From assembly GCA_003242735.1 (NCBI GenBank), contig QGVH01000007.1:62001-126000 (forward strand): 64,000 nucleotides of DNA, in the 5' to 3' direction. The notes under the pieces are model-generated. The model saw only the letters and a program-made list of their open reading frames with translations. It searched no databases and had not been told where the DNA came from. The DNA is from a bacterium. GTDB lineage: Bacteria > Gemmatimonadota > Gemmatimonadetes > Longimicrobiales > RSA9. Of this stretch, positions 1-64,000 are shown in pieces. Made by a program: the position numbers and the translations under genes. Every line of letters begins with the position of its first letter. Position 1 is the first letter of the stretch.

Positions 1-92
1 CGTCGGGATGGGGGCCGAGGCGGCTGCCTGCCGCCCAGTCGTTTCCGGGCCTCGCCGGCGCCCCAGGCCGGGGCAGGGCAGGGACGCGGGGT

Positions 93-1685
93 TCACGTCC
101 TCGCCGGCTCGATGTCCACCACGATCTGCCGCCACTTGCCCTGCCGGAACCGCGCGACGCTGAGGCTCGCACGCGTGAGGTGGCCGAGCACGATGGCGAG
201 CCAGATGTCGGCGGGCTGCAGGCCGCGGGTCTGCTGGAACAGGAAGCACAGGCCGAGCGGCACGATGATCTGCGAGACGATCGAGATGTAGAGCGGGCTG
301 CGCGTGTCGCCGCTGCCCTGGAGCCCGCCCGTGTACGTGAGCGCGACGGTGATGAAGAACCCGGATACGCTCAGGTACCGCATGAGCTGCACGCCGATGT
401 CGGCGGCGACCGGGTCGGTCATGCCGAAGACCCCCAGCAGCACCCGCGGGATGGCGAGGAACAGGAGGCCGACGACCGCCGCGACCACCAGGCCCATACG
501 CGAGGCAACCTTCACGGCTTGGGTCGCGCGCTCCGGCCGCCCCGCGCCCAGGTTCTGACCGACGGCCGCCGCCGTCGCGCTCATGATCCCCACGGACGTG
601 AAGGTGATCAGCGAGAACAGCTCCGTGTAGGCGACGGCGTACGCCGCCTGCGCCGCCGCGCTCTCCTGCAGCGAGCCGATGAAGCGCAGCAGCAGCACGC
701 CCGCCGCGTTCATGGCGACGCCCTGGATCCCCGCGGGCAGTCCGAAGCGGAACAGTGAGCGGACGATGTTCCAGTCCGGCCGCAGCCCGGCGCCGCGCGG
801 GAACCCGATGACCCAGCGGCCGCGGAGCAGCATGGCCAGCCCCCAGAGGCCCGTGGCGCCCGACGCCAGCACCGTACCCACCGCCGCCCCCACCGTGCCG
901 AGCATCGGGATCAAGATCATGTTCAGCACGGTGTTCAGCACGGTCACGACGACGCCGTACCGGAGCGGCGTGCGCGCGTCTCCCGCCGCGCGCAGCGCGC
1001 CGCCCATCATGAAGAAGAACAGCGTGCCGTAGCCGAACAGGAAGAGGACGCGGATGTAGGGGAGCGCCTCCGCCTTCACCTCGGGGGCCGCGTTCACCAG
1101 GTCGAGCAGCGCGGGCGCGAGGAAGTAGCCGAGCACCGCCAGGACGAACGTGAGGGCGAGCGACGTGAGGAACGCCTGGTAGACCGTGCGGTTGACCTTG
1201 TCCGCATCGCCCTGGCCCGCGAACCGCGCCACCAGCACGCCCATGCCCGCGTACAGCGACGAAACGAACGTGACCACCACCAGGAAGATCTGCCAGCTCA
1301 CCCCGATGGCGGCGTTGCCCGTGTAGCCGACGAAGTGCCCCACCATCGCGTGGTCCACGATTCCCTGGAGCCCGCCGATGATGTTGTGGACGACCGTCGG
1401 CCAGGCGAGCTTCCACACGGCGGGCAGGATGGGGCCCTCCACGATGGACCGGTCGAAGCGGCCGGTCCGCCTTTGCGCCTCGACGGCCCGCGCAGGGTCT
1501 ACGGCCTCCGCCGGCGCCGTGGTGCCACCCGGCGCCGGCGCCGCGCCCGCGAGGGGGGCCGCACCGCCGTCCTTGGCCCCCTCCCCTCGCTCCCCACGCC
1601 TCCCGGCGCGCCCGCCGGCCGCCACCGGGGCGGGCACAGACCCTCGAGCGGCCTCGCGCTGCGTTTCCTCGGGCCCCATGCTCAT
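93..1685 (-). CDS. MATE family multidrug/sodium antiporter
   Basis: A 530-residue polytopic membrane protein of the MATE family, which exports cationic drugs or metabolites in exchange for Na+ or H+ across the inner membrane. After a hydrophilic Ala/Pro-rich tail of about 75 residues there are about 12 hydrophobic segments in two homologous halves. Typical MATE phrases are visible: PTVVHNIIGGLQGIVDHAMVG in the first half and GLPAGIQGVAMNAAG at the start of the second. The ATG at 1685 is chosen because the frame upstream is Arg/Gly-rich and unlike the family. The long N-terminal tail is unusual, and translation could begin further in. It is transcribed away from the M14 peptidase gene. Substrate cannot be deduced. 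Confidence 0.93.
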   Translation of the reverse strand: MSMGPEETQREAARGSVPAPVAAGGRAGRRGERGEGAKDGGAAPLAGAAPAPGGTTAPAEAVDPARAVEAQRRTGRFDRSIVEGPILPAVWKLAWPTVVHNIIGGLQGIVDHAMVGHFVGYTGNAAIGVSWQIFLVVVTFVSSLYAGMGVLVARFAGQGDADKVNRTVYQAFLTSLALTFVLAVLGYFLAPALLDLVNAAPEVKAEALPYIRVLFLFGYGTLFFFMMGGALRAAGDARTPLRYGVVVTVLNTVLNMILIPMLGTVGAAVGTVLASGATGLWGLAMLLRGRWVIGFPRGAGLRPDWNIVRSLFRFGLPAGIQGVAMNAAGVLLLRFIGSLQESAAAQAAYAVAYTELFSLITFTSVGIMSATAAAVGQNLGAGRPERATQAVKVASRMGLVVAAVVGLLFLAIPRVLLGVFGMTDPVAADIGVQLMRYLSVSGFFITVALTYTGGLQGSGDTRSPLYISIVSQIIVPLGLCFLFQQTRGLQPADIWLAIVLGHLTRASLSVARFRQGKWRQIVVDIEPART

Positions 1686-1715
1686 CGATCCCCGTCCATC
1701 ATCACACGACCCCCC

Positions 1716-1730
1716 GCGTGTTCGACACGC
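1716..1730. repeat. Short inverted repeat between divergent genes
   Basis: GCGTGT-tcg-ACACGC, a perfect 6-bp palindrome with a 3-nt centre, lies 30 bp upstream of the MATE start in the divergent region. It could be a repressor site for the exporter, but there is no regulator gene next to it. Confidence 0.3.
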
Positions 1731-1822
1731 CAACCCCTCCTTCTACACCACGACCCCGCGCCTCGCGCCGTGGGCGCCGTTCGCCGCCTTGCCGACCGCG
1801 GACCGCCGGCAGCCAGCCGGCC

Positions 1823-1851
1823 TTGTCCGCTCCGCCCGAAGCCCGCATCTT
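1823..1851 (+). promoter_or_regulatory. Candidate promoter of the M14 peptidase gene
   Basis: TTGTCC, 17 nt, CATCTT. The -35 is good and the -10 poor; the spacing and the position about 64 nt before the start are right. The same GCATCTTGCC string recurs near 36025 ahead of threonine synthase. Confidence 0.3.
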
Positions 1852-1914
1852 GCCGCGGCTCTTCCCTCTACACCACCTGGCAGCACTCGCCTTCGCGAGA
1901 CCGGAGGAGTTCCC

Positions 1915-4884
<2,970 letters not shown>

Positions 4885-4989
4885 GCGGAGACGGGCGGCG
4901 CCGGCCGCGGCGGTGGACGACGCCCGCTGCGGCCGGCCCGCGCTCCCGCGGATCGCCCCCGATCGCGCCGCTCCGGGCCCGGCCAGCGG

Positions 4990-5019
4990 TCGCGGACACC
5001 CGCCGGGTCCTCCTATCCT
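4990..5019 (+). promoter_or_regulatory. Candidate promoter for a near-leaderless transcript
   Basis: TCGCGG, 18 nt, TATCCT. The -10 ends only 6 nt before the GTG at 5026, so the transcript would start at or next to the start codon. The -35 is weak. No Shine-Dalgarno sequence precedes the GTG. Confidence 0.4.
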
Positions 5020-5025
5020 CTCCGC

Positions 5026-5925
5026 GTGGATCCGATCACCCACACCATGACCGGCGCGACGCTGGCCGCCGCAGGTTTGCGGCGCGCGACCCCGCTCGCG
5101 GCGGGCACGCTGATGCTGGCCGCGAACGCGCCGGACATCGACGTCCTGATCTACCTCGTCGGCAACGAGTACGACGCGCTGGCGTTCCGACGCGGCTGGA
5201 CCCACGGGCCGCTCGCGCTCCTCGCGCTGCCGTTCGCCGTGCTCGGCGTGGCGCTGGCGTGGGACCGGTGGGTGCGGAGACGACGCGATCCGCGGGCTAC
5301 CCCCGCGCGGGCCGGCCCGCTCCTCGCCCTGGCCGCCCTCGGTGTCCTCACCCACCCGGCGCTGGACTGGCTGAACAACTACGGGATCCGGCTGCTCATG
5401 CCGTTCAGCCTGCGGTGGTTCTACGGAGACGCGGTGTTCATCATCGACCCGTGGATCTGGCTCGCGCTGGGCGGCGCGCTCTTCCCGATCCACTCCCGGA
5501 GCAAGGCCGCCATCACCGGCTGGGCGATCTTCGCCGCCCTCGCCACGGCTCTCGTCCTCGGCGCGCGCGTCGTGCCGGTGACCGCGAAGCTCGTGTGGGC
5601 CCCCGGCATCTCCGCGCTGATCGCGCTCCGGGCCGCCCGCGTGGCGGACCGGCCGGCCATGGGCCCGGAGCGGATCGCCCGCTGGGGCGGCAGGCTCGCG
5701 TTGGGCTTCAGCCTCCTCCTCGTGACGGCCGACGTCGTCGAGGTGCGGGACGTGCACGCCGCCGTCGCTGCGCGGGGGGGCACCGTCGAGGCGGTCATGG
5801 TCGCGCCCCGGTCAGGCGGGTACACCGTGTTCATCGGCGACGCCCGCTACCGCGGCATCCTGGGCTCCGAGCGCCTGGGCGGCATCACGGTCCAGCTCGA
5901 CTCGGCTCTCCTGCCGGCGCGGTAG
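5026..5925 (+). CDS. YdjM-family membrane-bound metal-dependent hydrolase
   Basis: A 299-residue inner-membrane protein of the YdjM/LexA-binding metal-dependent hydrolase family (DUF457 type). The conserved N-terminal pattern DPITHTMTGATLA, then NAPDID, GWTHGPLA and THPALDWLNNYG, supplies the Asp/His metal ligands. At least four hydrophobic segments follow. The physiological substrate of the family is unknown. The GTG start fits the near-leaderless promoter just upstream. The gene stands alone between the peptidase and speA. Confidence 0.88.
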   Translation: MDPITHTMTGATLAAAGLRRATPLAAGTLMLAANAPDIDVLIYLVGNEYDALAFRRGWTHGPLALLALPFAVLGVALAWDRWVRRRRDPRATPARAGPLLALAALGVLTHPALDWLNNYGIRLLMPFSLRWFYGDAVFIIDPWIWLALGGALFPIHSRSKAAITGWAIFAALATALVLGARVVPVTAKLVWAPGISALIALRAARVADRPAMGPERIARWGGRLALGFSLLLVTADVVEVRDVHAAVAARGGTVEAVMVAPRSGGYTVFIGDARYRGILGSERLGGITVQLDSALLPAR

Positions 5926-6190
5926 CCCGCCGGCCGGCGGCGTCGAGTCCACCGGCGGGCGGCGCCGCCCGCCCTCGGCGCGCCACGCCGCGCACCGACC
6001 GGCGCGGGCCTGCGCCGCGCGCACCGGCCCGGCCACGTCCGACGGCTCCCCGCGGGGCCTTTCGTGAAACCGCCGATTGAGCCAACTTTCCTGCTCGGCC
6101 TGGCGCGGTCCGCGACAGCGGGCCGCGTTTCGTTCACCAGGGAGCGGGCGGCGAGGCCGCCCGGTGGGCGTTTCATGAGGCGGTAACGCG
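5926..6190 (+). promoter_or_regulatory. speA leader region with a short hairpin
   Basis: This is 265 bp without a gene. A perfect 8-bp hairpin (CGGGCGGC-GAG-GCCGCCCG, 6145-6163) lies 28 nt before the speA start and is followed by GAGGCGG, which can serve as ribosome-binding site. No uridine run follows it, so a terminator is unlikely. I see no recognisable riboswitch. Confidence 0.3.
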
Positions 6191-8083
6191 ATGGCCTGGA
6201 CGATCGACGACTCCCGGGAGCTCTACAACATCGACGGCTGGGGAGTCGGTTACTTCGGCATCAACGAGAAGGGACACGTCACCGTCCACCCGACCCGGGA
6301 CCCGGAGCGGGGCCTGGACCTCTTCGAGCTCGCGATGGACCTCGCGGAGCAGGGCATCGGCATGCCGCTGCTGCTCCGCTTCTCGGACATCCTGCGCACG
6401 CGCATCGAGGCGCTGGCCGAGCGGTTCCAAGCCGCCATCGAGGAGTTCGAGTTCGAGGGCGGCTACACGACCGTGTACCCGATCAAGGTCAACCAGCAGC
6501 GGCACGTCATCGAGGAGATCCTCGCGTATGGCCAGCCCTACGGGGTGGGGCTCGAAGTCGGGAGCAAACCCGAGCTGCATGCGGCGCTGGCGCTGACGGA
6601 GCGGACGGATCACCTGATCGTCTGCAACGGCTACAAGGACGAGGAGTTCATCCGGCTGGCGCTCATGGGCCAGAAGCTCGGGCACGAGGTCATCATCGTC
6701 ATTGAGAAGCTGAGCGAGCTCGGCACGCTGCTGAGGGTGGCCAGGGAGATGGATGTGGACCCGGTCGCCGGCGTGCGCATCAAGCTCGCCACGGCCGGCG
6801 CCGGGCGCTGGTCCCAGTCCGCGGGCGAAAAGAGCAAGTTCGGCCTGAATCCGTCCCAGCTCATGCGGCTGGTGGAGGAGCTCCGCGCGGCCGGGCGGCT
6901 CGACATCCTGAAGATGGTGCACTTCCACCTCGGCTCGCAGATCCCGGACATCCGCAACATCAAGCTGGCCATGACCGAGGTCGCGCGGTACTACGTGGAG
7001 CTCCGGCGGCTCGGCGTCGACATCCGGTACGTGGACGTGGGCGGCGGGCTCGGCGTGGACTACGATGGGTCTCGCTCGACGTCGTCTACGAGCGTCAACT
7101 ACTCCATGCAGGAGTACGCCAACGACATCATCTACGCCCTCGCCGAGGCGTGCCGCGAGAACGATGTGCCCATGCCGCACGTGATCTCCGAGTCCGGCCG
7201 GGCGCTGACCGCGCACCACGCGCTGCTCCTGATCAACGTCATCGATCTCGAGACGCAGACCGTCGAGCCGCCCGATACGGTGCCCGAGGATGCGCACCCC
7301 CTCGTTCACGAGCTCGCGGCCACCTACCAGGAGCTCGACGAGCGGAGCATCCGCGAGGTGTACCACGACACCTCGTTCGCGAAGGAGCAGATGCACTCGC
7401 ACTTCAACAGCGGGGTGCTGAGCCTCCCCGAGCGCGCGCTCGCCGAGCGTCTGTACCTCGCGATCATGAACCGCATCGCCCAGCTCGCGTCCAGGGAGCC
7501 CGAGGAGTACGAGGACATCCTGCCGGAGGTCAACGCGATCCTGACGGACCGGTATTTCTGCAACTTCTCGGTGTTCCAGTCGCTGCCGGACTCCTGGGCG
7601 ATCGACCAGCTCTTCCCGATCATGCCGATCCATCGGCTGGACGAGGAGCCGACGCGGCGAGGCACGCTCCAGGACGTGACGTGCGACTCGGACGGCAAGA
7701 TCGACCGGTTCGTGGGCGCGCGGAAGCCGAAGCGGAGCCTGGAGCTGCACACGTTCGACCCGAACGAGCCGTACATCCTCGGCATCTTCCTGACCGGCGC
7801 GTACCAGGAGATCCTCGGGGACCTGCACAACCTGTTCGGGGACACGAACGCGGTCCACATCCGGCTCACGGACACCGGGTACGAGATCGGGGACCTCGTC
7901 CACGGTGACAGGATCACCGAGGTGCTGAACTACGTGCAGTTCAACGCGCAGGACCTGGTCACGACCTTCCGGCGCAAGGTCAACAACGCGAAGAACCTGA
8001 CCCGTAGCGAGGCGAACGCGTTCATCGCGGACTACGTCGCCGGCCTGGACGGGTACACGTACCTGGAGAGCGGGCGCGGCTGA
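6191..8083 (+). CDS. speA: Biosynthetic arginine decarboxylase
   Basis: PLP-dependent arginine decarboxylase (fold type III), converting arginine to agmatine plus CO2, the first step of the agmatine route to putrescine and spermidine. The length of 630 residues is close to the 630-660 usual for SpeA. The PLP lysine is K99 in YPIKVNQQ. The glycine-rich loop DVGGGLGVDYDG, the ISESGRA motif and the C-terminal active-site region QSLPDSWAIDQ are all present. No agmatinase or agmatine deiminase gene lies in the window, so the rest of the pathway must be elsewhere. The start follows GAGGCGG. Confidence 0.96.
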   Translation: MAWTIDDSRELYNIDGWGVGYFGINEKGHVTVHPTRDPERGLDLFELAMDLAEQGIGMPLLLRFSDILRTRIEALAERFQAAIEEFEFEGGYTTVYPIKVNQQRHVIEEILAYGQPYGVGLEVGSKPELHAALALTERTDHLIVCNGYKDEEFIRLALMGQKLGHEVIIVIEKLSELGTLLRVAREMDVDPVAGVRIKLATAGAGRWSQSAGEKSKFGLNPSQLMRLVEELRAAGRLDILKMVHFHLGSQIPDIRNIKLAMTEVARYYVELRRLGVDIRYVDVGGGLGVDYDGSRSTSSTSVNYSMQEYANDIIYALAEACRENDVPMPHVISESGRALTAHHALLLINVIDLETQTVEPPDTVPEDAHPLVHELAATYQELDERSIREVYHDTSFAKEQMHSHFNSGVLSLPERALAERLYLAIMNRIAQLASREPEEYEDILPEVNAILTDRYFCNFSVFQSLPDSWAIDQLFPIMPIHRLDEEPTRRGTLQDVTCDSDGKIDRFVGARKPKRSLELHTFDPNEPYILGIFLTGAYQEILGDLHNLFGDTNAVHIRLTDTGYEIGDLVHGDRITEVLNYVQFNAQDLVTTFRRKVNNAKNLTRSEANAFIADYVAGLDGYTYLESGRG

Positions 8084-8171
8084 GCTGTCCGTCCGCCTCC
8101 GCGGCCGCCTCGGCCGTCGCGCCCTGGCCGGCCCTCACCGGCCGGCGCAGGGCCGCCGCGGACACCGGCCG

Positions 8172-8200
8172 TTGACCGCGCCCGCGGCCGGGGCTATCCT
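8172..8200 (+). promoter_or_regulatory. Promoter of a probably leaderless mRNA
   Basis: TTGACC, 17 nt, TATCCT, a near-consensus sigma-70-type promoter. The -10 ends 8 nt before the ATG at 8209, which places the expected transcription start within 1-2 nt of the start codon. Confidence 0.65.
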
Positions 8201-8208
8201 CCAGCCGT

Positions 8209-8775
8209 ATGCCTAACCCCTTACCGCGGAGCCACTTGCGGGCTCGGCCCCGGCGCGGGCCGCGCCGGGCGGCGCTCGGAGCGGCGCTCCTTGCGGCGCT
8301 CCTTGCGGCGCTGGCCTGCGCCGTCTGGGGCGTCGCGCCGTTCGCTGCGCCGGAAGGCGCCGCGGGTGTACGGCGCGCGCGCGTGTCCGACGCGGCCGCA
8401 GAGGCCCGCGGCGCGGCCGTGGCGCCGGATGCAGCGGACGCGGTCGGCACCCGCGCGGAGCGGCCGTCCCGCCCGCGTCGCTCGACGCTCGCTCCGACCC
8501 GGCCGGACGCACCGGCGACGTTCCTCGCGGCGCCGGGGATCACGCTGGAGCCGGTTTCGGAACGTGAAGGGCCGCAGGCGCGCTTGCGGGCGCGCGGGTT
8601 CCGCGTCATCCGCGGGGCGCCGCCGCTCCGGCTCGAGCTGAACCCCGAGGCGCCGCGTGTGCTCAGCCGGAAGCTGGCGCACCTGGACGCCATGCCGGCG
8701 CTGCTGCGGGCCCGCGCGGGGATCGTGCCCTCCCGCAGCACTCCACGTCCGCCTCCATCGCCCCACTCCTCCTAG
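8209..8775 (+). CDS. Hypothetical exported or membrane-anchored Arg/Ala-rich protein
   Basis: A 188-residue protein with no family I recognise. A basic N-terminus (about 21 residues) leads into one hydrophobic segment (about 22-45), consistent with a signal anchor. An Ala/Arg-rich low-complexity stretch follows, then a more ordered part (about 105-165), and a Pro/Ser tail. Support for it being real comes from the strong promoter whose -10 ends 8 nt before the ATG. No Shine-Dalgarno is present, as expected for a leaderless message. Confidence 0.55.
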   Translation: MPNPLPRSHLRARPRRGPRRAALGAALLAALLAALACAVWGVAPFAAPEGAAGVRRARVSDAAAEARGAAVAPDAADAVGTRAERPSRPRRSTLAPTRPDAPATFLAAPGITLEPVSEREGPQARLRARGFRVIRGAPPLRLELNPEAPRVLSRKLAHLDAMPALLRARAGIVPSRSTPRPPPSPHSS

Positions 8776-9008
8776 CGACGCAGACGACAGGTTTCCGGGC
8801 GCTGAGACGCGCGGCTCGCCGCCGTGTACTCGCCGGGGTCCGCCTCTACCCCGCCTGCGCCGGGCAGCCCTCGCCGCGGCCGTGACGCCGCTGCGGCAGG
8901 GGACGGCCGCTCGGCCGCGTTCACCCGTGCGGCGCGGGGGGCGTGCGGCCCCGTCCAGCCCGGCACGAGGACCAACCGCCATCGCCGGCAAGGGCGAGGA
9001 GGCGCGAC

Positions 9009-9167
9009 GTGAACGTGTTGATCTCGATGGCGATCCAGGAACAGAGTGGGCTGACGTGGGGGAGGATCCTCTCGGACATCCCGCACGATGGCCCGGCGTT
9101 CGTCGTCTACGGGCTGCTCCTGGTTTCGGCGTACTTCATCTGGAAGGGCGCGAGAACCAACAAGTGA
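9009..9167 (+). CDS. Small single-span membrane protein (52 residues)
   Basis: The GTG start at 9009 follows an excellent ribosome-binding site (GAGGAGG, 8996-9002). The product has a short amphipathic N-terminus, the stretch LTWGRILSDIPHDGPAF, one transmembrane helix (VVYGLLLVSAYFIW) and a basic KGARTNK end, which by the positive-inside rule puts the C-terminus in the cytoplasm. A strong terminator follows 6 nt after the stop. The size and one-helix layout resemble accessory subunits of respiratory complexes, but nothing nearby supports that role. Confidence 0.7.
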   Translation: MNVLISMAIQEQSGLTWGRILSDIPHDGPAFVVYGLLLVSAYFIWKGARTNK

Positions 9168-9172
9168 AGAGA

Positions 9173-9231
9173 GCGAGCGGGTGGCCCGGCCGTGACGGCG
9201 TGCTCGCCGGGCAGCCGGGTCACCCGCTCGC
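9173..9231. terminator. Bidirectional terminator between convergent genes
   Basis: An 18-bp stem (9173-9190 with 9214-9231, one G-U pair) with a 23-nt loop, sitting exactly between the plus-strand small membrane protein and the minus-strand amidohydrolase. The uridine run is missing on both sides, so termination may depend on stem strength. Confidence 0.6.
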
Positions 9232-9243
9232 CCTCCACAGCCA

Positions 9244-11016
9244 TCACCGGTCGAGCGGCACTCCCGCCGTCGGCGCCTGGTAGCGGATCCGTCCGCCCAG
9301 GATCGTGTAGACCACCTGCGTGCCGGGGATCTCCTCCTCCGGCACCGTCATGATGTCCCGGGAGAGGACGACGATGTCCGCGAGCTTGCCGGGCGTGATC
9401 GAACCCTTCACGTCCTCCTCGAACGCCGCGTACGCGTTGTTCAGCGTGTAGCTGCGCAGCGCTTCCTCCCGCGTCATGCGCTGCTCGCCGTAGAACACCG
9501 AGCCGTCCGCCGTCCGCCGCGTGACGGACGCGTAGAAGCTGGCAATCGGGTCGACGTCCTCGACTGGCGTGTCCGTGCCGTTCGTCACCACGGCGCCCGC
9601 GTCGATCAGCGCGCGCCAGACGTACGCGCCGGTGCGGGCACGTTCATCGCCGATGCGCTGCGGAACCCACGGCCCGTCCGAGGTCGCGTGCACGCCTTGC
9701 ATGGACGCGATCACGCCCAACTCCGCGAAGCGCGGGATGTCCTCCGGCGCCAGGTGCTGCGCGTGCTCGATGCGCCAGCGCAGGTCCGTCTTGTCCGGGT
9801 TCGCGCGGAAGATCTCCTCGTACAGGTTCAGGATCTCGCGGTTGCCGCGGTCGCCGATGGCATGGGTATTGAGCTGGAATCCGTGCTCGATCGCGATCTC
9901 GGCGGTGCGACGGATGCTCTCGAGCGACTCGAGCACGAGCCCGGTGCTGGTCGGCAGGTCGTTGTACGGCTCGAGCAGCCACGCGCCGTGCGCGCCCAGC
10001 GCACCGTCCACCTGCCGCTTGATCGAGCGGACCGTGAGGAACCCGTTGCCCACGCCGATCATCCGGTAGTCCGGCAGCTTGACGGCCAGCGACTCGTTGG
10101 GCTCGCCGCGCACCATCACGTACAGCCGGACGGGCAGGCTGTCCTTCTCCGCGAGCTCCCGGAAGAAATCGATGGTCTCGAAGTCGGACCCGGCGTCATG
10201 GAAGCTCGTCACGCCCTTGCGCAGCAGCTCTTCGCCCGCGAGCTGCACGGCGCGCCTGGCCTCGGCCGCGACCGCCTCCGGCGGCCGTTGTGCGCGGTCC
10301 CGCTCGAAGACCCGCCAGACCAGCGCCTGCGCCGTCTCGCGCAGGTAGCCGGTGGGCTCGCCGCGGGCGTCCCGGACGATCTCGCCGCCCGGCGGGTTGG
10401 GCGTGGATCGGGTGATGCCCGCGAGCTCCATGGCCCGCGCGTTCACGAACGACGCGTGTCCGCTCGCGTGCGTGAGGATCACCGGGTTCCGCGGCGAGAC
10501 CCGGCTCAGCTCGTGGTGCGTGGGGACGCCTTCCACCGTGACGGCCGGCGCCGGGTTCCACTTGTCCTGGTGCCACCCCCGGCCCTGGATCCACTCGCCC
10601 GGCCGGGCTTCCCGCGCCGCCGCCGCGACCATGGCGACGATCTCGTCCCACGTCCTGGCCCGGGTCAGGTCCAGGATCATCCGCGCCTGCCCGAGGCTCA
10701 TGAAATGGCCGTGTCCCTCGATGAACCCCGGCACCGCGAGGCGGCCCTCGAGGTCGATGACCTGCGTGCTCTCCCCGATGTAGCGCGCGATCTCCGCCGA
10801 CGAGCCCACGGCCACGATCCGGTCGCCCACGATCGCCACGGCCTCGGCCTCGGGCCGCAGCGAGTCCACGGTCACGATCTTGCCGTTCGTGAGCACGAGG
10901 TCGGCCGGCGTCACCGCCGGGCCCGTCTCGCAGCCGAGCCCGCCCGCGGCGGCGAGCAGCGCGGCGGCCAGCGCGACGGGGCGCGCACCCCGGCATCGGA
11001 CGGTGCGAGCGTCCAC
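9244..11016 (-). CDS. Amidohydrolase lipoprotein (YtcJ-like, amidohydrolase 3 family)
   Basis: A 590-residue metal-dependent amidohydrolase. The GTG at 11016 is chosen because AAGGAGG precedes it and it starts a lipoprotein signal (basic stretch, hydrophobic Ala/Leu core, lipobox GLGC), so the enzyme is probably attached to a membrane outside the cytoplasm. Metal-site elements are GFIEGHGHF in place of the usual HxH motif, THAIGDRG, HAQHL, and the C-terminal NGTDTPVEDVDP. YtcJ-like members cleave amide or carbamate bonds, but no substrate can be given. It is divergently transcribed from the lipoprotein gene at 11282 and has its own promoter. Confidence 0.9.
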   Translation of the reverse strand: MDARTVRCRGARPVALAAALLAAAGGLGCETGPAVTPADLVLTNGKIVTVDSLRPEAEAVAIVGDRIVAVGSSAEIARYIGESTQVIDLEGRLAVPGFIEGHGHFMSLGQARMILDLTRARTWDEIVAMVAAAAREARPGEWIQGRGWHQDKWNPAPAVTVEGVPTHHELSRVSPRNPVILTHASGHASFVNARAMELAGITRSTPNPPGGEIVRDARGEPTGYLRETAQALVWRVFERDRAQRPPEAVAAEARRAVQLAGEELLRKGVTSFHDAGSDFETIDFFRELAEKDSLPVRLYVMVRGEPNESLAVKLPDYRMIGVGNGFLTVRSIKRQVDGALGAHGAWLLEPYNDLPTSTGLVLESLESIRRTAEIAIEHGFQLNTHAIGDRGNREILNLYEEIFRANPDKTDLRWRIEHAQHLAPEDIPRFAELGVIASMQGVHATSDGPWVPQRIGDERARTGAYVWRALIDAGAVVTNGTDTPVEDVDPIASFYASVTRRTADGSVFYGEQRMTREEALRSYTLNNAYAAFEEDVKGSITPGKLADIVVLSRDIMTVPEEEIPGTQVVYTILGGRIRYQAPTAGVPLDR

Positions 11017-11107
11017 GCTTCCTCCTTCGGTTCGGGTCACCTGCGGTCGAACGGGCGACCGCCGGGACGCGGCGGTGCCCGTTCCGCTCGTGTCCGGTAT
11101 GCCCTTA

Positions 11108-11136
11108 GTGTTAGGCGCCGGCACCACCCCGGGCAA
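11108..11136 (-). promoter_or_regulatory. Promoter of the amidohydrolase gene
   Basis: On the minus strand: TTGCCC, 17 nt, TAACAC. The expected start is about 85 nt upstream of the GTG. Spacing is ideal and the -10 moderate. Confidence 0.45.
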
Positions 11137-11165
11137 GCTGAACGGGGCGCGTGAGCCGCGCTCCG

Positions 11166-11220
11166 TTGCGCGGGCGCGCGGCCGGTGTATCGTTCGCCTG
11201 AACGGTGCCGCGAGGCACCG
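11166..11220 (+). promoter_or_regulatory. Candidate promoter and leader hairpin of the lipoprotein gene
   Basis: TTGCGC, 16 nt, TATCGT (11166-11193), followed by a perfect 7-bp hairpin with a GCGA loop (CGGTGCC/GGCACCG, 11203-11220) in the predicted leader. A Shine-Dalgarno-like GGGAGACAGGA precedes the ATG at 11282. Confidence 0.4.
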
Positions 11221-11281
11221 CGCGTCGCGTGACAGCACAGCCCGTCACGCGGGCTTCACCGGCAACGGGAGACAGGACACG

Positions 11282-11860
11282 ATGCGCATCACGATCCTCC
11301 TCGCCTTCTCGCTCGCCGCCATCGCCTGCGACGGCCAGCCGACTCGAAGCGCCGGGGATGCGGACGCCGCCGCGGGCGCTGCCGCGGCGCCGTCGTCGGC
11401 CTCGAACGACGCCGGCGCTGGGGCAGACAGCGCGTTCGCCGCGCTCCAGGAGCGGGGCAGAGTGGCGATGGGTGTGGACCAGTACACGTCGACGCACGTC
11501 TTCGACTCGCTCGAGGACGGCGGGCGGATCGAGTTGCAGCGGAATGAGGACGACCCGGAGGGCACGGAGGCGATCCGGCGTCACCTGCAACACATCGCCG
11601 AGGCGTTCTCCCGCGGCGATTTCCGGATCCCGGGCTTCGTGCACGCGCAGGAGGTGCCGGGGACGCGCGTGATGGCCGAGCGACGGGAGCACATCACGTA
11701 CACCTTCCGCGAGCTGCCGCGCGGCGGCGAGGTCCGGATCACGACGCAGGACCCGGCCGCGCTCGCCGCGATCCACGAATTCCTCGCGTTCCAGCGGATG
11801 GACCACCGGGCTGGTGGTAAGGAGCCGGGCGAACACGGCCCCGGCGGGCACGCGCACTGA
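11282..11860 (+). CDS. Hypothetical lipoprotein
   Basis: A 192-residue predicted lipoprotein. A short signal ends in the lipobox LAAIAC, followed by an Ala/Ser/Asp-rich linker (about 20-55). A well-ordered domain of about 110 residues follows, containing HVFDSLEDGGRIEL, GDFRIPGFVHAQEVPG and RREHITYTFRELPRGGEVRI. The protein ends in a His/Gly-rich tail. I do not recognise an enzymatic motif. The dense charged conservation-like pattern suggests a folded envelope domain of unknown role. The terminal HGPGGHAH could bind metal, but this is speculation. Confidence 0.75.
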   Translation: MRITILLAFSLAAIACDGQPTRSAGDADAAAGAAAAPSSASNDAGAGADSAFAALQERGRVAMGVDQYTSTHVFDSLEDGGRIELQRNEDDPEGTEAIRRHLQHIAEAFSRGDFRIPGFVHAQEVPGTRVMAERREHITYTFRELPRGGEVRITTQDPAALAAIHEFLAFQRMDHRAGGKEPGEHGPGGHAH

Positions 11861-11905
11861 CAGGGAGGCGCCGCGGCCCGAGCCAGGTCACGGCCGCGGC
11901 GCCCG

Positions 11906-12283
11906 TCACGCCGCCCGCTTCTGCGCCAACAGCTCCTGGACCTTGGTCCGGATGGACTCCAGGGATGCGGGCTTGGCCATGTAGGCGTCACAGCATCCCG
12001 AGCTGAGGACCGCCTCCGGGTCTCCCGCGCCGGCAAGGGCGGTGAGGGCGAGGATCGCGACGCCGGGCTCCGCCAGCTCCCGCTTGATCCAACGGCCCGC
12101 CTCGATCCCATCCATGGACGGGAGCTGCAGGTCGAGGATGACGAGGTCCGGACGGAACGTCCGGGCCAGCTCGATCGCCTCCTCGCCCCGCCTCGCCGTC
12201 GCCACCTCGTGCTCGGCCGAGAGGAGCTCCTTCAGGATGGACAGCAGGTCGGCGTTGTCTTCCACCACCAGGATCCTGGCCAT
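11906..12283 (-). CDS. Single-domain response regulator (CheY-like receiver)
   Basis: A 125-residue stand-alone receiver domain. Acidic pocket residues E8/D9, phospho-acceptor D51 (LVILDLQLPSMDG), switch T81 and K104 are all present, so it should be phosphorylatable. There is no output domain; it must act by protein contact or as a phosphate relay. It lies 7 nt downstream of the L,D-transpeptidase gene with its ribosome-binding site (GAGGGAG) overlapping the end of that gene, so the two are co-transcribed. Its kinase is not next to it. Confidence 0.92.
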   Translation of the reverse strand: MARILVVEDNADLLSILKELLSAEHEVATARRGEEAIELARTFRPDLVILDLQLPSMDGIEAGRWIKRELAEPGVAILALTALAGAGDPEAVLSSGCCDAYMAKPASLESIRTKVQELLAQKRAA

Positions 12284-12290
12284 GGCTCCC

Positions 12291-13115
12291 TCAGCGTAGG
12301 GCGAGGCCGGAGCCCGCGGCGGGGCGCAGCACGGTGGTGAGCGGGACCGAGACGTCGCCCACCGCCGCCATCTCGAGCACGTGCTCCAGCCGGTCCGCGT
12401 CCACGTCCCGCTCGGCCAGCCCCGCCTCCGCCAGGGCGGCCAGCACGTCGCGCCGCAGCTCCGTCGCGCTGCCGCTACTGGCGTAGACCTCGAGCCGGCC
12501 GTCCAGCACCTCCGCGCGCTGCGCGTAGACGCGGAACGGCACCGGCCGCTGGAGCCAGATCGTGCGGGTCATCCGCGGATTGGCCACAAGGCGGTCGATC
12601 AACGACCGGGACACGTTGGGCGAGGCGTACTCGTGGACCAGGCGGGCGAGCTCGATCACATCGCTGTTCGACATGCGCACACAGCCGTGTGACGCCGGCG
12701 TCCCCAGGCTCTTCCGGTACGGCGTGCCGTGGATGTAGTACAGGTTCATGAAGTACAGCTTCGCCCGGCCCATCGGGTTGTTGGGCCCCGGCGGCGTCGG
12801 CTTCTTGCCTCGCGCCCACGGCCGGTTGGGCGGATGCCACCACGGGTTCCAGACGACCCGCGTGATCCGGTACGACCCGGTCGGCGTCCGGTGCCCGGGC
12901 TTGCCCACCGCCACCCGGTAGCTACGGGTCCGCTCGCCGTTCTCGTAGACGTACAGCCGGTAGGCAGCGAGGTTGAGGGTCAAGCGGAGCGACGCCGCGG
13001 CCTCGCTCTCCGGCGCCGCGAGACGGTCCGCGGCGCCGCTGGCTCCACTCGCGGCGCTGGCCGCGAGGACCAGGACCAGCGCCGTCCGGATGTGGCGTCC
13101 CCGGGGGATACGCAC
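12291..13115 (-). CDS. L,D-transpeptidase (YkuD domain), periplasmic
   Basis: A 274-residue exported enzyme that forms or remodels peptidoglycan 3-3 cross-links or attaches proteins to peptidoglycan. The GTG at 13115 follows GGAGG and begins a signal peptide (residues 1-29). The YkuD core (about 48-165) contains IHGTPY (H129) and the catalytic SHGCVRMSNSD with Cys145, so it looks active. The C-terminal region (about 190-274) is an extra domain. It is co-transcribed with the receiver downstream, an unusual pairing for this enzyme. Confidence 0.93.
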   Translation of the reverse strand: MRIPRGRHIRTALVLVLAASAASGASGAADRLAAPESEAAASLRLTLNLAAYRLYVYENGERTRSYRVAVGKPGHRTPTGSYRITRVVWNPWWHPPNRPWARGKKPTPPGPNNPMGRAKLYFMNLYYIHGTPYRKSLGTPASHGCVRMSNSDVIELARLVHEYASPNVSRSLIDRLVANPRMTRTIWLQRPVPFRVYAQRAEVLDGRLEVYASSGSATELRRDVLAALAEAGLAERDVDADRLEHVLEMAAVGDVSVPLTTVLRPAAGSGLALR

Positions 13116-13248
13116 GACGCACCTCCGGATGAAATTTCCCCGATTTCCCCACGGCACCAGAGCGCAAGGCATGTGCCGTAAGCTGCGTTGTGAGAAAGGG
13201 GAACGGGGACCCGGCGTGCGCCGCGGCCGTCTAGATTCATGCCAAAAA

Positions 13249-14373
13249 TCAGTGCGCCGGAGCGGACGCGGGCAGCGCGCGCAGGAGCGTGCCCACCCGC
13301 TCGAGCGCGGCGCCGAGATCGGCCGGCGGGAGGCCGTAGCCGAAGCGCACGTAGGACTCCATGCCGAAGTGCGCACCGGGCACGATCAGCACGTCTTGCT
13401 CGACGCGGAGACGCTCCGCCAGCTCGAGGGATGGGATGGGCACCCGGTAGCGCATGAAGCAAATGGCGCCCGCATCGGGCGGGCGGTAGGCGAAGAGGCC
13501 GAGGTCGTCCGCCCAGGAGGTGAGGACCTCGAGGCCGGCGTGGAGGATGGCGCGGGTGCGTTGGAGCAGGCGGGGCCGGAGCGTGGGGTCGAGCGCGAGG
13601 GCGGCCAGCCGGTCCGTCAGGTTCCCGGGCGAGATCGTCGTGTAGTCCTTGCGGGCCCACAGCTCGGCGGCCGTGTCCGCGGGCGCCACCGCCCAGCCGA
13701 TCCGGAGGCCCGGCAGGCCGTACGCCTTGGACAGGGAGCCCGTGGCGATGACGCGGGGGGAGTCGCCCCAGAACGTGCGGGTCTCGGGGCCGCGGAGCTC
13801 GGCGCCGGTGTAGACCTCGTCCGCGAGGATCCACGCGCCCACCCGGTCGGCGGCGCGGATCAGCGCGTCCCGCGCCTCGGCGGACAGCACGGCGCCCGTC
13901 GGGTTGTTGGGGTTGGTGACGACGACGACGCGGGTCCGGTCCGTGACGGCGCGCGTGATCTCGTCCGGGTCCGGCTGCCAGCCGTGGGCCTCCCGGAGCC
14001 AGATCTCCCGGACCCTCGCACCGAAGGCGTCCGCCAGGCCGGGCGTCTGCATGTAGGTGGGCATCACGATGGCCGCCTCGCCGCCGCCCTCCAGCAGCTC
14101 CCACATCGCGATGAAGTTGGCCTCCGCGCTGCCGTTGGTCACGACGACGTTCGCCTCGGTGGCGCCCGGATACAGCGCGGCGATCAGGTCGCGCAGCTCG
14201 TCGCTGCCGTTCGACTGGCCGTAGCCCAGCGAGATGCCCGGGATCGAGCGCGACGCGCCCGCCATCTCGACCAGTTCGCCGAGCGTGAGCGGGTGCACCC
14301 CGCTCTCGGACAGGTTGTATGTCACCCGGTTCTCGTAGGTGGACTGCCAGCGCTCCATGGCGAACGGTTTCAT
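13249..14373 (-). CDS. PLP-dependent aminotransferase, class I/II
   Basis: A 374-residue fold-type I aminotransferase. Cofactor residues are recognisable: NPNNPTG (154-160), DEVY (185-188), the Schiff-base lysine K216 in SLSKAYGLPGLR with the phosphate-binding R224, and an FGYG near the C-terminus where the carboxylate-binding arginine sits. It resembles the subgroup often annotated as capreomycidine-synthase-like or general aspartate-type aminotransferases, so substrate assignment is unsafe. The ATG at 14373 was chosen because GGGAG precedes it and the upstream frame is Arg/Pro-rich. It is divergent from the phosphoglycerate mutase gene. Confidence 0.9.
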   Translation of the reverse strand: MKPFAMERWQSTYENRVTYNLSESGVHPLTLGELVEMAGASRSIPGISLGYGQSNGSDELRDLIAALYPGATEANVVVTNGSAEANFIAMWELLEGGGEAAIVMPTYMQTPGLADAFGARVREIWLREAHGWQPDPDEITRAVTDRTRVVVVTNPNNPTGAVLSAEARDALIRAADRVGAWILADEVYTGAELRGPETRTFWGDSPRVIATGSLSKAYGLPGLRIGWAVAPADTAAELWARKDYTTISPGNLTDRLAALALDPTLRPRLLQRTRAILHAGLEVLTSWADDLGLFAYRPPDAGAICFMRYRVPIPSLELAERLRVEQDVLIVPGAHFGMESYVRFGYGLPPADLGAALERVGTLLRALPASAPAH

Positions 14374-14538
14374 GCGCACTCCCGGGTTGAAGCCGCGTTC
14401 GGTGCCCCCGCGGGGCCTTTCCGTCAGGATGGCGGTCGACGGGGGGCGCGGCAACCATCGGCCCCGGCGCCCGTTCGTGGAACGGACGTTGCACGCCGGC
14501 CCGCGGCCTCCGGCGCGCCCGGCCCGGAGCGCGGGGCC

Positions 14539-14566
14539 TTGCCGCCGCGGAGCGCCCGGCTAGCTT
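14539..14566 (+). promoter_or_regulatory. Candidate promoter of the phosphoglycerate mutase gene
   Basis: TTGCCG, 16 nt, TAGCTT, about 40 nt before the start codon, in the divergent region shared with the aminotransferase gene. Confidence 0.4.
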
Positions 14567-14607
14567 TGCGGGTAGGGAAGGGTGGAACTCCAGCGCGGAG
14601 GCAGATG

Positions 14608-15810
14608 ATGGAACTCCCGGACGAGCTGGTCGAGCACGGCGAGAGCCGCATCGTCCTGGTGGTGATGGATGGACTCGGCGGGCTGCCGGATCCCGAGACC
14701 GGCTTGACGGAGCTTGAGACCGCCAGCACGCCGAACCTCGACCGGCTCGCGCGGGGGGGCGCCGTCGGGCTCATCGAGCCCGTGGCGCCCGGAATCTCGC
14801 CCGGCAGCGGGCCAGGCCACCTCGCGTTGTTCGGCTACGACCCCGTGCGGTGGAACATCGGGCGCGGCGTCCTGAGCGCCCTCGGCGTCGGCTTCGACCT
14901 GCGGGAGGGCGACGTCGCCGCACGGCTCAACTTCGCCACGCTGGACGCCGAGGGGCGCGTCATCGACCGCCGCGCTGGCCGCCCCTCGGACGCGGAGAAC
15001 CGCCGGCTCGTCGAGCGCCTGCGCGCGGAGGTCCCGGCGCCCGAGGGCGTGGACCTCTTCTTCGAGTCCGAGAAGGAGCACCGGGCCGTCATGGTGCTGC
15101 GCGGCGAGGGCCTCTCCGCCGCCCTCTCCGACACCGATCCCCAGGAGACCGGCGTGCCGCCGCTGCACGTGCGTGCGCTCGCCGAGGGCGCCGAACGTAC
15201 CGCCCGGCTCGTGCAGGACATCCTGGACGCCGCCATGCGCGTGCTCGCGGATGAGCCGAAGGCCAACGGCGTGCTCGCGCGCGGATTCGCCGCCTACGAG
15301 CGCTACCCCTCGCTCGCCGACCGCTACAAGCTCCGCGGTCTCGCCACCGCGCGCTACCCCATGTACCGCGGCCTCGCGCGGCTGATCGGCATGGACCTCT
15401 CACCCGTTGCCGAGACGGACGAGGGCAGCGTCGCCCTCCTCGAAAAGGCGTTCCCGAACTACGACTTCCACTTCATCCACTTCAAGGCCGTGGACTCCCG
15501 GGGCGAGGACGGGGACTTCCTGGCGAAGGTGAAGGCCATCGAGGCGGTGGACGCCCTCATCCCGCGCATCGAGGCCCTCGCGCCGGACGTGCTCATCGTC
15601 ACCGGCGACCATTCGACGCCCTCCCGCATGCGCTCGCACTCGTGGCACCCGGTGCCGGTGCTCATCGCGTCGAAATGGACGCGCGGCGGCGGCGTCACGG
15701 GCTTCGGCGAGCGGGAGTGTCGGAAGGGCGAGCTGGGTATATTCCCGGCGAAGCACCTGATGACGCTCGCGCTCGCGCACGCGGGCCGGCTCGCACGCTT
15801 CGGCGCCTGA
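14608..15810 (+). CDS. apgM: 2,3-bisphosphoglycerate-independent phosphoglycerate mutase, archaeal type
   Basis: A 400-residue alkaline-phosphatase-superfamily enzyme interconverting 3- and 2-phosphoglycerate in glycolysis and gluconeogenesis. Family marks are the metal ligand D21 in VVMDGLGGLPDPE, TPNLDRLA, the GSGPGHLALFGYDP segment holding the phosphoryl-accepting serine, HFKAVDSRGEDGD and VTGDHSTPS. Two ATGs (14605 and 14608) are possible. GGAGG ends at 14601, so 14608 has the better spacing. The archaeal-type enzyme is shorter than bacterial GpmI (about 510 residues) and occurs in scattered bacterial phyla. Confidence 0.94.
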   Translation: MELPDELVEHGESRIVLVVMDGLGGLPDPETGLTELETASTPNLDRLARGGAVGLIEPVAPGISPGSGPGHLALFGYDPVRWNIGRGVLSALGVGFDLREGDVAARLNFATLDAEGRVIDRRAGRPSDAENRRLVERLRAEVPAPEGVDLFFESEKEHRAVMVLRGEGLSAALSDTDPQETGVPPLHVRALAEGAERTARLVQDILDAAMRVLADEPKANGVLARGFAAYERYPSLADRYKLRGLATARYPMYRGLARLIGMDLSPVAETDEGSVALLEKAFPNYDFHFIHFKAVDSRGEDGDFLAKVKAIEAVDALIPRIEALAPDVLIVTGDHSTPSRMRSHSWHPVPVLIASKWTRGGGVTGFGERECRKGELGIFPAKHLMTLALAHAGRLARFGA

Positions 15811-15851
15811 GCGCAGCGCAACGGGGTCCGGTGGCAAGGGAGTCGTGCACG

Positions 15852-16694
15852 ATGGCCGATGTCGAACAAGTCCTCCACGAAGCCCTCGCGCTGGGGGACG
15901 AAGGGCGGTGGGTCGAGATGACGGACCTGCTCGGCCGCGCCCTGAAGGAATCGCCGAACGATCCGTACCTGCTGTGCTGGCTGGGCGTCGCCCACCGGGA
16001 GCTGGGCAACGACGGCATCGCCTACGAGTACTTCCGGCAATGCCTCGCCGAGGAGCCCACGGACCCTCACGTGCTCGCGCTGGCCGGCTCCGGCCTCGCC
16101 GCCCTGGACGACCCGGAGGCCGAGAGCGTGCTGCGCCTGGCCGCACTCACCGCGCCCGATCTGCCGGAGGTGCGCCTCCAGTACGGCGCCTACCTCGCGC
16201 GGGAGGGGCTCTTCGAGGAGGCGCTGACCCACCTCCGCGCCGCCGTGGACCTCGCGCCGGATGACGCCACCATCCACGGAGAGCTCGGGGTGGCGTACGG
16301 CCTCATGGGCAACGTCGAGGCGGCGATCCAGGCGATGGAGACCGCGCTGGAGCTCGACCCCGACGACGCGTGGACCCGCCTGTTGCTCGGCCTCCTCTAC
16401 GTGGATTGCGGCCGCCTCGAAGAGGCGGCCCAGGAACTGGTCCGCGCCGCCGCGGAGCGCGAGTACGATGCGGAGGCCCACATCGTCGCCGCGCTCGCCG
16501 CCGCCGCCGTCGGTTGGGACGATGCCGCGCAGTCCGCCCTCGCGCGCGCCCTCCAGGTGGTGCAGCGGGCCGACCTGCAGCTCCTCGAGGAAGCCGAGGA
16601 GCGCGTGGACGCCGGCTCCGACGCCGCCCGGGAGATGCTCCTCGACACGGTGGGGCCCTCCATGCTCCGGGAGCGGCTGGCCCGACCGCTGTGA
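15852..16694 (+). CDS. Tetratricopeptide repeat protein
   Basis: A 280-residue soluble protein made of consecutive TPR-like helical pairs. Clear repeat units are seen at about 44-77 (PYLLCWLGVAHRELGNDGIA), 112-140 and 145-180 (ATIHGELGVAYGLMGNVEAA). No signal peptide is present, so it is cytoplasmic and probably acts as a protein-interaction scaffold. It is strongly acidic. It lies 41 nt after apgM and 3 nt before the YdcF gene and is likely in one operon with them. Confidence 0.85.
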   Translation: MADVEQVLHEALALGDEGRWVEMTDLLGRALKESPNDPYLLCWLGVAHRELGNDGIAYEYFRQCLAEEPTDPHVLALAGSGLAALDDPEAESVLRLAALTAPDLPEVRLQYGAYLAREGLFEEALTHLRAAVDLAPDDATIHGELGVAYGLMGNVEAAIQAMETALELDPDDAWTRLLLGLLYVDCGRLEEAAQELVRAAAEREYDAEAHIVAALAAAAVGWDDAAQSALARALQVVQRADLQLLEEAEERVDAGSDAAREMLLDTVGPSMLRERLARPL

Positions 16695-16697
16695 GCC

Positions 16698-17300
16698 ATG
16701 CCGCGGGCCGGCACCATCTGGCTCCGGGCCGTCCTCGCCCTGGCGGCGTGCGCGGTCCTGCTCTGGCTCGCCACGGTCGCGCTGGTGCTGCTCGCGGGCG
16801 CGACGCCCAGGATCCGACCCGCCGACGCCATCCTCGTGCTCGGCGCAGCCCAGTACAACGGGCGGCCCTCACCGGTCCTAAGGGCGCGGATCGACCACGC
16901 CATCGCGCTCTACCGCCAGGGGCTGGCGCCCCGCATCGTCTTCACCGGCGGCGTCGGCCGGGGCGACACCCTGAGCGAGGGCGAGGTCGCCCGGCGGTAC
17001 GCGGAAGAGCACGGCGTGCCGCCGGAGGCGATCATGGTCGAGCGCGTCGGCATGACCTCCGCCGAGTCCGTCAGCGCCGCCGCCGCGCTCATGCGCGCCG
17101 AAGGCTTGACCACCGCCCTCGTCGTCAGCGACCGGTTCCACATGCTGCGCCTCGAACTGCTGACGCGCCGCGCCGGCCTCCGGCCGTTCCGCGCCCCTAC
17201 GCCGGACAGCCCCATCGACCGCGTCCCCGGCCAGCGCTGGCGCTACGTGCTGCGCGAGAGCCTGATCTTCCCTGCCGCCGCCTTGATCGGCGGGCGCTGA
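16698..17300 (+). CDS. YdcF family protein (DUF218)
   Basis: A 200-residue protein with one N-terminal membrane anchor (about 8-33) and a periplasmic DUF218 domain. Motifs are ADAILVLGAAQYNG, VFTGGVG, ESVSAAAALM and VVSDRFHMLR, matching the YdcF/SanA/ElyC fold that has been linked to envelope and lipid-carrier maintenance. It starts 3 nt after the TPR gene, implying translational coupling. Confidence 0.92.
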   Translation: MPRAGTIWLRAVLALAACAVLLWLATVALVLLAGATPRIRPADAILVLGAAQYNGRPSPVLRARIDHAIALYRQGLAPRIVFTGGVGRGDTLSEGEVARRYAEEHGVPPEAIMVERVGMTSAESVSAAAALMRAEGLTTALVVSDRFHMLRLELLTRRAGLRPFRAPTPDSPIDRVPGQRWRYVLRESLIFPAAALIGGR

Positions 17301-17345
17301 GGCGCAGGGGCATAGCGTCGTCGCTGATCACGGGCCGTTAGCGGG

Positions 17346-17374
17346 TTCGACGCGTTTTCCGGTATTGTCAATCT
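17346..17374 (+). promoter_or_regulatory. Candidate promoter of the creatininase-family gene
   Basis: TTCGAC, 17 nt, CAATCT, 39 nt before the GTG start, in an AT-richer patch compared with its surroundings. Both hexamers are imperfect. Confidence 0.3.
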
Positions 17375-17413
17375 ACGGGGCAGGCAAGACGCAGGGAGCG
17401 AACGGAGGAGCCG

Positions 17414-18181
17414 GTGGCAGGTCGGCCGTACATCCTGGGAGAAACGAACTGGAAGAGCGTGTCCGCCACGGACTGGGATCTGGCGATCCTCCCGTGGGGC
17501 GCCACCGAGGCACACAACACCCACCTCCCGTACGGCACGGACACGATCCACGCCGAACGGGTGGCCGCCGAGGCCGCCAGGATCGCCTGGGAGGCGGGCG
17601 TCCGCGTGATGGTGCTGCCCGCCGTCCCGTTCGGCGTGCAGACGGGCCAGCTCGACATCCCGTTCTGCCTGAACGTGAACCCGAGCACGCAGGCCGCGCT
17701 CCTCGCCGATCTCGCCGCCTCGCTGGACGGCCAGGGCGTTCGCAGGCTGGTGATCCTGAACGGCCACGGCGGCAACGACTTCCGCGCCATGGTGCGCGAG
17801 CTCCAGCCGCGCCTGCGCCTCTTCATCTGCGTGCTCAACTGGTACGCGTGCGTGGATCCGCGCGCCTACTTCGACGAGCCCGGGGACCACGGCGGCGAAC
17901 TGGAGACGAGCGTCCTGCTCCACCTGACGCCGGAGCTGGTTCGGCCCCTCTCGGAGGCCGGCCCCGGCCGCGCCCGGCCGTTCCGCGTGGCCGCGCTCCG
18001 CGAGGGCTGGGCCTGGGCGCCCCGCCGCTTCGCGCAGGTCACCGATGACACCGGCGTGGGCGATCCCCGCGCCGCGACGGCGGAGAAAGGCGCTGCCTTC
18101 TTCAAGGCGGCCACGGAGCGGATCGCGGGCTTCCTGAAGGAGCTCGCGGCCATGGACCCGGACCGCCCCTACGCGGACTGA
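17414..18181 (+). CDS. Creatininase family amidohydrolase
   Basis: A 255-residue member of the creatininase/MftE/ArfB family of di-metal amidohydrolases. The signature LPWGATEAHNTHLPYGTDT provides metal ligands E32, H34 and D43. NGHGGNDFR and GDHGGELETS provide the remaining ligands. The GTG start follows GGAGGAG (17404-17410). Family members include creatininase, formamide hydrolases of flavin biosynthesis and mycofactocin peptidases. Nothing nearby singles out one of these. Confidence 0.92.
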   Translation: MAGRPYILGETNWKSVSATDWDLAILPWGATEAHNTHLPYGTDTIHAERVAAEAARIAWEAGVRVMVLPAVPFGVQTGQLDIPFCLNVNPSTQAALLADLAASLDGQGVRRLVILNGHGGNDFRAMVRELQPRLRLFICVLNWYACVDPRAYFDEPGDHGGELETSVLLHLTPELVRPLSEAGPGRARPFRVAALREGWAWAPRRFAQVTDDTGVGDPRAATAEKGAAFFKAATERIAGFLKELAAMDPDRPYAD

Positions 18182-18411
18182 GCCCGGATCCGGTCCCACC
18201 GTGGCGCGGCCCTGTCTCCGTGATCGGCGGTGGCGGATCCCGACCCGTTTTGACATGGCGTTGCTCGGAGTCCTGAGGTACAATTAGACCGACCACGGGG
18301 CTGCGCCCCCGGCTCGCGCGGGCGGCGCCACGGCGCCGAAGGCCCGGAACGCCCCGCGCGGGCCGCTCGCGGCCCCCCGCAGCCCCTGGAGACGGGGCGA
18401 GGAGTGTGCTC

Positions 18412-19692
18412 GTGCTACGGATCCCTTTCGAGCGGTACCGGCTGGACAACGGCCTGCGCGTCATCCTTTCGCGCGAGCCGCGGGCGCCCGTCGTGGCGGT
18501 GAACCTCTGGTACGGCGTGGGGTCGCGCGATGAGCGTCCGGGCCGGACGGGCTTCGCGCACCTCTTCGAGCACATGATGTTCCAGGGCTCGGCGCACGTG
18601 CCGGAGACGGCGCACTTCGCCCTCATCGAGAAAGCGGGCGGCTCGCTCAACGGCTCGACGTGGCTGGACCGCACCAACTACTTCGAGACGCTGCCGGCGC
18701 ACTACCTCGACCTGGCGTTGTGGCTCGAGTCGGACCGCATGGGCTGGCTGCTGCCGGCGATGACCCAGGCCAAGCTGGACAACCAGCGGGACGTGGTGAA
18801 GAACGAGCGGCGCTGGCGCGTGGACAACCAGCCGTACGGCGACTGGGACGAGCGGCTCCAGGCGATGATGTATCCGCCGGAGCACCCGTACCACCACTCG
18901 GTGATCGGCTCGATGGAGGACCTGGACGCGGCGAGCCTCGAGGACGTCGAGCAGTTCTTCCGCACGTACTACGCGCCGAACAACGCGGTCCTCACGCTGT
19001 GCGGCGACTTCGAGATCGCGCACGCGCTCGAGCGGGTCCGGTACTGGTTCGGCGAGATCCCGCCCGGCCCGCCCGTGCCGCCGATCCCAGGGGTGACGGA
19101 GGTGCCTCCCTTCCTCGGGGAGCACGTGCGGGCCGTCGTGGAGCAGGACATCTCGCTGCCCCGCGTCTACATCGGGTTCCGCATCCCGCCCTACGGCACG
19201 CCCGGGTACTACCCGGCCGCGGTCACGGCGCACGTTCTTGCGTGGGGGAAGGCCTCACTCCTGTACCGGCGCCTGGTCCGTGAGCTGCGGGTGGCGCAGG
19301 ACGTGGCGGCGTACGCCTTCCCGTTCGTCGTCGGCGCGGCGATGCTGGTGATCTGGGCCACGGCGCGGCCCGGCGTGACGGCGGATGCGCTGGAGGCGGC
19401 GCTCGACCGGGAGCTCGCCGGGTTGCGCGACGTGGACGCCGCAGACGTCGAGCGCGCGATCCACCTCATCGAGGTCCGTCACCTCTCGGATCTCCAGCGC
19501 GTGGACGAGCGCGCCGACCTGCTCTCCATGTTCACCATGCTGTTCGACGACCCGGACCGCATCAACACGGAGCTGGACCGCGTGCGGGCGGTGACACCCC
19601 AGGCCGTGAGGGAGTTCGCCGAGGCCCGGATCATCGAGGAGAACCGCGCCACGCTCCAGTACGTGCCGCGGGATGGAAGGAGGGGCTCGTGA
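18412..19692 (+). CDS. M16 family zinc peptidase, catalytic subunit
   Basis: A 426-residue M16B peptidase. The inverted zinc motif HLFEH (H50, E53, H54) and the third ligand E132 in KNERR are intact, so this is the active partner. The GTG at 18412 gives the right distance to GAGGAG (18399-18404); the GTG at 18406 would be too close. No signal peptide is evident. The next gene, overlapping by 4 nt, encodes an M16 protein without the zinc site, matching the active/inactive pairing of mitochondrial-processing-peptidase-like M16B complexes. The 230-bp upstream region contains TTGACA (18250) and TACAAT (18279), but 23 nt apart. Confidence 0.93.
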   Translation: MLRIPFERYRLDNGLRVILSREPRAPVVAVNLWYGVGSRDERPGRTGFAHLFEHMMFQGSAHVPETAHFALIEKAGGSLNGSTWLDRTNYFETLPAHYLDLALWLESDRMGWLLPAMTQAKLDNQRDVVKNERRWRVDNQPYGDWDERLQAMMYPPEHPYHHSVIGSMEDLDAASLEDVEQFFRTYYAPNNAVLTLCGDFEIAHALERVRYWFGEIPPGPPVPPIPGVTEVPPFLGEHVRAVVEQDISLPRVYIGFRIPPYGTPGYYPAAVTAHVLAWGKASLLYRRLVRELRVAQDVAAYAFPFVVGAAMLVIWATARPGVTADALEAALDRELAGLRDVDAADVERAIHLIEVRHLSDLQRVDERADLLSMFTMLFDDPDRINTELDRVRAVTPQAVREFAEARIIEENRATLQYVPRDGRRGS

Positions 19693-21050
19693 GCGTGCCG
19701 GACCGGACGCAGCCACCCGAGCCGGGGCCGATCCGCCCGTTCGCCTTCCCCCGGCTGGAGCGGCGGCAGCTCGCCAACGGATTCAACGTCATCGCGGCGC
19801 GCGCGGGCGACCTGCCGCTGGTCACCGCCTTGCTCGTGGTGGACGCCGGCGCGGCCGCCGACCCCGCGGGCAAGGCGGGGCTCGCCAACCTGACCGCGCT
19901 CGCGCTCGAGACCGGAACACGGACGCGCTCCGCCGGGGAGATCGCCTGGGCGTTCGAGCGCCTCGGCGTCGAGTTCGAAGTCGAGACCACGTGGGACGCT
20001 TCGTCGTTCGAGATCACGGTGCCCGCCGGGCGGCTCGAGCCCGCGCTCGAGCTGTTCGCCGAGGTCGTCCGTTCGCCCGCCTTCCCGGAGCGCGAGGTGG
20101 CGCGCCTGCGGGACGAGCAACTCGCCCACATCCTCCAGCGCCGCAAGGAGCCGCGGGCGCTGGCCAGCGACATGGCCGCCCGCTTCATCTTCGCGCCGGA
20201 GGTGCCGTACGCACGGCCGCTCATCGGCACGACCGCCAGCGTCGAGACGCTGACGCGCGACGACGTCGAAGCGTTCTACCGCGCGCGTTATGTGCCCAAC
20301 GCCTCATCGCTGATCCTCGTTGGCGCCGTTGACATCGACGAGGCCGAGAGGCTCGCGCGTCTCTACTTCGGCGACTGGCCGAGGGGCGTGGCGCCCAGGA
20401 CCGACTTCGACGTCGTGCGCGCGGTCCACGAGACCACCATCTTCGTCGTGGACCGGCCCGGCTCCGTGCAATCCGAGATCCGCATCGGCGACGTCGGCGT
20501 GGAGCGCCATCACCCGGACTACTTCCCGCTCCTGGTGATGAACACCATCCTGGGCGGCGCCTTCACCAGCCGCCTCAACCTCAGCCTCCGGGAGCGCCAC
20601 GGCTTCACGTACGGCGCCCGGAGCGGCTTCGCTTTCCGCCGCAAACCAGGCCCGTTCATCGTGCAGGTCGCCGTGGCCACGGACGTCACGGCGCGGGCGG
20701 TCGAGGAAGCGCTGAAAGAGATCAGGCTGCTCCGGGACATGGGCGCGACGGAGGAAGAGACGGCCGCCGCACGGGACTACCTCGCCGGCATCCTTCCGCT
20801 GGAACTCCAGACCACGGAGCAGATCGCCGCACGCATCGCCGACATCGTCGTCTTCGACCTGCCGGACACCTATTTCCAGGACTATCGGGCCCGGCTCGCC
20901 ACCGTCACGGCGGATGACGTGCTTCGCGTCGCGCGCACCCACCTGCGCAGCGACCGCCTGGCCATCGTCGTGGTTGGCGACGCCGAGCAGATCACCGAGC
21001 CGCTGCGCACCCTCGGCGTGGGGCCGGTGGAGGTCCACCGCGTCGAGTGA
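19689..21050 (+). CDS. M16 family protein, non-catalytic subunit
   Basis: A 453-residue M16 homologue. Where the HxxEH motif should be, the sequence reads GKAGLANLTALALETG, so no zinc can be bound. The overall fold marks remain: ALLVVDAGAAADP, LGVEFEVETTWDASSF, and RLNLSLRERHGFTYGARSGF near the C-terminal half. It starts at a GTG overlapping the stop of the catalytic gene (GTGA), which indicates tight translational coupling and equal dosage. The likely role is to complete the substrate chamber of a heterodimeric M16B peptidase. Confidence 0.92.
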   Translation: MSVPDRTQPPEPGPIRPFAFPRLERRQLANGFNVIAARAGDLPLVTALLVVDAGAAADPAGKAGLANLTALALETGTRTRSAGEIAWAFERLGVEFEVETTWDASSFEITVPAGRLEPALELFAEVVRSPAFPEREVARLRDEQLAHILQRRKEPRALASDMAARFIFAPEVPYARPLIGTTASVETLTRDDVEAFYRARYVPNASSLILVGAVDIDEAERLARLYFGDWPRGVAPRTDFDVVRAVHETTIFVVDRPGSVQSEIRIGDVGVERHHPDYFPLLVMNTILGGAFTSRLNLSLRERHGFTYGARSGFAFRRKPGPFIVQVAVATDVTARAVEEALKEIRLLRDMGATEEETAAARDYLAGILPLELQTTEQIAARIADIVVFDLPDTYFQDYRARLATVTADDVLRVARTHLRSDRLAIVVVGDAEQITEPLRTLGVGPVEVHRVE

Positions 21051-21157
21051 GGACGAGCCTGGACGCCGGACCCGGCTCACGGCGCCCAGCGCACGGCGGA
21101 GCGGCGCGACGACAACGGCGGCCGACGGACCCCCGAACACCCGGACAGCCCAGGAGA

Positions 21158-21739
21158 ATGAACCAGGAACCCCGTGTCCCGCCCCCGCCGGGGCTCGTTT
21201 CCCGGCGCCCGGTCTACCGGGGGCGCATCGTGGACCTCTCCGTCGACACCGTCCGCTTCCCGGACGGCTCGACCGGCCAGCTCGAGTTCATCCGGCACTC
21301 CGGCGCCGCGGCCGTCCTCCCGGTGCTCGACGACCCGTCCGCGCCCGACCCACGCATCATGCTCGTCCGCCAGTACCGCTACGCGTCCGGCGGCGAACTG
21401 CTCGAGGTGCCGGCGGGTCGGCCGGAGCGCCCCGGAGAGGACTGGGAGCTCTGCGCCCGCCGGGAGCTGGAGGAGGAGACCGGCCTCGTCGCCGGCCGCC
21501 TCGTCCCGCTCACCACCATCTACACGACGCCCGGCTTCTGCGACGAGCGGATCCACCTGTTCCTCGCCCTCGACCTCAGCGAGGGCAACGCCTCCCTCGA
21601 CCACGACGAGTTCCTCGAGCCCGTGGTGCTCACCCTGGGGGACGCGCTGGCCCGCATCCGCGCCGGCGAGATCACGGACGCCAAGACTGTCTGCACGCTG
21701 CTGTACGCGGCCAGCTTCGCCCTGGGTGGCGCGTGCTGA
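21158..21739 (+). CDS. NUDIX hydrolase, probable ADP-ribose pyrophosphatase
   Basis: A 193-residue NUDIX protein of the ADP-ribose/ADP-sugar pyrophosphatase type. The nudix box appears as AGRPERPGEDW followed by CARRELEEETGL, with the catalytic REL-EE core intact but one residue more than the usual GX5E spacing. Upstream it has the R..VYRGRIVDLSVDTVRFPDGS and MLVRQYRY features of this subfamily. The ATG at 21158 follows AGGAGA. It is downstream of the M16 pair with a 107-nt gap. Confidence 0.88.
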   Translation: MNQEPRVPPPPGLVSRRPVYRGRIVDLSVDTVRFPDGSTGQLEFIRHSGAAAVLPVLDDPSAPDPRIMLVRQYRYASGGELLEVPAGRPERPGEDWELCARRELEEETGLVAGRLVPLTTIYTTPGFCDERIHLFLALDLSEGNASLDHDEFLEPVVLTLGDALARIRAGEITDAKTVCTLLYAASFALGGAC

Positions 21740-21775
21740 CCCCCCGCGCCCCGGCGAGTGTCCACTTTCTCGCGT

Positions 21776-21801
21776 CCCCTGTCCACCTTTGTGGACAGGG
21801 G
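21776..21801. terminator. Perfect 11-bp hairpin downstream of the NUDIX gene
   Basis: CCCCTGTCCAC-CTTT-GTGGACAGGGG, followed by GTTTG. It lies 36 nt after the NUDIX stop and 2 nt before the -35 of the sigma-factor promoter. It may be the NUDIX terminator (weak uridine run) or a regulator-binding palindrome for the sigma gene. Confidence 0.5.
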
Positions 21802-21803
21802 GT

Positions 21804-21832
21804 TTGCGGACGGCCGGGGGCGTCGCTATCAT
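21804..21832 (+). promoter_or_regulatory. Promoter of the ECF sigma factor gene
   Basis: TTGCGG, 17 nt, TATCAT, about 164 nt upstream of the sigma start. A similar promoter (TTGCGG, 17 nt, GATCAT) drives the phosphatase gene at 58752. It looks like a housekeeping promoter rather than an ECF-type autoregulated one. Confidence 0.55.
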
Positions 21833-21995
21833 AAGTTTCGGTTCCACTGTGACTTGCGGAGCGGGCACGTGCCCGGACGGCGAGGGGACGCATGGTACGG
21901 AACCTGCACCCGAGCCGCCCCACCCGGTGACCCGCGGGCCCGAGCGACGTGGCGGGGCCGGAGGTCACCGCCCTCTTGCCCGATTGGGGGAAGCG

Positions 21996-22631
21996 ATGAT
22001 CGACGTCATGAGGCGTGCCGCCAAGAGCCAGGTCCGGCCGCGGCCGCAGTCCTTGAAGGAGCTGGATGACAGCAGCCTGGTCGCACAGTTCCTCGCGGGC
22101 GAGAAGCGGGCGTTCGGCGAGCTGGTCGAGCGGTATCAGGTCCGACTGTTGAATTTCATTTATCGGACGATCGGGGACCGCGACCGAGCCGAGGACCTGG
22201 TGCAGGAGACGTTCGTCCGGGTGTACCGACATCTCCACAGGTTCGACCAGTCGAAGAAGTTCTCGACCTGGGTCTACACGATCGCGAGCAACCTGGCGAA
22301 GAACGAGCTGCGGAACCGCTCGCGGAACCCGCTGGTGTTGTTCCAGACGATCAAGAAGAACTGGGAGGCGGACCACCGGCCGCTGGAGTGGGAGGACAAC
22401 ACGTACCGGCCGGATGATCTCTATCGCAAGCGGCATCTGCGGGAGATGGTGGAGCGGGCGGTGGCGCAGTTGCCGGAGCATCACCGGGTCGTGTTCGTCT
22501 TGCGCGAGATGGAGGGCAAGACGTACGAGGAGATCTCGGAGATCACCGGCGTGAACCTCGGCACGGTGAAGAGCCGGTTGAACCGGGCCCGGAACAACTT
22601 CGCGCAGATCATCGGGCCCATGTTGGATTAG
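21996..22631 (+). CDS. ECF-type RNA polymerase sigma factor
   Basis: A 211-residue sigma-70-family factor with region 2 (about 30-100: FGELVERYQVRLLNFIYRTIGDRDRAEDLVQETFVRVYRHL) and region 4 (about 150-205: LPEHHRVVFVLREMEGKTYEEISEITGVNLGTVKSRLNRAR) and no region 3, as in extracytoplasmic-function sigmas. The ATG follows GGGGGAAG. A terminator separates it from the downstream zinc-finger protein, which nevertheless is the obvious candidate anti-sigma factor. Confidence 0.95.
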   Translation: MIDVMRRAAKSQVRPRPQSLKELDDSSLVAQFLAGEKRAFGELVERYQVRLLNFIYRTIGDRDRAEDLVQETFVRVYRHLHRFDQSKKFSTWVYTIASNLAKNELRNRSRNPLVLFQTIKKNWEADHRPLEWEDNTYRPDDLYRKRHLREMVERAVAQLPEHHRVVFVLREMEGKTYEEISEITGVNLGTVKSRLNRARNNFAQIIGPMLD

Positions 22632-22684
22632 CCGTCCATCCGGGTTGGGGGTGCGCACCCGGCGGGGTGCGGGTGACGGCTCGA

Positions 22685-22710
22685 AGGGCCGGGAGTGATC
22701 CCGGCCCTTT
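22685..22710 (+). terminator. Rho-independent terminator after the sigma gene
   Basis: A perfect 10-bp stem (AGGGCCGGGA/TCCCGGCCCT) with a GTGA tetraloop, then TT CG. It is 54 nt after the sigma stop. The uridine run is short, so some read-through to the anti-sigma gene is possible. Confidence 0.75.
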
Positions 22711-22868
22711 CGCGTCGGGGTAGGGGCGCCGGGGCGGTCGGGGGAACCTCCGTGCGCTGTGGCCAGTAGAACAGACCCGCCGACACGGGAACCGGCTCGG
22801 AGCCGGGTAGTAGGACGGAGCGTCGCTGGTCGGCCGCGGCGCGGCTGTGGGTTGGACCCGGAGTCCCG

Positions 22869-23528
22869 ATGACCTGCCAGGAGTTTCTGGCCCGTTATTC
22901 CGACTACCTCGACGAAATGCTCGACCCGGTGGAGGCGGCGCGCATGCACCATCACCTGGTCGGGTGCGCGTCGTGTGCGCGGTATGACCGGGTCGTGCGG
23001 CGGGGCCTCGAGCTGGTCCGTGAGCTGCCGGTGGTGGAGCCGTCGCCGGACTTCGAGCCGCGGCTCCAGCACCGGCTGTTCCACGTCCGGGACGAGCGGG
23101 TGGACGAGCGCGCGTCCGGGGCCAGCGCCGTCGTCGCCCTCGCGATCGCGGGGATGCTCGCCGCGATCGCCTGGAGCCCGCTCCTCCGCGAGGAGCCGTT
23201 GACCATCGACCTGCCTGCGATCCAGGCCCGGGCGCCGGGCGGCACCGTGCGTGCCCCGGCGCCCGCCGCGTTCTCGCTCCAGGCCGCGTGGCCGGACCAG
23301 CGACGGGCGCGGGAGGCGGAGGATGCAGCCGACGCGCAGCGGTGGTGGTGGGGGGCGCCCATCCCGGAAGCCGGCAGCGGCTGGCCGATGGCCGAGCTGA
23401 GCGCCCCGCCGTTCGTGCCTCCTCCGGGTCCGTATTCTCCTCTCATCGTGGACCATCCGGATTACGGCGCCGTGCGTGCACACACGGTCGGCGCCGCGGC
23501 GCCCGCCGGAACGCTCGGGCGCGAGTGA
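22869..23528 (+). CDS. Zinc-finger anti-sigma factor candidate, single-pass membrane protein
   Basis: A 219-residue protein. The N-terminal zf-HC2-like domain carries C3 and HHHLVGCASC (HxxxCxxC, about 27-36), which is the ZAS zinc motif of anti-sigma factors. One transmembrane helix follows (about 83-103), then a Pro/Ala/Trp-rich extracytoplasmic region with an unusual WWW triplet. Position right after an ECF sigma gene suggests it sequesters that sigma at the membrane. It runs directly into holA (10-nt gap). Confidence 0.82.
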   Translation: MTCQEFLARYSDYLDEMLDPVEAARMHHHLVGCASCARYDRVVRRGLELVRELPVVEPSPDFEPRLQHRLFHVRDERVDERASGASAVVALAIAGMLAAIAWSPLLREEPLTIDLPAIQARAPGGTVRAPAPAAFSLQAAWPDQRRAREAEDAADAQRWWWGAPIPEAGSGWPMAELSAPPFVPPPGPYSPLIVDHPDYGAVRAHTVGAAAPAGTLGRE

Positions 23529-23538
23529 GGGCGTCGCC

Positions 23539-24561
23539 ATGCCGGTGCTCGGCCGCGAAGCCCTGAGCCGCGAGCTCGCAGCCGGCCGCCGCGGCGGCGT
23601 CTACTTCCTCTTCGGCCAGGACGAGCACAGCAAGGAAGAGGCGGTGGCGGAGCTCCTCGCCGCCCACCTCGACCCGGCCACCCGCGACTTCAACTTCGAC
23701 CAGCTCCGTGGCACCGAGGTCGATGCGGAAGCCCTCGCTTCCGCCATCGCGACGCCGCCGCTCATGGCGGAGTGGCGGGTGGTGCTGGTCCGCGAGGCGC
23801 AGGCGCTGGCCACGTCCGCACGGACGCGCAGCGTGATCGAGGCCGCCCTGGAACGGCCGGTCCCCGGCCTCGCCCTGGTCCTGGTGGCGACGATCCCCGA
23901 GCAGAGCAAGGCGCAGTTCTACGACCTGCTCCGCAAGCGCGCGACCGCCGTCGAGTTCCCCGCCGTCTCGCCCCAGGACGCGCCGGGTGTGCTCATCGAA
24001 CGTGCGGCGGGGCTCGGCTTCGAGCTGGACGGAGAGGCGGCGCGGGAGCTCGCCGCGGCCATCGGCCCCGACATGGGCGTGCTCATGGCCGAGCTGCGCA
24101 AGCTCTGCGACTACGCGGACGCGGGCGGCCGCAAACGCATCGGCGTCGAGGACGTCCGCGCGGTGACCGGGCGCATCGAGCGCCAGGACCGGTGGAGGTG
24201 GTTCGACCTGGTGGGCAGCCGCCGCTTCGCCGAGGCCCGCGCCACACTGCCCGTACTGCTGGACGGCGGCGAGTCGGGCGTGGGCCTCATCATCGGCCTC
24301 GGCACCCAGTTCCTGCGACTCGCGCTGGCCGCCGCGGGCGGCGAGGCCGCGCTCCGGGCCGAGCTGCCGCCGCAGCAGCGCTGGCTGGCTCCGCAGCTCG
24401 CGCGGCAGGCCCGGGGCTGGACGCTCCGGCTCCTGGACGCCGCCCTCGAGGACCTTCTGCGGGCGGACCGGCTGCTCAAATCCGCGGGACTCTCGGACCG
24501 GCAAGTCCTGGACGAACTGCTCCTGCGCCTTGAGGCGCGGGCCGCCGCACAGGCCGCATGA
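23539..24561 (+). CDS. holA: DNA polymerase III subunit delta
   Basis: A 340-residue clamp-loader delta subunit, which opens the beta clamp during loading. The sequence follows the HolA pattern: an N-terminal YFLFGQDEHSKEEA, then FNFDQLRGTEVDAEALASAIATPPLMAEWRVVLVREA, PDMGVLMAELRKL in domain II, and a helical C-terminal collar domain ending in RADRLLKSAGLSDRQVLDELLLRL. Length matches the family. The ATG at 23539 is 10 nt after the anti-sigma stop. The next gene overlaps by ATGA. Confidence 0.93.
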   Translation: MPVLGREALSRELAAGRRGGVYFLFGQDEHSKEEAVAELLAAHLDPATRDFNFDQLRGTEVDAEALASAIATPPLMAEWRVVLVREAQALATSARTRSVIEAALERPVPGLALVLVATIPEQSKAQFYDLLRKRATAVEFPAVSPQDAPGVLIERAAGLGFELDGEAARELAAAIGPDMGVLMAELRKLCDYADAGGRKRIGVEDVRAVTGRIERQDRWRWFDLVGSRRFAEARATLPVLLDGGESGVGLIIGLGTQFLRLALAAAGGEAALRAELPPQQRWLAPQLARQARGWTLRLLDAALEDLLRADRLLKSAGLSDRQVLDELLLRLEARAAAQAA

Positions 24562-25463
24562 GGCGACGCACCTCGCCGAGGATCGCCACGCTCCTGCTCG
24601 CCGGCGGCCTCGTGGCCGCGCCGGCCGCCGCCCAGCTGCCCTCCCTGGATCGGGCAGAGGAGCTCATCGCCCGGGGCGAGTACGCCGCCGCCCGCGAGAT
24701 CGTGGAGCGCTGGTGGCGCGAAGAGCCCGCCGCGAGCCCGGACATCCTCCGCACCGGGCGCCCGCGGGCCCTGCTCCTCCGCGCCCGCCTCGCCACCCAT
24801 GCCGCCGAGGCCGAGCGCGACTACCTCGCCCTCGCCCTCGGCCACCCGTCCTCCCCGGAGGCCGCCGTGGCGCTCCTCCGCCTGGGTCAGGGCCTGCTCG
24901 CGTCAGGACAGGCGGAACGGGCGGCGACGTACCTCGAACGCCTGGCCACGGACCACCCCAACAGCCCGGACCGCGCCGTCGGCCTGCTCTGGCTGGCCCG
25001 CGCCCGACGGCTCGCGGGCCGCACCGACGCCGCCTGCGAGGCCGCCAATCAGGCCGCCGAGAGCCAGGGCGTCGGCCCGGACCTGGCCGCCCTCATCCGC
25101 AGCGAGCAGGTGGCGAGCTGCCGCCGCATCACCGACCCACGGCCCTCCGCCACCCGCCAGACCCCGCCGCCCACACGGACCGCCGCCGACCGGCCCGAGA
25201 CGAACGCCGGTACCACTCGTACGTTCGCCGCCCAGGCCGGCGCCTTCCGCGAAGAGAGCGGCGCCCAAACCCTCGCGGCGCAGCTCCGCCGCGCCGGGTT
25301 CGAACCGCGCCTCGTCCGCCTCCCCGGCAGCTCCCTCATCCACGTCCGCATCGGCCGCTTCGCCACCGCCGCCGAAGCCGACGCCCTCGTCGCCCGCCTC
25401 CGCGCCGCCGGGTTCACCGCCCTCGTCGTACGGGACGCCGCTCGCGAAGAGGCGGTCCGGTAG
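24558..25463 (+). CDS. Exported SPOR-domain protein with TPR-like repeats
   Basis: A 301-residue secreted or periplasmic protein. A signal peptide (1-26, ending AAPAAAQ) leads into helical TPR-like repeats (about 28-180), including GEYAAAREIVERWWREEPA and ERLATDHPNSPDRAVGLLWLARARR. A Pro/Thr-rich linker follows (about 195-218), then a C-terminal SPOR domain (about 220-297) with FAAQAGAFREESGAQTLAAQL and HVRIGRFATAAEADALVARL. SPOR domains bind denuded glycan strands at septal peptidoglycan. The start overlaps the holA stop (ATGA). Confidence 0.9.
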   Translation: MRRRTSPRIATLLLAGGLVAAPAAAQLPSLDRAEELIARGEYAAAREIVERWWREEPAASPDILRTGRPRALLLRARLATHAAEAERDYLALALGHPSSPEAAVALLRLGQGLLASGQAERAATYLERLATDHPNSPDRAVGLLWLARARRLAGRTDAACEAANQAAESQGVGPDLAALIRSEQVASCRRITDPRPSATRQTPPPTRTAADRPETNAGTTRTFAAQAGAFREESGAQTLAAQLRRAGFEPRLVRLPGSSLIHVRIGRFATAAEADALVARLRAAGFTALVVRDAAREEAVR

Positions 25464-25638
25464 AGACCTCTTCCTGCCGCTGAGACGCCATCGAGGCCGG
25501 ATCGGATCGCGGTGGGTGCCGCGAAGTGGCGCCGTTGAGACCGAATCCGTCCGCTGACCTCCCCCCGCTTCTTGGGGCACAGGTCCGATTATTGCATCGT
25601 TATCCATCCGCTGCGCAGACCTCCGCGGAGCGCCACTC

Positions 25639-26238
25639 ATGGCCCCGACCCTCAAGGTACTCCTCGCCGAGGACGAGCCGCTCAACGCGCTCGCCCTCCG
25701 CGCTCAGCTCGAAACCCTCGGCCACCAGGTCATCGGACCCGCGGCCGACGGCAGCGCGGCGGTGGAACTCGCCCGGGAACACCCGGTGGACCTCGCCATC
25801 CTCGACATCCGCATGCCCGGGCTCTCGGGCCTCGAGGCCGCGCGCCGCATCTTCGCGGTCCGGCCCGTGCCGATCATCGTGCTGACGGGGTACAGCGACT
25901 CGGAAACCATCTCCCACGCGGTGGACGCACCGGTCTTCCACTTCCTCGTCAAGCCCGTCTCCATCGATGACCTGCCACCGGCGATCTCCGTTGCACGCTC
26001 GCGCTTCCTGGAGTGGCGCAGCTTCACCGAAGAGGCGCTCACGCTGGAGCGCAAGCTCGAAAACCGGGCGGTGATCGAGCAGGCCAAGCGGGTCCTGATG
26101 GCCGTCCGGCACTTCAGCGAGCCGGAGGCGTACCGGCTGCTCCAGCGCGCGAGCCAGAACCGCAACCAGCCCATGGTCGAGGTGGCGCGCGCCGTCTTGA
26201 TCGCGCAGGGGCTGCCGCCCGACGACCCGGACGAGTGA
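25639..26238 (+). CDS. Response regulator with ANTAR RNA-binding domain
   Basis: A 199-residue two-domain regulator. The receiver (1-120) has E11/D12, phospho-acceptor D56, T83 and K105. The C-terminal ANTAR domain (about 134-190) contains LENRAVIEQAKRVLMA and the AYRLLQRASQNRN core. ANTAR proteins bind tandem hexaloop RNA stems to prevent transcription termination, as known for AmiR, NasR and EutV. The gene overlaps the archaemetzincin gene (GTGA). The 175-bp upstream region has an AT-rich patch (TCCGATTATTGCATCGTTATCC) that may hold its promoter. Confidence 0.93.
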   Translation: MAPTLKVLLAEDEPLNALALRAQLETLGHQVIGPAADGSAAVELAREHPVDLAILDIRMPGLSGLEAARRIFAVRPVPIIVLTGYSDSETISHAVDAPVFHFLVKPVSIDDLPPAISVARSRFLEWRSFTEEALTLERKLENRAVIEQAKRVLMAVRHFSEPEAYRLLQRASQNRNQPMVEVARAVLIAQGLPPDDPDE

Positions 26239-26789
26239 GCCGCGCCGCGCCCGACGGCCGACAGGTCGTCGAACTGCTCCCCATCGGCGTCGGCAGACGA
26301 TCGCTCGAGCGGCTTCGAGCAGAGCTCGATCGCCGCCTGGACGTCCGCACGCACATCGCGACGCCGATCGAGCCGCGGCCGGACTGGTACGACGAGGAGC
26401 GGTCGCAGTACCGGGCGGACGTGATCCTCGACGCCCTGGTCAACCGCCAGCGGGAGCCGGGCGCGTGGACCCTCGGCGTACTGGACGGCGACCTCTACGT
26501 TCCGGGCTTCAACTTCGTCTTCGGCCAGGCCACGGTGCACGGCTGCTGCGCGGTCATCGGCCTCACCCGCCTCCGCCCCGAGTTCAACGGCGAACCGCCC
26601 GGCGACCCACGCTTCCACCACCGTCTGCTGACCGAGGCCATTCACGAGCTCGGCCACGTCGCCGGCCTCGGCCACTGCCCGGACCCACGCTGCGCCCTGC
26701 ACTTCTCCAGCACGATCGCCGACACGGACGCGAAGGGCCCGGACCTGTGTGACCGCTGCCGCCAGGCCGTGCGCCCCGCCGCGAGCTGA
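26235..26789 (+). CDS. Archaemetzincin family zinc metallopeptidase
   Basis: A 184-residue cytoplasmic metallopeptidase of the archaemetzincin type. The zinc site HELGHVAGLGHC gives H137, E138, H141 and H147. A second, structural zinc site is formed by C148, C153, C172 and C175 (CDRC). The methionine usually found two residues after the second cysteine (CxM, the Met-turn) is leucine here (CAL, L155). The GTG start overlaps the stop of the ANTAR regulator, so the two are translationally coupled. Natural substrates of the family are poorly known. Confidence 0.92.
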   Translation: MSRAAPDGRQVVELLPIGVGRRSLERLRAELDRRLDVRTHIATPIEPRPDWYDEERSQYRADVILDALVNRQREPGAWTLGVLDGDLYVPGFNFVFGQATVHGCCAVIGLTRLRPEFNGEPPGDPRFHHRLLTEAIHELGHVAGLGHCPDPRCALHFSSTIADTDAKGPDLCDRCRQAVRPAAS

Positions 26790-26853
26790 GCCCGCGACAG
26801 GGCGGCTTCGGAGCCGCGCCGCCGCGTCCCGCTGTGCCGGAGCGCCCGCCGCC

Positions 26854-26882
26854 TTGTCGGCACTCCCGACGCCGAATACTGT
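26854..26882 (+). promoter_or_regulatory. Promoter of a probably leaderless mRNA
   Basis: TTGTCG, 17 nt, TACTGT. The -10 ends 8 nt before the ATG at 26891, exactly the geometry seen at 8172-8209. No Shine-Dalgarno precedes that ATG. Confidence 0.6.
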
Positions 26883-26890
26883 GATGGTCG

Positions 26891-27175
26891 ATGGCCGACT
26901 CCCACGCCTCGCCTCGCCAGCTCTACCTCGCCTGGATCGAGGAGCAGATCGAAGAGTACAAGGCCCGCCTGCCGCGGGACGAGCTGCTGCAGCTCGCGGA
27001 CGAGGCCGTCCGGGCGCTCTTCACGAGCGAGGACGAGCAGTACCCCCTCACGGAGATCCTCCTCCGGGACGCCGTGGACGCCCTGATCGTCCGGCGCCTC
27101 GGGCTGCCGAGCTACCGCGCCTGGCTGCGGCGCCGCCGCCGCGGGTCGCCGGGCGATCCCCCTGTGTCATCTTGA
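26891..27175 (+). CDS. Hypothetical 94-residue acidic helical protein
   Basis: No family recognised. The product is mostly charged amphipathic helix (LYLAWIEEQIEEYKARLPRDELLQLADEAV), has no signal peptide and ends with a basic RRRRR patch. The strong promoter at leaderless distance supports it as a real gene. Confidence 0.7.
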   Translation: MADSHASPRQLYLAWIEEQIEEYKARLPRDELLQLADEAVRALFTSEDEQYPLTEILLRDAVDALIVRRLGLPSYRAWLRRRRRGSPGDPPVSS

Positions 27176-27359
27176 CACGCAAGGTGCCCTCTGGCGGGTA
27201 CACCCGGCCGGGAGGCGCGCGGGCCAAGGGAGGGTACAAGTCGTTTCGTGACAATCGTTAAGCAGACAGCGCCGGATCTGGAACGCGCCGTGCCACCTGT
27301 CGAGGAGCGCGGTCGTCGCCGACGACGGCCGCGCTGTTGACTGCAGCACGGAGTGGTGC

Positions 27360-27536
27360 ATGGCAGAGCGGGAGATTCCCGAAGTCGGGAACGGCTGCGA
27401 GGACCCGCCGGGGATCGTGATCCAGGGTGGTACGGAGCCGCCCCGGCGTCCGGTCATTTCCGCATTCATCTGGGGGGGCAAGGTCCGTCCGGTTCCTGCG
27501 CTGCCGTTCGGGCGTTTGAAGCCGTCCCCCGCGTGA
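27360..27536 (+). CDS. Short open frame of 58 residues ahead of a terminator
   Basis: The ATG at 27360 follows GGAG. The product begins MAEREIPEVGNG and ends with RPVPALPFGRLKPSPA, with an internal VISAFIWGGKV. It is Pro/Gly-rich, with third-position GC about 79 %, lower than neighbours. A strong terminator with a long uridine run begins 35 nt after the stop, showing that a transcript ends here. No database family is known to me. It could be a small protein or the transcript could be a non-coding RNA. Confidence 0.5.
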   Translation: MAEREIPEVGNGCEDPPGIVIQGGTEPPRRPVISAFIWGGKVRPVPALPFGRLKPSPA

Positions 27537-27570
27537 TCGGAGCGTCCGGCACGGCGCTGGAACGGTGAGG

Positions 27571-27602
27571 GGCCGCGAGCGCGTCTCGCGGCCTTTTCTT
27601 TT
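27571..27602 (+). terminator. Strong rho-independent terminator
   Basis: A 9-bp stem GGCCGCGAG/CTCGCGGCC with a CGCGT loop, then TTTTCTTTT. It is the best terminator of the window and closes the transcript containing the 58-residue open frame. Confidence 0.9.
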
Positions 27603-27730
27603 CGGGGAGCGGGCGCGGAACGTGCACGGCCGGCCGGTGGGGGCCGGCGAGCTGGGGCCGCTCGTCGTGCGGCGGTGCGGGCGGCGGCGCGCCGGCGCGC
27701 GGCTGTGCCGAACGGGGCGGGGAGGGTGTG

Positions 27731-28351
27731 ATGCGGTGGTGTCGGGCGGCTGTGGGCCCGATGGCGCTGGTGCTCGCCGCGGCGGTCGGGTCCTGCTTCA
27801 GCACGGTCCATTGGAACTACCGGGCGCGGGCCGCGGGCGAACGGGAGGAGGCGGAGCGGGTCGTGGTGGAGCGGGCCGGCGTCCGCGTCTCCGCGGGGCC
27901 GCCGGCCGAGTTCCCGTACGTGATCGAGCGTTCGGGGTGGGCGGTGGAGCGGGGTCGTTACCAGCTCTTCACCCGGATCCGGGTCGAGAACCTGCGGCGG
28001 GACGGGGTGGAGGTCCTGTGGTCGGAAGCGCGGATCCGGCTTCCGGACGGCGTGACGGTCGGCCTCGTGGAGGCCGGCGGCATCGAGCGGGAGGCCGGGG
28101 AGGGGCAGGGCCCCGCGTCCGCGTCCCCCCAGCGGGTGGAGGCGGGCGGCGCGGTCACGCGGACGCTGATCCCGGAGTCGCTCCGCACCATCGCCGTGGA
28201 CGAGCCGCTGGTCACGCTGTGCGACGGTTGCGAGTACCGCATCGTGGTTCCCGTCCGCGTGGCAGACCGATCGGAGATCGTGGAGCTGCCGTTCCGGCTC
28301 GAGGTGGAGCGGCGGAAGGTGGGCGGGGTGCGGTTCCTGTTCTGGGAGTGA
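27731..28351 (+). CDS. Hypothetical lipoprotein
   Basis: A 206-residue predicted lipoprotein; the signal ends in the lipobox AVGSC. The mature part is beta-rich (GRYQLFTRIRVENLRRDGVEVLWSEARIRLPDG) and contains a cysteine pair in LVTLCDGCEYRIVVPVRV. This looks like an Ig-like or FixG-like extracytoplasmic fold, but no family is recognised. GTG at 27728 and ATG at 27731 are both possible; GGGGAGG favours the ATG. Confidence 0.75.
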   Translation: MRWCRAAVGPMALVLAAAVGSCFSTVHWNYRARAAGEREEAERVVVERAGVRVSAGPPAEFPYVIERSGWAVERGRYQLFTRIRVENLRRDGVEVLWSEARIRLPDGVTVGLVEAGGIEREAGEGQGPASASPQRVEAGGAVTRTLIPESLRTIAVDEPLVTLCDGCEYRIVVPVRVADRSEIVELPFRLEVERRKVGGVRFLFWE

Positions 28352-28762
28352 GGCCGGCGTTCGGGCGGCGAGGGCCCGGTTCGGGGCGAGGGCCGCGGCA
28401 TCGCGGACGGTCGCGGTGGCGGGTGGCGGGCCTGCGGCGGCCACGGAGCCCCGCCCGCGACCGCGCCGGCTCGCGGCCCGCCGATGCCACGGACCAGGGC
28501 CTGTCGCCGCCGCTGGTCCGTGGCCATGACCCGGGACCGCACCGGGCGGGCCGGACTCGCGTCCCTCCGGCCGGCTCTCTTGATCCTCATACGCTCCAAC
28601 CGCAGTTTGATGGGCCCTGAAGCGGCGTGACAGCCCGCAGCGGCGCGCCCCGGAAGCGGGCTCCCGTTCGGCCCGGGTGAACGCACGGGTGCGGCCGTGG
28701 CCTTTGGGCGGGTCGGTGCGGACAGGCGGCGGGGTCTCGCCCGAGCACGCCGAGGAGCAGGA
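28352..28762. other. 411-bp gene-free region with a 12-bp inverted repeat
   Basis: Between the lipoprotein and the histidine kinase. It contains a perfect inverted repeat, GCCACGGACCAG (28486-28497) with CTGGTCCGTGGC (28513-28524), loop 15 nt, without a uridine run. I see no convincing promoter or coding frame in it. The kinase ribosome-binding site (GAGGAG, 28752) lies at its end. Confidence 0.4.
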
Positions 28763-30559
28763 ATGGCGAGCACGACGCAGGCCGGACAGGTATCGGGGAG
28801 GAGCGACGGGGAGCGCAAAGGAGGCCTCGGGGCGACCGGGGGCGGGAGACTGGCCGGTGTCCGTCGGCCCGTGACCACGGCGGCTGGCGGCTCGCCGCGC
28901 TGGGTGGATGCGGTGCGGGGGGCGTGGCCGCTGGTGGGCGGGCCGCTGATCATGCTGGCGGCGGTGCTGCTGCTCGAGGTCCGGTTCGCCGCGTCCGATG
29001 CGGCACCGGACCTCGGTGCGTTCCTGGTGGTCGTCGCCGCCTACTCCGCTTTCCTGGGCGGGGTGCGCTCGGGTCTGCTCGCCGCCGCCATTCTGGTGGC
29101 CTACTACACCTACCGGCTGACCGCGCCGGCGGCGCCCGTGTCGCCGAGCGCCCGGGAGCAGTGGCTCCTCATCGCGGTGGCGGCGCCGCTGGCGGCGCTG
29201 GTCTCGGCGCACGTCAAGACGCGGTTCGACCGGCTGCGGGACCGGGACCGGGTGGCGCGGGCGGAGGCGGAGGCGGCGGAGCGCCGCTGGAGGTTCCTGG
29301 CGGAGGCGAGCCGCGCGCTGTCCGCGTCGCTCGACCACGAGGTGACCCTCGCGAACCTGGCCGTGTTGACGGTGCCCGATCTCGCGGACTACTGCATGAT
29401 CCACGTCCGGGGCGAGGACGGCGTGATCCGGCAGGTCGCGGTGGCGCACGCGGATCCGGAGAAGGAGGCGCTGCTCTGGGAGCTGGAGCGGCGGCTGGCG
29501 CCGGTCGCGGATGACCCCGCGGGTTACGTCGCGCGGGTGATGCGCGACCAGGCGCCGGCGTTGATCGCGGAGGTGCCGGAGAGGTGGGCTGCGGAGGTCG
29601 GCGGCGGTCCGGAGCTGGAGCGGATCGGCGAGGCACTGGACCCGTGCTCCGCGATGGTGGTGCCGCTGGTCTCGCACGGCGAGGTGTTCGGGGCCATCAC
29701 GCTGGTGAGTTCGGACCCACGGCGGCGGTACGGTCCGGAGGACCTCGAGCTGGCGGAGGAGCTCGCGCGGCGTGCGGCGTTGGCGGTGGAGAACGCCCGC
29801 CTGTACGAGGCGGCGTTGGCCGCGAGCAAGGCCAAGTCGGACTTCCTCGCGGTGATGTCGCACGAGCTCAAGACGCCGCTCTCCACCATCGTGGCGTGCA
29901 CGGACCTGCTGGAAGCGGAGATCGCCGGGCCGCTCACGCAGGACCAACGGGACCAGCTCGGCCACGTGCTCGCGAGCGCGCTGCACCTGCTCCAGCTCAT
30001 TGACGAGATCCTGAGCTTCTCGCGCATGGAAGCGGGGCGAGAGAAGGTGCGCCTCGAGACGGTGGACCTGGGCGCGCTCGTGGACGATGCGGCGGCGCTG
30101 ATCCGGCCCGTGGCGCTGGACCGCGGGCTCGGGTTCCGGGTGGAGGGGCTCGCCGAGCCGTGCCTCGCCCGGACGGATCCGCCCAAGGTGAGGCAGATCC
30201 TGCTGAACCTGCTGTCCAACGCCGTGAAGTTCACCGAGCGGGGGGAGGTGGTGCTGTCGGTGGCGGTGGAGGGACCGTGGGCGGTGTTCGGCGTCCGGGA
30301 CACGGGGATCGGCATCCCGCCCGAGCACCAGGAGCGCATCTTCGAAGCGTTCTGGCAGGTCGAGCAGTCGGCCTCCAGGCGCGCCAGCGGGACGGGTCTC
30401 GGGTTGAGCGTCACGCGCCGCCTGTGCCGGATGCTGGGGGGCGAGGTCTCCGTCGAGAGCGTGCCGGGGCAGGGCAGCACCTTCACCGTGCGCGTGCCGC
30501 TCAACGGCGAGGTGCCCTCGGTGGAAGAGCCGGCCGTGGCCGAGACCGTTCGCGTCTGA
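28763..30559 (+). CDS. Membrane sensor histidine kinase with DUF4118-like anchor and GAF domain
   Basis: A 598-residue sensor kinase. After a Gly/Arg-rich tail there are several hydrophobic segments (about 52-145) resembling the KdpD-type DUF4118 membrane module. A coiled linker leads to a GAF domain (about 175-325, ending ELARRAALAVENARLYE). The HisKA helix carries H367 in MSHELKTPLS, and the HATPase domain (about 470-580) has NLLSNAVKF, DTGIGIPPEHQERIFEAFWQ and GTGLGLSV. The ATG at 28763 follows GAGGAG. It ends 5 nt before the flavoprotein gene, so the two are co-transcribed. Confidence 0.93.
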   Translation: MASTTQAGQVSGRSDGERKGGLGATGGGRLAGVRRPVTTAAGGSPRWVDAVRGAWPLVGGPLIMLAAVLLLEVRFAASDAAPDLGAFLVVVAAYSAFLGGVRSGLLAAAILVAYYTYRLTAPAAPVSPSAREQWLLIAVAAPLAALVSAHVKTRFDRLRDRDRVARAEAEAAERRWRFLAEASRALSASLDHEVTLANLAVLTVPDLADYCMIHVRGEDGVIRQVAVAHADPEKEALLWELERRLAPVADDPAGYVARVMRDQAPALIAEVPERWAAEVGGGPELERIGEALDPCSAMVVPLVSHGEVFGAITLVSSDPRRRYGPEDLELAEELARRAALAVENARLYEAALAASKAKSDFLAVMSHELKTPLSTIVACTDLLEAEIAGPLTQDQRDQLGHVLASALHLLQLIDEILSFSRMEAGREKVRLETVDLGALVDDAAALIRPVALDRGLGFRVEGLAEPCLARTDPPKVRQILLNLLSNAVKFTERGEVVLSVAVEGPWAVFGVRDTGIGIPPEHQERIFEAFWQVEQSASRRASGTGLGLSVTRRLCRMLGGEVSVESVPGQGSTFTVRVPLNGEVPSVEEPAVAETVRV

Positions 30560-30564
30560 GCGGA

Positions 30565-31890
30565 ATGGCGTTCGACGTCGCGGTGGTGGGCGCGGGCCCG
30601 GCCGGGCTGGCCGCCGGGTGGGCGCTGGCGGCGGCCGGCGCACGGGTCACACTGTACGAGCGCCGGCGGACGCCCGGCGGGGCAGTGCGCACGGACGAGC
30701 TGGACGGCGCGCGTGTGGACCCGGGTGTGCAGCTCCTCGGCTCCTATTACCGGGAGACGTTCCGGCTCGCGGCGGAAGTGGGTGCGTCCGGGTTGCTGGT
30801 CCGTTCGCCGGGCAGGGACGCGCTCTGGCGCGGCGGGCGCGCCCACGGCCTGACGTACGGCTCCGTTGCCAGCATGGCGGCTTCCGGCGCGCTGCCCACG
30901 GGCCTCAAGCTCCGGCTCGCCGCCCGCTACCTGCCGTTCCTCACTCGCCAGTCCGCGCTGGACGTGAACGACCCGGCGCGCACCGCCGTCGGCCTCGATG
31001 ACCGCGAGTCCATCGCGGAGTGGGGTCGCCGCGCGCTGGGCGACGACTTCGTCGAACTCCTCGCCTACTCCACCCTCGCGACCTACTACACGGCCCTGCC
31101 CGAAGAGACCTCCGCGCCGTTCTACCACGCCCTCGCCCGGGCGGGGATCGACCTCACCGTGCACGCGGTGAGGGGCGGCGTGGGTGAGCTCGCCCGGGCG
31201 ATCGCGCAGGCCATCGAGGCGCGGGGCGGCCGACTGGTGGCCCCGCAGCAGGTGGATCTGGTGACGGCGCGTGCCGACGGCGTCGAGCTCCGGTTCGAGG
31301 GCGGCGACACCGCCCGGCACGACGCGGTCGTCTTGGCCGTGCCCGCCGCGGAGGCGGCGAGGATCGGCGGGCTCGATGAGCAGACCCGCGGCTGGCTCGC
31401 CGGGGTGCGGACGCGGCCCACCGCGACCCTCGCGCTCCGGTTGGACCGACCGGCTCCCGGCGACTGGTTCGGCCTCTCGTTCCCGCGGAACACGCCGCCG
31501 GGTGAACGGCTGGTGGCCGTGTGCGCGCTCGAGCGAAAGACGCCCGGGCTGGTGCCGGAGGGCGGACTGCTCGTGCTCTACCCGGCGCCCGAGATCGCGC
31601 CCCGGGTGGCGGAGCTGGAACCCGGCGCCGTGGCGGACCTCCTGCTCCCGGCCCTGGAGCAGGCGCTGCCGGGCATCGGCGCACGGGTCACGCGCGCACG
31701 GGTGTACCGGTTCCCGGACGGGAGCGTCCAGTTCTACCCGGGTTACCTCGAGCACCTACGGAGATTCGACGAGGCACGGCTGCCCGAGCGGCTGGCGCTG
31801 GCCGGGGATTACCTCGTCTCACCCACCGTGGAAGGCGCCGTGCGCAGCGGCCTGGCCGCCGCGGCCCGCCTGCTCCGGCGCGCCGCGTGA
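30565..31890 (+). CDS. FAD-dependent amine oxidase / protoporphyrinogen-oxidase-like protein
   Basis: A 441-residue flavoprotein. The N-terminal FAD-binding motif VVGAGPAGLAAGWAL and the following YERRRTPGGAVRT are typical of the flavin amine oxidase group that includes HemG/HemY, phytoene desaturases and monoamine oxidases. The C-terminal part has ALAGDYLVSPTVEGAVRSGLAAA, the usual second FAD contact. Overall length and layout fit a HemG/HemY-type oxidase best, but no heme gene is adjacent. Its 3' end overlaps the broken RDD gene on the other strand by 72 bp. Confidence 0.85.
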   Translation: MAFDVAVVGAGPAGLAAGWALAAAGARVTLYERRRTPGGAVRTDELDGARVDPGVQLLGSYYRETFRLAAEVGASGLLVRSPGRDALWRGGRAHGLTYGSVASMAASGALPTGLKLRLAARYLPFLTRQSALDVNDPARTAVGLDDRESIAEWGRRALGDDFVELLAYSTLATYYTALPEETSAPFYHALARAGIDLTVHAVRGGVGELARAIAQAIEARGGRLVAPQQVDLVTARADGVELRFEGGDTARHDAVVLAVPAAEAARIGGLDEQTRGWLAGVRTRPTATLALRLDRPAPGDWFGLSFPRNTPPGERLVAVCALERKTPGLVPEGGLLVLYPAPEIAPRVAELEPGAVADLLLPALEQALPGIGARVTRARVYRFPDGSVQFYPGYLEHLRRFDEARLPERLALAGDYLVSPTVEGAVRSGLAAAARLLRRAA

Positions 31891-32829
31891 GGTGACACGG
31901 ATGACCACCGTCTCCGTGCTCTTGTCGTGGATGCCCTGGCGGTTGCGGTCCCAGAAGATCTGCGCGAAGCCCAGCAGCCCGGTGAACAGCCCGGCCGTGT
32001 AGCCGCCGAAACGCTCCAGCGCCAGCCACCAGCCCACCGGCTTGCCGTCCAGGCGGATGACGCGGATGCCCAGCAGCCGCTGGGCCCAGCGTCTGGCCCC
32101 GCCACAGCGCCGCCGACGCGGTGAAGTAGAGGCCCAGTCACCCGACGCCGAGCCCCACCTCAGCCACGACGACGGCGAACGCTTGCCGGAACGCCGAGCG
32201 CTCGCGCAGCGCTTCGATCTCGCCCTCGAGCGCAGCGTTCGCCTGGCGCAACCGCGCGGTCTGCCGGCGCAACGCGGCGATCTCGTCCGCCGAGAGCTCC
32301 GCGCCGAGCCGCGTCCGGAGGGCCGCCGCGGCGGCGCTGTCCCCCGCCTCCGACGCGGCGACGTAGGGGCGGGCGAGCGAGTCCACGGTCGGGGCCGTCG
32401 CTGGGGCGGCCACGACGCCGAAGGCCTGACGCAACGCCCGGATGATCTGAGCGTCCTCGCCTCCCTCGGCGCCGCCAGCTCGCCCGGCCCGAGCCCCAGG
32501 CCGGCCAGAGAGACGGCCGCGCCTCCGCCGGGCGGCTCGACCCACGCCCCGGACCACGCCTGGTCGTCGTCCTCCCAGAACCCCCAGCCGGCAACGACGG
32601 CGGCGAACAGGACCAGCGCCCCGGAGAGCCGCAGCGCTCCCCGCGCCCAGCGTCGCGGCCGGCCCTCGGCCCGCCGCGCGGACACGCGGAACAGCGCGAC
32701 CGCGGCCACGATGCCGAAGAAGACGCCGCCCGCGTTCGAGAGCAGGGCGACGGCGATGAGATCCAGCAGCATCGCGGCTGCGCGCCGCCACGGAGACGCC
32801 AGCGGCAGCCCGAGCAGCTCGGGCGCCAC
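31819..32829 (-). pseudogene. RDD family membrane protein, broken by two frameshifts and a stop
   Basis: Read from the GTG at 32829, the first 120 residues are good RDD-type membrane sequence (PWRRAAAMLLDLIAVALLSNAGG). Near 32460 the homology moves to another frame (EDAQIIRALRQAFGVV through FRQAFAVVVAEVGLGVG). There an in-frame TGA stands where tryptophan is expected (about 32137-32139), before LGLYFTASAALWRGQTLG. One extra C near 32090 then restores the first frame for QRLLGIRVIRLDGKPVGWW, the most conserved RDD segment. It is last in the ECF sigma operon. The three lesions could be real decay or consensus errors. Confidence 0.8.
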
Positions 32830-32929
32830 GGCGAGAGAGGCGGGCGTGATGATCTTCCGGGGATCCTGCGGGGATCCTGGGGACCGGCCATTCGGCGGTT
32901 CGCTTCCCGGCGCGACCGTCCGACTCCGG

Positions 32930-34075
32930 CTAGAGCCGCTGGTCCGCCTGCAACACCAGTTCCTGCCGCTCGCCCCTGCGCACCACCCCGAGGCGGACTC
33001 CCTGCGGCCGCGACGCGCTCGCCTCCCGCAGCGCCGCGCGCAGCTCGCCGACGCTCCGCACGGGCCGGCCTTCGACCGACACGATCACGTCGCCGGGCTC
33101 GAGCCGCGCCCGCGCCGCCGGCGTCGCAGGCGCCACCCGCAGCGTCAGCACCCCTTCCGTCGCGCCGGCGAAGTACTGCGCGAGCCCCGGATTCAGCTCC
33201 ACGAACTCCGCGCCCGCGACGCCGCGTTCGCCGAGCATGTGGATGAACTGGAGGTCCGGCGGCCGGAGGGCCATGACGCGCCTCAGCCGCTGCGCGTCGG
33301 CGAACGGCCTCTCGACAGCGATCGGAGGGTCGGCAGACCAGAAGGCGATGGCCGATTCGGGCTGGAGCGGCGGCGGCGCCGTGCGGAGGCGGCCTTCCAT
33401 GTCCGCGATCATGACCCGGAGCTGGGCGATGGAGTCGCGCAGCTCCGGCACCGCACGGCCGCGGCGCGCTGCTGCCGCCGGCAGCGCCCTTTGCTCGCGC
33501 CGGACCGAGTCCACGGCGAGCCGCAGTTGCTGGATGGCGGACAGCGCCGCGGCGCGGGCGGAGTCGATCAGCTCGAGGGTCAACCACCTCAGCGTGTCCG
33601 CCGGGGTGACCCGCTCCAGCGCATAGCGCCCCGGCCTCTCACCGGCGACGACGACGACGCGCCGGTCACGGTCCTGGCGCCGCACGAGCAGCCTGACCGT
33701 GTCCCCCGCGTTCAGGGTGAACGGCAGCGCATGGAACACCGCGGCGACGGCCGGCTGGCCGTTGATCTCGAGGACCGCATCGCCGCGGCGCAGGCCGGCC
33801 CGGGCCGCGGGCGACCCCGGCTCGACCCGCGTGATCACCACCTGTTCGGAGAGGGCGCCGGGCCCGCCTGTGAAACGGGTCTGGACGCCCACGCCCAGCC
33901 AGCCGCCTCCCGGAACCCCGAAGTATCCTTCGGGCGCGGCAACAGCAGGGGGCTGCGGCGGCTGGCGCGATTGCGCCGCGCCCGCGGAGGGAAGCGCGAG
34001 CACCACAGACAGGAGCGCCGCGGCTCCGCAGGCCGCCCTACGCAGGCCCACTCCCCTCCGTCGCGTCTGCTCCAT
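32930..34075 (-). CDS. Exported protein with two PDZ domains
   Basis: A 381-residue secreted protein. A signal peptide (about 1-33) ends at SAGAAQS. PDZ domain 1 (about 50-140) has GYFGVPGGGWLGVGVQ and SPAARAGLRRGDAVLEINGQP. A helical, probably coiled-coil middle (about 155-215) follows. PDZ domain 2 (about 285-375) has ATPAARARLEPGDVIVSVEGRPV. There is no protease domain. It is the third gene of an ECF sigma/anti-sigma operon, so it may be a periplasmic sensor or adaptor in an envelope-stress circuit. The ATG at 34075 follows GAGG; GTG codons closer to the anti-sigma stop are alternatives. Confidence 0.88.
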   Translation of the reverse strand: MEQTRRRGVGLRRAACGAAALLSVVLALPSAGAAQSRQPPQPPAVAAPEGYFGVPGGGWLGVGVQTRFTGGPGALSEQVVITRVEPGSPAARAGLRRGDAVLEINGQPAVAAVFHALPFTLNAGDTVRLLVRRQDRDRRVVVVAGERPGRYALERVTPADTLRWLTLELIDSARAAALSAIQQLRLAVDSVRREQRALPAAAARRGRAVPELRDSIAQLRVMIADMEGRLRTAPPPLQPESAIAFWSADPPIAVERPFADAQRLRRVMALRPPDLQFIHMLGERGVAGAEFVELNPGLAQYFAGATEGVLTLRVAPATPAARARLEPGDVIVSVEGRPVRSVGELRAALREASASRPQGVRLGVVRRGERQELVLQADQRL

Positions 34076-34110
34076 GGACCTCGTCACGACCGGTTCCGAC
34101 TGCCAGCCCG

Positions 34111-34752
34111 TCAGTACCACGGTTCCGCCGGGTCGAAGGCGATCTGCCGGAGCGTAGACTCGTGCTGCGCCAGCGCGGAGAGGTGATAGCCGTTGATCAC
34201 CGGGTCGGCCGGCGCCTGCGCCAGCGCGGCCCTCGTGGTGAAGAGGATGCCCTCGAGCGCCACCGCGCGCGTGATGAGGTCGCCGGTCCCGACGGGCTCC
34301 GAGAACTCCGCGTACCGGTTCAGCGCGGCGAAGTACGCGGCCCGGGTCTCTTCCAGCAGCCGAGCCACCTCCTCCGCGTCCGCCGCGGTCGCGATCCGCG
34401 TCGTGATGGACTCGGCATCGAACGGCTCGTCCTGCGCTGCGCCCCGCACCGCGAACCCGACCACGCCGCCGGCGAGGAACAGCGCGAGCGCCGCGGCGAG
34501 GCGGAGCCACACGGAGCCGCTGGCCCGGCGCGGCGCGCGCAGCAGGCCCTCCTCCCGCAGGCACGCCTCGATCGCGGGCCAGATGTCCGGCGGCGGCTCC
34601 AGATCCGGCAGGTGTGCGAGCTCGCTGGTCTGCTCGCGGAGTGCATCCAGCTCCGCACGGCACTCTGCACACACCTCCAGGTGCGCCGCCTCCGCTGGCT
34701 CGGCGGGCTCATCCACCAAACGTGCGAGCGCTTCGAGACTCAGGTGCTCCAT
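34111..34752 (-). CDS. Anti-sigma factor with zinc-finger domain, single-pass membrane protein
   Basis: A 213-residue protein. The cytoplasmic ZAS-like part carries HLEVCAECRAELD (HxxxCxxC, about 24-31), followed by a transmembrane helix (about 83-103) and an extracytoplasmic helical domain. It overlaps the sigma gene by 13 nt, the usual arrangement for a sigma/anti-sigma pair. The extracytoplasmic part (AEEVARLLEETRAAYFAALNRY) may receive the signal, possibly through the PDZ protein encoded next. Confidence 0.9.
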   Translation of the reverse strand: MEHLSLEALARLVDEPAEPAEAAHLEVCAECRAELDALREQTSELAHLPDLEPPPDIWPAIEACLREEGLLRAPRRASGSVWLRLAAALALFLAGGVVGFAVRGAAQDEPFDAESITTRIATAADAEEVARLLEETRAAYFAALNRYAEFSEPVGTGDLITRAVALEGILFTTRAALAQAPADPVINGYHLSALAQHESTLRQIAFDPAEPWY

Positions 34753-35294
34753 ACGCCCTCCTGCACCGCGGGCTCGGATGCCGCCCGCAGCAGCTCCCGC
34801 ATCCGTGCCCGCGCCTTGAACAACTGACTCTTCGAAGTGCCCGGGTTCACGCCCAACACCTCGCCGATCTCATCATGGGTGTACCCCTCGACGTCGTGCA
34901 GCACCAGCACCTGCCGCATCCGTTCCGGCAGCCGTTCCAGCGCGCGCTCGAGCTGGAGGCGCAGCAGCGTCCGCTCGCCGGTCGGGCCGACCGGCAAGGT
35001 GACGGGCAGCGGCGCCTCACACTTGGTCCGGCGCAGCCGTGCGCGCCGGCCGTGCAGCGCGCTGTTCACGGCGATCCGGTGCAGCCACGTCGAGAACTTC
35101 GAGTCGCCGCGAAACGTCGGCAGCGCGCGGATCGCCCGGACCCACGCCTCCTGGGCCCAGTCCTCGGCCAGGCTGTCGTCGCCTGCGAGCCGGCGGATGG
35201 TGGCGTACACGCGCGGCGCGTGTCGGCGGTACAGCGCCCGGATCGCGCTGTCTTCGCCGCGCCGGGCCCGCTCGATCAGTTCCGCTTCGGTCAT
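34740..35294 (-). CDS. ECF-type RNA polymerase sigma factor
   Basis: A 184-residue sigma factor with region 2 (ALYRRHAPRVYATIRRLAGDDSLAEDWAQEAWVRAI) and region 4 (LPERMRQVLVLHDVEGYTHDEIGEVLGVNPGTSKSQLFKARARMRELL). The aspartates and tryptophans of region 2 are typical. It heads an operon with the anti-sigma, the double-PDZ protein and the RDD relic. A strong GGGGGACGGGA stretch precedes the ATG. A sigma-specific autoregulated promoter could not be recognised with confidence upstream. Confidence 0.95.
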   Translation of the reverse strand: MTEAELIERARRGEDSAIRALYRRHAPRVYATIRRLAGDDSLAEDWAQEAWVRAIRALPTFRGDSKFSTWLHRIAVNSALHGRRARLRRTKCEAPLPVTLPVGPTGERTLLRLQLERALERLPERMRQVLVLHDVEGYTHDEIGEVLGVNPGTSKSQLFKARARMRELLRAASEPAVQEGVWST

Positions 35295-35621
35295 CGTCCC
35301 GTCCCCCTCGTCCGATGCTTCGACGCCGCGCGTGCCGCGGAGGGTTGCCGGGGCCCCGCCCGCCGTGGGGCCGCATCCGCCGACGCCGGGGAAGAGGCAT
35401 CATGGCGAGCGCTGCGGCCTGCGGCAACTGCGCTGTGCAGCATGGGGAACCGCGTGGTCGGCGTGCGGCCGCCGCCCGTGGCCCGGCGTCTGCCTCGCTC
35501 GATGAGCGCGGCGCGCACACGGCTCCGCGGGGACGGTGTTGCGCGCCGGCGTGAGCGCAGTGCTCGCACGGGGGCGCCGGCCGGTGCCGGCGCCCCGCGC
35601 GATGGCAGTGGAGGAGGGATC
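35295..35621. promoter_or_regulatory. Divergent 327-bp region with a start-proximal hairpin
   Basis: It separates the minus-strand sigma operon from the plus-strand small protein. A perfect 11-bp hairpin (GGGGCGCCGGC-CGGT-GCCGGCGCCCC, 35571-35596) ends 25 nt before the ATG at 35622, just upstream of its ribosome-binding site GGAGGAGGG. I could not assign promoters for either side. Confidence 0.45.
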
Positions 35622-35900
35622 ATGTGGCGCCGCATCGAGGCGGAGGGCTGCGCGTGGGAGGCGCGGGTGATCGCCGGCGGCGGAGCCGGGGCTGGCGACA
35701 CGGCTGGAAACGGGAACGATGTCCTCGAGTTCCGCGCCCTGGACGGGCTCCGTCCGCCGCGGCGCGTCGTCATCCCCGCCGACGGCTTGGCGCAGATGGA
35801 CGAGCGCGCGCTGCACGCCGCCTTCCGCCAGGCCCGCCCCATCGGCGGCGACCACTACGGCCGGCCCGGCAAGCGGATGAGCGACGCGGGGGCGCCGTGA
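35622..35900 (+). CDS. Hypothetical 92-residue protein
   Basis: A small protein beginning MWRRIEAEGCAWEARVIAGG, with a central VLEFRALDGLRPPRRVVIPADGLAQMDERALHAAFRQARP that looks like two beta strands and a helix. No family recognised. An excellent Shine-Dalgarno (GGAGGAGGG) and a leader hairpin support it as a real gene. Confidence 0.7.
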   Translation: MWRRIEAEGCAWEARVIAGGGAGAGDTAGNGNDVLEFRALDGLRPPRRVVIPADGLAQMDERALHAAFRQARPIGGDHYGRPGKRMSDAGAP

Positions 35901-36089
35901 CGGCGGAGCCGGGCGTTTCCCCGGCGCCGGTGCGTCCGCTGTTGACCGGCGCGGCGGTGGCGGGGCCGGCGGCGCCGCCGGCCGCAGTGACGGCTCGCCC
36001 CTGTACCGATCCGCCCCGCAGCCGCATCTTGCCCCCGCGCCGCGTGTGTCGGCGCTGTGGTTGACCCCGGAGGAGAGTCCAGGACGACG

Positions 36090-37268
36090 ATGTCGATCCC
36101 CGTGTCTTCCCCCGGCGCGGCGTACCTCGAGTGCACCCGCTGCGGGCGGACCTACGAGACCGAACGGCTCTGGCGCGTCTCGCCGTGCTGCTCCCTGCCG
36201 CTCTACGCGCGCTATGACCTGGACCGCCTGCGCCCGCTCTTCCGCCCGGCCGACCTGCGGGGCCGGCGGGCGGACATCTGGCGCTACGCGGAGGTGCTCC
36301 CGGTCCGCCGGCCGGACCGCCGCCTCACGCTGGGCGAGGGGTTCACGCCGCTGCTCGGGGCGCCGCGGCTCGCGGACGCGCTCGGCCTCGAGCGGCTGTG
36401 GATCAAGGACGAGGGCCGGAACCCCACCGGCAGCTTCAAGGCGCGCGGCCTCGCCGTGGCGGTCGCCCGGGCGTGGGAGCTGGGCGCGCGCGACGTCGCC
36501 ATTCCCTCCGCCGGCAACGCCGGCTCCGCCGCCGCCGCCTACGCCGCCGCCGCGGGGCTCGCCGCGCACGTCGTCGTCCCGAGGGACACGCCGCGCGCCA
36601 TCGTCGAGGAGATCGCCGGCCTGGGCGCCGAGCTCGAGCTGGTGGACGGGCTGATCACCGACGCGGCGGCGCGGGTGGCCGCGGGCGTGACCGAACACGG
36701 CTGGTTCGACCTCTCCACGTTGAAGGAGCCGTACCGGGTCGAGGGCAAGAAGACCATGGGCTACGAGCTGTTCGAGCAGCTCGGCGGGCGGCTCCCGGAC
36801 GTCATCGTCTATCCCACTGGCGGCGGCACGGGGCTCGTCGGCATGTGGAAGGCGTTCGACGAGATGGAGCGGCTGGGCTGGATCGGCCCCGAGCGACCGC
36901 GCATGATCGCGGTACAGGCGGCGGGGTGCGCGCCGATCGTGCGCGCGTGGGAGGCAGGCGCGGAGACCGCGGAGCCGTGGCAGAACGCGGCAACGTACGC
37001 GTCCGGGCTCCGCGTGCCCCGCGCCATCGGGGACTTCCTCATCCTGCGCGCCATCCGCGCGTCCCGCGGCGCCGCGATCGCGGTCGGCGACGACGCGATC
37101 CGCGCCGCGGCACGGCTCGTCGGCCGGACCACGGGCGTCTACGTCGCACCCGAGGGCGCGGCCACCGCCGCCGCCATCCCCCATCTGCTCCGGCGCGGTC
37201 TGCTCAGGCCGGACGAAGAGGTCGTGCTGTTCAACACCGGCAGCGGGGTCAAGTACACGGGGGCGTAG
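36090..37268 (+). CDS. thrC: Threonine synthase
   Basis: A 392-residue PLP enzyme converting O-phosphohomoserine to threonine. The N-terminus has a short zinc-ribbon-like element (CTRCG, C15/C18, and CC 33-34) typical of the longer thermophile/archaeal-like ThrC branch. LGEGFTPLL is the family signature, K117 in NPTGSFKARG binds PLP, and SAGNAG and PTGGGTGLVG line the cofactor pocket. The ATG at 36090 is used; an in-frame GTG at 36057 lacks a ribosome-binding site. The GCATCTTGCC string near 36025 may be part of its promoter. Confidence 0.94.
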   Translation: MSIPVSSPGAAYLECTRCGRTYETERLWRVSPCCSLPLYARYDLDRLRPLFRPADLRGRRADIWRYAEVLPVRRPDRRLTLGEGFTPLLGAPRLADALGLERLWIKDEGRNPTGSFKARGLAVAVARAWELGARDVAIPSAGNAGSAAAAYAAAAGLAAHVVVPRDTPRAIVEEIAGLGAELELVDGLITDAAARVAAGVTEHGWFDLSTLKEPYRVEGKKTMGYELFEQLGGRLPDVIVYPTGGGTGLVGMWKAFDEMERLGWIGPERPRMIAVQAAGCAPIVRAWEAGAETAEPWQNAATYASGLRVPRAIGDFLILRAIRASRGAAIAVGDDAIRAAARLVGRTTGVYVAPEGAATAAAIPHLLRRGLLRPDEEVVLFNTGSGVKYTGA

Positions 37269-37363
37269 CACAGGGGCCGTGAGGGCGCGGAGCCGACATC
37301 GACCGCCGCGCCCCATCGCGCTGTGCCGAAGAAGGGCCGGGCACGTACCGTGCATGGCGCAGC

Positions 37364-38908
37364 ATGCGCATGCGACGGGCGTTCCATCGGCTCGGTCTCT
37401 CTTCCCGCGGACGCTGGGCTGCGGCCCTGCTCGGCGGCTCGGCCGCAGCGGTCGTGCTGCTGTTCGCGCCCTGGCGCGAAGGGCCCGCGCAGCTCGAGCT
37501 GGTCGCTCTGACTCCGGACGGATCGTTCGCGTCCTCCGTCGCCATCCCCGCGTCCTGGGCGGACACGCTGTACGCCGCTCCGGGGATCGCCGCCCGGGTG
37601 CCGCTGATCCTGGGCGTGCGCAACACCGGCGGCGAGCCCGCGCGGCCCCAGCGGGTCGAGATCAGCGCGCCGTCGCGCATCCACCTCACTCGGCCTGACG
37701 GCCGCCCGCTCCAGGGCTACACCGTCGCCGGCAGCCCGCTCATCCGCTACGAGCTCTCCGGCGGCTTCCCGGTCATCCGGCCCGGACGCATGCCCACGCT
37801 CCTGCCCGCACTGGACACCCTCTGGCTCGAGCTCGTCGTCCCCTCCTTCTACTGCATGACGCTCTCGGACTCGGTGCCCGAGTTCGTGCCGGCGCCGCGC
37901 CCCGATCCGGTGGCGGTCTCGCGCGTCCAGATCTTCTACTCCTTCGAGGGCGACGAGCTGAAGGGCCGCCAGACCGGACTCCTCACGGTGCAGCTCGACC
38001 CGGCGCTCATCGCCGCGGAGACGCCGGAGCCGCCGCCGGTGTTCCCCGTCGAGATGCGAGAGCCGGGGCTGCCGCTGCCCGCCTTCGAGTGGTTGCAGTA
38101 CGAGGGCAGCCGCCACGGCTTCTGCGGCGAGCCGGAAGAGCCCCTCGAACTCTTCACCACGGTGTGGACCACGCCGTCCGGCGGGCGGTTCTTCGTGCTC
38201 TACTACGGCGGCGCGCCGCGCAAGTACCTCTTCGACCTGGACAGGGACAGCATCATCGAGCTCGAGATGTGGGATCCCGATGCCGACGGCCGGTTCGAGG
38301 CCCGCCGCGCGGCGCGGCTCGCCATTCCGCCGTTCCTGCTGCCGCGGCGCGAGCCCGTGCCGCAGTACAATGTCCTCGCGCTCGCCGAGCTCGAGCCGGA
38401 CAGCCTCGCACAGCTCGACCGCTTCCGCGGCGCCACCACCTACGAGGTGAAGGCGCCGAAGCAGGAGAGGACGGCATCCGGCCGGTTCCGGCCCATGGCG
38501 GTGGGCCGGGACCGGGACGAAGACGACAAGTCCCCGCGCTACACCGTCACGTGGGGCCGCACGTACGCCGCGGCCGACGCGGCCCGTGTGACCGCCCCGT
38601 CTGCCCCGCGCATCACGCGTGGCGCGCCTTCCGGCCGCGAGACCGCGCAGGCCGCGCCTCCACCGCGCGGGCGCGCGACCGAGCCCGGCACGCCGCCGCT
38701 ACACGCGGAGCGTGAGCGCGCGGCGCCGGACACGGATGAGCGCGTCGCCCGGGATCGCACGCAGGATGCGGAACGCGCAGAAGCCGACGCGGACGTCGCG
38801 GAGCGCCCGGGCGCGGCGCAGATCCCGCCCGGGCGCAGGTTCCGGGAGGCCCGCAAGCCCATCCGCCTGCTCGGCCGGCCCGCGGAGCCGGACGCCGGGC
38901 CGCCGTAG
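37364..38908 (+). CDS. Hypothetical exported protein with low-complexity C-terminal tail
   Basis: A 514-residue protein without a family I can name. One hydrophobic anchor (about 17-35) is followed by a beta-rich extracytoplasmic region (RVPLILGVRNTGGEPARPQRVEISAPSR) with an FN3/Ig-like look, and a two-cysteine region (SFYCMTLSDS and HGFCGEPEEPLEL). A segment reading YLFDLDRDSIIELEMWDPDADGRFEARR resembles a calcium-binding Asp/Asn loop. The last 130 residues are Arg/Ala/Pro/Asp-rich and probably disordered. Two ATGs (37364 and 37370) are possible. Its neighbours give no clue to function. Confidence 0.78.
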   Translation: MRMRRAFHRLGLSSRGRWAAALLGGSAAAVVLLFAPWREGPAQLELVALTPDGSFASSVAIPASWADTLYAAPGIAARVPLILGVRNTGGEPARPQRVEISAPSRIHLTRPDGRPLQGYTVAGSPLIRYELSGGFPVIRPGRMPTLLPALDTLWLELVVPSFYCMTLSDSVPEFVPAPRPDPVAVSRVQIFYSFEGDELKGRQTGLLTVQLDPALIAAETPEPPPVFPVEMREPGLPLPAFEWLQYEGSRHGFCGEPEEPLELFTTVWTTPSGGRFFVLYYGGAPRKYLFDLDRDSIIELEMWDPDADGRFEARRAARLAIPPFLLPRREPVPQYNVLALAELEPDSLAQLDRFRGATTYEVKAPKQERTASGRFRPMAVGRDRDEDDKSPRYTVTWGRTYAAADAARVTAPSAPRITRGAPSGRETAQAAPPPRGRATEPGTPPLHAERERAAPDTDERVARDRTQDAERAEADADVAERPGAAQIPPGRRFREARKPIRLLGRPAEPDAGPP

Positions 38909-39046
38909 CCACACGATCGCCGCGCACGCCGTCCACACCCGCTCAGCGCTTCCGATACGGGAACAGTTGTTGCTCTCCATCGCTCCCCGGGCGGCGGCCC
39001 ACACGCCCCGCCGTCGCAGTCGTCCACCGCATCACGCGAGACGGAG

Positions 39047-39442
39047 ATGACCAAGAAGCAGCGGGCACACCTGGAGAAGCGGCTGTTGCGCGAGCGCGAG
39101 CGTGCACTCAAGGTGCTCGCCCGCTTCAATGAGGACACGATCGAGGCGCGCACGGGCGGCGACGGCGACCTCACGTTCTACCCGCTGCACCTCGCGGACG
39201 AGGGGACGGACACGATCGAGCAGGAGAAGGGCTTCCTCCTGGCGAGCAAGGAGGGCCGGCTCGTCTACTGGATCGACGACGCGCTCCGCACGCTCTACCG
39301 CGAGCCCGAGCGCTTCGGCAAGTGCATTGATTGCGGCCGCGAGATCTCCTTCGAGCGGCTGGACATCGTACCTTGGGCGCGGCTGTGCATCGACTGCCAG
39401 CGCATCCAGGAGGAGCGCTTCGGCCTCGAGGAAGCCGCCTGA
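39047..39442 (+). CDS. DksA/TraR-type C4 zinc-finger protein
   Basis: A 131-residue protein with an N-terminal helical hairpin and a C-terminal C4 zinc finger (GKCIDCGREISFERLDIVPWARLCIDCQ), the DksA/TraR signature. Such proteins bind in the secondary channel of RNA polymerase and modulate initiation, often with ppGpp. It lacks the DxxDxA tip motif of E. coli DksA at the expected hairpin tip, so regulatory strength may differ. Confidence 0.9.
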   Translation: MTKKQRAHLEKRLLRERERALKVLARFNEDTIEARTGGDGDLTFYPLHLADEGTDTIEQEKGFLLASKEGRLVYWIDDALRTLYREPERFGKCIDCGREISFERLDIVPWARLCIDCQRIQEERFGLEEAA

Positions 39443-39524
39443 CGACGACGCCCGGCCGCCGCTCCCGGCGCCCGGGCGTCCCGACCCCACTCCCCGCCCG
39501 GCGACCCAACGGGCGCCGCAATGG

Positions 39525-39554
39525 TTGACGCCTCCCGCCTCCAGACTCTAGGTT
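39525..39554 (+). promoter_or_regulatory. Promoter ahead of the small membrane protein and amidohydrolase
   Basis: TTGACG, 18 nt, TAGGTT, with an expected start about 16 nt before the GTG at 39577. It probably serves both that gene and the overlapping amidohydrolase gene. Confidence 0.5.
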
Positions 39555-39576
39555 CCGACGGAAACGCTCCAGGCCC

Positions 39577-39822
39577 GTGATGATCCTGGCTTCCGTATCC
39601 CTCGGCTTCGCCCTCCTGGTGGCAGCGGCGGTGGTCGTGCACTACCGGCGTCGCGCCGCGTCTTCCGAGCCCGAACCCATCCTGACGGACGAGATGATCC
39701 GCCAGATCGAACGGGAGGGCTGGCTTCACCTCGACGACGGCGAGCCGCTCGACCTGGACGAGATCCGCCAGCAGGAGGAGCAGTTCTGGGAGGAATCGTG
39801 GGACGAACCCGACGAGTGGTGA
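39577..39822 (+). CDS. Small membrane-anchored acidic protein (81 residues)
   Basis: One N-terminal transmembrane helix (about 3-22), a basic stop (YRRR), then a very acidic cytoplasmic tail (EPILTDEMIRQIEREGWLHL through WDEPDEW). GTG at 39577 or ATG at 39580. Its stop overlaps the ATG of the amidohydrolase (TGATG), so translation is coupled. No family recognised. Confidence 0.72.
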   Translation: MMILASVSLGFALLVAAAVVVHYRRRAASSEPEPILTDEMIRQIEREGWLHLDDGEPLDLDEIRQQEEQFWEESWDEPDEW

Positions 39823-41495
39823 TGCTCTCTCGTGCGGCGGCCCTCGCCGCGGCGTGCATCGGCGTGGCCGCCCTGCCGAACACGACCCTCGCACAGACGC
39901 CCGCCGGCACGCCGGCGTACGATTACCTGATCCGCGGCGGCACCGTCGTGGACGGCACCGGCGCGCCCGCGTTCACCGCCGACGTCGCGGTTCGCGGCGA
40001 CCGAATCGTCCGCGTCTCGCGTGAGCCGATCCCGCCCGAACAGGCGCGCACGGTCCTGAACGCGCGCGGGCTCGTCGTCGCACCCGGCTTCATCGACACG
40101 CACGCGCACGTCGAAGCGCTGCCGGCCCGACCGCTCGCCGAGAACTACCTGCGCCAGGGCGTCACGACCGTCGTATACGCACCCGACGGCGGAATGCCGT
40201 GGCCGTTCGGCGAGTACATCGCGCGCCTGCGCGAGCGCGGCCACGCGCCGAACATCGTGCTCTTCGCGGGCTTCAACACCGCCCGCAGCCACGTCATGGG
40301 CAGCGCGAACCGCGCGCCCACGCCCGAGGAACTCGAGCGCATGAAGGCCATGGTCGAGGAGGCCATGCGCGAGGGCGCGATCGGCATCTCGACCGGCCTG
40401 CGCTACGTCCCCGGCACGTACGCGACCACGGAGGAGGTGATCGAGGTCGCGCGCGTCGCCGCCCGTTACGGCGGGATCTACTCCTCGCACATCCGGGATG
40501 AGGGCGAGGGCGTGATCGAGGCGGTGGCGGAGGTGATCCGGATCGCGCGCGAGACCGGCATGCCCGCCCAGGTCTCGCACCACAAGCTCATGGGCCAGCC
40601 CCAGTGGGGCCAGAGCGTGCGCACCCTCGCCATGATCGACTCGGCCCGCGCCGAGGGGCTCGACATCACCATCGACGCCTACCCGTACACCGCCACGTCC
40701 ACCGGCACGGCCGTGCTCTTCCCCTCGTGGGCGCTCGCCGGCGGCCGCGACTCGCTCCGTGCACGGCTCGAGGATCCGGCGACGCGTGCACGCATCGTGG
40801 AGGGCATCAAGCGCACCATCCTCGAGGAGCGCGGCGGCGGCGACCTCTCCCGCATCCAGCTCGCCGCCGTGTCGTTCAACCGCGCGTGGGAAGGGAAGAC
40901 GTTCGCGGACATCGCGCGCGAGCGCGGCCGCGAGCCGGACCTGGACTTCGCCGCGGAACTCGCCATCGAGATCCAGCTCCAGGGCGGCGCGAGCGGCGTG
41001 TGGCACGTGGTGGATGAAGAGGACGTGCGGCGCATCCTGCGCCACCCGTGGACCATGATCTCCTCCGATGGCGAGCTCTCGGCGCTCGGCCACGGGCACC
41101 CGCACCCCCGCGGCTACGGCGCCTTCGCCCGCGTGCTCGGCCACTACGTGCGCGAGGAGGGCGTGCTGACGCTCGAGGAGGCGGTGCGCAAGATGACCTC
41201 GCTGCCCGCCTGGCGGATCGGCCAGCCGGAGCGCGGCAGGATCGCGGAAGGGATGTACGCCGACATCGTGGTGTTCGACCCGGCGCGGATCCGGGATCGC
41301 GCCACGTTCGCCGACCCGCACCAGTTCGCGGTCGGCGTGGAGCACGTGCTGGTCAACGGCGTGCCCGTCATCGTCGGCGCGTCGCTCACCGGCGAGAAGC
41401 CCGGGCGGGTGCTGACCCGGGGCGGCGGTTCTCACACGCCCCGGAAATCGGTCTCGATGACCTCCATGCCGCTGGCCGTCCTCACCAGCCGGTAG
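39822..41495 (+). CDS. Exported D-aminoacylase-like amidohydrolase
   Basis: A 557-residue amidohydrolase of the N-acyl-D-amino-acid deacylase group. The ATG at 39822 starts a signal peptide ending near TTLAQ; the earlier GTG at 39798 would put a basic extension in front. Metal-site elements are FIDTHAHVE, the YSSHIRDEG segment, QVSHHKLMG and MISSDGELSALGHGHPHPRG. The expected activity is removal of N-acyl groups from D-amino acids, possibly cell-wall fragments. Its last 64 bp overlap the end of thyX on the other strand. Confidence 0.9.
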   Translation: MLSRAAALAAACIGVAALPNTTLAQTPAGTPAYDYLIRGGTVVDGTGAPAFTADVAVRGDRIVRVSREPIPPEQARTVLNARGLVVAPGFIDTHAHVEALPARPLAENYLRQGVTTVVYAPDGGMPWPFGEYIARLRERGHAPNIVLFAGFNTARSHVMGSANRAPTPEELERMKAMVEEAMREGAIGISTGLRYVPGTYATTEEVIEVARVAARYGGIYSSHIRDEGEGVIEAVAEVIRIARETGMPAQVSHHKLMGQPQWGQSVRTLAMIDSARAEGLDITIDAYPYTATSTGTAVLFPSWALAGGRDSLRARLEDPATRARIVEGIKRTILEERGGGDLSRIQLAAVSFNRAWEGKTFADIARERGREPDLDFAAELAIEIQLQGGASGVWHVVDEEDVRRILRHPWTMISSDGELSALGHGHPHPRGYGAFARVLGHYVREEGVLTLEEAVRKMTSLPAWRIGQPERGRIAEGMYADIVVFDPARIRDRATFADPHQFAVGVEHVLVNGVPVIVGASLTGEKPGRVLTRGGGSHTPRKSVSMTSMPLAVLTSR

Positions 41496-42211
41496 TCCCC
41501 GAACAGCTCGGGAGCTTCGGCCTGGAAGACCTTGAGCAGCGCGATGGCGAGCCGGCGGATCTCCGCCTCCGCGCCCTCGGCGCCCCGCAGCTCCAGCACG
41601 TGACGCCACGCCCGCGCGTTCCCCGTCACCACGATCTTCGTCTCCACCGAGTTGGGCAGCACGCTGCGCGCCGCCTGCCGCGCCCGCTTGCGCCGCTGCG
41701 TGGCCGACGGCTCGTCCTTCACCTGCTCCTCGATCCGCGCGAGCAGCGCACGGTACTCCTCCAGCGAGCGCTCGCAGCTCCGTCGCCAGATCTCGAACGC
41801 CTCCGTCCCTTCCTCGATCTCCGGCGGCAGCACGAAGCCCACCTCCGACTCGTCCACGTACCGCTGGCTGAGCTGCGAGAACGAGAGGTGGCGGTGCCGC
41901 ACGAGCTCGTGCGTGAGGGAGCGGCTCACGCCCTCGATGAGAACGGTCCAGACCGCGTGCTCGATCACGCTGCCGTGGCGCACCTTCAGGATGTTGGCCA
42001 GGTACTCGCGGTTCGACGTGCGCCCCTGGATCAGCTTGTGGCCGCCCTCGAACCCCGCATCGGGCCCGAAGCTGAGGTAACAGATGCGACCCGCGAACTC
42101 GGCCACGGCCTGCGCCGGCACATCCGTGTCGCTCTTCCAGTTGATGTGCGGCGCGCCCAGGAACTGCTGGCGCGCGATGACCGTGACCTTCGGCTCGCGG
42201 AAGATCTGCAT
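41432..42211 (-). CDS. thyX: Flavin-dependent thymidylate synthase
   Basis: A 259-residue ThyX, making dTMP from dUMP with methylene-tetrahydrofolate and FAD. The signature RHRHLSFSQLSQR matches RHRxxSxxxxSxR, and NARAWRHVLELRG is the second conserved block. The start ATG at 42211 follows a weak ribosome-binding site. No thyA is visible in the window. Folate supply links it loosely to the one-carbon genes further on. It is convergent with, and overlaps, the amidohydrolase gene. Confidence 0.96.
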   Translation of the reverse strand: MQIFREPKVTVIARQQFLGAPHINWKSDTDVPAQAVAEFAGRICYLSFGPDAGFEGGHKLIQGRTSNREYLANILKVRHGSVIEHAVWTVLIEGVSRSLTHELVRHRHLSFSQLSQRYVDESEVGFVLPPEIEEGTEAFEIWRRSCERSLEEYRALLARIEEQVKDEPSATQRRKRARQAARSVLPNSVETKIVVTGNARAWRHVLELRGAEGAEAEIRRLAIALLKVFQAEAPELFGDYRLVRTASGMEVIETDFRGV

Positions 42212-42452
42212 CGTGGACTCTCCAGCGCCTTCGTTGTTGGGTGGAACGGGGAACGCCGCGCGTCGTGGTCGAGGGCCGCGGCGCCGGCCGGCCAAGGTAC
42301 GCCGCCGCGCCCCCGACCGACAAGGCCGGACCGCCGGGCGCCGCGGCTGGGCACACCGGGCGAGGCGAGCGGCGGCGCACGGCTTGCGGGTCGACCCACG
42401 CGCCGCCAAGATGGACGGCCCACGGACCAGCAACGACCACGGCAGAGCACGG

Positions 42453-42725
42453 ATGACCGAACCCACGGTACGCTTCCAGCCCACGCCCAACCCCAACGCC
42501 GGCAAGTTCGCCACAGACCGGACCGTCGTGCAGAGCGGGTCCAGGTCCTACTTCTCCGCGGAACAGGCGGCCGGCGACCCCGTCGCGGAGGCGCTGTTCG
42601 CCATCCCCGGCGTGGCCAGCGTCTTCATGGTCGCGGACTTCATCACCGTCACCAAGACGCCGCAGGCGCGATGGGAGGATCTCGCGCCCCGCGTCGAGCA
42701 GGTCATCCGCGAGACGCTGCGGTGA
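42453..42725 (+). CDS. Nfu N-terminal domain protein (Fe-S scaffold related)
   Basis: A 90-residue protein equal to the Nfu N-terminal domain alone. PTPNPNAGKF is its hallmark, and FAIPGVASVFMVADFITVTK follows. The C-terminal NifU-like CxxC domain that binds the Fe-S cluster is absent, so it is a stand-alone domain whose role is unclear. It lies 61 nt upstream of the PepP gene and is probably co-transcribed with it. Confidence 0.92.
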   Translation: MTEPTVRFQPTPNPNAGKFATDRTVVQSGSRSYFSAEQAAGDPVAEALFAIPGVASVFMVADFITVTKTPQARWEDLAPRVEQVIRETLR

Positions 42726-42786
42726 CCGGCGCCGCCCTCACCACGCCCCCTCCACGGCGCGGGGCCGCGCCACGGACGAGGAGCGA

Positions 42787-44115
42787 ATGAGTACGCACGC
42801 GTCGGACGGCGCGCTCTACGCCTCGCGCCGCGCCCGCGTGCTGGACGCGCTGGCGCCCGACGGGGTGATGATCCTGCCCGCAGCGCCCGAGCTGCGCCTC
42901 GGCCGCGACCTGGAGCTGCGCTATCAGCCCGACCCGGACCTCTACTACCTCACCGGATACACGGAGCCGGAAGCCGTCGCCGTCCTCGCGCCGTTCCGGT
43001 CCGAGGCGCCGTTCACCCTCTTCGTGCGGCCCCGGGACCCGGAACGAGAGCTGTGGACCGGACCCCGCGGCGGCACCGAGGCGGCGCTCGCCGTGTTCGG
43101 CGCGGACGAGGCGTACCCGATCGGCGAGCTGCCCGAGCGCCTGCCCGCCATCATCGCAGAGGCGAGCACCGTCTACTTCCGCCTCGGCACCGGCCGCGAC
43201 GACGTCGAATCCCTCGTGCGCACGTGCCTGATCCGCGCCCAGCGCGGCCGTCAGCGCGAGGGGCGCGGCCCGCGCACCCTCGTCGACCCGGGAGCCATCC
43301 TGGACGACATGCGGCTCATCAAGGACGCCCACGAGATCGCGCTGCTCAGGGACGCGGCGCGCATCACCGCCGAGGCGTTCCGGGAGGCGGCACCGCGGAT
43401 CCGGGCGGGCGCGGGCGAGTGGGAGATCGAGGCCGCCCTGGACGCCGCCTTCCGCAAGCGCGGCGCCTCCGGACCCGCGTTCCCGACCATCGTCGCCGCG
43501 GGCGCCAACGCCACCGTGCTGCACTACACGGACAACACCGCCACCCTCGAGGCAGGCCAGCTCCTCCTGATCGACGCCGGCGCCCGCTACCGCATGTACT
43601 GCGGCGATGTCAGCCGCACCTTCCCGGTCTCCGGCGCGTTCTCACCGGAGCAGCGCGATGTGTACGACGTCGTGCTCGCCGCGCACGACGCCGCCATCGC
43701 GCAGGTCAGGCCCGGCAGCACCATCGAGCAGGTGCACGAGGCGGCGCTCCGCACCGCGCTCGCGGCGCTCGTCGACCTGGGCGTGTTCCGGGGGACCGTG
43801 GACGAGTTGCTGGAGAAGAAGGAAGAGTACCGCGCGTTCCTGCCGCACCGGACGTCGCACTGGCTGGGACTGGACGTGCACGACGTCGGCGACTACGAGA
43901 CGGCCGGCCAGCACCGCCGCCTCGTGCCCGGAATGGTCCTCACCGTCGAGCCCGGGATCTATTTCCCCGCGAGCCACGACGCCGTCCCCGCCACGCTCCG
44001 GGGGACCGGCATCCGTATCGAGGACGACGTCCTCGTCACGCCCTCCGGGCACGAGGTGCTGACCGCGGCGCTGCCGGCCGCCGCAGAAGAGATGGAAGCG
44101 ATGGTGCGCGGGTGA
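42787..44115 (+). CDS. pepP: Xaa-Pro aminopeptidase (M24B family)
   Basis: A 442-residue aminopeptidase P removing N-terminal residues before proline. The creatinase-N-like domain (1-165) has DLYYLTGYTEPEAV. The pita-bread catalytic domain has the metal ligands in LLIDAGARYRMYCGDVSRTFPVSG, HRTSHWLGLDVHDVGDY, VEPGIYF and RIEDDVLVT. Length agrees with E. coli PepP (441). The ATG at 42787 follows GAGGAGCGA. The start of the minus-strand metalloprotein stop is 28 bp beyond its own stop. Confidence 0.95.
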   Translation: MSTHASDGALYASRRARVLDALAPDGVMILPAAPELRLGRDLELRYQPDPDLYYLTGYTEPEAVAVLAPFRSEAPFTLFVRPRDPERELWTGPRGGTEAALAVFGADEAYPIGELPERLPAIIAEASTVYFRLGTGRDDVESLVRTCLIRAQRGRQREGRGPRTLVDPGAILDDMRLIKDAHEIALLRDAARITAEAFREAAPRIRAGAGEWEIEAALDAAFRKRGASGPAFPTIVAAGANATVLHYTDNTATLEAGQLLLIDAGARYRMYCGDVSRTFPVSGAFSPEQRDVYDVVLAAHDAAIAQVRPGSTIEQVHEAALRTALAALVDLGVFRGTVDELLEKKEEYRAFLPHRTSHWLGLDVHDVGDYETAGQHRRLVPGMVLTVEPGIYFPASHDAVPATLRGTGIRIEDDVLVTPSGHEVLTAALPAAAEEMEAMVRG

Positions 44116-44143
44116 GGCCGCGGTGCGAGCCGCCGCTGGCCGC

Positions 44144-44674
44144 TCAGGCCGCCACCGCCTGCGCCAGGGCGGGCTTCGAGGCCGCGTACCGGCGCACCAG
44201 CGCCGCCGCCCGGCGGTTCACGCCCCGCTCCGTCACCGGCCGCCCGTCCCGCCACTGCTCGTAGTGCACCACCTCGTGCGCCAGGTCGTGCAGCACCTTC
44301 GCCAGCGCCGCGGAGCGCCCGTAGCCGTAGACCGTCTCCATCACGCGCATCGCGCCGGCGCCGAGGTAGATCCGGACCACGTCGGCCGGCGAGTGGTCCG
44401 CCGGCGGGATCACGAACACCGCCCACCCCGCCGGCCCGTCGTGACCCATCACCGTCGCCTGCGGCACCACCGTCACCAGCACCGGGTGGCGGAAGTCCAC
44501 CTCCCGCCTCAGCCACCGCGCGAACGCCTTGAGCTCCGCCCGCGCATCCTCGGGCACGCCGGGGTAGAACCGCAGCCGGAACCCGGGCAGGCCGGTCCGG
44601 ATGATCCGCGGCTCCCGTGCCCGATGGGGCGGGCCGTGGGCGTACAGGAAGTCTAACTTCTTGTCATACAGCAC
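44144..44674 (-). CDS. Small HExxH metallopeptidase-like protein
   Basis: A 176-residue cytoplasmic protein. The C-terminal half has HDLAHEVVHYEQWRDGR, an HExxH zinc motif, followed about 12 residues later by ERGVNRRAAALV. This offers a third ligand glutamate in the arrangement of small gluzincins. The N-terminal half has FRLRFYPGVPEDARAELKAFARWLRREVDF. The GTG at 44674 follows an ideal GGAGGTG site. No family name can be given with confidence. It is convergent with pepP. Confidence 0.75.
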   Translation of the reverse strand: MLYDKKLDFLYAHGPPHRAREPRIIRTGLPGFRLRFYPGVPEDARAELKAFARWLRREVDFRHPVLVTVVPQATVMGHDGPAGWAVFVIPPADHSPADVVRIYLGAGAMRVMETVYGYGRSAALAKVLHDLAHEVVHYEQWRDGRPVTERGVNRRAAALVRRYAASKPALAQAVAA

Positions 44675-44805
44675 GTTGCACCTCCACTGCCGGCATCGGC
44701 AATCCCCGGGCCGTCCCGCCGCCAGGACCGCCGCGTGCCGCAGCGCGTCCCGGCCCGCCGGGGCCGGCCCTGCCGCCCACTGGTACACGCCCTCCCTCGA
44801 CGGAA

Positions 44806-44840
44806 GTTCCTGAACAGTGTTATGTTCCTGAACACCGTTC
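44806..44840. promoter_or_regulatory. Operator-like repeats upstream of the TetR relic
   Basis: GTTCCTGAACA occurs twice in direct orientation (44806-44816, 44824-44834), 18 bp apart, and creates two palindromes, GAACA-N6-TGTTC (44812-44827) and GAAC-acc-GTTC (44830-44840). This is the layout of a TetR-family autoregulatory operator. A possible -10 (TATGTT, 44821) lies inside it. Confidence 0.55.
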
Positions 44841-44853
44841 GGCAGCGCGGGGC

Positions 44854-45070
44854 ATGGGCACTGGCGAACGCCGCCAGCGGCGGCGCGGAGCGCTCCGGGC
44901 CCGGATCGTCGAGGCGCCCTCGGGATCCTCGAGGCAGAGGGGCCCGATGCGCTCTCCAGCCGCTCCAGCGCCGAGCGGATCGACGACTTGCCGGCGACCG
45001 TCTACCTCTACGTCCGCGGCGAGGAGGCGTTGCTCCGGGAGCTCGCCGCGGTAGGGGACCGTCCGCCGCC
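44854..45070 (+). pseudogene. TetR family regulator, frameshifted and truncated after the HTH
   Basis: From the ATG at 44854 the frame reads basic residues then RGALRARIVEA. A one-base deletion near 44917 moves the homology to another frame, which reads LGILEAEGPDALSSRS, AERIDDLPATVYLYV and RGEEALLRELA. Joined, this is a standard TetR N-terminal DNA-binding domain. The ligand-binding C-terminal domain is absent; what follows is Arg/Gly/Pro-rich sequence. The operator-like repeats just upstream remain intact. The gene it controlled is unknown. Confidence 0.75.
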
Positions 45071-45270
45071 AGCCGCAGGCGGCCTCGCCGCTGACGATTG
45101 GACCGGCGTTCGTCCGGGGACCCGCTGGCGCGCCGGGAGGCTGGGCCCCATATTGGCCCCCGGCGACCGTCAACCGGTCCCGGCGATCCGCCGCGGGCGG
45201 AGCCGGGCCGCCCGTCGGAGGCGGGCAGGGCGCGCAGACGCCCCACCCGTCACCTGCGATGCGAACGTGC

Positions 45271-45304
45271 AGGCCCCTCCTGGCCGATCGGCCGGGAGGG
45301 GCCT
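45271..45304. repeat. Large perfect-type hairpin ahead of a histidine kinase
   Basis: AGGCCCCTCC-t-GGCCGATCGGCC-g-GGAGGGGCCT, a 34-nt nearly perfect palindrome whose end is 21 nt before the kinase ATG. There is no uridine run after it. It could be a leader structure affecting translation or a protein-binding site. Confidence 0.6.
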
Positions 45305-45325
45305 CGACATTCTGGTAGAGGGACC

Positions 45326-46273
45326 ATGATCCAGGAGGAAAGGCCGGGGTGGCTCCGCCACGCGCGCGAGCGCCTCGCCGCGCTACGGCCACACGATGCC
45401 CTGCACCGTCTCGCGGACACGGCGCACGGCCTGTTCAAACGCGGCCGTGCGGACGGAGCGCGGTCCACGCCGGAGACAGCGGCACCGCCCCATGAGGACG
45501 GGAGAGTCGCGGGAGGTGCGCAGCCGGACCGGAAGACGCTGGAGACGATCGAGCTGCGGGACGAGCTGCTCGCCGTCGTCTCCCACGACCTCCGCAATCC
45601 GCTGAGCACCATCTCGCTGTGCACGACGATCATCGCGGACATGCTGCCGCGGCCCGCCCGGACGCGCGAGGTCATGCGGCGGCTTGAGGTGATCCGCCGC
45701 TCCGTGGACCAGATGGAGCGGCTCATCCAGGACCTGCTCGACGCCGCACGGGCCGACGCTGGTCGGCTCACCCTGGAGCCACACGAGTTCCCGCTGGGTC
45801 CGCTCCTCGCGGAGGCGGTCCTCACCCTCCGTCCGCTCGCCGCGGAGAAGGCGCAACGGTTGGCGGTCGTGGTGGCCGACGGCGTGCCGCCCGTCCGGGC
45901 GGACCGCCAGCGCACGTTGCAGGTGGTTTCCAACCTCGTCGGCAACGCGATCAAGTTCACCCCGCCCGGCGGCAGGATCACGGTTCGCGCCCGGCGCGAG
46001 GGGCGGGAGGTGGTGGTGTGCGTCGAGGACAGCGGCGCCGGCATCGCGTCCGAGGACCTGCCCCACGTGTTCGAGCGCTTCTGGCAGGCGAAGAACGAGC
46101 GCCGCAGGGGCGCCGGCCTCGGTCTCGCCATCGCCCGGAGCATCGTGGAGGCGCAGGGTGGGCGGATCTGGGTGGAGAGCCGACCCGGCCACGGCTCCCG
46201 GTTCTCCTTCACCCTGCCCCTCGCGCGACCCAGGACCGGCATCGGCATTGACGCGCCGCGCGGCTCCGCTTAG
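45326..46273 (+). CDS. Soluble sensor histidine kinase
   Basis: A 315-residue kinase without membrane segments. The first about 70 residues are low in order. HisKA follows with H87 in VVSHDLRNPLSTIS, then HATPase with NLVGNAIKFTPPGG, VEDSGAGIASEDLPHVFERFWQ and GAGLGLAIARSIVEAQGGRIWVES, so it should be active. There is no response regulator beside it, making it an orphan kinase. It could serve the orphan receivers at 11.9 kb or 25.6 kb, but that is only a guess. The ribosome-binding site is AGAGGGA. Confidence 0.93.
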   Translation: MIQEERPGWLRHARERLAALRPHDALHRLADTAHGLFKRGRADGARSTPETAAPPHEDGRVAGGAQPDRKTLETIELRDELLAVVSHDLRNPLSTISLCTTIIADMLPRPARTREVMRRLEVIRRSVDQMERLIQDLLDAARADAGRLTLEPHEFPLGPLLAEAVLTLRPLAAEKAQRLAVVVADGVPPVRADRQRTLQVVSNLVGNAIKFTPPGGRITVRARREGREVVVCVEDSGAGIASEDLPHVFERFWQAKNERRRGAGLGLAIARSIVEAQGGRIWVESRPGHGSRFSFTLPLARPRTGIGIDAPRGSA

Positions 46274-46288
46274 GATTGCGATGTTCCA

Positions 46289-46426
46289 TTGACGGAGTAC
46301 CGGCGGACGGATTTGTTCGGCCGCTTGCCACCGCCGGGCGGTGCGCTCCCCCACCGGGGCGCCGGACCGCCGAACCAAAGGTCTAAAGTGCCGGGTAGCC
46401 AAACACTGTCGATCCGTTGACTGGCG
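46289..46426 (+). ncRNA. Candidate structured leader RNA of metH
   Basis: The 204-bp region before metH can fold into a three-way junction: P1 GTTCGGC/GCCGAAC (46315-46321 with 46369-46375), enclosing CACCGC-cgg-GCGGTG (46329-46343) and a second GC hairpin (CCCC/GGGG, 46348-46359). A single-stranded AAAGGTCTAAAGTGCCGGG stretch follows, then the terminator at 46427. A TTGACG at 46289 could be the -35 of its promoter. The arrangement of folded domain, terminator and start codon suits a riboswitch or attenuator. I could not match it to the SAM, SAH or cobalamin consensus. Confidence 0.45.
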
Positions 46427-46460
46427 GCCCCGCACGAGTACGCAGCGGGGCTTTTTCTTT
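46427..46460 (+). terminator. Rho-independent terminator or attenuator 18 nt before metH
   Basis: A 7-bp stem GCCCCGC/GCGGGGC with an 11-nt loop, then TTTTTCTTT. It lies 153 nt after the kinase stop and ends 17 nt before the metH ATG, leaving no room for a metH promoter downstream. metH transcripts must pass through it. Confidence 0.85.
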
Positions 46461-46477
46461 GTCGCGCTGAACGCCCG

Positions 46478-49400
46478 ATGCGCCACAGCCCCTACCTCGA
46501 GATCTTGAAGCAGCGCGTCCTCGTGTACGACGGCGCGATGGGCACGAACATCCAGGCGCTGGGCCTCTCCGCTGCAGACTTCGGAGGCCCGGGTCTCGAG
46601 GGCTGCAACGACCACCTCGTCTTCTCGCGGCCCGATGCGGTGGAACACATCCACGCCTCGTTCCTCGAGGTGGGGTGCGATGTCGTCGAGACGAACACGT
46701 TCCGCTCGAACCGCCTCACGCTCCGCGAGTACGGGCTCCAGGACCGCGTCGTCGAGCTGAACCGGGCCGCTGCCGCTCTCGCCCGCCGCGTCGCCGACCG
46801 GTTCTCGACGCCCGAGCGGCCGCGCTTCGTGGCCGGAAGCATCGGGCCCAGCGGCTTTCTCCCCAGCACGTCCGACCCCACGCTCGGCGACATCACGTAC
46901 GACGAGCTGGCGGACGTGTTCGCCGAGCAGGCGCGGGGGCTCGTCGAGGGCGGCGTGGACGTCCTGCTCATCGAGACGAGCCAGGACATCCTCGAGGTCA
47001 AGGCGCAGATCGCGGGCATCCGGCGCTACTTCCGCGAGGCGGGCGTGTGGCGGCCCGTGCAGGTCCAGGTCACGCTGGATGTCACCGGCCGCATGCTGCT
47101 CGGCACGGACATCGGCGCGGCCATGGTCACCATCGAGGCGCTCCGTGCCGACGTCATCGGGCTCAACTGTTCGACGGGCCCGGAGCACATGCGCCAGCCC
47201 GTGCGCTTCCTGTGCGAGAAGTCCCGGCTGCCCATCAGCGTGATCCCCAACGCGGGCATCCCGCACAACGAGGGAGGCAAGGCGGTCTACCCGCTCACGC
47301 CGGACGAGCTCGCCGCGGCGCACGAGGAGTTCGTCACGCGCCTCGGCGTGGCCATCGTCGGCGGCTGCTGCGGCACCACGCCCGAACACCTGCGCGCGGT
47401 CGTGGAGCGCGTGTGGGGCAGGCCGGTCCGGCCGCGCAGCGTCCCGCGGGTGCCGCGGGTCTCCAGCGCGATGAAGGCGACGTCGCTCGTGCAGGACCCG
47501 GCGCCGACCCTCGTCGGCGAACGCGTCAACGCCCAGGGCTCCCGCAAGGTCAAGCGGCTGTTGCTGGCGGAAGACTACGACGGCGTGCTCCAGGTCGCCC
47601 GCGAGCAGGTCGAGGGCAACGCGCACCTGCTCGACGTGTGCGTCGCGCTCACCGAGCGGCAGGACGAGGCCGAGCAGATGCGTCGGCTGGTCAAGCTGCT
47701 CGCTCAGGGCGTGGACGCGCCGCTGATGTTCGACACCACCGAGGTCGAGGTCGTGGCGGCCGCGCTCAAGCAGTACCCGGGCCGCGGCATCGTCAACTCG
47801 ATCAACCTCGAGAACGGGCGCGCGCGCATCGACGCGGTGCTGCCCCACGTGGTCGAGCACGGCGCCGCCGTCGTCGCGCTCACCATCGACGAGCAGGGGA
47901 TGGCCAAGACGGCGGAGCGCAAGCTCGAGGTCGCCCGCCGCATCTACGACATCGCCACGAAGGAGTACGGGCTCGAGCCCGACGCGCTGATCTTCGACGC
48001 GCTCACGTTCACGCTGGCGACGGGCGAGGCCGAGTACCGGCGGTCGGCGGTGGAGACGATCGAGGGGATCCGGCTCATCAAGCGGGAGCTGCCCGGCGTG
48101 CTCACCATCCTGGGCGTCTCCAACGTGTCGTTCGGGCTCGCGCCCCACGCGCGTGCGGTGCTCAACTCGGTGTTCCTGCACCGGTGCGTCGAGGCGGGAC
48201 TGGATCTCGCGATCGTGAACCCTGCGCACGTGATCCCATACGCCGAGATCGCGCCGGAGGAGCGCGAGCTCGCGGACGACCTGATCTTCGACCGCCGCGA
48301 GGACGCGCTGGCGCGCTTCATCGCGTACTACGAGACGCACCGGGCGCCTGAGGTCGAGGTCGCCGACCCGACGGCGGACATGACGCCCGAGGAGGCGATC
48401 CGCTGGAAGATCGTCCACCGCCAGAAGGACGGGATCGAGGAACTGGTGGATCGGGCGGTGGCGGCGCGTGCTCGACGCGCGCCGGGGGCCGCTTCGCGGT
48501 GCTCCGGCCCTTCGGGCCTGGGCTCCGATCCGTCGGCCCCGGGCCCCGCTCGGCTGGATGCTGGCGCGTGGCCTGGCGCGGCGGAGCCCGGCGGCGGAGC
48601 GGCGGAACCCCTCCGCGTCGCCTCCACGCACGACGCCGCCGTCTGGGTCCTGAACAACGTCCTGCTCCCGGCCATGAAGGAGGTCGGCGACAGGTTCGGC
48701 GCCGGCGAGCTGATCCTGCCGTTCGTGCTCCAGAGCGCGGAGGTCATGAAGCGCGCCGTCGCGCGGCTGGAGACGTACCTCGACAAGGTCGAGGGGCAGA
48801 GCAAGGGCCGGGTCGTGCTGGCCACCGTGTTCGGCGACGTGCACGACATCGGCAAGAACCTCGTGCACACCATCCTGGCCAACAACGGCTACACCGTCTA
48901 CGACCTGGGCAAGCAGGTCCCGATCAACGTCATCATCGAGAAGGCCCAGGAGGTGAACGCGGACGCCATTGGCCTCTCCGCGCTCCTCGTCTCGACGTCC
49001 AAGCAGATGCCGCTGTGCGTGCAGGAGTTACACGCGCGCGGCCTCCGGTTCCCCGTGCTGTGTGGCGGCGCGGCGATCAACCCGTCGTTCGTCCGGGCCG
49101 CCGCGTTCGTGGACGAGGCGAAGACCGAGCTGTACGCCCCCGGCGTCTTCTACTGCAAGGACGCGTTCGAGGGGCTCGCCGTGGTGGAGGCGCTCGTGGA
49201 CCCGGAACGGCGCGAGGCGTTCATTGCCCAGCGTCGCCAGGAGATCCTCGAGGGCGTGGCGCGCCGCGCCGAGCTGGTGGAGAAGGCGCGGGCGGCGCGC
49301 CCCGCGCGCACCGGGAGCGGGCCACGTCGCGACATCGAGATCCCCACGCCTGCGTTCTGGGGCACCAAGGTGCTCGAACGGCTCCCGCCCGCCGAGCTGT

Positions 49401-50098
49401 ACCGCTACATCGACCTCAACACGCTGTACCGGCTGCACTGGGGCGCGAAGAACGCGAAAGGCGAGCAGTGGGAGCGGCTCGTGCGCGAGGAGTTCGAGCC
49501 GCGGCTCGAGCGCTACCGCAAGGAGGTTCAGGCCAGCGGCCTGCTCCAGGTGCGGGCGGCGTACGGCTTCTTCCCGGCCGCGGCCGAGGGAGATGACCTG
49601 GTCGTCTTCGACCCCGAGGACCACACGACCGAGATCGCGCGCTTCCGGTTCCCGCGGCAGCGGGACCGCGACCGCCTCTGCCTCGCCGACTACTTCGCGC
49701 CGACGAACGGCACGCGGCCGGTGGACGTGGTCGGCTTCCAGGTCGTCACCGTGGGCGATCGGCTGCTCGAGCGCGCCAACGCGCTCATGAAGGGCGGCGA
49801 CTACAGCGAGGGTTACTACCTGCACGGCTTCGGCGTGCGCCTGGCCGAGGCGGCCGCGGAGTACGTGCACCGGCTGATGCGCCGCGAGCTCGGCATCCCG
49901 ATGAACCGCGGGCTGCGCTACTCGTGGGGCTACCCCGCATGCCCGGACCACCGCCAGCACGAGATCCTGTTCCGCCTGCTGCCCGCCCGTGAGCGGCTGG
50001 GAATGGACCTGACGGAGGCAGGGGCGCTGGTGCCCGAGCTGTCCACGGCGGCGATCGTGGTGCACCACCCGGAGGCGAAGTACTTCAGCGCGGCGTGA
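46478..50098 (+). CDS. metH: Cobalamin-dependent methionine synthase
   Basis: A 1206-residue full-length MetH, transferring the methyl group of 5-methyl-tetrahydrofolate to homocysteine. The homocysteine domain (about 1-310) has zinc ligands C231, C297 and C298 (GGCCGTTPEH). A pterin-binding domain (about 340-640) has LVGERVNAQGSRK. The cap and B12 domains (about 640-915) have the cobalt-ligand H789 in GDVHDIGKN, and the AdoMet reactivation domain (about 950-1206) has RYSWGYPACPDH. A Gly/Pro/Ala-rich insert (about 664-708) interrupts the cap domain. No clear Shine-Dalgarno precedes the ATG; the terminator-like hairpin does. Confidence 0.97.
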   Translation: MRHSPYLEILKQRVLVYDGAMGTNIQALGLSAADFGGPGLEGCNDHLVFSRPDAVEHIHASFLEVGCDVVETNTFRSNRLTLREYGLQDRVVELNRAAAALARRVADRFSTPERPRFVAGSIGPSGFLPSTSDPTLGDITYDELADVFAEQARGLVEGGVDVLLIETSQDILEVKAQIAGIRRYFREAGVWRPVQVQVTLDVTGRMLLGTDIGAAMVTIEALRADVIGLNCSTGPEHMRQPVRFLCEKSRLPISVIPNAGIPHNEGGKAVYPLTPDELAAAHEEFVTRLGVAIVGGCCGTTPEHLRAVVERVWGRPVRPRSVPRVPRVSSAMKATSLVQDPAPTLVGERVNAQGSRKVKRLLLAEDYDGVLQVAREQVEGNAHLLDVCVALTERQDEAEQMRRLVKLLAQGVDAPLMFDTTEVEVVAAALKQYPGRGIVNSINLENGRARIDAVLPHVVEHGAAVVALTIDEQGMAKTAERKLEVARRIYDIATKEYGLEPDALIFDALTFTLATGEAEYRRSAVETIEGIRLIKRELPGVLTILGVSNVSFGLAPHARAVLNSVFLHRCVEAGLDLAIVNPAHVIPYAEIAPEERELADDLIFDRREDALARFIAYYETHRAPEVEVADPTADMTPEEAIRWKIVHRQKDGIEELVDRAVAARARRAPGAASRCSGPSGLGSDPSAPGPARLDAGAWPGAAEPGGGAAEPLRVASTHDAAVWVLNNVLLPAMKEVGDRFGAGELILPFVLQSAEVMKRAVARLETYLDKVEGQSKGRVVLATVFGDVHDIGKNLVHTILANNGYTVYDLGKQVPINVIIEKAQEVNADAIGLSALLVSTSKQMPLCVQELHARGLRFPVLCGGAAINPSFVRAAAFVDEAKTELYAPGVFYCKDAFEGLAVVEALVDPERREAFIAQRRQEILEGVARRAELVEKARAARPARTGSGPRRDIEIPTPAFWGTKVLERLPPAELYRYIDLNTLYRLHWGAKNAKGEQWERLVREEFEPRLERYRKEVQASGLLQVRAAYGFFPAAAEGDDLVVFDPEDHTTEIARFRFPRQRDRDRLCLADYFAPTNGTRPVDVVGFQVVTVGDRLLERANALMKGGDYSEGYYLHGFGVRLAEAAAEYVHRLMRRELGIPMNRGLRYSWGYPACPDHRQHEILFRLLPARERLGMDLTEAGALVPELSTAAIVVHHPEAKYFSAA

Positions 50099-50134
50099 GT
50101 CGCTGCCACGCCCTGGGCCGAGCAGTGAACGCGA

Positions 50135-52090
<1,956 letters not shown>

Positions 52091-52347
52091 GGGCTCTTGC
52101 CGGATCGTCGGTATACAGACGAGGATTCGGCGGGCGGGGTGCGTGTCGTGAGGCCACGCAACCCGCTGGGCCTCGCGCCCCAGGCCCGGCGGCTGGCGGC
52201 GAGAGGAGAAAGAGGGGATCGACGCCGGAATCCTCCTCCGCCCAGTATTGCCAGACCGTGCGCTTTACGATCGCCTTCCGCAAGCGAAGCCAACATGGCG
52301 GGCGTGGCCGTTTCCGACCTCTACGGCTCGCCGTTGCCGGCCTATTG
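52091..52347. other. Non-coding or degenerate stretch before the gene graveyard
   Basis: There is no convincing gene between the MetF fusion and the first beta-propeller fragment. Open frames here are short and without recognisable content. It may contain the eroded 5' part of the beta-propeller gene. Confidence 0.4.
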
Positions 52348-52799
52348 GCTTGATCCGTCCTGCCGCGGTCTTGAGCCGCCAAGGGGAGGGAGCCTTCGTT
52401 CGGTGGACGCCCGACGGCGACTTCGTGGGCGAGGAACCTGTCCGCGGTCTGTTGTGGGGAGGGCGGTTTCGTCTGGCTGGCGGCGGAGCAGTGTACAAGG
52501 TGTACGAGAGAACGGTTGATGGAAGGCCGCATCTTCGCCTTCTCCAAGCGGTGGAGGGAAGGGCACCGCATCCGATGGGTTTCACGGGTGCTCCGTCGGT
52601 CCCCGGGAAGTGTCCAAGCTGTCCTCGGTTCGGTGCATCCGCGCAACCGCTGTTCGTCGAGGGATTCATTCGGGATGCGCAGGGCGATCGGGTCGTGACC
52701 GTGACGACCGCCAGCTACAGGCTCGACGTGATCGAGGATGGCAGGATCGCTCACAGCATACGGCGCGATATCCCGCCGACCCGCCTGACCGACCAGCTT
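52348..52799 (+). pseudogene. Beta-propeller protein, 5' fragment cut by an IS3 remnant
   Basis: The frame reads LSRQGEGAFVRWTPDGDFVGEEPVRGLLWGGRF, with later RLVEGFIRDAQGDRV-like segments, and ends in RLTDQL at the edge of the insertion sequence. The next codons come from the IS end. This pattern is that of secreted six-bladed beta-propeller proteins, but the N-terminal signal and first blades are missing and there is no proper start codon, so the gene was already truncated. The continuation is found after the IS from 53324, where the last 395 bp are repeated. Confidence 0.7.
52405..52799 (+). repeat. 395-bp direct repeat, copy 1
   Basis: Bases 52405-52799 are identical, as far as I can read base by base, to 53324-53718 (constant offset 919). 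The repeat is internal beta-propeller coding sequence. It abuts the left end of the IS3 remnant. It is far too long for an IS3 target duplication, which is 3-5 bp. Confidence 0.92.
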
Positions 52800-53323
52800 G
52801 AATCGCAGCGGGTTTATCGGAGGCCTGGTTACTTGAGTGGCGCGAGTAGTGGCTTGTCCGCGCTCTCGCGCCAGTATGCCTCCTCGTACTCGACCGGCGG
52901 AATATAGCCGATCGGCTCCAGGAGGCGGTGGTGATTGAACCACCAGCCCCAGCTCAGCGTTGCGAACTCCACGACCTCGCCTGGGCGAACAAGGCAGCAG
53001 CTTTCGGCAGGATCTCACGGGCTCGGCGGAGCTCCCGGCTCTGCCGCTCGAGCTCCTCGATCCGCTCTCGCTCTGCCGTCGTGGGACCCGGCCGCTCGCC
53101 CAGAGCCCGCTCCGCCTGCCGCACCCAGCTACGGGGCGTCTCGCCCGAGCAGCCGATCTTCTCAGCAATCGACTGGATGGCCGCCCACCGCGACGGGTAC
53201 TCACGCTCGTGCTCGAACACCAGCCGAACCGCCTGCTCCCGCACCTGCGGGGAGTACTTCTCTGCCTGTCTCATGCCCCAATCTCTCAAGAGTTGGATCC
53301 TCCGGCAAACCCGGGGCGGTTCG
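52800..53323 (-). mobile_element. IS3-family remnant, internally deleted (524 bp)
   Basis: Terminal inverted repeats are visible: GAATCGCAGCGGGTTTATCGG at 52800 and, on the other strand from 53323, GAACCGCCCCGGGTTTGCCGG. On the minus strand OrfA starts at 53274 (MRQAEKYSPQVREQAVRLVF, with the HTH and the ERERIEELERQSRELRR leucine-zipper region). After FAQA it runs straight into the last 48 residues of OrfB in another frame (VVEFATLSWGWWFNHHRLLEP through LLAPLK, stop at 52829). The catalytic DDE core of OrfB is deleted, so the element is inactive unless supplied in trans, like a MITE. It lies inside a beta-propeller gene. Confidence 0.9.
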
Positions 53324-53718
53324 GGACGCCCGACGGCGACTTCGTGGGCGAGGAACCTGTCCGCGGTCTGTTGTGGGGAGGGCGGTTTCGTCTGGCTGGC
53401 GGCGGAGCAGTGTACAAGGTGTACGAGAGAACGGTTGATGGAAGGCCGCATCTTCGCCTTCTCCAAGCGGTGGAGGGAAGGGCACCGCATCCGATGGGTT
53501 TCACGGGTGCTCCGTCGGTCCCCGGGAAGTGTCCAAGCTGTCCTCGGTTCGGTGCATCCGCGCAACCGCTGTTCGTCGAGGGATTCATTCGGGATGCGCA
53601 GGGCGATCGGGTCGTGACCGTGACGACCGCCAGCTACAGGCTCGACGTGATCGAGGATGGCAGGATCGCTCACAGCATACGGCGCGATATCCCGCCGACC
53701 CGCCTGACCGACCAGCTT
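53324..53718 (+). repeat. 395-bp direct repeat, copy 2
   Basis: Identical to 52405-52799. It abuts the right end of the IS3 remnant, so the order is unique-left, repeat, IS, repeat, unique-right. Sequence identity shows that the event is recent, or that the assembly duplicated it. Confidence 0.92.
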
Positions 53719-54024
53719 CGGGGAGACGATCGAGCTGCGGTCCAACGGATGCCGCTGCCCGACAGTACTCCGGCGATCGCAGAGGTGATCGCGGATGCGA
53801 GCAACCGCGTCTGGGCCAGGCACTGGCGCGGCTACTGGAAAGAGCATGAGGTCGATGTCTACGATGTGGTCGATGTGGACGGTCGCTGGCTCGGTTGGGT
53901 CGAGGTGCCGACGAATCTCGGACAGCTCCGCTCCATCGGTCAGGACCACATGCTGTTCGCCTGGATGGTGCCGGTCGACGTGCCACGAGTACGGAGGCAT
54001 CGCGTGGTGCACCTGCTCGAGTAG
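53324..54024 (+). pseudogene. Beta-propeller protein, 3' fragment
   Basis: It continues the reading frame of copy 1. After RLTDQL it goes on with RGDDRAAVQRMPLPDSTPAIAEVIADASNRVWARHWRGYW, then VYDVVDVDGRWLGWVEVPTNLGQLRSIG, ending in RRHRVVHLLE and a stop at 54024. The PLPDSTPAIAEV and VDGRWLG segments are typical last-blade motifs of secreted six-bladed beta-propellers. Without a start and signal of its own it is probably not expressed as a secreted protein. Confidence 0.75.
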
Positions 54025-54052
54025 CCGAAGCAGCCGTAGGAGGGGGTCGAGA

Positions 54053-55287
54053 ATGACACTGACGACCGCGGTAGTCGTGCAGCGCGGCTGCAGCTCCCCG
54101 GTCATACCGCGGCGCTGGCGGCGTTTCGGCGCGCCGTTGATTCTCGCCTTCCCGGTCGCGTGTGGAGCCGGTGACCGGCGGAGCTCGTCCGTCATCGTTC
54201 GCGATAGTGCCGGGATGCGCATCGTCGAGTCCACGGCGCCCGCCTGGACGGCGGGATCGCGCTGGCGCTTGTCCGGGACGCCGATCGTTCGGATCGGAGC
54301 CGCCGAGGACGACGAGGCCCACATGCTGTTCCAGCCTTCCGACGGGGTCCGGCTCCCGGACGGGCGCATCGCCGTTTCGGATGCCGGCGCGCACGAGATC
54401 CGTTTCTACTCCGACGGTGGCCTCCACATCCGTACGGTCGGCAGGGAGGAGATGGGCCCGGCGAGTTTCGATCCCCGCACGACCTGACGCCGCAGCCCGG
54501 CGACTCGCTTCTCGTGATCGACATCGACCGTGCGACGGCTCTCGATCCCGCCGGGTCGTTCGTCCGGATTCTCCCATACCGTCCCCCGAGCCCGGTCGCT
54601 CGACTCGGCGACGGCAGGTTCCTCGAGACGGGCTTCGCCGCCGGGACGAATCCATTCGAGCTAGGGCAGAGCCGGCCGAAGATGGCGTTGATCCACATCG
54701 GGCCGGCCGACGCCGCCCGGATACCATCGCGGTCCTTCCCGGAAACGAGGTCTGTCGCCGGGACGTTTCGCAGGGCATCGTCACGTGTGACGCGCCCTTC
54801 GGCTTGAAGCGGCTTCATGCGGCGGGTCGGCGCGAGATCTACACGGGTGACGGATCCGCCTGGGAGGTATCGGTCCTCGACGGCACGGGCCGACTCGTGC
54901 GCGTGATTCGCCGCGCCGACGTCGACCGCCACCTCTCGGCCGCTGACATCGAGCGGTTCGAGGCAGCGCTGCCGGCGAACGCGCGGACCGACGCCCAGCG
55001 GACGTGGCTCCGTTCGGTCTTCGCGGACTGGACCCACCCGGAGCGCCCCCGCGTACGACAGGATCCTGTGTGACACGGAGGGAGCGCTCTGGGTGCGCAA
55101 CTACGCGGTCGCGCCGGGGGCCTTTGCAACGTGATCCGTCGTCGACGGCGCGGGCCGCTGGCTCGGCGACGTCGGGATGCCGGCTTCGCTGCACGTGACG
55201 CACATCGACCGGGCGCACGTCGTCGGCATCTCGAGCGGGGAGCTCGACGTCCAGTTCGTGGAAGTTTATGGCCTGGCGAGGTCGTAG
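54053..55287 (+). pseudogene. Six-bladed beta-propeller lipoprotein with three frameshifts and a stop
   Basis: The ATG at 54053 follows AGGAGGGGG and starts a lipoprotein signal (lipobox PVAC), then RIGAAEDDEAHMLFQPSDGVRLPDGR. Frame changes occur near 54458 (to PGEFRSPHDLTPQPGDSLLVID), near 54710 (to PDTIAVLPGNEVCRRDVSQ) and near 55050 (to AYDRILCDTEGALWVRNY). A TGA at 55132 stands where this family has tryptophan, before SVVDGAGRWLGDVGMP. The frame ends at 55287. All parts of one gene of about 410 codons are present in order, so the decay is recent, or the sequence has indel errors. It is a paralogue of the broken gene before it. Confidence 0.82.
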
Positions 55288-55411
55288 GCCCCCGGCGAGC
55301 TCCCGCGTCGCGAGTCGCTCCGGCGCGTTCTTCGAATCCACGTCACCCCCTGGCATCCCCGTTGCATCCCTCCTCTTCGGGCGATCGACACCGAAGCGGG
55401 AGGGGCGAGGG

Positions 55412-55690
55412 ATGCCGACGCGGTATGAGTTCGGGTTCGGCTACGGCGAGATCTACCGGCGCCGGATGCGGCGCGGGGACGAGATGTGGCGGCAGCGCCA
55501 GCGTTGGGAGCGCGAGCTGCCGCCGGAGGAACGTCGCCCCTACGAGTCCGACTACTTCGGCCTGCGTGGCTCGGGCTCGCGGGGCGGCCGCGAGGTGGAG
55601 TCCCGCGCCCGTTCGCGCTCCGGATCGCGATCGCGCCCGTCCCGGGGAAGCGCACGCCGTTCCTCCGGGTCCCGGCGCCGCGGGCGCTGA
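55412..55690 (+). CDS. Hypothetical basic Arg/Ser-rich small protein
   Basis: A 92-residue protein, starting MPTRYEFGFGYGEIYRRRMRRGDEMW after a fair GGGAGGGGCGAGGG site. The first 50 residues look helical and ordered. The last 40 are an Arg/Ser/Gly tail likely to be disordered and nucleic-acid-binding. No family recognised. Confidence 0.55.
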   Translation: MPTRYEFGFGYGEIYRRRMRRGDEMWRQRQRWERELPPEERRPYESDYFGLRGSGSRGGREVESRARSRSGSRSRPSRGSARRSSGSRRRGR

Positions 55691-56135
55691 CGCGGTCGGC
55701 GCTCGCGCGTCCGCCGCCCACCGGCTCGTCGTGCCCGCGCCCGGGCGCGGCGCTGATCCGCGGACCGGCAAGATGCTTCGAGATTGAACCATCCCGGGCC
55801 TCGGGCGTAACGCACCGCCGCCCGCGGACCGGTCGGAGATCATCGACAGCGGCCGCAAACGCGGGCAGCGGCACGGCCCCCAGGCCTCGAGGATAGCCCA
55901 TCCGAGATGGTTCAAAGTTGAACCATCTCGGGAATCGCGGGCACGTGCCCTCGGCCCCGACGTGCCACCTCCCGGCGCAGCACGCCGGCCCGAGCAACGC
56001 CGCCGTCGCCCGTCCCACCCCGTGCGCAAAACCTCCCGACCGTGTAGGATCCCCCCAGCGCGGCCGCCCACCGGGCGTGCCGAACGCAACGTCAGACAGC
56101 GCAGCAGAGAGCCCCGGACGCACAGAGAGCGCCGT
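55691..56135. other. 445-bp gene-free region with a 14-bp palindrome and a partial copy
   Basis: It contains CCGAGATGGTTCAA-ag-TTGAACCATCTCGG (55902-55931), a perfect 14-bp inverted repeat, and a related half-site TTGAACCATCCCGG at 55784. A possible dapF promoter, GTGCGC, 17 nt, TAGGAT, ends near 56050. I see no gene on either strand. Confidence 0.6.
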
Positions 56136-57002
56136 ATGCCCGAGCTCCCTTTCGCCAAGGGCCAGGCCCTCGGCAACGACTACCTCGTCATTGACGCCGC
56201 GGACCTGCCGTGGCCGCTCGAGCCGCACCGCATCCGTCTGCTCTGCGACCGCCACCGTGGCATCGGATCCGACGGCATCCTGCTCGGCTTCCTGGACGAG
56301 ACGCCGATCCGGCTGCGCATCTACAACCCGGACGGCAGCGAGGCGGAGAAGAGCGGCAACGGGCTGCGCATCTTCGCCGCGTACCTGCACGGCCGCGGCA
56401 TCGTGCGGGACGAGCCGTTCACGGTCGCGCTGCCGAAGGACACGGTGGAAATGCGCGTCGAGTCGACGCTGCCGGACGGCCAGCTCATGATCGCCGTCGA
56501 CATCGGCACGCCGTCGTTCCGCGGCGCCGACGTCGGCTTCAAGCCCGAGCCGGGCGAGGCGCTGGGCGCGGAGCTGGACCTGGGCGAGGCGGGCACGGCG
56601 CGCGTCAACCCGGTCTCGCTCGGCAACCCGCACTGCGTGGTGTTCGTGGACGAGCTGGACCGCGCGGACTTCCTGCGCCGCGCGCCCGCCCTCGCCACGC
56701 ACCCCGCCTTCGTTGCCGGCACGAACGTGCAGTTCGCGCGCGTGGCGGGGCCGGACCGGCTCGAGGCGTGGATCTGGGAGCGGGGCGCGGGCGAGACGCT
56801 GGCCTCCGGGTCGAGCGCGAGCGCGGTCGCGGCCGCGGCGAGGCGGCTGGGCCTCGTCGCCGCGCGGGAGCTGGTGGTGGACATGCCGGGCGGGCAGGTC
56901 CAGATCCAGGTGGGTGAAGGCGAAGCGCTGCGGCTGCGCGGCCCCGCGGAGATCGTCTATCACGGCCGCGTTGCGGAGCCGGTCGTGCGGCGCTTGTCGT
57001 GA
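56136..57002 (+). CDS. Diaminopimelate epimerase family protein lacking both catalytic cysteines
   Basis: A 288-residue protein with the complete DapF two-lobed pattern: QALGNDYLVID, DRHRGIGSDG, NPDGSEAEKSGNGLR, VSLGNPHCVVFV, WERGAGETLASGSSAS and MPGGQV. In true DapF the two catalytic bases are cysteines in CGNG and ACGSG. Here both are serine, S73 (codon 56352) and S224 (codon 56805). The substrate-binding Asn and Glu-Arg residues remain. It may be a DapF-like isomerase with a different mechanism or substrate, or a poorly active epimerase. It is monocistronic. Confidence 0.88.
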   Translation: MPELPFAKGQALGNDYLVIDAADLPWPLEPHRIRLLCDRHRGIGSDGILLGFLDETPIRLRIYNPDGSEAEKSGNGLRIFAAYLHGRGIVRDEPFTVALPKDTVEMRVESTLPDGQLMIAVDIGTPSFRGADVGFKPEPGEALGAELDLGEAGTARVNPVSLGNPHCVVFVDELDRADFLRRAPALATHPAFVAGTNVQFARVAGPDRLEAWIWERGAGETLASGSSASAVAAAARRLGLVAARELVVDMPGGQVQIQVGEGEALRLRGPAEIVYHGRVAEPVVRRLS

Positions 57003-57011
57003 AAACGTAGC

Positions 57012-57052
57012 GCGGGTGACGACCGGGCGCCGCCGCGCCGCTCGTCACCCGC
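57012..57052. terminator. Bidirectional terminator between dapF-like and phosphatase genes
   Basis: An 11-bp perfect stem (GCGGGTGACGA/TCGTCACCCGC) with a GC-rich 19-nt loop, located between two convergent genes. No uridine run is present, similar to the element at 9173-9231. Confidence 0.6.
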
Positions 57053-57102
57053 ACGCATCACTCCACGGCCCGGTCGCGCGAGCAACCCCCGGGCGGAACG
57101 GC

Positions 57103-58752
57103 CTACCAGGTCAGCGCCTTCCCGTCCAGGTCGTCCGGCGCCGGGACGCCGATCAGCCGCGCGAGCGTCGGCGCGATGTCCACCGTCGCGGCGCGCGTCG
57201 AGTCGATGCCCGGCTCCACGCCGGCACCCATGAAGATGATCGGCACGTGCCGGTCCTTGTAGTACGGCGAGCCGTGCGTCGCGCCACGCGGGTAGCTGAT
57301 GTACCCTTCCACGAACATCACCTCCACCCCCTGCCGGCTCAGGACGCCGGGCTCGCGCCCCGGATGGCGCGCCTTGCGGAAGAGCTCGACGAACGAGTCG
57401 GCGGGCGCCGTCTCCGCGTCCAGTTCCGCGTGCGTCCACGCATTGACGACGAACGGGAGCTGCTTGACGGCTTCCGCGATGTACGCGGCAACCGTCGCGT
57501 CGTCCGAGCCCTTGGCGCGCTCCTGCGCCTCTGCGACCGCGCGATTCAGCGCATCGCGCTCGCGAGCGGTGGCCCGCAGGCCTGGCAGGCCCAGCCTCTC
57601 CGCGACCTCCGGCGCCTCGTGCACGCCGTGGTCCGCGCTGAGCGCGAGCACCCACCGCCCGGCGCCGACGGTCTCGTCGAGGAACGCGAAGAACTCGCCG
57701 AGCGCGCGGTCCAGCCGCAACAGGTTGTCGAGCTGCTCGCGGCTGAGCGGGCCGTACGCGTGGCCGATGCGGTCCGTCTGGGAGAGCGAGATGGTGAGGA
57801 GGTCCGGGCTGCCGTCTCTGCCCAGCCCGAGCGCCTGCACCGCCGTCTCGGCCAGGGCCAGCGTCGCGGCGTCCAGCATGGGCGTGGTCTCGAACCAGCG
57901 CCAGAACGACTGCGGGTCCGCGTCGTCCCGCACGTCCTCGAACCGGTGCGGGAAGTACGTGTGCACGCCGTCCCCCTCGTGCGCCGCCGTGTCCGGCTGC
58001 GTGAGGTGCAGCGCGCTCTCCGGGATCGTGCTCTCCCAGACCGAGTCGCGCATGAAGGTCGGCAGCACGTCCTCGTTGAACCGGGTGACCCACTCCGGGT
58101 CCTCGGTCCGGTAGTGCGTCGAGGTGACGAACCGCCCCGCCGCCGGCTGGAACCAGTACACGTACCCGCGAGCGTGGGCGCCCGGCAGAATGGCGCCGCG
58201 ATCCTTGCCCGAGACGCTCACCACGATGGACGCGCTGTCCGCCGCGCGCACCCAGTCGGCGAGCCCGGGGCGCAGCAGCCGGTGCGGCGAGGCGGCGGCG
58301 ATGCCCGGCGCGCCGACCAGCTCGACGTTCGGATCGTGCACGTTCTCGACCCGCGTCCACTCGCCGTCCACCCGCTCGTACCAGGCGTTGCCCACGATGC
58401 CGTGACGCGCGGGGGTGACGCCCGTAGAGATCGTCGCGTGCCCGGGCGCGGTGAGGGTGTTCGCGTGGTCGTGCGTGCCGTTCACGAAGATGCGGCCCTC
58501 ATCCCGCAGGCGGCGGAGTCCGCCGGTGAACAACGCGTCGTAGCGGTCGAGCAGGTCCGCCCGGAGCTGGTCCACGACGATGAGCACAGCGAGCGCGGGC
58601 TGCTGCGGCTGCGGCGCGCCCCCGCAGGCCGCGAGCAGCGACGCACCCGCAGCCAGGGTGAGCACCCAGGCCGCACGGCCGCGCGTCTTTCGGAGCACGC
58701 CCGCGGCGCCGGGACGGAGCTGGGTCGGGACCGGGTTCGCCGGCGTAGACAT
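57103..58752 (-). CDS. PafA-like alkaline phosphatase / phosphodiesterase lipoprotein
   Basis: A 549-residue extracytoplasmic phosphatase of the type I phosphodiesterase/nucleotide pyrophosphatase superfamily. A signal ends in the lipobox LLAAC. Metal and active-site elements are LIVVDQLRADLLDRY, HANTLTAPGHATISTG with the probable nucleophile threonine, SQTDRIGHAYGP and LSADHGVHEAPE. The ANTLTAPGHATISTG phrase matches PafA-type alkaline phosphatases. The ATG at 58752 is preceded by AGGAGGG. The likely role is phosphate release from phosphomonoesters. It is downstream of the LptF/LptG-like pair with its own promoter. Confidence 0.92.
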   Translation of the reverse strand: MSTPANPVPTQLRPGAAGVLRKTRGRAAWVLTLAAGASLLAACGGAPQPQQPALAVLIVVDQLRADLLDRYDALFTGGLRRLRDEGRIFVNGTHDHANTLTAPGHATISTGVTPARHGIVGNAWYERVDGEWTRVENVHDPNVELVGAPGIAAASPHRLLRPGLADWVRAADSASIVVSVSGKDRGAILPGAHARGYVYWFQPAAGRFVTSTHYRTEDPEWVTRFNEDVLPTFMRDSVWESTIPESALHLTQPDTAAHEGDGVHTYFPHRFEDVRDDADPQSFWRWFETTPMLDAATLALAETAVQALGLGRDGSPDLLTISLSQTDRIGHAYGPLSREQLDNLLRLDRALGEFFAFLDETVGAGRWVLALSADHGVHEAPEVAERLGLPGLRATARERDALNRAVAEAQERAKGSDDATVAAYIAEAVKQLPFVVNAWTHAELDAETAPADSFVELFRKARHPGREPGVLSRQGVEVMFVEGYISYPRGATHGSPYYKDRHVPIIFMGAGVEPGIDSTRAATVDIAPTLARLIGVPAPDDLDGKALTW

Positions 58753-58795
58753 CTGGGTCGTCCCTCCTGGGCAACGGTGATCGATGATGCCCTCC

Positions 58796-58824
58796 ATGAT
58801 CCGGTGCCGGCGGCGGCACCGCAA
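58796..58824 (-). promoter_or_regulatory. Promoter of the phosphatase gene
   Basis: On the minus strand: TTGCGG, 17 nt, GATCAT, about 44 nt upstream of the start. The -35 is identical and the -10 differs in one base from the sigma-factor promoter at 21804. Confidence 0.5.
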
Positions 58825-58843
58825 GGGGCGGGGCGCAGGATGG

Positions 58844-59914
58844 CTACGTTCTCGCCCTGTACAGCAGGATCCCCGCGCCGACGGCGAAGACGATGTTGGG
58901 CAGCCACGCCGCCAGGACCGGCGGCAGGTTGCCCGTCGCGCCGGCCGCGCCGGCGATCCTGAAGAGCATGAGGTAGACGAGCGTGACACCCAGGGCGATT
59001 CCGATCCCGTAGGCCGGGCCGCCACGCTGCGCGGTGGTGGCGAGCGGCGCCGCGAACAGCACGATGATGAGCGTCGCCACGGGAATGGCGATCTTCTGCG
59101 CGAGCTCGACCCGGAGCTCCAGCGGGCGCCCGCCCGAACGTTCGATGATGTCGATGAACTGGGCGAGCTCCCGGTACCGCATCTCCTCCGTGTCCTTGGG
59201 CTGGGCGAGGAGCTGCTCGGGCGTCTCCTGCAAGCCCCGCGGGCGCATGCTCCTGAACTTGAACGTGCGCTCGACGTCGGGGCCGAGGAGCCACCGGACG
59301 TACCCATCGTGCAGGACCCAGCCGCGGCCCGGCTCGAAGGTGCCCATTTCGGCCGTCGCGTGCACCGTCGGCACGCGCACCTCGTCCCCCTCCCGCTCCA
59401 TGGAGATCCCCCGGATCTCGCCGCTCTCGACCTCCAGCCGCCGGATCGCGAACACCAGGCCGTCGGTGGTCCGGTAGACGAAGTCGGTCCGCGCCGTCCG
59501 CGCCCGGCCCCGCTGGCCAAGGATCTCCGACCGCATCCGGTTCGCCACCGGGACGACCTCCGACAGCACCAGCGCGCCGCCGGCCAGGAGCACGCCCAGC
59601 AACGGCAACGGCGCGATCAGCCGGTAGAAGCTGATGCCCCCCGCCTTCGCCGCCGTGAGCTCCGAGTAGCGCGCCATGTTGTTGATGGTGAAGATCGTGG
59701 CGATCAGCGCGGCCACCGGGAAGGCGTACAGGACGAACAGCGGGAGCTGGTAGACGTAGCTGAGCGCGACCCGGGCGGGCGGGATGCCGCGCGCCAGGTG
59801 GCGGTCCAGGTTGTCCGTGATGTCGAAGATCACGAACATCAGCGGCGACGCCACCGCGAACAGGAGGAACAACCGCAGGAACTCGCGGGTGACGTAGCGG
59901 TCCAGGATCCTCAT
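58844..59914 (-). CDS. LptF/LptG family permease (second of pair)
   Basis: A 356-residue inner-membrane permease of the YjgP/YjgQ (LptF/LptG) family, part of the ABC transporter that extracts LPS and passes it to LptC/LptA. It begins MRILDRYVTREFLRLFLLFA and has three N-terminal and three C-terminal membrane segments flanking a periplasmic beta-jellyroll (about 140-260). MARYSELTAAKAGGIS is the coupling-helix region. It overlaps the upstream permease by 4 nt. By order and length it is probably LptG, but the sequence alone does not settle F versus G. Confidence 0.92.
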   Translation of the reverse strand: MRILDRYVTREFLRLFLLFAVASPLMFVIFDITDNLDRHLARGIPPARVALSYVYQLPLFVLYAFPVAALIATIFTINNMARYSELTAAKAGGISFYRLIAPLPLLGVLLAGGALVLSEVVPVANRMRSEILGQRGRARTARTDFVYRTTDGLVFAIRRLEVESGEIRGISMEREGDEVRVPTVHATAEMGTFEPGRGWVLHDGYVRWLLGPDVERTFKFRSMRPRGLQETPEQLLAQPKDTEEMRYRELAQFIDIIERSGGRPLELRVELAQKIAIPVATLIIVLFAAPLATTAQRGGPAYGIGIALGVTLVYLMLFRIAGAAGATGNLPPVLAAWLPNIVFAVGAGILLYRART

Positions 59915-61380
59915 GGGCGGGCCGCGCGGCGCCTCCTCGTGAGCGCGCGTACGGGCACCATGGGCAGCGCCCGCAGCGATTGGAACAGGTCCTCCCAGCC
60001 GCCGCCCGCCGCCGTCGCCGCTTCGCGGCTGATGCGCGCCAGGCCCCAGAACGCAAGGAGCAGGAACAGGACGTTGGGCGCCCACATCGCCCACACCGGC
60101 GAGGCGAGGCCCTTGTCCCCGAGGCTCTCGCCGCCGATCAGGCACATGTAGTAGATGGTGAAGACGGTGAGCGAGACGGCGATGACCATGCCCACGCCGC
60201 CCCGCGGGTACCGCACGCTGATGGGCGCGCCGACGAGGATGAAGACGATGCAGGCGAACGGGATCGAGAACTTCTTGTGATACTCCACGCCGTATTCGTT
60301 CATCTGCGCGGACAGCGTCTGGTACCGGCTGCGCAGCGACTGCAGCTCGAAGCCGACCCGGCGCGTCATGTCGTCGCCCGACCCCTCGAGTTGCGCCGCC
60401 GACGGCCGTGGCACCTGCGAGGCCAGTGCGGCCGCGGCCGGCACCCGCAGCGACGCGGCCAGAGGGCCTTCCGGCGCGGCCGGCCCCGCCAGCGCCCGGC
60501 TCACTGCCTCGCCCACCAGCGCCCGGGCCTGCTCCCGCACCTCCTCGAGCTCGGCGCGCCGCCGCGCGACCTCCGCCCGCAGCATGCCGATGGACATCTC
60601 GCGGTCGCTCCGGTAGTCGCCCCGAAGCCCCTCCTCCAGCCGGTTCCCCACGCCCTCGAGGCGGATCCGTTGCCGGTCGAAGAACAGGCGCTGGAACGAC
60701 TCCGGCTCGCTCCCCCGGACCTCGTGCACCACGCCGTCGTAGAGCGTGAGGAACAGATCCGTCCGGTCCTGGTTAAAAGCCATCCGCCCGCTGTCCGCGT
60801 AGATCGTCCGGGCCATTCCCGGATCGCTCAGGTCATAGATGACCACGTCCAGCAGACGGTTCGTCGCCGGCTCGATCGTCGCCGCCTGGAGGTAGTACCG
60901 CGTGCGGAGGTCGCCCGTCTGGATCTCGTTGATGGCCTGCTCCCGCAACTCCAGCGTCGGGCTCTTGCGTCCGATGTCCACCAGCAGGTTCGCGAGCCGG
61001 TGATTCGCCTCGGGCAGCACCCGGTCGTTGAACCAGACCAGCACCGCCGCCAGGACGGTCCCGGCGACCGCCAGCGGGACCAGCAGGCGGAGAAGGTTGA
61101 CCCCGCTCGCCTTCAACGCCGTGATCTCGTTGTCCGCCGCCAGCACGCTGAAGGTGTAGAGCACCGCCACCAGCACCGCCATGGGCAGCGAGAGCGCGAC
61201 GACGTGCGGGATGGACAGGAGGAAGACCTCGGCGATGACGGAAGCCGGCAGCCCCTTGCCCGCCAGGGCCGGGAACCGCCGCGCGACCGTGTTGACCAGC
61301 AGCAGCCCGGTCAGCACCGTGAGCGCGAAGAGGAAGGGGCCGAGGTGTGCCTTGAGGAGGTACCGCGTCAGGATCCGCAT
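59911..61380 (-). CDS. LptF/LptG family permease (first of pair)
   Basis: A 489-residue permease of the same family, with MRILTRYLLKAHLGPFLFAL at the start, NEITALKASGVNLLR as the coupling region, and a final group of three membrane helices (about 385-465). It is about 120 residues longer than typical LptF because of a helical, Arg/Glu-rich insertion in the periplasmic domain (about 260-350, with MLRAEVARRRAELEEVREQARAL). Probably LptF. The ATPase LptB is not in the window. The gene is divergent from sprA with overlapping promoters. Confidence 0.92.
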   Translation of the reverse strand: MRILTRYLLKAHLGPFLFALTVLTGLLLVNTVARRFPALAGKGLPASVIAEVFLLSIPHVVALSLPMAVLVAVLYTFSVLAADNEITALKASGVNLLRLLVPLAVAGTVLAAVLVWFNDRVLPEANHRLANLLVDIGRKSPTLELREQAINEIQTGDLRTRYYLQAATIEPATNRLLDVVIYDLSDPGMARTIYADSGRMAFNQDRTDLFLTLYDGVVHEVRGSEPESFQRLFFDRQRIRLEGVGNRLEEGLRGDYRSDREMSIGMLRAEVARRRAELEEVREQARALVGEAVSRALAGPAAPEGPLAASLRVPAAAALASQVPRPSAAQLEGSGDDMTRRVGFELQSLRSRYQTLSAQMNEYGVEYHKKFSIPFACIVFILVGAPISVRYPRGGVGMVIAVSLTVFTIYYMCLIGGESLGDKGLASPVWAMWAPNVLFLLLAFWGLARISREAATAAGGGWEDLFQSLRALPMVPVRALTRRRRAARP

Positions 61381-61435
61381 TCGCCGGTCGTTCTCAGGCT
61401 ACACGCGCCGGCAGCGCGGAGTTCGGAGCCGGCCG

Positions 61436-61464
61436 TTGAGACTGCCGTAAGTGTCCATTATATT
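61436..61464 (+). promoter_or_regulatory. sprA promoter, overlapping the lptFG promoter
   Basis: TTGAGA, 17 nt, TATATT, about 90 nt of leader before the ATG at 61562. Only one polymerase can occupy the shared AT-rich core at a time. Confidence 0.7.
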
Positions 61465-61485
61465 TGGCCGTTCAAGTTGCGACAA
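61457..61485 (-). promoter_or_regulatory. lptFG promoter, overlapping the sprA promoter
   Basis: On the minus strand: TTGTCG, 17 nt, TATAAT, with a consensus -10. Expected leader about 75 nt. Its -10 (61457-61462) overlaps the -10 of the plus-strand promoter (61459-61464). Confidence 0.7.
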
Positions 61486-61561
61486 GCCCGAGCGATCACC
61501 CGCCGGCTCCGCGGCTTCGCCTGACGAGCGCACGCTCGCCGTGCCGCGCGCCCGTGGATCT

Positions 61562-64000
61562 ATGCATTACCTCCGCCTCGCGATTCCTCTCCTGCTGCTG
61601 TTCGCCGCCCCATTGGCGGCGCAGGAGCCGCCCCCGCCGCCGCCCCCCGACACCGCCGCGGTGGCGGCCGACTCGGTGGCCGCGGATTCCGTGCAGCCCG
61701 CCCCCGCGCCGCCCGCCGGCCCGCACCTCGGCCTCAAGCCCATGCCGCGGCCGTTCGACATTCTGTTCCCGCCGCCCCCGGGCCTCGATGCGGTGTGGCT
61801 CCGCCCCCGCTTCGAGGACTGGGCCCGGAGCTGGGCGGAGGCGGTCCGCCGCCGGACGGAACGGGAGCGGCAGGACCGGTGGCTGACCCGGCCGCTCGCG
61901 GAGAAGGCCGCAACGCCGGACACCGTGCCCTACCTGCCGCCGGTGCCCGAGCGCCGGGACACGGCGCGTCAGCGCGAGATCCTCCCGGGCGTCGTCGGCG
62001 AATACGCCGACCTGGGCATGATCATCAACGGCCGCGGCGAGCTCGGCGGGAGCTGGACCCGTACCGAGCCGTGCTTCCCCGGCTTGCAGTTCAACTGCAA
62101 CCCCGGTCTGTTCCCGCACCTCAGGCCGGACATCCAGTTCGGCATCCGGGTGATGGGCACCATCTCCGAGCGCGTCCACGTCAACGTGGACTACGACCAG
62201 CGGCGCGAGTTCGACGCGGCGAACAACATCAACGTCTACTACCAGGGCCTCGAGGACGAGATCCTGCAGCGCCTCGAAGTCGGCGACGTCTCGATCCGGC
62301 TGCCCAACTCCCGGTTCATCACGCAGGGCATCCCTGCGGGCAACTTCGGTTTCCGCGCCGAGGGCCAGCTCGGTCCGATCGACTTCCAGGCCGTCTGGGC
62401 GCAGCAGAAGGGCGACGTCTCGCAGCACCACTTCCAGTTGGACGGCGCCGGGAGCCAGCAGGGGTTCGTCCAGGACCTCGAGATCGTGCTGGACGACGCC
62501 GCCTACGTGAAAGGGCAGTTCTTCTTCCTCGTGGACCCGGACAGCCTGAACGGCGCGCCGCACGTGGACATCCTGCGCCTCCATCCGTCCGACGCGCCGC
62601 CCAGCCTGCGCCCCGCGCCCGGGTCCGTCCTGGTGTTCCGCGACGAGAACGTCTCCCAGCTCAACCCGCAACAGATCGCCCAGCTCGGCTACTTCCAGGC
62701 CAACACGGAGATGCCCGACGGATCGCCGTCGCCGCACTCCGGCCGGTTCCGCCGCCTCATCCTGGGCGAGGACTACCTGGTCCACTCGAGCGGGCTGTGG
62801 ATCATGCTCCGCGTGCCGCTGCGCCGCGACGAGGCGCTCGCCGTCGTCTACACCACGGAGTCCGGCACGCAGGTCGGGACGCCCAACCCGGAGCAGGCGC
62901 CGGCCGGCGAGACGCCCACGTTGCGCCTGATCCGCGGCCCGGAACCCATCCACCAGCCCGGACAGCCCACGTGGAAGTACGAGATGCACCAGGTCTACCG
63001 CCTGGACAGCTCGAGCGGCGTGGAGCTGGGCAGCGTCGAGCTCACCATCTCCCTCGGCGAGCTGTCCGGCGGCATCACGTACCGCGACCACGCGGGACAG
63101 CAGGTCACGTTCCTCAAGCTGCTCGGCATGGACGAGGACGCGCCCGCCGAGCAGGTCGACGCGGTGCGCATCTACCAGCCCGGCCGGGACGTGTTCGGCG
63201 GCGTCTCGCAGGAGGGGCAGATCGGCGGCACGTACATCGTGTTCCCCACGCTGCGCCCCTTCGCCGAGCCGCCGCCCGTGCCCAGCATCGGCCTCAGCGC
63301 CGACGAGGCCCGCGCCATCCTCGGCGCGGATGCCAACACCGTGATCTACGACGACCCCGACCCCCTCAACCGCGACGGCGGCGGCCGGTTCCGCCTCAAC
63401 CTCAAGTACCGTGTCCGGATGGAGGGGCTCATTTCCCAATTCAGCCTCCGCGCGTTCGGCATCCGGGAGGGGAGCGAGCGCATCCTGGTGGACGGCGTCC
63501 CGCTGGTGCGCGGCCAGGACTACACCATCGATTACGACCTCGGGCAGGTCACCCTCACCAACCCGCAGGCCATCTTCGGGACGAACCCCAATGCGCGGAT
63601 CACCGCGACCTACGAACAGAAGTCCCTGTTCCAGATCGCGCCGACCAGCGTGTTCGGCATGAGCACCCGCTACAGCCTGGGCGCACGGGGCGAGCTCAAC
63701 TTCATGGGGCTGTACCAGTCCGAGCGCGCGCTCGTCAACCGGCCCCAGCTCGGGCTCGAGCCGAGCTCCATTTTCCTCGGCGGCGCCAGCGGCCGTCTGG
63801 AGCTGGGCGGCGGGCTGCTGGACCGCATGCTCTCCAGGGTCCCGGGGCTCCGGGTCGGCGGCACGTCGGCGGTGAACGTGAGCGGCGAGGTGGCGATGTC
63901 GCTGCCGAACCCGAACACCATGGGCGACACGTACGTGGACGACTTCGAGGCCACGGACGAGATCCCGGTCATGTTCGAGCGGCACTTCTGGCGCCTCGGC
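61562..64000 (+). CDS. sprA: SprA/Sov-type outer-membrane translocon protein (5' part, runs off the window)
   Basis: An open frame of 813 codons with no stop before the window end. A signal peptide (1-21, ending PLAAQ) is followed by a Pro-rich linker. The SprA N-terminal domain comes next (TISERVHVNVDYDQRREFDAANNINVYY through FQAVWAQQKGDV), then VGDVSIRLPNSRF and further repeats of that domain, and YVDDFEATDEIPVM at the end. SprA (Sov) is the giant beta-barrel channel of the type IX secretion system, usually over 2000 residues. Outside Bacteroidota it also occurs in a few related phyla. The Shine-Dalgarno is weak (GTGGAT). Confidence 0.9.
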   Translation, partial: MHYLRLAIPLLLLFAAPLAAQEPPPPPPPDTAAVAADSVAADSVQPAPAPPAGPHLGLKPMPRPFDILFPPPPGLDAVWLRPRFEDWARSWAEAVRRRTERERQDRWLTRPLAEKAATPDTVPYLPPVPERRDTARQREILPGVVGEYADLGMIINGRGELGGSWTRTEPCFPGLQFNCNPGLFPHLRPDIQFGIRVMGTISERVHVNVDYDQRREFDAANNINVYYQGLEDEILQRLEVGDVSIRLPNSRFITQGIPAGNFGFRAEGQLGPIDFQAVWAQQKGDVSQHHFQLDGAGSQQGFVQDLEIVLDDAAYVKGQFFFLVDPDSLNGAPHVDILRLHPSDAPPSLRPAPGSVLVFRDENVSQLNPQQIAQLGYFQANTEMPDGSPSPHSGRFRRLILGEDYLVHSSGLWIMLRVPLRRDEALAVVYTTESGTQVGTPNPEQAPAGETPTLRLIRGPEPIHQPGQPTWKYEMHQVYRLDSSSGVELGSVELTISLGELSGGITYRDHAGQQVTFLKLLGMDEDAPAEQVDAVRIYQPGRDVFGGVSQEGQIGGTYIVFPTLRPFAEPPPVPSIGLSADEARAILGADANTVIYDDPDPLNRDGGGRFRLNLKYRVRMEGLISQFSLRAFGIREGSERILVDGVPLVRGQDYTIDYDLGQVTLTNPQAIFGTNPNARITATYEQKSLFQIAPTSVFGMSTRYSLGARGELNFMGLYQSERALVNRPQLGLEPSSIFLGGASGRLELGGGLLDRMLSRVPGLRVGGTSAVNVSGEVAMSLPNPNTMGDTYVDDFEATDEIPVMFERHFWRLG

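Follow-up and report, generated by a model that had tools for sequence, protein, structure and literature searches.

Diaminopimelate (DAP) epimerase, DapF, is the textbook example of a thiolate that deprotonates a very weak carbon acid. The known enzymes of this type rely on a thiolate paired with a thiol, and the two cysteines are regarded as the hallmark of DapF and are targeted in the design of inhibitors. The O-ureidoserine racemase DcsC (PDB 7vdy), the histidine racemases HisR/CntK and the Dab racemase PddB have the DapF-like fold in common with the protein described below and act on substrates other than DAP. DcsC and CntK rely on Cys/Cys catalysis too. The same is described for HisR and PddB (PMC11602996; PMC8225329). 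Exchange of cysteine for serine left less than 0.1% of the activity in PddB, the same being cited there for Mt-DapF (PMC8225329), and greatly reduced the turnover of HisR (PMC11602996). The C73S and C217S variants of Haemophilus influenzae DapF (PDB 2q9h, 2q9j) keep the same fold with one serine at one position, and single cysteine changes such as these are described as hindering catalysis (PMC12039745). As such mutants of relatives are nearly dead, the natural fixation of serine at both positions is surprising.

We take the Asp/Glu racemases EcL-DER and MMP0739 not to be homologues of DapF. With one cysteine and one threonine they carry a natural hydroxyl at one catalytic position, and human trans-3-hydroxyproline dehydratase presents a natural cysteine-to-threonine change, also at one catalytic position (PMC8142540). 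Only one thiol is replaced in these three enzymes, unlike in the DapF considered here, and the activity of the natural one-threonine enzymes is one-way, predicted to be one-way, or turned to elimination (PMC8142540). In the accessible portions of the open-access literature, we found no report of a natural Ser/Ser DapF or of one with both thiols replaced, and those on cell walls in Verrucomicrobium, Gemmatimonadota, Aquificota and the group of the host provided nothing relevant save an abstract on Persephonella. Automatic database annotation reportedly remarks that such proteins "could lack activity."

A DapF Homologue With Serine at Both Catalytic Positions

The window, i.e., the whole stretch of 64,000 nucleotides analysed here, belongs to the genome of a member of the Gemmatimonadota (3.71 Mb, 99.6% complete) and contains a dapF gene (Table 1) whose translation includes NPDGSEAEKSGNGLRIF and WERGAGETLASGSSASAVA. 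The protein is recognised by the TIGR00652 DapF equivalog model (198.8 bits, for a cut-off of 114.65) and by the Pfam family PF01678, and it fails the model of the bifunctional DapF/glutamate racemase NF038284 (48.6 bits, for a cut-off of 350). Aligned with Escherichia coli DapF, its S73 corresponds to C73, S224 to C217 and S227 to G220. The original prediction that serines replace both catalytic cysteines, and that the other substrate-binding residues are kept, was thus borne out: the DAP-binding set of E. coli (N11, N64, N75, N157, N190, E208, R209 and S/T219) is complete in the window protein, while neither of the two cysteines by which DapF is defined is present. Its cysteines are C37 and C167, with no others. 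A sequencing or assembly error was ruled out, as was chance, because the serines recur in 83 of the 85 genomes of the same order with a match, as they do in many phyla. The protein is a DapF by homology and, as a catalyst, falls outside the definition by cysteines; it may be filed as a Ser/Ser variant that would function like DapF.

Table 1. Position of the window dapF gene and of its diagnostic codons (rows refer to the alignment of 331 sequences).
Feature	Position	Strand	Remark
dapF, Ser/Ser subfamily	56136..57002	+	288 aa; sole PF01678 gene found in genome
Lys72 codon, basic residue preceding Ser73	56349..56351	+	Lys/Arg in 177/177 Ser/Ser rows and 0/151 Cys/Cys rows
Ser73 codon AGC, replaces first catalytic Cys (C73)	56352..56354	+	N-end of model helix 74-86
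Ile79 codon	56370..56372	+	Ile/Val in 177/177 Ser/Ser rows; Cys in 146/151 Cys/Cys rows
Gln199 codon	56730..56732	+	Gln in 177/177 Ser/Ser rows and 0/151 Cys/Cys rows
Ser224 codon TCC, replaces second catalytic Cys (C217)	56805..56807	+	N-end of model helix 225-237
Ser227 codon, replaces Gly220	56814..56816	+	Ser in 176/177 Ser/Ser rows; Gly in 151/151 Cys/Cys rows

The AlphaFold2 model of the window protein (41 sequences; pLDDT 95.9, pTM 0.92) adopts the two-domain DapF fold with the catalytic positions at helix N-ends, S73 and S224 each standing immediately before a helix (Table 1). Its top structural match was O-ureidoserine racemase (7vdy, Z 36.3), and DapF structures of several species matched at Z 28-36, including the engineered C73S and C217S mutants. 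Canonical DapF (TIGR00652; E. coli, H. influenzae, Corynebacterium glutamicum, Anabaena) shares with the Ser/Ser form its fold, its length, the DAP-binding residues, the helix-N-end location of the catalytic positions and the place in the pathway. The Ser/Ser form differs from it by serine for both cysteines, Ile/Val for C79, serine for G220, a basic residue 72 and Gln199. By contrast with the H. influenzae variants, which are laboratory single mutants, both of its replacements are natural and come with co-conserved neighbours.

Upstream of dapF, the window carries a perfect direct repeat of 300 nt (52405-52704 and 53324-53623, 919 nt from start to start). Two long adjacent frames, 46478-50098 (1206 aa) and 50135-52090 (651 aa), presumably encode a methionine synthase and a homocysteine-methyltransferase/MTHFR fusion.

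Distribution and Phylogeny of the Ser/Ser Type

The Ser/Ser type was found throughout the order of the host and was absent from the DapF read elsewhere in the phylum. A search of the phylum covered 298 genomes and found DapF in 283 of them; the order of the window, presumably Longimicrobiales, accounts for 90 of the 298, and 85 of these 90 had a match. Among the 85 proteins read, 83 were Ser/Ser and two were contig-end fragments displaying S224 only, with cysteine at neither position. The five remaining draft genomes of the order had no DapF match (G142, G146, G095, G116 and G264), and G142 and G146 encode a LysA over the cut-off. Outside the order, 20 matches were read (14 from the same class, six from the phylum only), and all 20 were Cys/Cys. 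Beyond the phylum, scanning genome contigs with the in-order alignment confirmed at least 334 relatives and returned 80 loci, many of them from metagenome bins. Among the matches listed, these loci came from Dadabacteria, Rokubacteria, Armatimonadota, Aquificota, Bacteroidota, Verrucomicrobiota, Chloroflexota, Spirochaetota, Nitrospirota, Planctomycetota, Cyanobacteria, Pseudomonas, Clostridium and others, and 80 of 80 were Ser/Ser; as the scan patterns themselves contain the serines, this set gives the breadth of the type and not its frequency. A plasmid search with the window protein returned 116 records, each below 60% identity.

An alignment of 331 sequences, E. coli DapF included, comprised 177 Ser/Ser rows (174 distinct), 151 Cys/Cys rows, three fragments and no mixed protein. 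In a tree computed without the columns 72, 73, 79, 199, 224, 226 and 227 from 44 Ser/Ser rows and 64 of the Cys/Cys class, a single branch divides all Ser/Ser proteins from the rest (bootstrap 100, SH-aLRT 100), and the same split was present in an earlier tree of 98 rows that retained column 199 (SH-aLRT 99). The suspicion that Ser/Ser members form a distinct subfamily is in line with both trees, in which the named rows closest to the window protein were Gemmatimonadota. A single origin would be the simplest reading of these alignments, and not a proof, because the trees have no outgroup root. Phyla are mixed within the Ser/Ser group, e.g., Bacteroidota with Aquificota at 99 in the 98-row tree, which indicates spread between lineages. 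The Ser/Ser DapF is real, widespread, situated on a single branch and left unexplained by the textbook mechanism.

Four further positions separate the two classes almost without exception (residues 72, 79, 199 and 227, Table 1). The DAP-binding residues N14, N64, N75, N197 and E215, together with H166, were kept in all 177 Ser/Ser rows, and N164 and R216 in 176 of them; each member of the E. coli DAP-binding set, S/T219 included, has its counterpart in 176-177 of these rows. N164, the counterpart of E. coli N157, is present in just 19 of the 151 Cys/Cys rows, so that the Ser/Ser proteins are here like those of the E. coli and C. glutamicum kind. In C. glutamicum DapF (CgDapF), alanine changes of the matching DAP-binding residues nearly abolish activity (PMC5296763); given that these residues are kept, the substrate of the Ser/Ser proteins is, from their sequences, most likely still DAP. 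Of the two cysteines left in the window protein, Cys37, found in 177/177 Ser/Ser rows, was discarded as a clade-specific residue since it is also present in 129/151 Cys/Cys rows, and Cys167 (in GNPHC) was ruled out as a general replacement thiol, being another residue in 57/177 Ser/Ser rows.

Ser/Ser DapF as Mostly the Sole DapF of Its Hosts

In the host genome, the matches to PF01678 were the two halves of the window dapF, and no second, Cys/Cys DapF was found by this search. The Ser/Ser protein is thus the sole DapF found in the organism, the situation in which the original prediction saw a need to rethink the meso-DAP route. Outside the phylum of the host, 39 genomes, each with a Ser/Ser locus, were checked for DapF copies: 31 had one DapF, the identity of which with the Ser/Ser locus was inferred from its being the sole match, one had two Ser/Ser copies, and seven had an additional Cys/Cys copy. 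Ser/Ser DapF therefore stood alone in 32 of the 39, and the Ser/Ser copy of the other seven may serve another role, as a Cys/Cys copy is present as well. In genomes with both types (Pseudomonas L085, Clostridium L097 and L106, and the cyanobacterium L125), ten proteins encoded near the Ser/Ser dapF were scanned, and none of them proved to be a lysine or cell-wall protein. This cyanobacterium, Westiellopsis (G331; L174, L175, L125), encodes three DapF, of which two are Cys/Cys and the third is Ser/Ser, as well as two plant-type DapL; one dapL adjoins a Cys/Cys dapF. A Trueperaceae genome (G320; L181, L182) encodes two different Ser/Ser DapF, and no Cys/Cys form was found in it.

Samples of three phyla were read, each around a centre chosen for being Ser/Ser. 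The Bacteroidota sample (61 genomes) held 60 Cys/Cys forms and one Ser/Ser form, which was the centre; the Aquificota sample (41 genomes) held 32 Cys/Cys and nine Ser/Ser forms, centre included; and 36 of the 39 Verrucomicrobiota genomes had a match, namely 30 Cys/Cys, five Ser/Ser (centre included) and one fragment. Pooled, this amounts to 15 Ser/Ser and 122 Cys/Cys forms plus the fragment, with exactly one DapF per matched genome. Three of the 15 Ser/Ser genomes are the centres, and a single event may underlie several hosts of the same sample; the number of independent cases is therefore that of a few phyla and not 15. The two forms exclude each other in these three samples, as interchangeable enzymes would.

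Lysine and Cell-Wall Pathway of the Hosts

The pathway around the window DapF looks like that of a meso-DAP user. The host genome encodes a LysA (492 bits) and a dapB product over their cut-offs, as well as a MurE over the cut-off of the DAP-ligase equivalog and with the TSDNPR motif. To our knowledge, DAP dehydrogenase is the one bypass of DAP epimerase. With LysA and a DAP-type MurE present and no match to DAP dehydrogenase in the genome, the window protein is the sole candidate epimerase of a host that requires meso-DAP. A search for DapL in the same genome revealed no plant-type enzyme over the cut-off. The strongest candidate for an LL-DAP aminotransferase is nearest to the models TIGR03540 and PRK09276 and lies under the cut-offs of both (480 bits, for a TIGR03540 cut-off of 593). 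A second MurE-like ligase (G000:C9:39300-40667; L170:11217-12998) is located about 2 kb from lysA and scores about 236 bits, for a cut-off of 257.

Other genomes mostly encode LysA and a DAP-type MurE as well. LysA was over the cut-off in 51 of 54 genomes of the phylum, inside and outside the order. Among Ser/Ser hosts elsewhere, it was over the cut-off in 44 of 51, two of the 51 having no match. MurE was over the cut-off in 77 of 80 genomes, and the DNPR motif was read in 28 of 30 MurE loci, one of which came from a Cys/Cys genome. A DAP dehydrogenase bypass was rejected, since the enzyme was matched in one of 80 genomes (65 of the 80 being Ser/Ser hosts or in-order genomes) and had no match in the host. 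The genome concerned (G311; L091) is also among the two without a LysA match. DapB was over the cut-off in 48 of 62 genomes, so that some pathways appear incomplete by the models used. Plant-type DapL was over the cut-off in 11 of the 80 genomes, each of which is a Ser/Ser host from another order, and in none of the 26 in-order genomes searched. Ser/Ser Aquificota include Hydrogenothermaceae (L061, L069), the family to which Persephonella presumably belongs, and none of the analysed sequences is labelled Persephonella. As Persephonella is obligately chemosynthetic (PMC3635849), these hosts should make their own lysine.

Gene neighbourhood was informative in a minority of loci. No lysine gene was seen by eye among the listed open reading frames of the window beside dapF. 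In the flanks of the 80 loci, plant-type DapL was present in five and LysA in seven. With the aminotransferase gene of L071 (see below), 10 of the 80 loci, belonging to three phyla, have dapL or lysA near dapF, or 12 of 80 if the putative aminotransferases flanking L074 and L075 are included; no lysine gene was found in the flanks of the remaining loci. Both genes are linked to dapF in Bacteroidota, where Tangfeifania has dapF and lysA on the same strand and dapL divergent. Spirochaetota showed the orders alr - dapF - M20 amidohydrolase - lysA (L094), dapF - alr - M20 - carboxypeptidase-like gene - lysA (L109) and dapF - alr - M20 - one opposite-strand gene - partial lysA (L066). At the Chloroflexota locus L071, dapF is convergent with the adjacent gene of an LL-DAP aminotransferase (541, for a PRK09276 cut-off of 507). 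In six Dadabacteria loci (L054, L058, L063, L067, L068, L092), the Ser/Ser dapF adjoins a conserved gene set, which we take to resemble menaquinone genes of the futalosine pathway.

Discussion

Taken together, these data make it probable that the window protein is the DAP epimerase of the cell and belongs to a cross-phylum subfamily devoid of catalytic thiols, in which Ser73 and Ser224 most likely serve as base and acid; activity on DAP and the part of the serines in proton transfer are both inferred. From a mechanistic point of view, the enzyme would convert LL-DAP into meso-DAP, feeding peptidoglycan through MurE and lysine through LysA, and would hold its substrate as ordinary DapF does, judging from the binding residues kept. 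Ser73 and Ser224, at helix N-ends, would act as base and acid in place of the thiolate and the thiol; the co-conserved Lys/Arg72 and Ser227 may lower the serine pKa or relay a proton, and the helix ends may assist proton transfer by the serines. We give an even chance to the more complete proposal, namely a natural cofactor-independent amino-acid epimerase without catalytic cysteine, in which the Ser/Ser pair would provide the two bases of the 1,1-proton transfer and would be tuned by the invariant Lys/Arg72 and by Ser227. From one origin, this enzyme would have spread across many phyla and taken the place of the thiol form in making meso-DAP, an essential step, as a DapF proof against oxidation and thiol reagents. 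In CgDapF, a disulfide of the catalytic pair closes the active site (PMC5296763), which is impossible in the Ser/Ser form. As both catalytic cysteines are replaced, the latter has no such disulfide and is predicted to resist thiol reagents.

A DAP epimerase may also operate with another base, i.e., Lys/Arg72, His166, Glu215 or a bound water, or with the A-S-G triad (223-225) modified into an MIO-like electrophile. This is a minor possibility in our estimation. MIO enzymes indeed form their MIO group autocatalytically from Ala-Ser-Gly, the basic residue 72 is invariant in the Ser/Ser clade alone (Table 1), and Ala occupies position 223 in 160 of the 177 Ser/Ser rows, so that the triad is usually present. 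However, Ala223 is equally common in the Cys class (139/151), the triad thus following from the cysteine-to-serine change alone, and residue 223 is Ser or Thr in 17 of 177 Ser/Ser rows. Moreover, both positions are fixed as serine and no other small residue, which suggests that the hydroxyls matter.

That the protein binds DAP without catalysis, as a regulator or partner, while another enzyme makes meso-DAP, would agree with the near loss of activity in cysteine-to-serine mutants of relatives (PMC8225329; PMC11602996), with the Cys/Cys copy retained alongside in seven of 39 genomes and with the two in-order drafts that have LysA and no DapF match. We nevertheless consider such a pseudo-epimerase improbable, in view of the Ser/Ser form being the sole DapF in 32 of the 39 genomes taken from beyond the order and the sole PF01678 gene of the host, of the rarity of the dehydrogenase bypass (1/80), of the mutual exclusion of the two forms in three phylum samples, and of catalytic-site residues conserved at least as well as in the Cys class. 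The original prediction had listed a different isomerase, another substrate or a weak serine-based epimerase, and the first two find no support here. A cysteine-to-threonine change does turn a relative of proline racemase and 3-hydroxyproline epimerase into a dehydratase (PMC8142540), and HisR and PddB are DapF-like proteins able to change substrate. Another amino acid substrate, or another reaction such as elimination, is nonetheless very improbable here: the clade keeps its DAP-binding residues with hardly an exception, dapL, lysA or alr lies near dapF in loci of three phyla (dapL or lysA in 10 of 80), and the Cys/Cys gene was replaced and not supplemented in three phylum samples, though both occur in seven of 39 other genomes. 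The meso-DAP route of these bacteria looks ordinary, and it is the catalytic residues, rather than the route, that need rethinking.

A clade without either catalytic thiol is mostly the sole DapF of its hosts; if the proposed function is true, thiols are dispensable for this chemistry, and the Ser/Ser clade is a natural starting point to find what epimerase chemistry requires. Inhibitors of DapF directed at cysteine would, as this suggests, miss Ser/Ser bacteria, and annotation relying on the cysteine motif could score functional lysine and cell-wall pathways as broken.
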